In this document: positions 1 to 29,249 of the stretch, piece after piece | Position numbering within the stretch: position 1 is the first letter of the stretch | Layout of the letters: every line of letters starts with the position of its first letter | Source of the DNA: a virus | DNA length: 29,249 bases | IMG/VR virus record: IMGVR_UViG_3300030329_002712 | Location: 1-29,249 of that record | Direction: 5' to 3' (one strand) | The notes under the pieces: generated by a model | Database searches by the model: none | The model's input: only the letters and a program-made list of their open reading frames with translations | Told to the model about the DNA's origin: nothing | Program-made: the position numbers and the translations under genes

Positions 1-2
1 CT

Positions 3-434
3 GGTGTAATTTCTTCAGCCAGTGCAACCCCATCTATAGCCGCAACAACGACGGCATCGGGAACAAGAATTCAAAGTGCTAGCGCCACGGCGGCGGTAGC
101 GGTTACCGAATCTGCGACATCAAATCGAATTCAGCATGTTAGCGGCACTGCCGCTATAGCCATCACGGCAAGTGCGCCGACGATGGTTATGGTTAGCGAT
201 ATTGATGGCGGCACAGTATCAGGATGGATTACTTCAACTGGCACGGCAACTTTAGTCGCTGGGCCTAACGGAACATCGGCACTTACAATGACGGCAACGG
301 CATCAAATGAAAAACTTGGAGAAGCCTGGACCGTCACAGGCGACGGCGGGGAAACATGGTCAACGATCAGCGCGGGCAGTGAAGCGTGGACAACTGTTAG
401 CTCTGGCAGTGAAGTATGGGCATCAGCGGCATGA
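3..434 (+). CDS. Repeat-rich phage structural protein, 5' end missing
   Basis: The frame is open from the left edge, so this is the last 143 residues of a longer protein. It is built of Ala/Thr/Ser-rich beta-type repeats: two units carry the motif RIQ followed by an A/T/S stretch (RIQSASATA and RIQHVSGTA). The C terminus has three short tandem units of about ten residues around G-x-E-x-W (GGETWST, GSEAWTT, GSEVWAS). Such repeats are common in phage tail and neck-associated proteins, but I cannot name a family. Its stop overlaps the next start (ATGA), so it belongs to the same virion operon. An internal ATG exists at 183, but the frame upstream has the same composition, so the gene very probably begins outside the window. 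Confidence 0.75.
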   Translation, partial: GVISSASATPSIAATTTASGTRIQSASATAAVAVTESATSNRIQHVSGTAAIAITASAPTMVMVSDIDGGTVSGWITSTGTATLVAGPNGTSALTMTATASNEKLGEAWTVTGDGGETWSTISAGSEAWTTVSSGSEVWASAA

Positions 435-1897
435 TAAATTTTGGAGAATGGTTACCAGATCAATCCGCTCTAAATTCAAGCGGGGTGACTGAAGCAAAAA
501 ATGTTGTCCCTGCGCTTAAAGGCTACAAGTCATTTAAATCGTTGTCGGCTTTATCGGGCGCGGCGACGGCTAAGATCATCGGCATGTTCGCCGGGAAGGA
601 TGATGACGGCAACGCGGCCTTGTATGCGGGTGATGCGGGCAAGCTTTATCGGATGAGTGCAGCCGATAGCAGCTTAACGGATAAGTCAAAATCAGGCGGT
701 TATAGCACGTCGGGAAATGTTTGGAAGTTTGCACAATTTGGCGAAACGCTAATCGCAACTAATTATAACGACGCACCGCAAACGGTAACTGTCGGCGGGG
801 CGAGTGCGTTTGCTGATTTAGGCGGTTCTCCACCTAAGGCAAAGCATATAGCGGTTGTGCGCGATCAAGTAATGATGGCTAATGTTGATGATGGTGTAGA
901 TGGGGTTAAACCTTACCGGGTATGGTGGAGTGGAATTAATTCAGCCGTATCGTGGACTAGTGGAACTAATCTTAGTGATTATCAAGATGTTGCGGATGTA
1001 GGAGATTGTAACGGTCTAGTCGGCGGCGAACATGCTATAGCTCTATTTGAGAAAGCACTGGTGCGCATAACCTTTGTGGGCGCACCTCTGGTGTATCAAT
1101 TTGATACTCTCAGCAAGCGCGGTTGCGCGGTCCCTGGAAGCGTTGCAGCGGTTGGCTCAAACCTGATTTTCTTTTTATCGGATGATGGATTTTATATGCT
1201 GCGTGGTGATGAGATTACACCCATTGGTGCGCAGAAAATAAATCACTGGTTTTTAGATCGGTTTAAGGCGGCTGATCGTGCAAACGTTGTTTCAGGTATT
1301 GATCCAATAAATCAGAACGTGATTTGGGCGTATCCGAATTTGAGTTCCAGCGACGGTGAGAATAACGAAATCTTAATTTACAATTACCATCTGAATCGGT
1401 GGAGTTACGCCGAACAGGATTGCACGGCTATATCACAACTATTCACGTCGGGTTATACGCTTGAGCAATTAGATAACATTTCTAATAGTATCGATGCTCT
1501 CCCGGCATCACTTGATGATGGTGTTTACATGGGCGGCACGTTCTTTTTTGCTGGGGCCAAAGATAAAAAGGTGCAAAGTTTTACGGGTGATAGTTTGGCG
1601 GCAACAATCGAAACTGGCGAATTTAGCGTTGCGGCAGGGAAGCGAAGTTTAATAAATAATGTGCTTCCTTATGTTGCAACAAAATCGGAACAAGAACCAA
1701 CGATCTCCGCGTCCATAGGATCACGGTCAAGGCAGAACGATCAACCAACGTTTTCATCGTCATCAACAATAACAACTGAAGGATATTGTCCGACGCGGGC
1801 ATCGGGTGCGTTTCACCGGGTACGATTATCGGTGACGGGTGATTTTGACGTTGCGCAGGGCGTTGACGTTGATATTCAACAAGTCGGATTCCGATGA
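431..1897 (+). CDS. P22 gp10-like neck / DNA-stabilisation protein
   Basis: A 488-residue protein starting MINFGEWLPDQ. An in-frame ATG lies 15 bases upstream at 416, but the ATGA overlap with the previous stop favours 431. The layout recalls P22 gp10, the packaged-DNA stabilisation protein (about 470 residues): an N-terminal segment naming a list of values to plot (KNVVPALKGYKSF), then short beta-strand units, a central RVWWSG region, a D-G-F-Y-M-L-R-G element near residue 245, and a C-terminal beta domain ending VDVDIQQVGFR. In P22 this protein plugs the portal-adaptor channel and joins it to the tail needle. Its place before the ejection-protein genes fits. The family assignment comes from remembered features, not a search; a generic beta-propeller tail protein is the alternative. 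Confidence 0.65.
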   Translation: MINFGEWLPDQSALNSSGVTEAKNVVPALKGYKSFKSLSALSGAATAKIIGMFAGKDDDGNAALYAGDAGKLYRMSAADSSLTDKSKSGGYSTSGNVWKFAQFGETLIATNYNDAPQTVTVGGASAFADLGGSPPKAKHIAVVRDQVMMANVDDGVDGVKPYRVWWSGINSAVSWTSGTNLSDYQDVADVGDCNGLVGGEHAIALFEKALVRITFVGAPLVYQFDTLSKRGCAVPGSVAAVGSNLIFFLSDDGFYMLRGDEITPIGAQKINHWFLDRFKAADRANVVSGIDPINQNVIWAYPNLSSSDGENNEILIYNYHLNRWSYAEQDCTAISQLFTSGYTLEQLDNISNSIDALPASLDDGVYMGGTFFFAGAKDKKVQSFTGDSLAATIETGEFSVAAGKRSLINNVLPYVATKSEQEPTISASIGSRSRQNDQPTFSSSSTITTEGYCPTRASGAFHRVRLSVTGDFDVAQGVDVDIQQVGFR

Positions 1898-2211
1898 CAA
1901 CAACAAACTTTAGAGCGTTATCGCCGTTTGCAAATTCACGCGAAACTAGCGAGGTCGTCAACAACATCCTAGCTGGTAAAATGAACGCTACAGGTACGGT
2001 GACCTTGACGAACAGTGCGACGACAACAAGCGTAACCGACTATCGTGTTAGTGGTGATAGCGTAATTTTATTTATGCCAACATCTTCTGATGGAGCATCA
2101 GAATTGGCAGCGGGTACAATGTATGTCAGCGCAAGAACGAAACAGGCGTTTACCATCACCCACGCGAACGCGACGACAACGCGGAGTTTTGCATACGTCG
2201 TCGTTGGCTAA
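1894..2211 (+). CDS. Small virion-associated protein, unknown function
   Basis: 105 residues, beginning MTTTNFRALSPF and overlapping the preceding stop as ATGA. The N-terminal 30 residues look helical (NSRETSEVVNNILAGKMN). The rest is Thr/Ser/Val-rich and strongly beta, ending in AYVVVG. There is no signal peptide or cysteine. Proteins with this short-helix-plus-beta-sandwich look often sit beside neck and fibre genes in podovirus-like genomes, where they are annotated as hypothetical. The tight coupling on both sides makes it a structural or assembly protein by context only. Confidence 0.7.
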   Translation: MTTTNFRALSPFANSRETSEVVNNILAGKMNATGTVTLTNSATTTSVTDYRVSGDSVILFMPTSSDGASELAAGTMYVSARTKQAFTITHANATTTRSFAYVVVG

Positions 2212-2311
2212 TCCAATAGCTAAAAATTTAAGAACACCGAAATTTCGGATGCGCGTCATTCGATCTAGGAAGAAATACGACAGAGCCAAAATGAAGGATT
2301 TGATGGAATGA
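2204..2311 (+). CDS. Tiny basic protein, TTG start
   Basis: 35 residues, read from a TTG inside the end of the previous gene. Sequence features: LANPIAKNLRTPKF, then RMRVIRSRKKYDRAK and an acidic end. About a third is Lys/Arg. Without it there would be an unexplained 96-base gap in an otherwise gapless operon; with it, the stop overlaps the next start (ATGA at 2308). Short Lys/Arg peptides of the form x-N-P-I-A-K-x-L-R-x-P-K-F/Y recur in phage genomes in my recollection. An ATG at 2249 would leave only 20 residues. Function is unknown; nucleic-acid binding is a guess from charge. Confidence 0.55.
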   Translation: MANPIAKNLRTPKFRMRVIRSRKKYDRAKMKDLME

Positions 2312-3177
2312 ATTTTCTAGGCGATTTGTTTGGCAGCAAACCAGAAGTTACGAGCGTTGCCACAACGACAAGCGGCCCGCCCGCGTATGCGGAGCCCTAT
2401 TTAAAAGACGCTTTTAAATGGGCGCAAGACTTATATAAGACGCCGCGTGAATACTACCCAGGTCAAAGCTGGGTTGATTTCTCACCCGCCACGGCGGCGG
2501 CTTTAGATCGGGGCGAGGCGAGAGCAATGGCGGGGAGCCCTTTGGTTAGTGGGGCGCAACATTTTGTGAACACGGCGATGGGCGGCGGGTTTACCAACCC
2601 GGCGACTGAATTGCTCATGCAGAGTGCGCAAGGTGATTTTCTATCGGGCAGTAATCCTTATTTAGCGGCGGCAATGCAACCCGCCATTGACCAAATTCAA
2701 GGTCAATTTTCTCTTGGTGGCCGATTAGGCAGCGGTGCAAATATGAGCGCGATGACAAGCGCGTTGGCTCCTGTGTACGCGCAAAATTATGCGACAGAGC
2801 GTTCTAATCAATTAGCCGCTCAAAATGCTATAGCAAATCTGGGACAACTTGATTTCCAAAATCGGATGAGCGCGGCGGGGATGGCTCCAACGTTGGCAGC
2901 CGAAGATTATACAGACATAGGAAGGTTGATCGGATTCGGAACTGCGCGGGAAGAAAAGACGGCAGAGAAACTGGCCGACGCAATGTCGCGCTGGAACTTT
3001 TTGGAAAATGAAGAAATGGAAAGGCTCAACAATTACCTTGCTGCCGTTAAGGGTGGCACGATGGGTAGTACAACCAGCCAGCCTATTTATAGCGATCCTA
3101 CCTCAAGCGCCATCGGAAATCTGTCAGGGCTTGCCGGGGCGGCGTACTTGGCGAGTAAAGTTTTTGGAGGCCTATGA
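2308..3177 (+). CDS. Probable internal virion / DNA-ejection protein 1
   Basis: 289 residues. The N terminus (MNFLGDLFGSKPEV) is followed by an aromatic-rich segment (YAEPYLKDAFKWAQDLY, PREYYPGQSWVDF). The middle is Ala/Gln/Gly-rich, with the characteristic stretch GGRLGSGANMSAMTSAL near residue 137, then long helices with A-Q-N repeats. The C terminus is hydrophobic and Gly/Ala-rich (LSGLAGAAYLASKVFGGL). This NPYL...GSGAN...NYATER pattern is typical of proteins next to the ejection genes of podoviruses. Three consecutive genes of rising size (289, 377, 712 residues) match the gp7/gp20/gp16 logic of P22, whose products leave the capsid with the DNA and build a trans-envelope channel. Confidence 0.65.
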   Translation: MNFLGDLFGSKPEVTSVATTTSGPPAYAEPYLKDAFKWAQDLYKTPREYYPGQSWVDFSPATAAALDRGEARAMAGSPLVSGAQHFVNTAMGGGFTNPATELLMQSAQGDFLSGSNPYLAAAMQPAIDQIQGQFSLGGRLGSGANMSAMTSALAPVYAQNYATERSNQLAAQNAIANLGQLDFQNRMSAAGMAPTLAAEDYTDIGRLIGFGTAREEKTAEKLADAMSRWNFLENEEMERLNNYLAAVKGGTMGSTTSQPIYSDPTSSAIGNLSGLAGAAYLASKVFGGL

Positions 3178-4310
3178 TGCTTGGTAATTTAAAACCGCTT
3201 TTAGCTTCTGGTGCGATCACTCCCGCTGACCAAAAAGATGCGGCAATTATGGGTTTGCTAAGTTTGGGGGCTCAATACGGTCAACGCGGCCAGCCTCGTT
3301 TAACTCCAGCCGCGCCGCCTATTGATGTCGGGAAAGCGATGGGCGTCTACCAGAATGCTCTGCAAGGCGCAATAAAGCGAGGCCAATTTGCCAAGGCATT
3401 GAAAGCGGAGACTGCTTTGAAAACGGCTCTCGCAAACCCTCAAATGTTGGGCGGGATACCAAAGTCAATGCAACCGTTTATAAGAACTGTCGGTCAACAT
3501 AACCCGGCGGCAGCATTAAGTATGGTTGGCCCGGTCTTGGCGGCTCAAGCTAAAGATCGAACGCCTACCAGTTTGCGGGAAATACAAACGATCTCAAACA
3601 CATTGCAAACACTTTCCCCGACTGATCCAAGGCGTCCCGTGTTAAAAGCAAGGTTAAATAAGATTACAACAAACACGCCGATGTTTATGCATGCGCCTAA
3701 AGATTATTTTGGCGAAATGGGTCTTAAAGTATGGGAAAAGGCAAGTGATGAAGCGGCCACAGCGGCAAGTAAAATGTTCACTCTTAATGAAATGGCATCA
3801 TTATTAAGAACGGGAGTGCCAACAGGTAGTGTTCAGAAAATGGCTCTGCCGTTTAGGAAAATATTAGCTGACTTTGGGGTTGGCGATAAAAACATAGCTG
3901 TGCAAGAGGCCATAACGTCAGTTGGGGATGAGTTGGCACTTGGCAAGCATGGCCCCGGCATGGGGCCGATGACTGATCCTGATTTTAGAATCTATCAGGG
4001 TATTATGCCTGGAATGAAAAACACACCAGCGGGCAACGCTCTAATTATGCAGCGTATAAAGCGTGAATATCTTGGCAAACAAATGTATGCCAAGGTTTTA
4101 AGAGAACAAATTCAGGAGAAGGGCTTCCAAAACGTAGATGCTGGGGATGCTTGGCGGGAAGTAGCGCGACGCCTTGACGCTGATCCTGATATTGGCCCTA
4201 TGATTCCAAAATTTAAAACAGAATCCGACTTTAGGAAAGTTCAAAGCAAGTACGCGGGCATGGTTGTTATGATTGGCAATAATCCGTTGTATGTGAAGCC
4301 AAAACAATGA
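3177..4310 (+). CDS. Probable internal virion / DNA-ejection protein 2
   Basis: 377 residues. Two adjacent ATGs exist (3174, 3177). A strong GGAGG ends at base 3170, and its spacing favours 3177. The protein is mostly alpha-helical and basic, with an N-terminal Leu/Ala/Gly-rich segment (MLGNLKPLLASGAI, IMGLLSLGAQYGQ), a central Gln/Lys helix region, and a Met/Gly-rich loop near residue 255 (GKHGPGMGPMTDPDFRIY). No enzymatic motif is visible. It lies between two probable ejection proteins with overlapping stops and starts, so it is called a virion internal protein by context. A tail-tape or scaffold role is less likely at this length and position. Confidence 0.6.
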   Translation: MLGNLKPLLASGAITPADQKDAAIMGLLSLGAQYGQRGQPRLTPAAPPIDVGKAMGVYQNALQGAIKRGQFAKALKAETALKTALANPQMLGGIPKSMQPFIRTVGQHNPAAALSMVGPVLAAQAKDRTPTSLREIQTISNTLQTLSPTDPRRPVLKARLNKITTNTPMFMHAPKDYFGEMGLKVWEKASDEAATAASKMFTLNEMASLLRTGVPTGSVQKMALPFRKILADFGVGDKNIAVQEAITSVGDELALGKHGPGMGPMTDPDFRIYQGIMPGMKNTPAGNALIMQRIKREYLGKQMYAKVLREQIQEKGFQNVDAGDAWREVARRLDADPDIGPMIPKFKTESDFRKVQSKYAGMVVMIGNNPLYVKPKQ

Positions 4311-6445
4311 GTGAAGATTTAGAGCTAATCCCTGTTGGAAAAGCTCCTTCTAAGTCAACAGGTGCGACAGGGAACCTTGAATTACAGCCGTTAAAATACA
4401 CACCGCCTGAAATAATTGACGCCCCCGCCAATTTGCCTGAGATAACGGCACAAAAAACTGTGCCTTGGTATGATCGGCTTGGTACTGATTTTAAATTAAT
4501 GGCGACTAGTGAGCCGTGGGAAAAAGCGAGAATAATTGCAAGTTCATTTCCTGATCGGGTTGAACTTTTCCAAGATACGAAAACGAAAGAACCGATAATT
4601 TCTTTAGACGGCAAACAATTCGTCGTAAATAAAGAAGGGTTGTCGGCACAAGATTTGAATGATTTTGTTGCTGAGACAGGATCATATCTAATTCCAAGTA
4701 TTCTTTCTGGTGGAGCGGGATTTCTTGCGCGGTTAGGTCTTGGTGCATTGACCTATGGCACGGCTGAAGCTGGGCGTGAATTAGCGACAACGGCGTTTGG
4801 CGGTAAAGCACCACATGAGAGCCCTATTGATGTTCAAGATGTGGGGGCGGTTTCGGCTATTGGTGCAACTACTGAAGCAGTATTGCCGCCTGTATTAAAG
4901 CTTGGTAAGCGCGGGCTCCAAAAAATATGGTCTGGTGTAACACAATCGCAAAGCCCGCAACGACTTCAAGCAATAGTAGCCGCTGCCGCGTCTGGGGATG
5001 AGAATGCTTTACAAAAAGTTTTACAAGCGAATAGGTCAGGTGGCGGGAATATCCCATTAACACGCGGGCAACAAACGGGGAGCCGTGCAGACCTAGAAAC
5101 TGAAGCTATGATGCGCGAAGGCTCTGGATCATATGGCGTACGTGCTACCGATGTAATGCGTGGGTTCGATGAGAATCAAATGGTGGCAATCGAACGTGAG
5201 GCGCAAAAATTACAAGAAAGAGTCGGGCGTGGATCGGGATTTGCACCTGATACTCCTTATAATATTGGAACACAAATTCAAGATGATCTTATTAAGGCAG
5301 AAGCAATAGAGGGTTCTTCTGCCGCTGCCGCAATGACAGCAAAGCGTCAGGCAATTAGAGAAAATCCCGCGTTTATTACAGGCGGCACGTTATTAAAGGG
5401 GATTGAAAGTATATTAGCAATTCCTGGCGAACGTGGTTTACGTACCGAAATGCTTAATATGATGCCTCATGCAAAACAAGTTATGGGGCGATTGCGCCGT
5501 ACACGTAAGAATTTAAAAGAAGGTCGTATGAGCCGTGCCGATTATGCGGTTGTTGATGATTTTCGTCGTTCGCTTCAAACACGGATTAATAGTTTGAAGG
5601 GGCCAGATTCGGGTGAGGAACAAGCTTTATTAATTGAAATGAAATCCCGTCTTGATCTGTCTATTGATGATGCAATCACCAAGGGGCTTATTCACGGCGA
5701 TCCAAACACGCTTGCGATTGTGAAGCAAGGCAACAAAGCATGGGCTGAATACCAAAGAAAGTTTTTCCCACGTCCGAAAGATCGGTTTGGGGCTCCTGAT
5801 CTTGCGGGGAAAAAATTAGGGCAAATATTAGGTGGTGAGTCTCCTGAAAACGTAGTTAGTTTTTTTGTAAATGTTACAAAAGCGGGGCCAAAGAAAGAAA
5901 CTGTTGAGTTATTCAAACGGGTTCAAAATATATTTGGAAAAGATAGTGAGCAAATCGCATTGATAAAAGATGCGGCAATTTATCGAATGTTCACAAACGC
6001 AAATATGAAAGGGAAGGCCGATGTAACCCGCACTGCCATCGTAAAAAATTATTTCGATTTTTTTGAAAAAAATAAATCTCTCGCAAACGTTATGTTTACA
6101 GCGAGAGAGCGTGAGGCAGTAAGAAAATTCGTAGGGCAAGTTGCTAGGACTATCCCTGCCGAAACAAAAATGAACCCGTCTGGATCAGGTCATTTAATAG
6201 CACGGCTATTTCGTGATTTAGGATCAGGCGGTTTACTTGCAAGAATTACCGCAATGGGCAAGGGACTCCCGATTGTGGGTGATGCTGGTGGTGCAGGGTA
6301 CGCTAAAACTCTTGCGTATGCCAATCGCCTTACCAGTGCGCCGCTTGGCGCAACCGTTACAGCGGCAACGGATAAAGACCGTAATAGTTTCGCGCAAGAT
6401 CGGGTCCGTAAAGCTGTAAGCGCGGTTAATTCACTTCTACCTTAA
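4307..6445 (+). CDS. Large internal virion / DNA-ejection protein (gp16-like)
   Basis: 712 residues, ATGA overlap with the previous gene. After a Pro-rich N terminus there is a hydrophobic Gly/Ala/Leu segment at about residues 126-160 (ILSGGAGFLARLGLGALTYG) that could insert in a membrane. A long charged helical region with coiled-coil character follows (residues about 250-470), then a Lys/Phe-rich part, and a second Gly-rich hydrophobic stretch near residues 630-670. Membrane-active helices plus long coiled coils are expected of proteins such as P22 gp16 or T7 gp16 that travel into the cell ahead of the genome. No lytic transglycosylase motif was seen, so it seems to lack a wall-cutting activity. 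Confidence 0.65.
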   Translation: MSEDLELIPVGKAPSKSTGATGNLELQPLKYTPPEIIDAPANLPEITAQKTVPWYDRLGTDFKLMATSEPWEKARIIASSFPDRVELFQDTKTKEPIISLDGKQFVVNKEGLSAQDLNDFVAETGSYLIPSILSGGAGFLARLGLGALTYGTAEAGRELATTAFGGKAPHESPIDVQDVGAVSAIGATTEAVLPPVLKLGKRGLQKIWSGVTQSQSPQRLQAIVAAAASGDENALQKVLQANRSGGGNIPLTRGQQTGSRADLETEAMMREGSGSYGVRATDVMRGFDENQMVAIEREAQKLQERVGRGSGFAPDTPYNIGTQIQDDLIKAEAIEGSSAAAAMTAKRQAIRENPAFITGGTLLKGIESILAIPGERGLRTEMLNMMPHAKQVMGRLRRTRKNLKEGRMSRADYAVVDDFRRSLQTRINSLKGPDSGEEQALLIEMKSRLDLSIDDAITKGLIHGDPNTLAIVKQGNKAWAEYQRKFFPRPKDRFGAPDLAGKKLGQILGGESPENVVSFFVNVTKAGPKKETVELFKRVQNIFGKDSEQIALIKDAAIYRMFTNANMKGKADVTRTAIVKNYFDFFEKNKSLANVMFTAREREAVRKFVGQVARTIPAETKMNPSGSGHLIARLFRDLGSGGLLARITAMGKGLPIVGDAGGAGYAKTLAYANRLTSAPLGATVTAATDKDRNSFAQDRVRKAVSAVNSLLP

Positions 6446-6465
6446 TTTGAAACAAGAGGTAAAAA

Positions 6466-7254
6466 ATGGCTTCTATATACGATTTCAGTACTACGCCAGC
6501 AAGCAATGCCAGTGTAGGTAGCATTAACTGGGCAGAATCGATGGCCCCATCACAGGTAAATGATTCTAGTCGTGCTGAGATGGCAGAGGTTGCAAAGTGG
6601 CGCGACCTTCTGGGTGGCGCTAAAATTTCCAGCGGCACAAATACGATCACCCTAACGTCAGGGCTCTCACTAAGCGCGTATGCGCAAGGTATGATGTTCG
6701 CGTTTGAAGCTGGCGGTACTAACACGGGCGCGGCGACATTAAATGTCGATTCAGTCGGTGCTAAAGACATCAAGAAATTTCACGATGTTGCGCTTGCTAG
6801 TGGCGACATTGAAGCGGCTGGGATTTATCTAGTCGCTTATGAGGCGACGGCTGATAATTTCCAGCTTATTAGTCCCGTCAGCAACGCGCCGGGAGATGCG
6901 TTTCTTTCTGTGGCTCAATTATGGACGGCACAACAACGGCCCCTCACGGCAGCATTGACATATAACGCGACACAAACGTGGGATTGCAGCGCGGCCCAGG
7001 ATGCGACGCTAACGCTCACGGGAAACGTTACAACCTTTTCCGCGCCTACTAATCAAGTCGCCGGGTCGTACTACACGTTACGGCTTAACTTGGGATCGAC
7101 GCCTTATACGGTAAGCGCGTGGAACGCGGTCTTTAAATGGCCCGCTGCAACGGCCCCGACGCTTTCGACGGGAGCAAACGCAATCGATGTATTCGTCTTT
7201 CGATCAGACGGTACGAACATGGAAAACATAGGTCAAAGTCAGGCGGTGGCATGA
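6466..7254 (+). CDS. Tail fibre / collar-type structural protein
   Basis: 262 residues with a clear ribosome site (AAGAGGT) before the ATG. The N terminus carries the recognisable phage-fibre signature S-I-N-W-A-E-x-M-A-P-S-x-V-N-D-S-x-R-A-x-M-A-E (residues 19-42), found at the start of many fibre and collar proteins. The rest is Thr/Ala/Gly-rich beta structure (ISSGTNTITLTSGL, GAATLNVDSVGAKDI, TLTLTGNVTTFSAP), ending in a beta domain with FKWPAATAPTLSTG. It probably trimerises and links the fibre to the virion. It is followed by an ATGATG overlap with the next gene. Confidence 0.75.
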   Translation: MASIYDFSTTPASNASVGSINWAESMAPSQVNDSSRAEMAEVAKWRDLLGGAKISSGTNTITLTSGLSLSAYAQGMMFAFEAGGTNTGAATLNVDSVGAKDIKKFHDVALASGDIEAAGIYLVAYEATADNFQLISPVSNAPGDAFLSVAQLWTAQQRPLTAALTYNATQTWDCSAAQDATLTLTGNVTTFSAPTNQVAGSYYTLRLNLGSTPYTVSAWNAVFKWPAATAPTLSTGANAIDVFVFRSDGTNMENIGQSQAVA

Positions 7255-7865
7255 TGTACGCACTTTTAACTCAAAAAGACGGCAGTTTCGACGTTCCTGT
7301 AAGATGGGAGGGAACTAATGTTCTCGCACCAGAACTGAAAGAATTTACCAACGTCACCTTTTCTAAAGCAGTAGTGAAAAACGGACACTTGCCGCATTTT
7401 GGAATATTCCCTTTGAACGTGATTAACCCGCCAGCCGGGAAAAGAGCTAAAGGCGATCCTGTCGATACCTTCAATGGCACAACTGTATCGAGAGAAGCAG
7501 CGGTTGAAGATGACCCAGGTTATGACGCTTCTGGAGAGCTTACCGATGAGCAAAAAGCGTTTGAAGCAGAGATTCTTAGCGCGACTAAAAGTAGGAAAAT
7601 TGTTGACGTGAAAGCTGAAGCGCAGAAACGTATTTTGGCTATTTTGCCTGATTGGAAACAGCGCAATTTTGCTTTTCTTTACAAACAAGTGAGTGATGGC
7701 ACTGCATCTGATGCACAGAAAGCCGAAATGGATGCAGCCGTAGCACTTTGGGAAAAAATAGACGCGGTGCGTTCCAAATCGGATGAGATCGAAGCTGCTA
7801 TAGCGTCAATGGATAAAGACGCCGTGAATTTGTTTATCATTTCTGATGATGCTAATTGGAGCTAA
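7251..7865 (+). CDS. Fibre-associated phage protein (DVKAEAQKRI domain)
   Basis: 204 residues. The frame is open upstream to 7137, but the start is placed at the ATGATG overlapping the previous stop. The N-terminal half is a small beta domain (MYALLTQKDGSFDVPVRWEG, HFGIFPLNVINPP). The C-terminal half contains VDVKAEAQKRILAILPDWKQRNF followed by a helical region ending in W-E-K-I-D-A-V-R-x-K-S-D-E-I-E. This C-terminal signature recurs in proteins beside fibre genes of many alphaproteobacterial phages, often labelled tail-fibre or hypothetical. Here it sits between two fibre genes, so a fibre component or assembly factor is likely. Confidence 0.65.
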   Translation: MMYALLTQKDGSFDVPVRWEGTNVLAPELKEFTNVTFSKAVVKNGHLPHFGIFPLNVINPPAGKRAKGDPVDTFNGTTVSREAAVEDDPGYDASGELTDEQKAFEAEILSATKSRKIVDVKAEAQKRILAILPDWKQRNFAFLYKQVSDGTASDAQKAEMDAAVALWEKIDAVRSKSDEIEAAIASMDKDAVNLFIISDDANWS

Positions 7866-7868
7866 TTA

Positions 7869-10424
7869 ATGTTTATCGTTCCTAGTGGGATACCAAGCGG
7901 AGCTAGTGGCTACCAGCCAAAAGGGGCAGTATGGTTAGATGATTCAGATTATTTAAACTGGACACCTAGTTCAACAGAAACCTCTACCACAATGCATACT
8001 CTTTCTTTTTGGGTAAAGTTTACCGAAACCCCACCGGGCAGTTCAGGAGTGCTAGCAGGGGCGGGTAATAATGAAGATAACCATGATCGTATTATTCAAT
8101 CGTCATCGGGAACTATAACTATAAGTTTAGTTTCTGGTGGTAGTACAGCTGGTCAAATAGAAACGGATGACAAATTCCAAGACCCTACAAGCTGGTATCA
8201 TTTTGTGCTTAATCGTAATACAAGCGTTTCGCCGTATACGTGGACGTTTTGGGTAAATGGAGTGGAGTATACGAATTGGCAAAGCTACTCTAGTAGCCCT
8301 TCTACAACTGAATCGGCATTTGGACAAAATGGAGAAGCCCAGGTATGGGGTCAACGTGCTTATGGTGGGCAACAATGGCAAGGATATTTATCCGAATGTA
8401 TATTATTAGATGGTTCAGCTAGACCTGCCTCTGATTTTGGGGAATTTGATGATAATAATGGTGGAGTATGGGTTCCAAAAAACCCCACTGATTCTGTAAC
8501 ATCCTATAAAGGTGCTAATGGATATTGGTTGGATTTTGCTGATGACACTGATATTGGTAATGATGTTAGCGGAAACAATAACGATTTCACAGTTAATAGT
8601 ATGTCTGCTGCTAACTGGACCTATGACCGTCCAGTGAATGATGGAACGGATACAGGTAACCAATGCACCTTTAATCCTATTTTTGCTAATGATGCTACTA
8701 ATAATCCACCCACATTCAGCAATGGAAACTTAACTGCTACAAGTTCTTCTGGTGCTAAAACGGCTGTAACCACTATTCCTATTCCCACTACAGGCAAGTG
8801 GAGTTGTAAGGTTACTAAAGGAGCTTTAAGCGGTAGTTATGATTGGTTCAATCTGATGGTAAGTAAAGCTTCAAACTTTCCACAAAATAGCAGTAGTCCT
8901 CATCAGGGTTCAGACACATTAGCTTTAGTATACTCTAGTGCAGGTGGTACTGTTAAAATTTGGGAAGAAGGAACAGAAGAAGTTAGCATTACATCTTGGG
9001 GCACAGGAACAGGAAATGTTGAAGCTTTAGTTGACAGAGATGCCAACACAATTAAGTGGTATATGAATGGGTCAAGAATCCAAGATGGAGGCAGTGATTA
9101 CACCACAAGTATTCCTTCAGATTTACAGGGAGAGGATTGTTATTTTACTTTTTATGTCGAACAAGCAGACATATCTATTACGATGAATTATACTGCTTCT
9201 GACACAGACTATAGTGTAGCATTGGCAACTCAAAATCTTCCAGAGCCTTCTATTACAGACCCCGGTGCATATTTCGGGACACTGTTGTGGCGTGGCAATG
9301 GTGCGGATGACACGACCGTTAGAGATGGTGAAACAATCGATGGTGAAGCTGTAACGGGTGCTCTGAAAGATGCGTCTGGAACTAGATGGACTCCCGACCT
9401 AGCGTTAATAAAAAATCGAACTACAGACTCTACAAGTTGGGTTTTTACCAATTCTGTAAGAGGCGTGACGAATAATATATCTACTGACACAAATGCAGTG
9501 GAAGATACAGCGACACGAACAACAGAATTTCTAGCTGGTGGAATTGAGGTAGGGGCGTCAAATTGGACGAATAAAGATGATAGTCAGCATGTGGGGTTTT
9601 TTTGGCAAATTGGAGGTGCGCCAACCACAGATAACATTTCAGATAGTGGCTCTCCCGGTCAAACACCTACTAGCGGTAGCGTTTATATAGATGGTTCGGC
9701 TAGCACCGCTGCACTTGAGAGCGCAGGAACGTATCCTGTGCGGATGTCTGTTAATACAAAGACTAAAATGAGTTTACTTACCTATAAAGCTGGCTCTGCA
9801 ACAACCATTCCGCATGGGTTGGGCGTAAAACCAAATTGCATTTTTATTAAAAATCTTAGCTCTGCAAAAAACTGGCGAGTAGGCTTTTTTGATTATGATG
9901 GACCAGCAATCACCAATGACAATTTTGGATTTTTGGACGCAGATTCATCCGCATTTAATACTAGCGGTAATACAGATCATCTTGCATCTGGCAATGTAAA
10001 CACATTTTCAATAGATGGTGATAACGGCGTTAGCGGAAACGCAAGTTGGACGCACCTAGCGTGGGTTATGAGTAGTGTGGAAGGATTTTCAAAAATAGGG
10101 ACATATATGGGCAACGGCTCTACAGATGGGCCTTTCGTTTACACGGGCCATAAAAGTGCATGGCTAATGATAAAGTGCGAGTCAACGACTGAGGATTGGA
10201 AAATATCTAATAGTGCTATGAGTCCGTACAACCCGATTCTAACGAATGGCAATTTAAATGCGAATAGGGATGCTGCACAGGACACGCCGTCAAATCCTAT
10301 AGATTATTGCTCTACAGGTTTTAAGCTAAGAATGGATAACAATCCGTGGAACCAAGACGGTAAAGTTTTCACTTTTATCTCATTCGCAGAAAGTCCATTT
10401 GCATCTAATAATAGAGCCCGGTGA
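7869..10424 (+). CDS. Receptor-binding tail fibre with LamG-like and SPRY-like domains
   Basis: 851 residues, the largest protein in the window. Residues about 15-195 form a concanavalin A/LamG-like domain (AVWLDDSDYLNWTPSS, TLSFWVKFTE, WYHFVLNRN, WTFWVNGVEY, GYLSECILLDG). Residues about 275-450 look SPRY-like (NGNLTATSSSGAKTAV, GKWSCKVTKGALSG, IKWYMNG). From about 465 to the end runs a domain seen in many marine-phage fibres (LLWRGNGADDT, WTPDLALIKNR, SWVFTNSVRG, later IPHGLGVKPNCIFIKN and NWRVGF), which I associate with DUF7483. These fold types bind carbohydrate, so this is the likely host-recognition protein. Codon and base use turn AT-richer than in the neighbouring structural genes, as is common for exchanged fibre genes. 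Confidence 0.8.
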   Translation: MFIVPSGIPSGASGYQPKGAVWLDDSDYLNWTPSSTETSTTMHTLSFWVKFTETPPGSSGVLAGAGNNEDNHDRIIQSSSGTITISLVSGGSTAGQIETDDKFQDPTSWYHFVLNRNTSVSPYTWTFWVNGVEYTNWQSYSSSPSTTESAFGQNGEAQVWGQRAYGGQQWQGYLSECILLDGSARPASDFGEFDDNNGGVWVPKNPTDSVTSYKGANGYWLDFADDTDIGNDVSGNNNDFTVNSMSAANWTYDRPVNDGTDTGNQCTFNPIFANDATNNPPTFSNGNLTATSSSGAKTAVTTIPIPTTGKWSCKVTKGALSGSYDWFNLMVSKASNFPQNSSSPHQGSDTLALVYSSAGGTVKIWEEGTEEVSITSWGTGTGNVEALVDRDANTIKWYMNGSRIQDGGSDYTTSIPSDLQGEDCYFTFYVEQADISITMNYTASDTDYSVALATQNLPEPSITDPGAYFGTLLWRGNGADDTTVRDGETIDGEAVTGALKDASGTRWTPDLALIKNRTTDSTSWVFTNSVRGVTNNISTDTNAVEDTATRTTEFLAGGIEVGASNWTNKDDSQHVGFFWQIGGAPTTDNISDSGSPGQTPTSGSVYIDGSASTAALESAGTYPVRMSVNTKTKMSLLTYKAGSATTIPHGLGVKPNCIFIKNLSSAKNWRVGFFDYDGPAITNDNFGFLDADSSAFNTSGNTDHLASGNVNTFSIDGDNGVSGNASWTHLAWVMSSVEGFSKIGTYMGNGSTDGPFVYTGHKSAWLMIKCESTTEDWKISNSAMSPYNPILTNGNLNANRDAAQDTPSNPIDYCSTGFKLRMDNNPWNQDGKVFTFISFAESPFASNNRAR

Positions 10425-10597
10425 GCTACATAAAAGTTGGCTCAATTTATTATCCCCCCTCTCAAAAAAAACAAGCTGAAGAAGCTTTTCGCTGGAAGCA
10501 TAAAGCTTGGCTAACTGAACTGAGAAAAAAGCGCAATGGAACCTATCACAGCAACCGCCGTTGTGGCGGGGTTTCAGCTTGCAAAGTCGGCAATTAA
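10421..10597 (+). CDS. Small overlooked ORF, GTG start, unknown
   Basis: 58 residues starting at a GTG that overlaps the fibre stop (GTGA). It reads VSYIKVGSIYYPPSQKK, then a charged helix rich in Trp/Arg/Lys (FRWKHKAWLTELRKKRNG) and a Cys-containing tail. It fills the 111-base gap after the fibre gene and runs 62 bases into the next gene in another frame. The first 38 codons look like a genuine protein; the last 20 overlap the next coding region and may be unselected. Short proteins at this position occur in other phages, but I cannot name it. Confidence 0.45.
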   Translation: MSYIKVGSIYYPPSQKKQAEEAFRWKHKAWLTELRKKRNGTYHSNRRCGGVSACKVGN

Positions 10598-11102
10598 GGC
10601 AGCGCGGGATGCGCTCGACACTGCCGAAGATGTTAAGACAATAGGTCACGTCCTCGACAATGTTTTCCGGGCGCACGGGGAAGCGAACAGAGAATTTTCG
10701 CAAAGCGAGAAAAAAGAATTAAAGCCGCCAACTAAACTGCAAAAATTCTTAGGTAAAGACGGCGAGGATGCATCCGACGAGGATTCTTTAGGGTCGATTG
10801 TTGAATCACGATTGGCAAAACAGGCGTATGAGCGTCAGTTAATGAAACTCCGTTTTGCAGTTGATCGAAAGTTAGGAACTGGTGTTTTTGATTCTTGCGT
10901 CAACGAATATAACCGACGTCAAAAAGCCAAAGCGGCGGCAGAAGTTTTGGCTAAAGAAAATGCACTCAAACAAGCAAAGAAAGACAGAGAACGATTTCAT
11001 TATCTTCTGATGGAAGCACTGAAACTTGCAACTGTTCTTGTTGTTGTCGTTGTGGTCGGCGGGTTTCTTATTTTCGCTGCGCAAAAAGGTGGGAGCCTCT
11101 GA
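10536..11102 (+). CDS. Coiled-coil membrane protein, phage lysis/virion region
   Basis: 188 residues. The N terminus (MEPITATAVVAGFQLAKSAIKAARDALDTAEDVKTIG) resembles a widespread phage family beginning M-D/E-P-I-x with an Ala-rich helix followed by a dynamin-like D-I-x-x-x-G stretch. The middle is a charged helix with a probable coiled coil (residues 95-160, Lys/Glu/Ala/Arg). A single strong transmembrane helix lies near the C terminus (ALKLATVLVVVVVVGGFLIF, about residues 160-180). No catalytic motif. Known relatives are mostly hypothetical. Position at the head of the lysis cassette suggests an inner-membrane role in lysis timing, but this is not shown. Confidence 0.65.
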   Translation: MEPITATAVVAGFQLAKSAIKAARDALDTAEDVKTIGHVLDNVFRAHGEANREFSQSEKKELKPPTKLQKFLGKDGEDASDEDSLGSIVESRLAKQAYERQLMKLRFAVDRKLGTGVFDSCVNEYNRRQKAKAAAEVLAKENALKQAKKDRERFHYLLMEALKLATVLVVVVVVGGFLIFAAQKGGSL

Positions 11103-11105
11103 CGA

Positions 11106-11450
11106 ATGATTGAGTCTGGCGATAGCAAAATCTTACTTCAGATCGGCGGGCTTGCGGCGGCTATCGCTACAGCATGGGGCGTGACAAAAGCAACGATAAA
11201 AGGAATTTTAGAACAGCAACAAAAAGACAGTGCCGAATTAGCCAGCCTGAATTCACGCATGGATGCCGTTGAAGCGACTGAAGCCGTGCAAAACAAACAA
11301 CTGTCAACCCATGCAGAAATTTCAAGCGTTTCAAATCTCGACAAACGGTCACGGTTTGAAGCGGCTACAGAAAGTCGTTTGCGAAATCTTGAGAAATTAG
11401 CCGACGCTAATTTGAAACTCCATAATGGTGAACACCCAAAAACAGGATAA
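11106..11450 (+). CDS. One-TM coiled-coil protein, possible lysis accessory
   Basis: 114 residues. An N-terminal hydrophobic helix (ILLQIGGLAAAIATAWGVTKATI, residues about 9-31) is followed by a heptad-rich coiled coil (LEQQQKDSAELASLNSRMDAV) and a polar C terminus. The arrangement of a membrane anchor with a periplasmic or cytoplasmic coiled coil resembles i-spanins and haemolysin XhlA-type proteins. The gene starts three bases after the previous stop and lies between two other membrane proteins. I cannot decide between spanin-like and holin-accessory roles; no partner o-spanin is nested in it. Confidence 0.6.
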   Translation: MIESGDSKILLQIGGLAAAIATAWGVTKATIKGILEQQQKDSAELASLNSRMDAVEATEAVQNKQLSTHAEISSVSNLDKRSRFEAATESRLRNLEKLADANLKLHNGEHPKTG

Positions 11451-11454
11451 AATA

Positions 11455-11643
11455 ATGCGCGAACATTTTATTGAAGCGGTAGTAAAAACCGCCCCGGCAG
11501 CGTCACCAGGGTTAGCGACGATTGCTCTAAGTTGGGGCGGCGTTATCGAAACCGGGCTATCTATCGTGCTTCTGACTCTGTCCATCGGGTTTTTAATCTA
11601 CAGGTGGCGCGTTGCCGTCCAGCGTGATCGAAATGATGGTTAA
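11455..11643 (+). CDS. Putative class II-type holin
   Basis: 62 residues from the ATG at 11455, which has AGGA about eight bases upstream; an upstream in-frame start at 11425 lies inside the previous gene. The N-terminal part V-V-K-x-A-P-A-A-S-P-G-L-A-T-I-A-L-S-W is amphipathic and weakly hydrophobic. It is followed by a clear TM helix (GLSIVLLTLSIGFLIYRW) and a short basic tail (RVAVQRDRNDG). The pattern of P-x-A-S, then a helix ending in F-L-I-Y-x-W and a charged tail is common in small holins of podoviruses. It is therefore the best short-holin candidate in the cassette. Alternative: a membrane accessory protein beside the larger holin candidate at 12795. Confidence 0.6.
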   Translation: MREHFIEAVVKTAPAASPGLATIALSWGGVIETGLSIVLLTLSIGFLIYRWRVAVQRDRNDG

Positions 11644-12124
11644 TGGTTTTTGGATTGGGTTCGTCGCGTTAATAGTCGCATTATATTTTTTGGCGGGCTG
11701 CACGGGTGAACCAATCAAGGTTGAAGAAAAGCCCGCACCTGTAGCGACAATTTCCGAAGCTAAGCCCGCGTGTGGTGGTAAGCCTCTAGCGCACCTTGAC
11801 ACGCTGCATCGTGTTCTAATTAGAGCTAACCCATCGTCAATGACATTTGTCGATCTAAAAACTGAAATGAGTGAACAGTTTATTGCAGCGTTCAATTCTT
11901 CACCGCCGACATCAAATGTTGATAAAGATTCAATCGTTCGACTCTATCAACGTCCCGACGCTCTGAATATTTTTATCGCCATAGCGACGAAAAAAGGTTG
12001 CGTTGTCACGGCGCAAGAAATGCCCCGGCCACAAGTTATCATGTGGATGCAAGGCCGTCCGACACCATTGTTGAAACAACGTTCACCAGAGCATGCGCCG
12101 AAAGAAAATCCGACTAAAACCTAG
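11633..12124 (+). CDS. Phage lipoprotein of unknown function
   Basis: 163 residues from ATG 11633 (a second ATG follows at once; another in-frame ATG lies at 11612). A signal peptide ends in a lipobox, F-L-A-G-C with Cys23, so the mature protein should be lipid-modified and face the periplasm. After a Pro/Glu linker comes a conserved-looking domain (TFVDLKTEMSEQFIAAFNSS, DSIVRLYQRPDALNIFIAI, GCVVTAQEMPRPQVIMW). O-spanins are also lipoproteins but are usually shorter and Pro-rich without such a globular domain, so this could be a superinfection-exclusion or envelope protein instead. It overlaps the holin candidate by 11 bases, within the lysis cassette. Confidence 0.65.
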   Translation: MMVNGFWIGFVALIVALYFLAGCTGEPIKVEEKPAPVATISEAKPACGGKPLAHLDTLHRVLIRANPSSMTFVDLKTEMSEQFIAAFNSSPPTSNVDKDSIVRLYQRPDALNIFIAIATKKGCVVTAQEMPRPQVIMWMQGRPTPLLKQRSPEHAPKENPTKT

Positions 12125-12215
12125 ATGGTTTTGGCGTACAAGAGCGATGCGCTGGGTTGCTAGTAAAGTCGGCAAGCTTGACGCGTATCTGTGGCGCAAA
12201 TGCTGGGGTCATTAA
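12093..12215 (+). CDS. Tiny Arg/Trp-rich protein nested between two genes
   Basis: 40 residues starting at an ATG inside the end of the lipoprotein gene and ending 25 bases into the nuclease gene. It reads MRRKKIRLKPRWFWRTRAM, then RWVASKVGKLDAYLWRKCWGH. Six Trp and about fifteen Lys/Arg in 40 residues is striking. It exactly covers the 66-base gap between its neighbours. The middle 66 bases are coding in no other sensible frame, and the reading stays open through them. No strong ribosome site is seen, so translation is probably coupled. Composition suggests a membrane-surface or nucleic-acid binding peptide; the function is unknown. Confidence 0.55.
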   Translation: MRRKKIRLKPRWFWRTRAMRWVASKVGKLDAYLWRKCWGH

Positions 12216-12619
12216 ACGCCGTTCTTAAAGGTCGCGTTGGCGAACATGCCGTTGCTAGTTTTTTGTTTTCACAAGGCTGGCATACGACTTTAGTTGATGC
12301 GGAAGGGTACGACCTTTTGGCGACCTTTGGCCGAAGGATTCTGAGAATTCAAGTAAAGACGGCGACGGCTCCTGTAATCGGAAAACGTGAGAGAGCTCCA
12401 GGCTGGTATCGATGGACCGTTGGAATGGGTGGAACAAAACGCCTGGGCAATCCATCTGAACATTATGAAATTTTAGCCCTCTATGCACATGGCAAAAACG
12501 CAATCACGTTTGTTGCAGCAAGCACCATCAATAAAAAAACGTATAGAATTCATCCTGATACATTGACCGCCGAAACGAGTAAAAAGACTTGGTTGGCGGC
12601 ACTTGAGGTTTTGCAATGA
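12191..12619 (+). CDS. PD-(D/E)XK nuclease-like protein
   Basis: 142 residues from a GTG at 12191 (an ATG at 12200 is the alternative). The N-terminal helix G-R-V-G-E18-H-A-V-A-S-F-L leads to G-Y-D41-L-L-A and then R-I-Q54-V-K56-T. This is the E...D...(E/Q)xK layout of small restriction-like nucleases and Holliday-junction-type enzymes, including the group I intron endonuclease family. The catalytic acid of the last motif is Gln, as in several active members. The rest forms a mixed alpha/beta core (EHYEILALYAHGKNAITFVAAS). It sits oddly in the lysis cassette between a lipoprotein and holin genes. It may act on DNA late in infection or be a homing-type remnant. Confidence 0.7.
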   Translation: MAQMLGSLNAVLKGRVGEHAVASFLFSQGWHTTLVDAEGYDLLATFGRRILRIQVKTATAPVIGKRERAPGWYRWTVGMGGTKRLGNPSEHYEILALYAHGKNAITFVAASTINKKTYRIHPDTLTAETSKKTWLAALEVLQ

Positions 12620-12798
12620 ATAAACAACTTTCGTCTCATGTTTACGCTGATAAACCAAAAGTTGAATTTGGAAAAACCGGGAATATTACGCGGCCATTCT
12701 ACATAATCACACAAACCGAATCTTCTAAGGAAAGCATAACGCTCACAGAAGATGAAGCGCGTCATCTGATCGGGGTTGGCTGGGCAATGAAAAAATGA
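12616..12798 (+). CDS. Small hypothetical protein in lysis cassette
   Basis: 60 residues, ATGA overlap with the nuclease stop and ATGA overlap with the holin start. A polar beta-type N terminus (PFYIITQTESSKESITLTEDEARHLI) ends in GVGWAMKK. There is no membrane segment. The -ITLTEDEARHLIG- stretch looks like a small helix-containing fold. The function is not recognisable, but unbroken overlaps on both sides support a real gene. Confidence 0.6.
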   Translation: MNKQLSSHVYADKPKVEFGKTGNITRPFYIITQTESSKESITLTEDEARHLIGVGWAMKK

Positions 12799-13307
12799 TT
12801 ATTTCTTTAGTGTCGAGCGTTCTGGGTATTGCGGGGGGATTAATACCTGACATCTTTAAAGAGATCAAAGACAGCCGGGAGCATACGCGTGAAAAAGAAC
12901 GGCTGCATCTTGAAGCGGATTTGCAGTTAAAACTTTTAGCACATAAGACCGACGCACGGTTGGCAGAGGTTGACGCCAACGTTGTCGTCGAAGAAATGCG
13001 GGCATTTGGAAAACAAATGCAAGGCATCTATTCGATGCAGAAGCAGACGAATATCAAATTTGTCGATGGCTTCAATGCAATCTTGCGGCCCCTCACCGCT
13101 TTTCTGATTATGCTAATGTTTTTTGGTATCGCCGTGACCTTTTCCATCGGCGTGATTAACGACCTTGGAACAAGCAATCTGCAAACCGTTAGTCAGGTTT
13201 TGTGGGGCTCCATGATTGGCGATAGTATCCAAGCCGTATTGGGTTATCTATTCGGTTACCGCACAACGAAAGGCCGCATCGGTCAAATCAGAGCCCAACT
13301 AAAATGA
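12795..13307 (+). CDS. Putative holin with coiled coil (3TM-type phage family)
   Basis: 170 residues. An N-terminal hydrophobic helix (ISLVSSVLGIAGGLIPDIF) is followed by a charged coiled coil (EIKDSREHTREKERLHLEADL, ending DANVVVEEMRAFGKQM) and a hydrophobic C-terminal half. The latter holds FNAILRPLTAFLIMLMFFGIAVTFSIGVI as a TM helix and a weaker one at VLWGSMIGDSIQAVLGYLFGYR. The W-G-S-x-I-G-x-x-x-Q-A-V-x-G-Y-L-F-G-Y-R ending is typical of a widespread family in marine and alphaproteobacterial phages that is annotated as holin. It immediately precedes the lysozyme with an ATGA overlap, which fits a holin-endolysin pair. Confidence 0.75.
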   Translation: MIISLVSSVLGIAGGLIPDIFKEIKDSREHTREKERLHLEADLQLKLLAHKTDARLAEVDANVVVEEMRAFGKQMQGIYSMQKQTNIKFVDGFNAILRPLTAFLIMLMFFGIAVTFSIGVINDLGTSNLQTVSQVLWGSMIGDSIQAVLGYLFGYRTTKGRIGQIRAQLK

Positions 13308-13756
13308 CAAAGCCTATCTGCCAAGAGGCGGTGGATTTGGTGAAACGATTTGAGGGTTTCAGTAGTACGGTTTATCTATGTCCAGCATTTAAATTTACGC
13401 GGGGATATGGCTTTATACGACTGAGCGATGGAAGCCGCGTAAAAAAAGATACGCCGCCCATATCTAAGGAAGAAGCTGAAGAACAGCTTGCAGAAGAATT
13501 GTCGGTTTTTGCGCGTGGCGTAGATCGACTTGTAAAGGTTCCCATCAACGAACAGCAACGCGGTAGTCTTACATCGTTCGCCTTCAATCTTGGTTTAGGA
13601 TCACTCAAATCCTCTACATTGCTACGCCGGGTTAATGATCCTGACGATTGGGATGACGTGCCAAATCAGTTTTTACGCTGGGTTTATGCGGGCGGCAAAC
13701 GGCTTAGAGGGTTGGAGCTACGTCGAGCGGCAGAGGCCGATTTATGGTTGTCATAG
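13304..13756 (+). CDS. Endolysin, T4-type lysozyme (GH24)
   Basis: 150 residues. The protein hydrolyses peptidoglycan N-acetylmuramic acid-GlcNAc bonds. The catalytic triad spacing is intact: Glu17 in KRFEGF, Cys26 in YLCPA and Thr32 in FTRGYGF, i.e. E-8-C-5-T as in P1/P21-type lysozymes. The C-terminal helices keep the family motifs NEQQRGSLTSFAFNLGLG and RFL-like RWVYAGGKRLRGLELRRAAEADLW. The usual T-I-G-Y-G-H reads T-R-G-Y-G-F here. There is no signal peptide or SAR anchor, so release should depend on the holin genes just upstream. This ends the lysis operon. Confidence 0.92.
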   Translation: MTKPICQEAVDLVKRFEGFSSTVYLCPAFKFTRGYGFIRLSDGSRVKKDTPPISKEEAEEQLAEELSVFARGVDRLVKVPINEQQRGSLTSFAFNLGLGSLKSSTLLRRVNDPDDWDDVPNQFLRWVYAGGKRLRGLELRRAAEADLWLS

Positions 13757-13919
13757 CCTAAAATCGCAAAAATCGACCCTCTAGGATGCCCACACACGCG
13801 CAAGTCGATACCCCGCTGGTAGGTAAGACCCTAGAAAAATAGTGACGCTGTAGGAGCGAAAAATCGATGGGCAATCTTTCAGGCCTTGTTTTTATTGAAC
13901 ATTTTAAAGGTGAATTGCT

Positions 13920-14036
13920 ATGCCAGAAGTACGAACAAAATCAGGAAAAGTTAAACACTATCCCTACACCAAAAAAGGAAAGGCAGCGGCAAGAGCCGCC
14001 CGCCGTAGAGCTAATGCTAGAAAAAAACGAAAGTGA
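13920..14036 (+). CDS. Tiny Lys/Arg-rich phage protein
   Basis: 38 residues, beginning MPEVRTKSGKVKHYPYTKKG and continuing as an Ala/Arg/Lys helix ending NARKKRK. A strong ribosome site AAAGGTG lies seven bases before the ATG. More than 40 percent of residues are Lys/Arg. Very short proteins with the pattern M-P-x-V-x-x-x-x-x-x-Y-P-Y-T-K-x-G-x-x-A-A occur in many phages in my recollection, usually unannotated because of length. The lack of acidic residues after position 3 suggests binding to DNA, RNA or membranes. It overlaps the zinc-ribbon gene by 23 bases in another frame. Confidence 0.7.
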   Translation: MPEVRTKSGKVKHYPYTKKGKAAARAARRRANARKKRK

Positions 14037-14160
14037 ACGCTGTGTAAATTGCGGCTGCACCAAACCGAAAGTCTGGGTTCATGGTCACTATCAGTGCGCT
14101 GACTGTAAATGCGTCACAGATGGCGACTGTTGCCAGGGTGAAAGCGAATCGGAAAAATGA
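14014..14160 (+). CDS. Small zinc-ribbon protein
   Basis: 48 residues from the ATG at 14014. Two Cys pairs, C-V-N-C-G-C and C-A-D-C-K-C, lie about 15 residues apart, followed by a D-C-C near the end; this is a probable zinc ribbon. The frame stays open upstream to an ATG at 13867 with AGGAG ten bases before it, which would give 97 residues. That extension would be a translation of the tiny basic gene in another frame and looks low-complexity, so the shorter start is preferred. The stop codon TGA is also the first three bases of the 13-bp attP arm motif. Confidence 0.55.
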   Translation: MLEKNESERCVNCGCTKPKVWVHGHYQCADCKCVTDGDCCQGESESEK

Positions 14161-14191
14161 CCGTCAGGTTTTCTTGTAAATTGTGGATTTG

Positions 14192-14211
14192 CGTTTACAA
14201 AAAGTTTACAA
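14192..14211 (+). repeat. attP arm-type site, left copy
   Basis: CGTTTACAAAAAGTTTACAA, two GTTTACAA units eleven bases apart. Identical to 14444-14463; a related reverse copy lies at 26561-26579. Confidence 0.7.
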
Positions 14212-14328
14212 CCCTTTAAAGCCTTTCATATCCTATGAAAGCATGTTATATCCCTTGGTGACCCACTAAGTGATTGGCATGATTATAAGTTATTGATTTA
14301 TATGAAAGAATTTTTTGGCGGCGTCTCA

Positions 14329-14373
14329 CTCATAACCTGAAGGTCGTAGGTTCAAATCCTACCCCCGCAACCA
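14329..14373 (+). other. attP core: 3' half of initiator tRNA-Met
   Basis: Starting in the anticodon loop (CTCATAA, anticodon CAT at 14331-14333), the sequence continues as the 3' anticodon stem CCTGA, variable loop, T-arm GTAGG-TTCAAAT-CCTAC, acceptor strand CCCCGCA, discriminator A and CCA. The last acceptor base is A, where a C1-A72 mismatch marks initiator tRNAs. The matching 5' half is absent: the bases upstream of the loop do not pair with CCTGA and no acceptor 5' strand is present. Integration here would rebuild the host tRNA 3' end, including CCA. This is not a functional tRNA gene by itself. Confidence 0.85.
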
Positions 14374-14401
14374 TTTAATTAATTATATATATCAATAATT
14401 T

Positions 14402-14431
14402 AGCCGTCCCTACGGGGGCGGCTTTTTTTTT
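14402..14431 (+). terminator. Rho-independent terminator after the att core
   Basis: Nine-pair stem (AGCCGTCCC with GGGGCGGCT, one T-G wobble) closed by a C(TACG)G tetraloop of the exceptionally stable UNCG class, followed by nine Ts. It lies 29 bases after the tRNA CCA end and may have been captured from the host tRNA locus, or it stops late transcription before the integrase operon. Confidence 0.85.
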
Positions 14432-14443
14432 GTTTTTAGCTCT

Positions 14444-14463
14444 CGTTTACAAAAAGTTTACAA
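14444..14463 (+). repeat. attP arm-type site, right copy
   Basis: Exact direct copy of 14192-14211. A further half site GTTTACAA lies at 14495-14502, three bases before the inverted 13-bp motif. Confidence 0.7.
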
Positions 14464-14526
14464 GTCTAAGTGCGAAAGTGCCAATTTTTGAAAAGTTTAC
14501 AAAATAACCTGACGGTCAAATAATTA

Positions 14527-14555
14527 TTGCAAAGATAAAAAATAGAGCGTAATAT
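14527..14555 (+). promoter_or_regulatory. Sigma70-like promoter for the integrase-side operon
   Basis: TTGCAA (14527-14532), 17-base spacer, TAATAT (14550-14555). Transcription would begin near 14562 and read the small genes and integrase. It lies just downstream of the right attP arm motif, so proteins bound there could affect it. Confidence 0.5.
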
Positions 14556-14563
14556 CATTATAT

Positions 14564-14590
14564 TGAGAGAAACAAAGGAGAGAGAAAATG
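14564..14590 (+). repeat. Leader / ribosome-site cassette, copy 1
   Basis: 27 bases ending in the start ATG and containing AAAGGAGAGAG. The identical 27 bases precede the gene at 14915; shorter copies end at 15078 (14 bases) and 15339 (20 bases). The repeat provides a strong Shine-Dalgarno at the same spacing each time. Confidence 0.8.
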
Positions 14591-14830
14591 TACAAAATAA
14601 TTGAAAACTTTTTTCCAGGCGAAGGCGCAACGATTAGCACGTTATATCGTGATGGGATTGTCACCGCCGCCCATGCGCTGAAAATTGCCGACCTCAAAAA
14701 TCAAGAGGCCGCCGCTGTAAGAATTGACGCGTGGTACGAAGTAATTGATGCGGATGGCAAGGAAGTGAGGAAGGTCGTAAACGAAAAGTATGATGCATCA
14801 GAGCCTGATTATAATGAAATCCCATTTTAA
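14588..14830 (+). CDS. Small protein with SSB-like C-terminal tail
   Basis: 80 residues, first gene after attP, with a strong AAGGAG ribosome site. The N terminus reads MYKIIENFFPGEG. The middle is helical and Ala-rich (HALKIADLKNQEAAAVRIDAW), then a beta hairpin (YEVIDADGKEVRKVV). It ends in an acidic tail DASEPDYNEIPF. Bacterial SSB proteins end D-D-D-I-P-F, the peptide that recruits DNA-repair and replication proteins, so this tail may mimic it. No family is recognised. Its position makes it an early or lysogenic-phase gene sharing a promoter with integrase. Confidence 0.7.
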   Translation: MYKIIENFFPGEGATISTLYRDGIVTAAHALKIADLKNQEAAAVRIDAWYEVIDADGKEVRKVVNEKYDASEPDYNEIPF

Positions 14831-14858
14831 CCAAATCCCCCTAGCGATGTATCGCCGC

Positions 14859-14884
14859 AAGCCCCGACCACCAGCGCGGGGCTT
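14859..14884 (+). promoter_or_regulatory. Hairpin between early genes (attenuator-like)
   Basis: Perfect eight-pair stem AAGCCCCG / CGGGGCTT with a ten-base loop, in the gap between two small genes. No T tract follows, so it is not a standard terminator. It could be an mRNA processing or attenuation element upstream of the second ribosome-site cassette. Confidence 0.4.
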
Positions 14885-14890
14885 AAAGCG

Positions 14891-14917
14891 TGAGAGAAAC
14901 AAAGGAGAGAGAAAATG
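14891..14917 (+). repeat. Leader / ribosome-site cassette, copy 2
   Basis: Exact 27-base copy of 14564-14590, again ending at an ATG. The surrounding coding sequences are unrelated, so the leader was duplicated on its own or the genes were exchanged around it. Confidence 0.8.
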
Positions 14918-15079
14918 GCTAACCTAATTCACGAACCAAAACAATATGTCAGCAAATACGAACACGTTCTAACTGTTGATGCATTCAATGAGGCAATTGA
15001 AAATGACAGCCTGCCAATGGGGATGAGCATCAACTATGCACTGGAAGTCATTGCAATCTTGAAGGGAGAGAGAAAATGA
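14915..15079 (+). CDS. Small hypothetical early protein
   Basis: 54 residues starting MANLIHEPKQYVSKYEH. It is a compact helical protein (LTVDAFNEAIENDSLP, then INYALEVIAILKGERK) without Cys or membrane segments. The perfect ribosome-site cassette and the ATGA overlap with the next gene make it real despite its length. Its last codons (GGAGAGAGAAAATGA) double as the ribosome site of the next gene. Function unknown. Confidence 0.7.
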   Translation: MANLIHEPKQYVSKYEHVLTVDAFNEAIENDSLPMGMSINYALEVIAILKGERK

Positions 15080-15318
15080 GAATTTATTACGCTAGATTTC
15101 CCGATGGAACGGATGACTTTTACACTACAGTGCGCGGGGTGAAATTTCCCGAAGGAACGGAGCTTTGCGTACAAATTACCGACAGGGATGGCACTTTGAT
15201 TGACGGGCATGACATCCCCGTTGTCGGCGGCAAGGCGCAGATCAACGGGCGCGGCAAGCGTCAGGCTAAAATTCACTACGGCTACGAGCGCAGTGAGCGT
15301 ACCCCTAAATCCACATAG
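15076..15318 (+). CDS. Small hypothetical early protein
   Basis: 80 residues. Beta-rich (MRIYYARFPDGTDDFYTTVRG, TELCVQITDRDGTLIDGHD), ending in a basic tail with Lys/Arg (GRGKRQAKIHYGYERSERT). The ribosome site GGGAGAGAG is embedded in the previous gene, so translation is coupled. No family is recognised. The acidic-to-basic charge split suggests a small fold with a nucleic-acid or partner-binding tail, but that is only an impression. Confidence 0.7.
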   Translation: MRIYYARFPDGTDDFYTTVRGVKFPEGTELCVQITDRDGTLIDGHDIPVVGGKAQINGRGKRQAKIHYGYERSERTPKST

Positions 15319-15319
15319 G

Positions 15320-15339
15320 AACAAAGGAGAGAGAAAATG
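15320..15339 (+). repeat. Leader / ribosome-site cassette, copy 3 (20 bases)
   Basis: Shares the last 20 bases of the cassette through the ATG of the next gene. Together with copies ending at 14590, 14917 and 15078, four early genes have nearly identical initiation regions. Confidence 0.75.
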
Positions 15340-15597
15340 ACCGAAGCTATTAAAATTCCAAAGCGTTACTATGACGATCATGTAGAGTGCGATTGCATTG
15401 CACCTAAAATTATTCGGCAAACTAAACAGCATTATTTTATTGATCCAACTGAAAACGATGAAATGGCTGAATTTCGTAGTCGCTTAGATTTGTATGCTAA
15501 CAGTCATTGCACACAGGATTATTGGGAATCATGCAGAGGCATTGTTATGTCTGCACAAGCCACATTAGTCGCGTTAAATAAATCAAGTGGAGAGTGA
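15337..15597 (+). CDS. Small hypothetical early protein, Cys-containing
   Basis: 86 residues from an ATG in the third leader cassette. The N-terminal part is polar with a C-D-C motif near residue 19 (HVECDCIAPKIIRQTKQHYF). It continues with a helical part containing two more Cys (SHCTQDYWESCRGIVMSAQATLVAL). Four Cys could bind a metal, but the spacing does not match a standard ribbon. No family is recognised. It lies in the accessory block between attP and integrase. Confidence 0.65.
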   Translation: MTEAIKIPKRYYDDHVECDCIAPKIIRQTKQHYFIDPTENDEMAEFRSRLDLYANSHCTQDYWESCRGIVMSAQATLVALNKSSGE

Positions 15598-15599
15598 AA

Positions 15600-15656
15600 A
15601 TGACGACACTAACAATCATTCTAATCGCATCATCAATTTTCGCTTTGATATTTTAG
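15600..15656 (+). CDS. 18-residue hydrophobic membrane peptide
   Basis: MTTLTIILIASSIFALIF, a near-complete single TM helix. It begins two bases after the previous stop with GGAGAG seven bases upstream and is followed after eight bases by the next start. Comparable tiny membrane peptides exist in phages and bacteria. It could alternatively be a spacer translated by chance; the good ribosome site and pure hydrophobic composition are the only support. Confidence 0.4.
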   Translation: MTTLTIILIASSIFALIF

Positions 15657-15664
15657 GGGGAGTT

Positions 15665-15949
15665 ATGACTAAAATTAGACCAATCGTAAGAGCCGCATAC
15701 AAAGTCGATGAACTTCTCTATCAGTTTTATGACATCGACATTCCAGATGGTTACTTAGAAACAGCGTCAATCGAAGAAGTTAATGAAAAATACAACGACT
15801 CTTATTTAGTGGGCGAGGCAAAGAACCGGCTTTCGATAGTTCAAGATCAACTAGACTCCATTTCTAAAGAAGGTTCGCCCGAAGATTGGAAAGTTTTTAA
15901 TCGTGATAAGCGTCAACTTACCTCGTTCATCAACAAGTGGGGGGAGTGA
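15665..15949 (+). CDS. Small hypothetical protein upstream of integrase
   Basis: 94 residues from ATG 15665, which follows GGGGGAG; an upstream in-frame GTG lies in the previous gene. It is a helical, acidic protein (VDELLYQFYDIDIPDGYLE, EVNEKYNDSYLVGEAKNRL, QDQLDSIS), ending FNRDKRQLTSFINKWGE. Its stop overlaps the integrase start (TGATG). No family is recognised. Tight coupling to int suggests co-expression with recombination functions. Confidence 0.65.
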   Translation: MTKIRPIVRAAYKVDELLYQFYDIDIPDGYLETASIEEVNEKYNDSYLVGEAKNRLSIVQDQLDSISKEGSPEDWKVFNRDKRQLTSFINKWGE

Positions 15950-17205
15950 TGAAAGTTAGAGAGAATTTCAACAAACGCGGCAAGCTGCTTCATTTGACGG
16001 CAGACTGCCGCCCGCACGGGAGCCCGAAACGCGTCGCTAAATGTGACGGTTGTCACTGCAAAAAAGACAACTTCAAAACGAAGTGCAAGGCGCAGATGGA
16101 AGCGGAAAAAATCCTTCAGCAAGTTCGTCGCAGCGTCGAGGACACGGGGTCATTCAATGATCCTAGCAAAACGCCCATATTTCATTGCGAACAGAAAACA
16201 GCGACGACAGATGAAAACGATAACATTCGCTGTTGCGCCGTCCATCAATATTTGGAATTCGAGCAAGGCCGTATGGCGATTGGGTATCTAGGCCGTGGGC
16301 ATTTTGACAACAAAGTAACTGCACTTAATCATTTCGCCAAAATGAAAAGCTGGTTGCACGGCAAAACGTTCGCTGAAACCAAGATTGGTGATTTTGAAAC
16401 GGCGAAGATGGAACAGCATATTATTCACAAACGTTTCATGCTTGAAAAATCACCAACAACGGCATCCAAAAAAATCACCATCTTGCAGTCGTTTTGTAAG
16501 TGGGCGGTGAAGCAAGGGTATTTAAAAAGCAACCCATTGGGTGCGGAGAATATCGAATTGCCGCCCAGCGCAAAAAGGAGCAAGCGCATCGTGCGGCTCT
16601 CAAGAGAGATCGTTGATAAGATCATCAAGCATGCGGAGCCCGGTTGGCAACTGAAGATTAAGTTCGCCGCTCAAACCGGGTTACGTGCATCGGAGCAATG
16701 GGTGTTAGAATGGGACGACATCGATTTCAAAACCAATCATGTCCATGTTCGCCGCACTCGTAAAAAGGATAAAACCATCGGTGATCCGAAAACGGAATAC
16801 GGCATTAGGCGTTTGCCCATCGGTCCCGACATGGCAAGAGAATTAAAAGAGTGGAAATTGAAACAACCAGTTCAACAACGTGTAAGCTGGCGAACAAACA
16901 ATTTAGTGTTTCCGAATGCTATCGGCGGCATCCAAGACCAAGACAATGCGCTGAAGCGTCGTCTGTACCCGGCGTGTAAGGCGGCTGGTGTAGATGCGAC
17001 GCATATCGATTGGCATAGTTTGCGTCACTTCTATGCAAGCGTTTTAATCTTCAATACAAAGCTTCCATTCGGAACAATTGCAAAACGAATGGGGCATCAC
17101 GACTCGCATTTTACGTGGAAACAATACGGCATTTGGTGGGAAGAAGGCCGTAACGATGACGTTGATGAAGGCGTGGAAACGGAAAATGCGTTTCAGGTTT
17201 TGTAG
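15949..17205 (+). CDS. int: Tyrosine-type site-specific integrase
   Basis: 418 residues; ATG 15949 is preferred because GGGGGAG lies just upstream. All catalytic residues of the tyrosine recombinase family are present: Arg246 (TGLRASE), Lys281 (DPKTEYGIR), His356-x-x-Arg359 (WHSLRHFYAS), His383 (KRMGHHDSHFTW) and the nucleophile Tyr393 (KQYGIWW). A SAM-like core-binding domain spans about residues 90-205. The N terminus is unusual: a Cys-rich segment (C20, C32, C35, C37, C46) that may bind zinc and the arm sites. The enzyme should recombine the tRNA-type attP at 14.3 kb. No AP2-like arm domain was recognised. Genes on both sides share its strand. Confidence 0.95.
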   Translation: MKVRENFNKRGKLLHLTADCRPHGSPKRVAKCDGCHCKKDNFKTKCKAQMEAEKILQQVRRSVEDTGSFNDPSKTPIFHCEQKTATTDENDNIRCCAVHQYLEFEQGRMAIGYLGRGHFDNKVTALNHFAKMKSWLHGKTFAETKIGDFETAKMEQHIIHKRFMLEKSPTTASKKITILQSFCKWAVKQGYLKSNPLGAENIELPPSAKRSKRIVRLSREIVDKIIKHAEPGWQLKIKFAAQTGLRASEQWVLEWDDIDFKTNHVHVRRTRKKDKTIGDPKTEYGIRRLPIGPDMARELKEWKLKQPVQQRVSWRTNNLVFPNAIGGIQDQDNALKRRLYPACKAAGVDATHIDWHSLRHFYASVLIFNTKLPFGTIAKRMGHHDSHFTWKQYGIWWEEGRNDDVDEGVETENAFQVL

Positions 17206-17207
17206 AC

Positions 17208-17216
17208 TTATCCACA
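17208..17216 (+). promoter_or_regulatory. DnaA box
   Basis: TTATCCACA, an exact match to the bacterial DnaA consensus, three bases after the integrase stop. An exact 9-mer would occur by chance about 0.2 times in a window this size on both strands, so coincidence is possible. Confidence 0.5.
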
Positions 17217-17233
17217 ACTTTTTTGAAAATAAA

Positions 17234-17248
17234 TTTGCAAAGTGCAAA
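17234..17248 (+). promoter_or_regulatory. Palindromic operator candidate 1
   Basis: TTTGCA-AAG-TGCAAA, a 15-bp palindrome with a 3-base centre. Its partner starts 22 bases downstream, two helical turns away, on the same DNA face. Confidence 0.6.
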
Positions 17249-17255
17249 AAGATTT

Positions 17256-17270
17256 TTTGCAAACTGCAAA
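17256..17270 (+). promoter_or_regulatory. Palindromic operator candidate 2
   Basis: TTTGCA-AAC-TGCAAA, differing from the first copy only at the last centre base. It lies 16 bases before the ATG of the 178-residue gene and abuts its ribosome site, so binding would repress that gene. Confidence 0.6.
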
Positions 17271-17286
17271 AAAAAGGGAGACTAAA

Positions 17287-17823
17287 ATGGCAGAAAAAAA
17301 GAATGAAACGGACCATTCACCAAAAAATCTGGCAGCAAGAATCACCCATAAAGGTGATCTCGATTTGAATGCGGTTCGCGATGCAATCGCTGCTGTTCTA
17401 CCGCGTCGGTGGTCAGAATTTGCTCTGGCACTCGAAAAAATGCGCTTCAAAAATATGCAAACGAGTAACAGCACTATAAAAGGTTCGGTCGAGGATTGGG
17501 TGCTACGTCATACATTTGGTCGAGCGTTTTATCACTATATGTTCGTGACATATTTTACAAAAAACGTAACGCCCACTCCAAAAGGGTTTGCGAGCTTTTT
17601 TGAACATGAACCTCTAATTCATACCTATTATCGGATGTTCAATGAGTGGCGTGAACGAAATTGGTGCGACGAAGAAGGTATACCGTGCGACGATCTAATT
17701 TTGACACATGCCGAATTGACATTTGAGATCATGGAGATCGAACAGACTCAAAAGATCCTACCGCATGGTGTTTCATATTTGCAAAGCAAGCGCAATCGAA
17801 CGTCAAACGAATTTCTGTTTTGA
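17287..17823 (+). CDS. Unknown 178-residue protein in the immunity region
   Basis: Starts MAEKKNETDHSPKNLAAR after AAAGGGAG; an upstream in-frame GTG at 17242 falls in the operators. Residues 20-60 are Arg/Lys-rich helices (LDLNAVRDAIAAVLPRRW, ALALEKMRFKN). The middle is aromatic (HTFGRAFYHYMFVTYFTKN, FFEHEPLIHTYYRMFNEW), with D-D-L-I-L-T-H-A-E and a basic C terminus (SKRNRTSNEFLF). I see no HTH, nuclease or membrane signature. Palindromic operators stand on both sides. A regulator, superinfection-immunity or lysogenic-conversion function is possible; none is shown. Confidence 0.65.
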   Translation: MAEKKNETDHSPKNLAARITHKGDLDLNAVRDAIAAVLPRRWSEFALALEKMRFKNMQTSNSTIKGSVEDWVLRHTFGRAFYHYMFVTYFTKNVTPTPKGFASFFEHEPLIHTYYRMFNEWRERNWCDEEGIPCDDLILTHAELTFEIMEIEQTQKILPHGVSYLQSKRNRTSNEFLF

Positions 17824-17835
17824 TCCAGGTTTCGA

Positions 17836-17850
17836 TTTACACTATGTAAA
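17836..17850 (+). promoter_or_regulatory. Palindromic operator candidate 3
   Basis: TTTACA-CTA-TGTAAA, same architecture as the copies at 17234 and 17256 with G/A swapped symmetrically (TTTRCA-N3-TGYAAA). It is upstream of the repressor gene. Confidence 0.5.
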
Positions 17851-17867
17851 AATTTAACGCCGATTTT

Positions 17868-17882
17868 TTTGTAAAGTGCAAA
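17868..17882 (+). promoter_or_regulatory. Palindromic operator candidate 4
   Basis: TTTGTA-AAG-TGCAAA, one change from copy 1. Located 84 bases before the repressor ATG. The region after it is very AT-rich and could hold the repressor promoter. Confidence 0.5.
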
Positions 17883-17965
17883 TAAAAAAAATATTGAATA
17901 AAAAGATAATAATATGATCGTAATGCATGTCTAAAAATCTTGTGTAAATAGATAGGACGTGCATT

Positions 17966-18634
17966 ATGGGAAATTCACTAGGGAGAGATATTGTCATCGA
18001 TATAATTGTCGGTGCGATCTTAAATGAAATGCGCAAAAACCGTATCAAGATTTTACTTGCGGAACATAGTATATCCGCAAAAGACTTAGCTTTAAAAATC
18101 GGTAAAGAAGCACAGACGTTAAGGCGTTATGTGCGCCATGAAGCTGAACCGCGTCTGGAAATGGCAAATGCAATCGCAGAGGCGCTTGGCGTGAGCGTCG
18201 ATGAAGTGCTTGGAGTCGATGAGATTACTCAAATCAAAACTGAGAAAAATCGAATGTTGCCAGTGTACGGCGCAGCCGAAGGGGGCGAGGGTTTCGATAT
18301 TACGAACGTCACAGAGCCCATCGACGCTATTGAAGCCCCGCCTTATTTGGTGAGTAGCCCAACCGCTTACGCGGTCTATGTCGCCGGGGATTCGATGGAG
18401 CCAAGATATAATGCGGGAGAAATTTTGTTCGTCCATCCCGGCAAACCTGTTAAAGCTGGTGATTCGGTTGTTGTACAATTTTCAAATGGCGACACAAATC
18501 ACGCGATGGTAAAAACGTATAAAAAAATGGATAACGATAAAATTTATTTGTCGCAATATAATCCCCAAAAAAACCTTACGTTTCCGCGCAAAACAGTAAA
18601 AAATATTCATAAGATTGTTGGCACGGTTTATTAA
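17966..18634 (+). CDS. S24-type phage repressor (CI/LexA-like)
   Basis: 222 residues. The N-terminal HTH spans about residues 24-82 (RIKILLAEHSISAKDLALKI, TLRRYVRHEAEPRLEMANAI). A linker leads to a C-terminal peptidase S24 domain with Ser143 (VAGDSMEPRY) and Lys183 (HAMVKTYKK). The start at 17966 has AGGA nine bases upstream; an internal ATG at 18029 would begin just before the HTH. The usual Ala-Gly or Cys-Gly autocleavage pair is missing from the linker, which reads VYGAAEGGEG. The product should maintain lysogeny by binding operators; the palindromes upstream are candidates. Unlike most temperate phages the gene is on the same strand as its neighbours. Confidence 0.9.
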   Translation: MGNSLGRDIVIDIIVGAILNEMRKNRIKILLAEHSISAKDLALKIGKEAQTLRRYVRHEAEPRLEMANAIAEALGVSVDEVLGVDEITQIKTEKNRMLPVYGAAEGGEGFDITNVTEPIDAIEAPPYLVSSPTAYAVYVAGDSMEPRYNAGEILFVHPGKPVKAGDSVVVQFSNGDTNHAMVKTYKKMDNDKIYLSQYNPQKNLTFPRKTVKNIHKIVGTVY

Positions 18635-18650
18635 AAAGATAAAAAACTTA

Positions 18651-18697
18651 TTGCTTTATTAATCTTTTATAGGCTATCTAGGGTCATCAACGACCTT
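18651..18697 (+). promoter_or_regulatory. Early promoter with possible operator
   Basis: TTGCTT (18651-18656), 18-base spacer, TATCTA (18675-18680), followed at once by the imperfect dyad GGTC-N6-GACC (18682-18695). It would drive the excisionase and replication genes, and a repressor bound on the dyad would block it. The match is only moderate. Confidence 0.35.
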
Positions 18698-18708
18698 GGA
18701 GAGCCACA

Positions 18709-18846
18709 ATGGGATTCTTTAAAAGCACCCTTGAATTTCTAACCCTTCTTATTTTCATTGTCGCCGTTTTTATCGGCATGGAACTTCTGTGCATAGCTAA
18801 CGACGCGTGTTACGCGTCCTTGACGCGGCCATTTATCAATGAGTGA
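18709..18846 (+). CDS. Small single-TM membrane protein
   Basis: 45 residues with GGAG eight bases before the ATG. It starts MGFFKSTLEFLTLLIFIVAVFIGMELL; most of this is one TM helix. A short Cys-containing tail follows (CIANDACYASLTRPFINE). It is the first gene after the probable early promoter and overlaps the excisionase-like gene by 8 bases. No family is recognised. Early membrane peptides in phages often act in exclusion or in host takeover, but nothing here proves that. Confidence 0.6.
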   Translation: MGFFKSTLEFLTLLIFIVAVFIGMELLCIANDACYASLTRPFINE

Positions 18847-19033
18847 AGCAGCGTTGTTGACCGTCGATGAGGCGGCAAAAGAAATATTTACGGATGGCAA
18901 GACGCCAACGAACCGCAAGCGCATGTATAAGCTCATACACAGCGGTCAAATCGAATCGCTACAATGTGCAGAGCGGGGGCATCACTTAATTCCACGTCGC
19001 GCAATCGCCAAGCTTCGAGGCGACGATGAGTAA
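18839..19033 (+). CDS. Excisionase-like helix-turn-helix protein
   Basis: 64 residues. The pattern LLTVDEAAKEIFTDGKTPTNRKRMYKLIHSGQIESLQ, then HHLIPRRAIAKLR, matches the MerR-like winged HTH of phage excisionases and HTH_17 DNA-binding proteins: a first helix with E-A-A, a recognition part ending Y-K-L-I-x-x-G-x-I and the wing with I-P-R-x-A-I. Such proteins bend DNA at attP to direct excision or act as small regulators. It is 3.2 kb from attP, on the lytic side of the repressor, which suits an early excision function. Confidence 0.7.
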   Translation: MSEAALLTVDEAAKEIFTDGKTPTNRKRMYKLIHSGQIESLQCAERGHHLIPRRAIAKLRGDDE

Positions 19034-19445
19034 GTGCAAGACGTGTGGCGATAGTGGCTGGATTGAAACGTGCCAAAGTCACCCAGAAATGAAACAAGTA
19101 TCACCCTGCCCCAATTGCGGCTCTAACGTTATAAAAAAAGAAAAAGAATATGTGTCTGGCCGTGAGGATGCATTACGGGAAATCGCGGAAACGATCAACG
19201 GTGAGCGAGAAGAACTGTACGGTAAGGCCGTTGATAATTTCGCCAAAATAGCGGGCGGTTGGTCGCTCATTTGCGATAAAGAAATTAGCCCTATGCACGT
19301 TGCCCTGATGATGACGTGGCTGAAAATCGCACGGCTTACAAAAACCATCGACCATGATGATTCGTGGATCGACGGCGGCGGGTACATGGTTCTTGGCTAT
19401 GAAGTGGGCCAGTACATGCAAGAACTTAAAGAGATACAACAATGA
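19026..19445 (+). CDS. Zinc ribbon fused to DUF6378-like domain
   Basis: 139 residues. An N-terminal Cys-rich part (CKTCGDSGW, then SPCPNCGS) forms a probable zinc ribbon. The C-terminal domain (from about residue 45) begins with a helix ending G-E-R-E-E-L-Y-G-K-A-V-D-N-F-A-K-I-A and continues ISPMHVALMMTWLKIARL, HDDSWIDGGGYMVLG. This is the conserved core of DUF6378, a phage domain distantly reminiscent of nucleotide pyrophosphatase (MazG-like) helices. The enzyme activity is unproven. The fusion to a ribbon is less common. It overlaps both neighbours, so it is part of the early operon. Confidence 0.75.
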   Translation: MSKCKTCGDSGWIETCQSHPEMKQVSPCPNCGSNVIKKEKEYVSGREDALREIAETINGEREELYGKAVDNFAKIAGGWSLICDKEISPMHVALMMTWLKIARLTKTIDHDDSWIDGGGYMVLGYEVGQYMQELKEIQQ

Positions 19446-19630
19446 TGAGCTCTGGCGGCATCTGCATAGCTTGTAAATCGGTTGATACTGAATGGTTGAT
19501 GCAAGTTGGAAAGCAAAACGAGTATGGATGCAACGATTGTAGCACCATATGGCGACTCCCCATTCCAACGCATGAAGCGGTATATGACGATTCGCTTACA
19601 CAATACGTGGAAAAAGGAGACGAACCTTGA
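19442..19630 (+). CDS. Small zinc-ribbon protein
   Basis: 62 residues (ATGs at 19442 and 19445 are both possible). It has CIACKSVDTEW and YGCNDCSTIWRL, two C-x-x-C pairs about 20 residues apart, i.e. a compact zinc ribbon. The C terminus is acidic. Function unknown; such ribbons in phage early operons often contact nucleic acid or host RNA polymerase. Confidence 0.65.
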   Translation: MMSSGGICIACKSVDTEWLMQVGKQNEYGCNDCSTIWRLPIPTHEAVYDDSLTQYVEKGDEP

Positions 19631-19965
19631 CATCAAAGAACAAGGCGAGGGGTTACGCGCTTGAGCATGAAACTGTAGCGCATTGGAAAAAATTAGGTGC
19701 GGAGTGCAAGCGCGTATTCGCGTCGGGTGCTTACAAAGATTATCTGCCTGATGAAAAAGGCGACCTGATGTTGGCGGGTTTTATAGTCGAATGTAAAAGA
19801 AAAAAGACGGGTTTTCGCTTCCTGTATAAGTCACTGAAGCAAGACGATGTCGATATTTTGGTCATTCGTCAGGACGCGTTACCGGGGAAAACGATAGAAC
19901 GGCTATACGTCATGCCCGAAAAAACGGTTGAAGCGTTAATGCGTCAAACGGGCGTAATTAAATGA
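19627..19965 (+). CDS. Holliday-junction resolvase-like nuclease, TTG start
   Basis: 112 residues from a TTG overlapping the previous stop, with AAGGAG eight bases upstream. Motifs: K-A-R-G-Y-A-L-E13-H-E15, then DEKGD46-L and F-I-V-E55-C-K57, the E...D...ExK set of the archaeal Hjc/VRR-type PD-(D/E)XK enzymes. A Lys-rich loop follows (RKKTGFRFLYKSL). It would cut branched DNA made during recombination or replication before packaging. It neighbours the methyltransferase and the RecB-like exonuclease, which fits a DNA-processing operon. Confidence 0.75.
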   Translation: MTSKNKARGYALEHETVAHWKKLGAECKRVFASGAYKDYLPDEKGDLMLAGFIVECKRKKTGFRFLYKSLKQDDVDILVIRQDALPGKTIERLYVMPEKTVEALMRQTGVIK

Positions 19966-20507
19966 CAAAACGCGCCTATCAGAAATTTGAGCGTAACAAA
20001 CGTGATTTTTATCGTACCCCGTATAAAGCTGTAGCTCCCCTTTTACCGTTTTTAAAGCCAAACACACGTTTCCATGAGCCATGCGCGGGTGACGGTACAT
20101 TAATAAAACACCTCGAAAAGTCAGGCCACATTTGCACTTGCGCCGGGGACATTACACCCGTCGCAAATGATAATCCATTTGCTGATTGCGGCATCCAACT
20201 TCAAGACGCGTTAAATCTCAAAAAATGTAACGGTGAAATGTTCATCACTAACCCACCTTGGACGCGGAGTATTTTAGAGCCCCTTATTCAAAAATTTGTC
20301 GAGCTATCGCCCGTAACGTGGCTGTTATTCGACGCCGATTATATGCATCTAAAAAGAGCCATTCCGATGCTCAAGTTATGCCGACGCATTGTTTCAGTTG
20401 GACGTATCTCATGGTTTGGCGGCACAACTGGGTTTGATAATTGCGCTTGGTATCAATTTGCAAACTCGAACGATCAGCCCACAGAATTTTATGGGAAAGC
20501 AGCATGA
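19962..20507 (+). CDS. Orphan DNA adenine methyltransferase-like protein
   Basis: 181 residues. The SAM-binding motif I reads F-H-E-P-C-A-G-D-G-T-L near residues 37-47. The catalytic motif IV is T-N-P-P-W near residues 96-100, as in N6-adenine or N4-cytosine methylases. Upstream RDFYRTPYKAVAPLLPFL is the usual N-terminal region of this group. No restriction enzyme gene is nearby, so it is a solitary methylase, probably masking phage DNA from host enzymes or marking it for regulation. It is short, with no clear target-recognition domain. Confidence 0.85.
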   Translation: MTKRAYQKFERNKRDFYRTPYKAVAPLLPFLKPNTRFHEPCAGDGTLIKHLEKSGHICTCAGDITPVANDNPFADCGIQLQDALNLKKCNGEMFITNPPWTRSILEPLIQKFVELSPVTWLLFDADYMHLKRAIPMLKLCRRIVSVGRISWFGGTTGFDNCAWYQFANSNDQPTEFYGKAA

Positions 20508-20656
20508 GCGCAGAAATCATAGAGTGCCAATGGCTACCAAAAGATGATGATGATGCCATTGAAAAATACATTCGAGATGGTTGGGATATCCGAATTCAAG
20601 ACGATATTCATCATGGCTATCATGCCGTATTAGCGGTGCGGCGGGTTGAAGAATGA
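20504..20656 (+). CDS. Small hypothetical acidic protein
   Basis: 50 residues from ATG 20504, overlapping the methyltransferase stop (ATGA); an upstream in-frame start lies inside that gene. It reads MSAEIIECQWLPKDDDDAIE, then YIRDGWDIRIQDDIHHGYHAV, ending VRRVEE. Highly acidic centre with a beta-type end. It overlaps the next start. Function unknown. Confidence 0.65.
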   Translation: MSAEIIECQWLPKDDDDAIEKYIRDGWDIRIQDDIHHGYHAVLAVRRVEE

Positions 20657-21447
20657 GCGCACCCTTTGGAAACAAAAACGGATTTGAACTGCACGGCATT
20701 CGTCATGTGTCGTCATCATCCATAAACCTTTGGGAATCAAACCCGGCACTCTGGATAGCGCAATATCTATTGAAATTAAAACGGCCACCTAGTGCAGCTA
20801 TGTGGCGTGGCATCGTTGTCGAAGATGCAGTTGTTGGGGCGTTGACCATGTTTGGTGGAAAGGGGGCTGTAAGAGATTTAAAGTTTCATATTAGAGCAGC
20901 ACTCAAAAAATTCGATACTGAAATCGTTATCGCCGATGAAAAAACGACAAGGGAACGCGACGCCATAGAGCCGATGGTTGAACTGGCATTAAAAGAATTA
21001 AAAAAATACGGAGAGCCCGAATTTTCAGTCGATGGTGCGCAGCAAAAAGTTGAAATCAATTGCCACGGCGACGGTTGGAAGCTGCCTATAATTGGATACC
21101 TTGATCTCGTATACCCGCGTCACGGGTTAGTCGTTGACCTCAAAACGACCATGCGTATGCCGTCATCAATGATGGCGTCGCACCGTCGGCAGCGGTGCAT
21201 TTACCAGCGTTGCATGGGCAACCAGCAAGTTAAATTTTTATATGTCACTCCCAAGAAATCGGGGTGGCTTGAAGATGGCGACGTTGATGAAGAATTGGCG
21301 AAAATCAAATCGCAAATGAACCGCCTGGAACGGTTCTTGAAGCTATCGGATGATCCTAAATTTTTAGCATCGATCATCCCCGTCGATCCGACGCACTTCT
21401 ATTGGTCGGATTGTATAGATCACCGCAAAGAAATTTTCGGCATCTAG
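20653..21447 (+). CDS. RecB-like PD-(D/E)XK exonuclease
   Basis: 264 residues. The layout of the RecB/Cas4-type nuclease fold is complete: W51-R-G-I-V-V-E57 in helix 1, G-Y-L-D151 in the first core strand, V-V-D162-L-K164-T and the later Q180-x-x-x-Y184 motif (RRQRCIYQRC). Such phage enzymes degrade one strand of duplex ends to make ssDNA for annealing and concatemer formation. It is next to an SSB-like gene, which supports a role in phage recombination. No separate RecT/Erf annealing protein was recognised in the window. Confidence 0.85.
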   Translation: MSAPFGNKNGFELHGIRHVSSSSINLWESNPALWIAQYLLKLKRPPSAAMWRGIVVEDAVVGALTMFGGKGAVRDLKFHIRAALKKFDTEIVIADEKTTRERDAIEPMVELALKELKKYGEPEFSVDGAQQKVEINCHGDGWKLPIIGYLDLVYPRHGLVVDLKTTMRMPSSMMASHRRQRCIYQRCMGNQQVKFLYVTPKKSGWLEDGDVDEELAKIKSQMNRLERFLKLSDDPKFLASIIPVDPTHFYWSDCIDHRKEIFGI

Positions 21448-21500
21448 CCGAAACCGACGCCGCACGGGTTGCGGCATGACTCGAAAAAGGAGAACTCAAA

Positions 21501-22079
21501 ATGATTGAAATTGATGAAGGCCAAGAAGGTAGTGGCGGTCCTTATATTAATTGGCATGTGCAAGCCAGCCAGGATGAATCGGCAGCAGCGCGAAGTTTCT
21601 CTTTGTGGGACGGCGACACGCGCACCGACATAACGGGCGTTTTTAAAAAAGGCGTTGTTCTTGATATTCAAAGCCTCAAAACGGGCTGGGGAAAATTCAA
21701 CGAACCCTGGAAGTGGAACGAAGTGACCAGTCGCATGATGCCTAACCCGTCCCAAGGTGAGGACAAATGGCAAAAGGGTTTTTCGATTATCGTCGCACTC
21801 AACAAAAATGATACGGCCTTGTGGCAGCAACATGGCGCGGGTGTTTTCAAATGCCTTACGCATTTGGCTCCGCAACTTAGAGACGGCGAGAGCGGTAAAT
21901 TGCCAAAGGTTAAAATGACGGGCGTTGAAAAACTCGACTACGGCGAAGGGAAACCGAAAACCGCTTACGCTAAACTAGAGGTTGTCGATTGGATAGACCC
22001 GCCAGATTGCTTGAAAGAACAAAGCCTGGATATCGACGTTGCGGATGATGACGACGACGACGATAGCGATGGGTTTTAG
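21501..22079 (+). CDS. Phage single-stranded DNA-binding protein-like
   Basis: 192 residues after a perfect AAAAAGGAGAA ribosome site. A central OB-fold-like domain begins GGPYINWHVQASQDESAAARSF, with aromatic positions (GWGKFNEPWKWN, KWQKGFSIIVALN). An extreme acidic C-terminal tail follows, DIDVADDDDDDDSDGF. This Asp-rich tail with a final Phe is the hallmark of SSB-type proteins that recruit partners. The remainder resembles known podovirus SSB-like proteins. It would coat ssDNA made by the primase-helicase and the exonuclease upstream. Confidence 0.8.
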   Translation: MIEIDEGQEGSGGPYINWHVQASQDESAAARSFSLWDGDTRTDITGVFKKGVVLDIQSLKTGWGKFNEPWKWNEVTSRMMPNPSQGEDKWQKGFSIIVALNKNDTALWQQHGAGVFKCLTHLAPQLRDGESGKLPKVKMTGVEKLDYGEGKPKTAYAKLEVVDWIDPPDCLKEQSLDIDVADDDDDDDSDGF

Positions 22080-22324
22080 TGATGGCTCCGAAACGTTACC
22101 CGAAAAAACGGCCTAACGAATTTTTACAGGAGATTACGCTTTGCCGAATTGAACGTGGATTGACGCAAAAAGACGCGTCAATTCTCGCTAATATGTCTAA
22201 AACACATTTAGATAAAATCGAACGCGGCGAAAACAGCCCATCGGTCTACACGCTTGATCGGTTGCTTAATGTCTACGGGTTAGAGCTAGGCATTGTCCCG
22301 GTTGGGCAGTCGCACCAAAAATGA
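22079..22324 (+). CDS. Small Cro/CI-type HTH regulator
   Basis: 81 residues if translation starts at GTG 22079, 80 at ATG 22082. A Lys/Arg-rich N terminus is followed by a clear HTH_3 domain (LQEITLCRIERGLTQKDASIL, then MSKTHLDKIERGENSPSVYTL, ending RLLNVYGLELGIV). Positions typical for helix 2 (Q-K-D-A-S) and for helix 3 (S-K-T-H-L-D-K-I-E-R-G) are intact. It probably acts as a transcriptional regulator within the replication block; its operator is not known. It resembles HigA/Xre-type proteins, but no toxin partner is evident. Confidence 0.75.
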   Translation: MMAPKRYPKKRPNEFLQEITLCRIERGLTQKDASILANMSKTHLDKIERGENSPSVYTLDRLLNVYGLELGIVPVGQSHQK

Positions 22325-22476
22325 CATGGGTATTGGTCATGCTCTGTTTGCACGGGCCTGTTGATCCATCGATCAAGGTCGTCGCTGTGTTTGATGATCC
22401 GAAGCAGTGCAAGGTAATGCTTGAGGAATTTTCAAAACTCAGCGACGGCTATTTTTGTCTACCGGGTAAAAAATAA
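22321..22476 (+). CDS. Small hypothetical protein with hydrophobic N terminus
   Basis: 51 residues; the start overlaps the HTH gene (ATGA) and the stop overlaps the next start (TAATG). It begins MTWVLVMLCLHGPVD, which could be a short signal or membrane segment, and continues as a small mixed fold (IKVVAVFDDPKQCKVMLEEF, DGYFCLPGKK). Two Cys are close to the C terminus and one in the hydrophobic start. Function unknown. Confidence 0.6.
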   Translation: MTWVLVMLCLHGPVDPSIKVVAVFDDPKQCKVMLEEFSKLSDGYFCLPGKK

Positions 22477-22622
22477 TGTGGCGGCAGAGGTTAATCAATT
22501 GGCTGAAACGCCGTAAGCAAATCGGGCCGAAGCATACGCCGCGTATCATTGAAAAATATCATAAAGCAAAAATGCCTGGACGACGGCGCACTAAGAGAGA
22601 GAAAGCGGCAGGAATGCAATGA
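22476..22622 (+). CDS. Tiny strongly basic protein
   Basis: 48 residues. It starts MWRQRLINWLKRRKQIGPK and ends in RRRTKREKAAGMQ. About 40 percent Lys/Arg with Trp near the start, similar in flavour to the tiny gene at 12093. It is exactly fitted between its neighbours with overlaps of one and four bases. It could bind nucleic acid or help the adjacent primase-helicase, but there is no direct evidence. Confidence 0.6.
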   Translation: MWRQRLINWLKRRKQIGPKHTPRIIEKYHKAKMPGRRRTKREKAAGMQ

Positions 22623-24628
22623 TGGTTGCACGTTACGAGACATACGGCCCTGGCTTAATCGCGCAGGGCTACGACATAACGCCACTACACGGGAAGCGTC
22701 CTAAATTAGAGGCGTGGCAAAAACGCCCGCAAGAAGTGCTAGAATTCACAAAATACGGCAAAAGCAATATTGGCGTTCTGTGTGGCGGCGAAAGTAATAT
22801 CGTTGCTGTGGACGTAGACGTGTACAGTGAAAACGTATCACAGCTTGTGCAAAAGGCCGTCATAGATGAACTAGGGTTTGCTCCCCAACGCATCGGCCAA
22901 GCTCCAAAAACGTTATTCGTGTTTCGTTGCACAGAGCCGATGAAGAAAACAAAAACGGCAGTATTCGAAATCGACAACAAGGAATGCGCCGTCGAAATTC
23001 TAGCCGAAGGTCAACAATTTGTTGCATCAGGCATCCACCCTGACACAAAAAAGAAATATAGTTGGGTCGATGATTCGATAGTAGATGTCAGCGTTGACGG
23101 GTTGACGAAGGTAACGCCGTCGCAGTTGCATCAATTCATTGCATCCATGAACAGCCTACTCGCAACGTATGGCGAAAAGAAAGGCCGCAAGACCAATGGT
23201 GAAGCTGCTACGCAACTCGATTGGTTCGCAACCAATGAACTAGAAGGAAAGAAAAAGGAAATCGATATAGCCCTGGCGCACATCGATAATAATGATTGGC
23301 ACTACGACGATTGGGTGCAGATGGCTCATGCCATCAAAGGCGCACTAGCGGATGACGGCCTGGAACTATGGCACAGATGGTCAAAACGATCTCAAAAATA
23401 TGATGACGCCGAAACGGACAGAGTTTGGGAGAGTATCAAAGATGTAAAAAGCGTTGGCGCGGGAACGATATTTTATTTAGCAAAAGAATATGACTTTGAT
23501 ATCGGAACGTTTAGGCGTGAGAGTGAACAAATAACAACGCCGCAACAGCCAAGCGCGATACCTTTTATACCGTGGAACGACATCACGGGGGGCGACGGTG
23601 CGGATGATTTTGTCGAGAACGTACTAGGTACAGGACAAATGAGCGTCCTGTACGGCGAATCGAATACCGGGAAAACATTTTTCGTTCTTGATCTCTGCAT
23701 TCACGTCGCATTCGGTTGGGATTGGAACGGTAACGAATGCGATAAAGGCGGTGTAATTTATGCGGCGCTGGAAGGTGCGCACGGCATACGTAACCGAATA
23801 GCCGCCTTTAAACACTATGCGAAAGAACGCATAAACGATGAAACGCCAGACTTTGAAGCGATAACAACAAATATCGATTTACTTAGCGAAGATGGCGACA
23901 CAAAAACTCTAATTGATGCAGTAAATGAACGCCAGAAGGGGTTTAAATCGCCTCTGAGGCTGATCGTCATTGATACCCTAGCCAGAGCCCTCTCAGGCGG
24001 CAATGAGAACTCTAGCGAAGATATGGGGCGTCTGGTGATACATGCCGACGCCATCCGAAAAGAAACAGGCGCACACGTTTGTTTCGTACACCATAGTGGT
24101 AAGGATCAAGCCAAAGGTGCTAGGGGGCATAGCTCACTTAGAGCCGCAACGGATACGGAAATAGAAGTAATACGCAATCAAGACGAAAATATCAGTGCCG
24201 CAAAAGTCACAAAACAACGTGAATTTGAAGGCGGGCAGCAATGGTATTTCAAACTTGAATACGTCGAATTAGGCACAAATAGAAGAATGAAATCGTTTGG
24301 AAGCTGTGTCGTTACACCAGCCGATACCGATGAAGTTTCCAACATTATGCAGCCCAAAATTAAGTTCACCGATAATCAGGCGTTAGTCGTTTCGACGTTA
24401 AAACGGCTGATCGATGAGCATGGAATTCAGCGTGAGGGATATGATCGTCGCAGCATTGCAATCGAACAATTATATGATGAATTGGACGGCAGATTTAACG
24501 AAAAACGGTTCATAAATAACCAAACAATAATGCGTGTTTTAAATTCTCAGAAGCTAAAAAACACCATCACAGTTTTTGAAAAAACGGTCTGGTTGGTCGA
24601 AAGAGCATCACAGTCAACATCACACTAA
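22619..24628 (+). CDS. Primase-helicase (prim-pol N terminus, RecA-type helicase)
   Basis: 669 residues. The N-terminal 180 residues match the bifunctional primase/polymerase fold: P-L-x-G-K-R-P, then the catalytic V-D65-V-D67 pair and the later GQQFVASGIHP. A PriCT-like helical region follows (IDNNDWHYDDWVQMAHAIKG). From residue about 340 it is a RepA/AAA_25 ATPase: Walker A G346-E-S-N-T-G-K-T, Walker B LIVID (448-452) and H-H-S-G-K-D (491-496). It should unwind the origin and make primers for the host polymerase. The iteron cluster begins in its last codons and continues downstream. Confidence 0.9.
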   Translation: MMVARYETYGPGLIAQGYDITPLHGKRPKLEAWQKRPQEVLEFTKYGKSNIGVLCGGESNIVAVDVDVYSENVSQLVQKAVIDELGFAPQRIGQAPKTLFVFRCTEPMKKTKTAVFEIDNKECAVEILAEGQQFVASGIHPDTKKKYSWVDDSIVDVSVDGLTKVTPSQLHQFIASMNSLLATYGEKKGRKTNGEAATQLDWFATNELEGKKKEIDIALAHIDNNDWHYDDWVQMAHAIKGALADDGLELWHRWSKRSQKYDDAETDRVWESIKDVKSVGAGTIFYLAKEYDFDIGTFRRESEQITTPQQPSAIPFIPWNDITGGDGADDFVENVLGTGQMSVLYGESNTGKTFFVLDLCIHVAFGWDWNGNECDKGGVIYAALEGAHGIRNRIAAFKHYAKERINDETPDFEAITTNIDLLSEDGDTKTLIDAVNERQKGFKSPLRLIVIDTLARALSGGNENSSEDMGRLVIHADAIRKETGAHVCFVHHSGKDQAKGARGHSSLRAATDTEIEVIRNQDENISAAKVTKQREFEGGQQWYFKLEYVELGTNRRMKSFGSCVVTPADTDEVSNIMQPKIKFTDNQALVVSTLKRLIDEHGIQREGYDRRSIAIEQLYDELDGRFNEKRFINNQTIMRVLNSQKLKNTITVFEKTVWLVERASQSTSH

Positions 24629-24809
24629 TATCACACTTTTTAAAAAACTGTGATGTTGGCGTAAGTATTTGAAAAGGAACGGTAATATGAATTCTATTAT
24701 TGTTGCATCACAGAAAACATCACACTTTTCGTATCATCACATCACATCACAGTACATATATAGGTACTGTGATGTTGTGATATTGTGATATTGTGATGCG
24801 GCATCACAA
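24606..24809 (+). repeat. CATCACA iteron cluster, candidate replication origin
   Basis: Eleven exact copies of CATCACA or its reverse TGTGATG lie in about 200 bases. Forward starts: 24606, 24618, 24706, 24718, 24735, 24740, 24745, 24802. Reverse starts: 24649, 24768, 24792. Three variant copies (TATCACA/TGTGATA) add to this. Two forward pairs are spaced 12 bases apart. Three inverted repeats are formed: 24615-24624 with 24649-24658 (10 bp), 24744-24755 with 24764-24775 (12 bp, 8-base AT loop) and the palindrome 24791-24809 (9 bp arms). Directly after a primase-helicase gene, such iterons suggest an origin. Alternatively they are operators for the gene starting at 24793. Confidence 0.65.
24687..24788 (+). 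CDS. Possible 33-residue leader peptide inside the iterons
   Basis: MNSIIVASQKTSHFSYHHIT and so on, with AAAAGGA seven bases before the ATG. It ends five bases before the next start, so it might couple translation. Its codons mostly spell iterons (SQ, HH, TS), so the protein may be a by-product. Weak. Confidence 0.25.
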   Translation: MNSIIVASQKTSHFSYHHITSQYIYRYCDVVIL

Positions 24810-25353
24810 AAAGAAACGCCCCGACGTGATAACGAATTTTGAGGATGTCGGGAACGAAACCGCTGAAGCGATCTATCATGCACTAAAGCCCCTTGATGAG
24901 ATGGTGCATCAAATGGAGATGCGATGGGGCGTGGATCGATTAGTCGGATTAGTCTCCATCGATACCGCGCAGCGATTTGGCAGCGCCAAGGCTAAATTGG
25001 ATGCAGCGGTGCAGCGGGGTGACGTGGGGGCGGTGAAGAAAAAAGCGGCGGTGATGATTAGAGCGTGGAAGGCGTTGAATGATGAAGCAACGAAAAATGG
25101 GTACGTTGGGCTTGATCCTACTGTTTGGACTTGCCGGGTGGCTGGCGGTGGAACTTATGCGATATGTCAGTCGAACGCTGAAGCGCATAAAGTATCAAAA
25201 GACCTTGAGGGCTATCGGGTATTTTCGCTAGAGGAAGTGGCGAGGCTGATCGATACAAAATTTGAAATGGTTGGCGCGGTGAAAGATAGCTTTCCCGATG
25301 CGACAATCAAAAAAGCTGGGCGTGTTGAGTTAAATGACGATATCCCTTTCTGA
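24793..25353 (+). CDS. Protein with SSB-like C-terminal DDIPF tail
   Basis: 186 residues from GTG 24793 (ATG 24796 is equally likely); both starts lie inside a 19-bp palindrome of the iteron cluster. A basic start (HHKKKRPD) precedes a helical part (ETAEAIYHALKPLDEMVHQM, FGSAKAKLDAAVQRGDVGAV, VMIRAWKALNDEATKNGY). The tail holds FSLEEVARLID and ends RVELNDDIPF. That end is almost identical to the bacterial SSB C-terminal peptide. No ssDNA-binding OB fold was recognised. The position at the origin suggests a replication accessory or loader that docks onto SSB-binding partners. Confidence 0.65.
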   Translation: MMRHHKKKRPDVITNFEDVGNETAEAIYHALKPLDEMVHQMEMRWGVDRLVGLVSIDTAQRFGSAKAKLDAAVQRGDVGAVKKKAAVMIRAWKALNDEATKNGYVGLDPTVWTCRVAGGGTYAICQSNAEAHKVSKDLEGYRVFSLEEVARLIDTKFEMVGAVKDSFPDATIKKAGRVELNDDIPF

Positions 25354-25768
25354 TCGCGTCAAGCGTGAGGTGAAAGATGCGCCGGGTTTAATCGGTTTGT
25401 TTTTCGACGCGGCGGCATTAGAGCGTCGGTTGCCCAGAGCGGTGGATTTGCGAGCGAAAGGTTGTTGGCCCGAATTTGCCGATGATCCACATTTAGCGTT
25501 TGGCTATCATGATATCGAAGTGCGTGAAGGCGCAGCAACGTCGAATGAGGTAACACGTTACGACCTGGCGTGGGAAATTACGCCGTTGTTGGATGAGGAT
25601 GATAGAAAGCTCGTATGGGCAGCGGCCTATAGTGCCTCTAGGAGAGCCAGGGGAGCCCGCTGGAAGGCTATCTCGAAACTTTTGCACTGTCACCCCGCCA
25701 CAGCCAAGAGACGCTTTGAGCGGGCAATGTGGACGCTGTGGGCTAAGTTGTTAGTCGAAACGTCATAA
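25334..25768 (+). CDS. DUF6362-like HTH protein, probable late regulator
   Basis: 144 residues. The first codons overlap the previous gene's end in another frame. The core DUF6362 pattern is visible: A-A-x-L-E-R-R-L-P-R, then W-P-E-F, Y-H-D-I-E-V-R, an E-x-x-P-L-L-D-E-D-D-R-K-L-V-W segment, and the C-terminal helix-turn-helix WKAISKLLHCHPATAKRRFERA. This resembles sigma region 4 or phage late-regulator HTHs. It stands immediately before a promoter-plus-terminators block and the packaging genes, the place held by Q in lambda. DUF6362 function is unproven; control of late transcription is inference. Confidence 0.7.
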   Translation: MTISLSDRVKREVKDAPGLIGLFFDAAALERRLPRAVDLRAKGCWPEFADDPHLAFGYHDIEVREGAATSNEVTRYDLAWEITPLLDEDDRKLVWAAAYSASRRARGARWKAISKLLHCHPATAKRRFERAMWTLWAKLLVETS

Positions 25769-25786
25769 CGTTAAATTATCTTTATA

Positions 25787-25802
25787 GTGATAATTTTATC
25801 AC
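25787..25802 (+). promoter_or_regulatory. 16-bp palindrome before the late promoter
   Basis: GTGATAA-TT-TTATCAC, a perfect palindrome four bases upstream of a -35-like TTGACT. Likely an operator for an activator or repressor of late genes. Confidence 0.5.
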
Positions 25803-25806
25803 AATG

Positions 25807-25836
25807 TTGACTTTGTGCATCAAAATCGTCTAAAAA
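25807..25836 (+). promoter_or_regulatory. Candidate late promoter
   Basis: TTGACT (25807-25812), 18-base spacer, TAAAAA (25831-25836). The -10 is poor. Terminators follow within 12 and 47 bases, as at lambda pR'. Confidence 0.35.
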
Positions 25837-25846
25837 TAAATATGTT

Positions 25847-25866
25847 AGGGGCTCTGCCCCTTTTTT
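25847..25866 (+). terminator. Rho-independent terminator
   Basis: AGGGGC-TCT-GCCCC and a run of Ts: a five- to six-pair GC stem with a 3-base loop and T6. Ends the replication operon, or lies downstream of the late promoter. Confidence 0.8.
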
Positions 25867-25882
25867 CTCTCCTACTAAACTG

Positions 25883-25924
25883 AAAAGTGACGGCGTTCGT
25901 CTCCTGGCGTCGTCACTTTTTTTT
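25883..25924 (+). terminator. Second rho-independent terminator
   Basis: Ten-pair stem AAAAGTGACG / CGTCACTTTT, 18-base loop, T tract continuing to 25924. The A-rich 5' arm makes it usable in both directions. It stands just before the ribosome site of the next gene. Confidence 0.75.
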
Positions 25925-25936
25925 GAAAGAGTTATT

Positions 25937-26089
25937 TTGATTTACAGCGGCTACACCGAAAAGATTGGTGAGAATACGTTTTCTCTGTTTCTGATACTTG
26001 AAGGGTTTGCCTCAAGAGAAGCGGCGAGAGAATTTATGCACGTTCTGATGGACCCGTATACTGATGAAGATGAACCAACGAGGCATTGA
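25937..26089 (+). CDS. Small acidic protein before TerS, TTG start
   Basis: 50 residues from TTG 25937, GAAAGAG five bases upstream. It reads MIYSGYTEKIGENTFSLFLI, then LEGFASREAAREFMHVLMD and an acidic tail. The -LEGFxSxExAxxFxxx- pattern is a small alpha/beta fold seen in short phage proteins beside terminase genes. Its stop overlaps the TerS start (TGATG). There is no ATG in its N-terminal half. It would be the first gene of the packaging operon; function unknown. Confidence 0.6.
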   Translation: MIYSGYTEKIGENTFSLFLILEGFASREAAREFMHVLMDPYTDEDEPTRH

Positions 26090-26559
26090 TGTCTGACTTA
26101 CCGAAGCTGACAATTAAGCAAGAGAAGTTTGCGCGACAATACGTTGGGCCTTGTGAGGGGAACGCTTCAGCGGCGTATAAAGCCGCCTACAATGCGAAGA
26201 ATATGAGCGATGAGGTTGTAAGAGTTAAAGCGTGTGAATTACTGAAGAACGGTAACGTAGCGGTAATGGTTGATCGGCTAAAAGCGGAATATTCTGCTCA
26301 AGAAGCTATCACCGTCGAGGAAATTAGCGGCGCGTTGCGCCGTGCGGTGGAAGGCGCGGCGGCGGCGGGCCAGTGGTCGGCGGTGTCCCAAGCGACCTTG
26401 GGATTGGCGAAATTGGGGGGTCTTTTGGTCGAAAAACGGCAGATTTCCGTTGATGACGAAGGTGCGCACCTAGACGCCGTGTCGGCTCTAGCAGAGGTTC
26501 CGCGCCGTAAGCGCAGCGACGATGAAGAAACCGTCGTCCCGCTTGCTAAAACAGGGTGA
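26089..26559 (+). CDS. terS: Terminase small subunit
   Basis: 156 residues from ATG 26089. The N-terminal DNA-binding segment LTIKQEKFARQYV...GNASAAYKAAYNAKNMSDEVVRVKACELL is the Terminase_2 signature (a homeodomain-like HTH that reads the packaging site). The central helices (EEISGALRRAVEGAAAAGQW) build the oligomer, and the C terminus is acidic and disordered (RRKRSDDEETVVPL). It recognises phage DNA and hands it to TerL. A 187-base non-coding gap rather than an overlap separates it from terL. Confidence 0.9.
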   Translation: MSDLPKLTIKQEKFARQYVGPCEGNASAAYKAAYNAKNMSDEVVRVKACELLKNGNVAVMVDRLKAEYSAQEAITVEEISGALRRAVEGAAAAGQWSAVSQATLGLAKLGGLLVEKRQISVDDEGAHLDAVSALAEVPRRKRSDDEETVVPLAKTG

Positions 26560-26560
26560 T

Positions 26561-26622
26561 TTGTAAACTATTTGTAAACATTGGCTGTAAGTCATTGATA
26601 TTAAACGCATGACCGTCAGGTT
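26561..26622 (+). repeat. Distal copy of the attP arm motifs
   Basis: TTGTAAACTATTTGTAAAC at 26561-26579 equals the reverse complement of the attP 19-mer with one change in the spacer. TGACCGTCAGGTT at 26610-26622 is identical to the motif that borders attP at 14158; the identity extends one base further upstream (ATGACC...). Confidence 0.8.
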
Positions 26623-26634
26623 AATCCCCTGACG
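26614..26634 (+). promoter_or_regulatory. Hairpin in the terS-terL gap
   Basis: CGTCAGG-ttaatcc-CCTGACG, a perfect seven-pair stem including most of the 13-bp motif. A second, imperfect GC-rich inverted repeat lies at 26692-26726. Possible parts of a packaging (pac/cos) site; no T tract for termination. Confidence 0.4.
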
Positions 26635-26746
26635 TTGCCCCGATTCGGGCGTCGATTTGGTTTGATATGGTCGAGGCCCCCCCTAAAAAATGCGGGCGGG
26701 GCGTAAATTATTTGTACCGCCCCCGCGTCAAATTTAGAGCAATTTT

Positions 26747-28156
26747 ATGGCCGCTGAAAAAAAATTCGTTTGGAAAAATTTTATAAAACGCTACTACGAC
26801 GACCCGGCAGGGTTTAGCGAGCATGTGATAAAAATGCCACCATTGGGGTGGCAACGCGAAGTGATGGAAGCTATCGCAAAAGGCGAACGTAGGCTATCCC
26901 TGCGCAGTGGTCACGGCGTTGGGAAAAGTTCGTGCGCTGCGGCAATAATACTCTGGTTTCTGTTAACCCGTTACCCCTGCAAGGTTGTTGTCACCGCTCC
27001 CACGGCATCCCAACTCTACGATGCTCTATTCGCTGAATTGAAGGGGCGTTTAAAGGAAATGCCGAAGGCCGTCAGCAAGCTTCTTGAGGCAACGAGTGAC
27101 CGTGTCGTTTTAAAAAGCAGCCCAACCGAAGCTTTTTGCAGTGCCAGGACAAGCTCAAAAGAGCGTCCCGAATCGCTTGCGGGCGTTCACAGTGAAAACG
27201 TTTTGCTGATAGCGGATGAGGCTAGTGGCATTCCTGAAGAAGTGTTTGAAAGTGCGGCTGGCTCCATGTCGGGTCACAACGCTACAACCCTGCTTCTAGG
27301 TAACCCGGTACGCGGCCAGGGCTTCTTCTATCGAACGCATACGGAATTATCGAATGATTGGTGGACTAAAAAGGTTTCTTGCTCCGACAGCCCTTTGGTT
27401 GCGGCTGATTTCCTTAAAGACATGGCTAATCGATATGGTGAAGAAAGCAACGCATATCGTGTGCGCGTTTTGGGCGAATTTCCGCAAGCTGATGAGGATA
27501 CTTATATCCCGCTTCATTTGATTGAAGCCGCCCAGCATCGGGATATTGAAACCAGCCCTGCCGCCGCTGTTGTCTGGGGATTGGATTGTGCGCGGTACGG
27601 CAGCGACAGATCGGCGTTAGCGAAGCGGAAGGGCAACGAGTTAGTCGAGGTTAAGACTTGGCGCGATAAATCGACAATGGAGTTGGCGGGTATTGTTTTA
27701 GACGAATACGAGAACACGCCAATCATTGATAGGCCGACAGAGATTTGCATCGACAGCATCGGCATCGGGTCAGGCGTTCACGATAGATGTCATGAATTAG
27801 ATTTGCCAGCGAGGAGCATTAACGTCGCTGAAAGTGCGTCGTTGAAGGTAAAATATATGCGTCTTAGAGACGAATTATGGGGCAGGGCGCGAGAGTGGTT
27901 CGAGGCGAAGGAGTGCGTCATTCCGAAAGATGATGCGCAACTTGTTCATGAACTGGCGGCTCCCCGTTTCGCATTCACGTCAACGGGCAAAATTAAAATT
28001 GAAAGCAAGGACGAGATGCGCAAACGCGGTATACGTTCGCCAGATATAGCAGATGCTTTTTGCTTAACCTTTGCATCAAACGCCGTATTGGCGGCACACG
28101 GCAGCAAGTATGGCTGGCGCAACATAATTGAGACAGATACGAGCTGGGTAGTTTAA
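26747..28156 (+). CDS. terL: Terminase large subunit
   Basis: 469 residues. The N-terminal ATPase has Walker A S54-G-H-G-V-G-K-S-S, Walker B VLLIADEA (152-159) and the coupling motif L-L-L-G-N-P (182-187). The C-terminal RNase H-like nuclease has acidic residues at D280 (WGLDCARYGSDRSAL), D336 (ICIDSIGIGSG) and D433/D436 (SPDIADAF). It translocates DNA into the capsid and cuts it. The ribosome site upstream is weak. The next gene starts on its last base. Confidence 0.95.
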   Translation: MAAEKKFVWKNFIKRYYDDPAGFSEHVIKMPPLGWQREVMEAIAKGERRLSLRSGHGVGKSSCAAAIILWFLLTRYPCKVVVTAPTASQLYDALFAELKGRLKEMPKAVSKLLEATSDRVVLKSSPTEAFCSARTSSKERPESLAGVHSENVLLIADEASGIPEEVFESAAGSMSGHNATTLLLGNPVRGQGFFYRTHTELSNDWWTKKVSCSDSPLVAADFLKDMANRYGEESNAYRVRVLGEFPQADEDTYIPLHLIEAAQHRDIETSPAAAVVWGLDCARYGSDRSALAKRKGNELVEVKTWRDKSTMELAGIVLDEYENTPIIDRPTEICIDSIGIGSGVHDRCHELDLPARSINVAESASLKVKYMRLRDELWGRAREWFEAKECVIPKDDAQLVHELAAPRFAFTSTGKIKIESKDEMRKRGIRSPDIADAFCLTFASNAVLAAHGSKYGWRNIIETDTSWVV

Positions 28157-29022
28157 TGGCGTTTTATCCGAATTTATTGGGCATTGGTGATCCAGTGCAG
28201 ATTTTGGCTATGCCGTCGTATGGCACGGTTTCACCGTTTGCATCGGGACACACGTCTACGGGTATGGTTCCTGTTGAGGTTGTAAAAAAGCCTGAAACTG
28301 AAGTTGTCATGGTTCCTGAAGAAGTTGCGTCGGACCCGCGTCGCGTTGTTCGTCCATTATTACCGACAACTGATATTTTTGACGATGACGGCGAAGGCGG
28401 TACGCCGCCTATCGTAGAATACAATCCTAGTTGGGTCGATATGCAGCCAGGGACGCCGGGGCCGGGAAACTTGTTTAGCACAACGCCTATGAACATTGCG
28501 CCGCCTGGGACTTTGACGGCGGGCGGTACGCCGTCACTAGCTAACCCGGTTGGGACGATGCTTTCGCGTGGCGAGTCCGTTCTGACAAACCCAATTAATG
28601 CGGCACAGACGTTAGGCACGGGCGGCGGTTTGTTGTTAGGTCCGTTGGGTAGCATTTTGGGCGGCGGCATTGGTGCTTATGCGGGCTCTCACGCCGTTGA
28701 TGATATGGTGCAGGGTTCGACGGGTTATAACCCAGACGTTTCTGGTTGGTCGCAATTTTTTAATTCTCTGACCTTTGGTTTGCTTGGCGAGAGTGGCGCG
28801 GAGCAAATGCAGAATGAATATGACGCCTTTAGCGGCCAGGATAATATGTTTGGTTTGGATGATGATTTATCACCTATTGATTTAGAACAAATGCAAGCTG
28901 ACGCGGCGGCGTCAAAAGCGGCGGCTGACCTTGTGATGGCTACGCAATCCGTTGATGATTTTGGCGATCAGGATTGGGGCGATGACTGGGGCGGGGAAGA
29001 TGCTGGAATGGCGATTCCGTAA
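28156..29022 (+). CDS. Unknown Gly/Pro-rich protein downstream of TerL
   Basis: 288 residues, starting one base inside the TerL stop. The N-terminal 140 residues are Pro/Gly-rich and disordered-looking (PGTPGPGNLFSTTPMN). Residues about 155-185 are hydrophobic and Gly-rich (GGGLLLGPLGSILGGGIGAYAG), a possible membrane-inserting segment. The C terminus is very acidic (DDFGDQDWGDDWGGEDAG). This is where a portal gene usually stands, but no portal features are visible. The hydrophobic glycine zipper plus acidic tail resembles internal or ejection proteins. Not recognised. Confidence 0.65.
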   Translation: MAFYPNLLGIGDPVQILAMPSYGTVSPFASGHTSTGMVPVEVVKKPETEVVMVPEEVASDPRRVVRPLLPTTDIFDDDGEGGTPPIVEYNPSWVDMQPGTPGPGNLFSTTPMNIAPPGTLTAGGTPSLANPVGTMLSRGESVLTNPINAAQTLGTGGGLLLGPLGSILGGGIGAYAGSHAVDDMVQGSTGYNPDVSGWSQFFNSLTFGLLGESGAEQMQNEYDAFSGQDNMFGLDDDLSPIDLEQMQADAAASKAAADLVMATQSVDDFGDQDWGDDWGGEDAGMAIP

Positions 29023-29249
29023 TGCCTGGTTTATTAGACCCATCGGTAAACTACCGGGGCGGCGTTTTACCGCTTCTTCTCCGCACCGTTACTGATCCGA
29101 TTGACGATGTAAGCGAATACGAACAACTGGAATGGGCGACGCCTAGTTTACTCTATGATCCGTACAAGCATATGGCTTTGACGGGTGCTATGGCGACGGG
29201 CGCGGTTCCGCTTGATCCTAAAACAGCAACGGCGGCGATGGTTGACGCT
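29022..29249 (+). CDS. Partial unknown virion-region protein, 3' end missing
   Basis: 76 codons to the window edge, beginning MPGLLDPSVNYRGGVLPLLL and continuing VTDPIDDVSEYEQLEW, then Ala/Gly/Thr-rich sequence. Its start overlaps the previous stop (TAATG). Too little is present to classify. Position suggests a virion or packaging-associated protein ahead of the portal gene. Confidence 0.6.
   Translation, partial: MPGLLDPSVNYRGGVLPLLLRTVTDPIDDVSEYEQLEWATPSLLYDPYKHMALTGAMATGAVPLDPKTATAAMVDA

Follow-up and report, generated by a model that had tools for sequence, protein, structure and literature searches.

We found that the region between the lysozyme gene and the integrase gene of a temperate phage is an attP site with a tRNA-fMet core, and that its two outer edges carry mirror-image copies of part of that core, which in related phages tend to match whichever tRNA the site targets. 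The DNA analysed (the window) was a 29,249-base IMG/VR virus record (IMGVR_UViG_3300030329_002712), in which a 361-base region lies between a lysozyme gene followed by a small cysteine-rich ORF and a run of small ORFs leading to a lambda-type tyrosine integrase gene 1.4 kb downstream. The features of the region are listed in Table 1. The first-pass annotation had described an attP with the 3' 45 bases of an initiator tRNA, inverted 13-bp motifs at the edges and identical doubled sites on both sides, and this description was confirmed letter for letter. In contrast, it had treated the mirror motif as symmetry neater than that of lambda, whereas we found that the motif copies the target's own recognition sequence and changes with it.

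Table 1. Features of the attP region and associated genes (positions in the window)
Position	Strand	Feature	Basis
14158..14170	-	Left outer mirror element, 13 bp (TGACCGTCAGGTT); holds a reverse copy (14159-14170) of the core's anticodon 3' stem plus variable loop	Exact inverse of 14506-14518; 1 mismatch of 12 to the core
14174..14180	-	Outermost left arm-type site TTGTAAA (inverted)	Sequence; three bases from the left mirror element
14192..14211	+	Left doubled arm-type site (CGTTTACAAAAAGTTTACAA; two GTTTACAA, 11-bp pitch)	Identical to 14444-14463
14286..14298	-	IHF consensus site, left of the core	Exact WATCAANNNNTTR on the minus strand
14329..14373	+	attP core: 3' half of tRNA-fMet, anticodon loop to CCA	Sequence; same 45-mer in at least 119 viral contigs and in 21 of 190 alphaproteobacterial genomes
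14390..14402	+	IHF consensus site, right of the core	Exact WATCAANNNNTTR
14402..14423	+	Terminator-like hairpin followed by a T run; inferred to end transcription of the rebuilt tRNA gene	T run in a similar place in 17 of 20 outward-copy attPs listed
14444..14463	+	Right doubled arm-type site	Identical to 14192-14211
14495..14502	+	Outermost right arm-type site GTTTACAA (TTTACAA at 14496); starts 11 bp before the right outer copy	Sequence; TTTACAA three bases from the right mirror element
14506..14518	+	Right outer mirror element; 12-mer copy of the core's anticodon 3' stem plus variable loop (14506-14517)	Exact inverse of 14158-14170; 1 mismatch of 12 to the core
15937..17205	+	Tyrosine integrase	PF00589 (E 2e-16); phrog_1; predicted fold matches Tn1549 and lambda integrases
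18839..19033	+	64-aa helix-turn-helix protein, weak candidate excisionase (role inferred)	HTH_17 at E 0.0011, below the curated cut-off

To determine whether the symmetry of the region could be due to chance, we compared left-right matches with those obtained in 300 dinucleotide shuffles. The best inverted match scored 17 against a maximum of 12 in the shuffles, while the best direct match scored 20 against a maximum of 13, and chance symmetry was rejected. ARAGORN found no complete tRNA in the window. Inspection of the edge motif showed that AACCTGACGGTC, present in the right edge and as its reverse complement in the left edge, differs by one base from AACCTGAAGGTC, which comprises the last two anticodon-loop bases, the 3' anticodon stem and the variable loop of the core. 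In lambda terms this would correspond to a core-type half-site, and the two copies point outward, in the same relative orientation as the two halves of attB.

To evaluate if the outer copies follow the target, we collected attPs associated with relatives of the integrase. A search of the viral contigs with the single protein gave no direct relatives, and as one alignment had no stretch conserved enough to search, a smaller alignment was used. The attPs recovered had cores that were 3' halves of tRNA-fMet, -Arg, -Lys, -Thr and -Glu, according to our reading of the anticodons. After removing 92 near-duplicates, 30 rows with short flanks and 30 with complete tRNAs, 100 attPs were kept, of which 47 had an integrase of the window's group, 23 belonged to a second group and 30 to neither. 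In the 47 attPs, mismatches to the own core over both arms summed to 280, against 343.7±10.3 when cores were permuted (minimum 302, 0 of 20,000 permutations as low). A total of 6 or fewer mismatches out of 24 was observed in 26 of 47 attPs and 4 or fewer in 17 of 47; in an earlier set of 88 attPs, totals of 6 or less had a shuffle p of 0.013 or less. Since the attPs share ancestry, which neither shuffles nor permutations take into account, these values overstate independence.

Individual attPs (denoted by L numbers) agreed with this result, although not all of them did. At the same positions, L260 has a Lys core (AATCAGTGGGTC) with arms GACCCACTGAAT and AATCAGTGGGTC, while L281 has an Arg core (AATCCGTAGGTC) with arms GACCCACGGAAT and AATCCGTAGGTC, and in L218, whose Arg core has an unusual variable loop, the arms carry that unusual loop too. 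The letters of the arm-type sites differed between phages, while the copies followed the core. Of 13 non-fMet attPs, the own core fitted best or tied best among ten tRNA words in 9; in L244 and L254 a different Arg word fitted better, and L279 and L288 carried Lys-like arms under a Thr and an Arg core, respectively. In addition, L262 has a Lys core with an Arg-like right copy. The arms of L288 and L262 are as expected if the target changed recently and the copies lag. Of the 47 attPs, 21 had more than 6 mismatches; 4 of these carried inward-facing copies instead, and several (L045, L064, L086, L087 and L267) had neither. That relatives in the same integrase clade use other tRNA genes refutes an exclusive fMet target for the family, but not the attP reading of this locus.

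On an integrase tree, 18 of 19 outward-copy rows lay within one supported group of 30 rows that holds the window, while a nested subgroup (L251, L276, L290 and L076) carried own-core copies facing inward, at about −135 and +139 in L276 and L251. Non-fMet rows appeared at four separate places, although this is our reading of a quick tree with long branches. Both the tree and the IHF counts given below rest on the earlier set of 88 attPs, from which L244, L248, L260, L262, L263 and L281 had been wrongly excluded by a looser rule for complete tRNAs. The shorter word GTCAGG was also enriched in the arms of 63 attPs (left 20 against 2.6 shuffled, right 27 against 2.4). Many of those integrases form another group, with direct rather than mirror copies next to the arm sites, and the attPs seen with that group all used tRNA-fMet. 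In this second group (L024, L042, L053, L059, L078, L104 and others), direct copies of the core half-site TCGTCAGG stand beside the doubled arm sites, and L104 repeats CGTCAGGCTCATC in both arms.

We then examined the remaining elements of the site. Exact matches to what is probably the IHF consensus flank the core in inverted orientation, and over 88 attPs the right site was exact in 46 (0.32 expected from shuffles, 0 in the opposite orientation) and the left in 21 (0.12 expected). Their positions fell at 49-51, 57-61 and 69 to the right and at −32 to −34, −43 to −45 and −52 to the left, in steps of about one helical turn. The attP contains six TTTACAA sites, three per arm, and in related phages the arm-type words often keep an 11-bp pitch when doubled. 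The right copy started 9-13 bp after an arm-type 7-mer in 15 of 26 attPs with a good right copy. The predicted model of the integrase (mean pLDDT 78) showed a small N-terminal unit of three strands plus a helix, with moderate confidence in that part (block pLDDT about 48-78), followed by a helical domain and a catalytic domain. Foldseek matched the model to Tn1549 and lambda integrases, and a profile of the clade also found lambda Int among solved structures.

To look for evidence of integration, we searched bacterial genomes. In one chromosome (genome G210), a complete tRNA-fMet (825118) and a half copy (858817) bound a 33.7-kb island, with the same doubled arm word at both inner ends and an integrase at one end. 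An exact outer copy sits at −169, between the doubled arm site and the start of that integrase, while the other end has no copy. This integrase is only distantly related (48 bits against the clade profile). The left-copy pattern was found in 1 of 385 genomes, this case only, and the right-copy pattern in 0 of 385. No close prophages were found in Alphaproteobacteria (0 of 385 genomes at E 1e-70), 44 loci on genome contigs with 26-38% identical integrases showed no own-core copy at the 7 tRNAs examined, and the exact 45-mer had no megablast match in the INPHARED phages. The number of viral contigs holding the 45-mer indicates that integration into tRNA-fMet is common, and the start-tRNA target is not exceptional. 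Interestingly, one alphaproteobacterial genome (G147, loci L452-L457) holds six exact copies of the 45-mer, two in complete tRNA-fMet genes and four as half copies, suggesting several elements in start-tRNA genes.

As controls, the same type of scan was applied to the attPs of P22, 186, P4 and HP1, and no arm likeness to the core was observed at p 0.05 in any of 16 comparisons (lowest 0.07, HP1), while the window was at the floor of the test on both sides. The site resembles lambda attP in having arm-type and core-type sites, IHF sites on both sides of the core and an integrase with a predicted N-terminal arm-binding domain plus a catalytic domain, but differs in its tRNA core, the near-symmetric doubled arm sites and the extra mirror pair, core-type sites being described only at the crossover in the account of lambda that we used (PMC4880445). 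Phage 186 has a truncated tRNA-Ile as core, IHF footprints on both sides and three arm-type sites to the left and two to the right, while P22 has a tRNA 3' fragment and P4 an annotated core with flanking arm repeats, each with a tyrosine integrase gene beside it; none of the three carries a significant own-core copy in either arm. HP1 has mirror-image arm repeats at the ends of attP, and its integrase may have type I (core-like) sites away from the crossover; it is the likeliest precedent. In the open-access literature searched, where older integrase papers were sparsely covered, we found no description of copies in attP arms that track the target.

Taken as a whole, the evidence supports, with good confidence, an attP whose lambda-type integrase inserts the phage into the 3' half of the host tRNA-fMet gene and rebuilds that gene up to CCA, with a hairpin terminator behind it, and whose outer mirror elements are extra core-type half-sites written in the target's own sequence, like the two halves of attB pulled more than 300 bp apart. 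By inference from lambda, IHF would fold both arms back over the core. Binding of the outer elements by the integrase is inferred from sequence alone, although we consider it likely. In lambda only two of the four Int bridges form in attP before synapsis, and the capture of naked attB has been called a long-standing conundrum (PMC4880445). The likeliest role of the mirror elements, which we propose only tentatively, is that two integrases held by arm-type sites rest their catalytic domains on these half-sites and hand over to attB when it arrives, so that the pair acts as a built-in stand-in for attB. A more speculative and rather doubtful possibility is that a near-complete four-integrase complex is assembled on this split stand-in before the chromosome is met, the real attB then displacing it. 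As integration moves the two half-sites to opposite ends of the prophage, the stand-in would exist only in attP and would give the reaction direction, target switching would require the core and both half-sites to change, and lagging copies would record recent switches. A site family of this kind makes a stand-in model directly testable by mutation, and gives a sequence-only readout of an integrase's core specificity and of recent changes of target, useful for host assignment of uncultured phages and for understanding how integrases change target.

The main alternative, which we consider unlikely, is that the outer copies are operators bound by the core-binding domain of the integrase to repress its own gene and the genes before it, as in integrases that regulate themselves from att sites; tight regulation of an integrase gene has been described for KplE1. 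A promoter-like pair of hexamers overlaps the right outer arm site and copy (14496-14524), and the single copy in G210, just upstream of the int start, suits an operator better. However, the promoter match is weak (5 found, 2.6±1.6 expected), many members have a second copy in mirror orientation on the far arm, away from int, and in the window int starts 1.4 kb downstream with small ORFs between. That the copies are relics of earlier att sites or of recombination at arm sequences is very unlikely: the few members with copies fitting another tRNA better, such as L288 and L262, could be read in this way, but the mirror orientation, the similar distances (left copy mostly −157 to −180, right mostly +129 to +178) and the helical spacing to arm-type sites are found across divergent integrases, and relics would decay rather than track the core. 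A site for another protein, such as an excisionase, a phage repressor or a host factor, with a chance likeness to the core is the least likely, even though integration sites generally carry excisionase sites and a helix-turn-helix protein is encoded in the window, since the motif changes with the tRNA target and a separate protein would not need to follow the integrase core.

Other sequences around these sites were also noted. Three integrase relatives (L205, L206 and L207) have upstream regions with paired IHF-like words and arm repeats but no recognisable tRNA 3' end. In the window, a small ORF (13867-14160) whose product has CxxC motifs and the segment HGHYQCADCK..TDGDCCQG ends at the left edge of attP, and a similar product is encoded at the same place in the relative L213 (about 1210-1340). 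Finally, an identical 26-base leader (gagagaaacaaaggagagagaaaatg) ending in ATG stands before two small ORFs after attP (14565-14590 and 14892-14917), and similar leaders occur before ORFs in relatives.

Follow-up and report, generated by a model that had tools for sequence, protein, structure and literature searches.

A predicted att-like integrase site between terS and terL of a viral genome, with a possible role at the packaging end

Why should the motifs of a phage attachment site recur between the two terminase genes of the same genome? The question is raised by a 29,249-base IMG/VR virus record, analyzed here over its full length (the window), which carries tail and lysis genes, attP, int, a repressor, replication genes and the terS–terL pair. 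An earlier note on this DNA had pointed to two motifs of the attP arms that reappear together at 26561–26622. The recurrence is real: the sequence is as described, the copies are confined to attP and the gap, and shuffled sequences never equal their counts. The exact motif TTGTAAAC is present seven times in the window (five times in attP and twice in the gap, against 1.27 expected), a number reached in none of 100 shuffles. The 13-mer TGACCGTCAGGTT is found exactly only in attP, at 14158(+) and 14506(-), and in the gap, at 26610(+); a copy with two mismatches (14334–14346(-)) falls within the attP core. When up to two mismatches are allowed, 0.35 copies are expected in the window, and four were reached in 0 of 100 shuffles. 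The gap itself spans 187 bases (26560–26746). It is not the only sizeable one of the packaging region, as had been thought, since a stretch of 317 bases (25769–26085) is also without an ORF of at least 60 aa.

The elements of attP and of the gap are collected in Table 1. In the attP core, the half-site CCTGAAGGTC stands beside CTCATAA and is of the core type, whereas the TGACCGTCAGGTT copies bracket the whole attP as an inverted repeat. The reverse complement of the 13-mer, AACCTGACGGTCA, is a near copy of CCTGAAGGTC and resembles the anticodon stem in the tRNA-fMet fragment of that core. As judged from these sequences, the TTGTAAAC pairs read as arm-type sites of the integrase and TGACCGTCAGGTT as a core-type half-site, which is different in kind. 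The description of the 13-mer as a second arm motif is better replaced accordingly, while its recurrence holds. The IHF consensus has only five matches in the window; two of them flank the attP core and one is in the terS–terL gap. Between attP and int, several small ORFs are preceded by a near-identical leader, GAAACAAAGGAGAGAGAAAATG (14564–14602, 14891–14929 and 15313–15351), of which shorter related copies are found at 15062 and 15586. Elsewhere in the window, a 22-base inverted repeat, 91% complementary (24562–24583 and 24637–24658), straddles the 3′ boundary where the primase/helicase gene ends.

Table 1. Coordinates of att-like elements and associated genes in the window
Feature	Position	Strand	Remarks
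attP left end, outer core-type half-site TGACCGTCAGGTT	14158..14170	+	
attP left arm	14174..14211		TTGTAAAT at 14174-14181 (+); TTGTAAAC pair at 14193-14211 (-)
IHF consensus left of attP core	14286..14298	-	
attP core	14329..14373	+	3′ part of tRNA-fMet-like gene
CTCATAA	14329-14335		anticodon loop; probable 7-bp overlap of attP core
IHF consensus right of attP core	14390..14402	+	
attP right arm	14445..14502	-	TTGTAAAC pair at 14445-14463; lone TTGTAAAC at 14495-14502
attP right end, outer core-type half-site TGACCGTCAGGTT	14506..14518	-	
int, tyrosine integrase, 422 aa	15937..17205	+	PF00589, 2.1e-16; phrog_1, 7.5e-43
terS, terminase small subunit	26086..26559	+	Pfam PF03592, 4e-09; phrog_51
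Predicted integrase arm-type pair TTGTAAAC-TAT-TTGTAAAC	26561..26579	+	11-bp period; begins 2 bases downstream of the last base of the terS stop codon (26559)
IHF consensus TATCAATGACTTA (WATCAANNNNTTR)	26588..26600	-	between arm pair and dyad
Core-like dyad	26611..26634	+	GACCGTCAGG (26611-26620); 7-bp spacer TTAATCC (26621-26627); CCTGACG (26628-26634)
GC-rich inverted repeat GGCCCCCCC..GGGCGGGGC and AT box TTATTTGTA	26675..26716		kept upstream of terL in relatives
terL, terminase large subunit	26747..28156	+	phrog_2, 1.2e-44

In the gap, the elements follow one another as arm pair, IHF consensus and core. The double site, TTGTAAACTATTTGTAAAC (26561–26579), is one base off the attP copies at 14193–14211(-) and 14445–14463(-). 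The dyad, GACCGTCAGG-TTAATCC-CCTGACG, contains most of the 13-mer, and its inverted core half-sites flank 7 bp and match the attP core with substitutions. When read in reverse complement, the gap runs core, IHF and arm pair, which is the order and orientation of the attP right arm. The whole has the appearance of a compact half-attP, resembling an attL. It is not an attP arm copied whole: the order and the spacing differ, and the 13-mer, which is outside the arm sites in attP, is inside, at a core-like position, in the gap. When the gap was scanned for promoters and terminators, the matches were at chance level only.

Relatives were collected via TerL (80 in all), and a scan for the conserved packaging-box pattern gained only two further contigs. 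A direct search confirmed no relatives of the window integrase. In the relatives the layout of the gap is conserved, the IHF consensus being accompanied by a dyad whose arms stand about 7 bp apart, by a GC-rich inverted repeat and by an AT box. The IHF consensus, exact or near, occupies the same place in the gap in most close relatives; it was not found upstream of terL at any of six distant TerL loci of prophages in genome contigs. TerL of G041 and G042 is 50–51% identical to that of the window, and in some relatives a single additional small ORF precedes terL. The arms of the dyad differ among phages yet stay complementary, with 5.05 of 6 pairs formed within a phage (a figure raised by the choice of dyad centers for best pairing) vs. 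2.74 between phages, and none of 10,000 permutations was as good. The central bases of the dyad vary even among close relatives (L008–L011).

What protein, then, reads the dyad? The TerS proteins of G004 and G009 are about 70% identical to that of the window and their dyads differ, whereas the dyad half-sites of the window recur in G001, whose TerS is 65% identical. As TerS identity and dyad type disagree, relatedness of TerS does not explain the dyad. A TerS operator was considered for the dyad and rejected on the same ground. A related proposal is that the dyad and the IHF site form a packaging signal for TerS and IHF, of the kind seen in λ cosB, the likeness to attP being coincidental. IHF sites and repeats beside the packaging site are indeed typical of cos regions, as in λ. 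We nevertheless consider this proposal very improbable, since the dyad tracks attP and not TerS identity, the arm pairs are left unexplained, and both the shuffles and the genome-wide tests described next disfavor a chance likeness.

The relatives were scanned for the motif pair, whose absence from this gap in every close relative would, by the earlier note, speak against the finding. The literal TTGTAAAC pair is indeed absent from the gap in all those examined; its functional equivalents are not, since relatives have arm and core sequences of their own in the gap. In G011, G041 and G042, the arm pairs of the gap are re-spelled as at their own attP (TTTGCGAA, TGGTGCTATG and TTTATCACT, respectively), and in G009, too, the gap holds the arm pair of the phage's attP (arm TTGGGTCCAA, with TTGGAACCAA in the gap). 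The cores follow the integration target, which is tRNA-fMet in the window, G001 and G041, tRNA-Lys in G009, tRNA-Thr in G004 and a non-tRNA core in G011. The exact arm pair, TTGTAAACNNNTTGTAAAC, was found in 116 stretches of viral contigs, of which one has a distant TerL match (26%), another a distant integrase match (28%) and none a TerS match. The exact arm spelling is thus specific to this phage.

The association can also be seen without choosing motifs. When each phage's own genome was scanned with its gap, the best matches were in attP for several phages. In 400-base windows, the phage's own attP was the best genome-wide match in the window, G001, G009, G011 and G015 and was near the top in G004; it was not recovered in G007 and G010. 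With attP as the query and 160-base windows, the gap ranked top in seven of ten phages (window, G001, G004, G009, G011, G041 and G042), and none of the 2188–3813 other windows equaled it in those seven; as the scan windows overlap, these counts are ranks and not probabilities. It should be noted that some of the attP limits were drawn after the gap matches had been seen, and that the G004 fragment is without an int gene. Judged by spelling, the gap motifs appear to be rewritten to follow the specificity of the phage's integrase. Since they change with attP and not with TerS, the integrase is the simplest common reader. The joint change of the gap motifs and each phage's own attP motifs therefore supports the suggestion that both places are read by the integrase or a partner.

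Some relatives do not conform. The gap of G001 has no arm pair, and in those of G007 and G010 one TTGTAAT is all that matches the presumed attP. In G015 (L215), the attP core is tRNA-His-like (about 28,700–28,900 of the record) and the gap dyad matches the anticodon arm of tRNA-Thr(TGT); here the gap–attP match is mainly one of IHF-like sequences. The disagreement in G015 is possibly due to a recent integrase swap. All four count against the explanation proposed below. G015 is also what one would expect if the gap held a vestige, an attP or attL arm that recombination had long ago deposited in the packaging region: its gap fits a tRNA other than that of the present attP, as a relic would, and mosaic genomes do move att sites. 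This origin is improbable in our view, because the gap tracks the current attP spelling in seven phages with several integrase specificities, and no such re-spelling would be expected of a relic. Relocation of an old arm by recombination had been among the explanations offered at the outset; it is not favored, as the sites have been re-spelled to follow the current integrase. As a main reading, a moved attP arm was also set aside for its order and spacing. On balance, we think it very probable from the sequence comparisons that the gap is an att-like site bound by the integrase. The identity of the site is well supported, and its function we infer.

If the gap is an att-like site, with what could it recombine? 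The 7-bp overlaps of attP and gap, respectively, are TTATGAG and TTAATCC in the window, TTATGAG and TAGATGA in G001, TTAAAAG and TTAGTTA in G009, TTACAAA and TTATGTA in G004, and CTCATAA and CTGATAG in G041. The overlap of the gap is unlike that of attP in all six phages in which both are readable (these five and G011), the first three bases often being shared. Tyrosine integrases tend to enforce identity of the overlap (PMC10111431). The gap site should therefore not recombine with attP or attB. Its overlap is always identical to that of another copy of the same gap site. The gap could also be thought of as an attB-like target for satellites, or for superinfecting relatives, whose integrase has the same specificity. 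Its core does resemble the half-sites of the phage's own attB, and there are satellites that target late genes, the helper-embedded ones using those of prophages (PMC10111431). An attB, however, needs neither arm pairs nor IHF sites, and the gap has both; nor was an inserted element with a second attP arm seen in the gaps of the relatives read, a small sample. We regard such a target as quite improbable.

The position of the gap in the packaged genome can be estimated from Sinorhizobium phage phiM5, whose TerL is 52% identical. The deposited sequence has a direct terminal repeat of 357 bp, with identical copies at the two ends of the record. This repeat runs through a GC-rich inverted repeat and terminates shortly past it, at an AT box about 36 bp upstream of terL. 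The window has the counterpart of the inverted repeat and the AT box upstream of terL, at 26675–26716. By homology with phiM5, the terminal cut is probably near 26714/26715 in the window, and the gap would probably be within the terminal repeat if that repeat is at least about 160 bp long. Among the relatives, a terminal repeat has been deposited for phiM5 alone, and this phage has a tyrosine recombinase and no att-like site in the repeat. This makes it the main counter-example to the proposal. A separate observation concerns the G009 record (L208/L209), in which the start sequence recurs at the end as a second copy of the terS–gap region; the two differ by one base in a run of T. The record breaks off no more than a few bases from the AT box, the element at which the phiM5 terminal repeat ends.

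A second clade of relatives (TerL 55–60%) bears on what the site may do. No tyrosine integrase was found in this clade, including in seven records of at least 35 kb, one of which has a serine recombinase. Many of its gaps contain an XerD-type half-site, CATTATGTTAA, with a 6-bp center and a weaker second half. The XerD half, TTATGTTAA, is found in most sequences of the integrase-less clade and the XerC half is weak. An IHF consensus and the DnaA-box-like TTATCCACA are found in several gaps of the clade (L230–L301, e.g., L301:640–700 and L255:220–260). The presence of another recombination-type site in the same gap favors recombination over simple binding. These dif-like sites could alternatively serve integration at the host dif. 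In some distant relatives, a serine recombinase gene lies directly upstream of terL (L045 and L266; PF00239 match in G043 and G025).

How might the site work? Int with IHF would assemble on the gap as on one arm of attP. If the gap is at the packaging end, within a direct terminal repeat, the virion genome would have one copy at each end. Int could then recombine the two copies with each other and so circularize the injected genome before integration, or it could resolve multimers. On the counter side, the window also encodes an exonuclease-like protein, and homologous recombination might circularize the genome instead. We hold a recombination role for the gap site to be plausible, at somewhat less than an even chance, and an integrase-bound att-like site with a recombination role, taken together, to be nearly an even proposition. 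More tentative still is the full scheme, in which a temperate podovirus-like lineage would keep a private second att site in its terminal repeat: the half-sites would follow the integrase, the overlap would avoid that of attP, the site would join or resolve the ends, and relatives without an integrase would use a host XerCD-type site in its place.

The integrase and IHF might alternatively bind the gap as a regulator, blocking transcription of terL or access of terminase and thereby delaying the packaging of genomes bound for integration. This would require binding alone, in line with the motif evidence; the differing overlap would then simply be unconstrained, and the gap site does adjoin the probable packaging cut. 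A complete core of two half-sites with 7-bp spacing would be unneeded, though, the promoter match in the gap is at chance level only, and the integrase-less relatives have a dif-like site instead. Moreover, G041 and G042 have arm and core in the opposite order with respect to terL. This speaks mildly for a recombination site and against a road-block that depends on direction. We therefore judge regulation rather unlikely. Control of packaging genes by the integrase, as first suggested, is possible and is less supported than the recombination of gap copies.

In closing, it may be asked what such a site would mean. To our knowledge, how temperate phages with short terminal repeats circularize before integration is not settled, and we found in the open-access literature neither an answer nor a terminase region described as containing an integrase site. 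If true, a second site for the integrase at the packaging end, compatible with its own copies, would offer a simple answer, and one that can be tested directly. One recombinase would then be kept to two separate reactions by the overlap sequence alone. The evolution of the integrase would also be coupled to the packaging region. Such a coupling matters both when host tRNA targets are predicted and when the specificity of integrases is to be understood.

The likeness to the λ-type attL, a half-attP, lies in the arm-type pair, the IHF consensus, the inverted core half-sites around a 7-bp overlap and the order core–IHF–arm; what differs is that the phage genome has attP as well, 12 kb away, that the gap site is in the packaging operon and that its overlap is unlike that of attP. 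In λ cosB, too, the packaging site is accompanied by an IHF site and a repeat, but the repeat in the gap follows the integrase and its tRNA target rather than TerS. In satellite attPs, doubled co-oriented motifs have been proposed as arm sites, at comparable distances from the attP center (PMC10111431). The HE-PICIs share with the present case this doubled motif and integrase sites in prophage late genes (PMC10111431); here, no satellite is inserted in the gap and the gap site itself has arms. The dif/cer sites of XerCD used by phages are matched in the integrase-less relatives by the XerD-type half-site in the same gap, with a weak XerC half, whereas the site of the window is spelled for the phage integrase. 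The proposed use has its parallel in phage P1, where Cre acts at loxP as a system of cyclization and multimer resolution. There too, a tyrosine-recombinase site, loxP, is near pac, at the packaging end, and joining of terminally redundant ends is the role proposed here. P1 employs a separate recombinase for the purpose, whereas in the present phage the integrase of lysogeny would itself act at a private second site.
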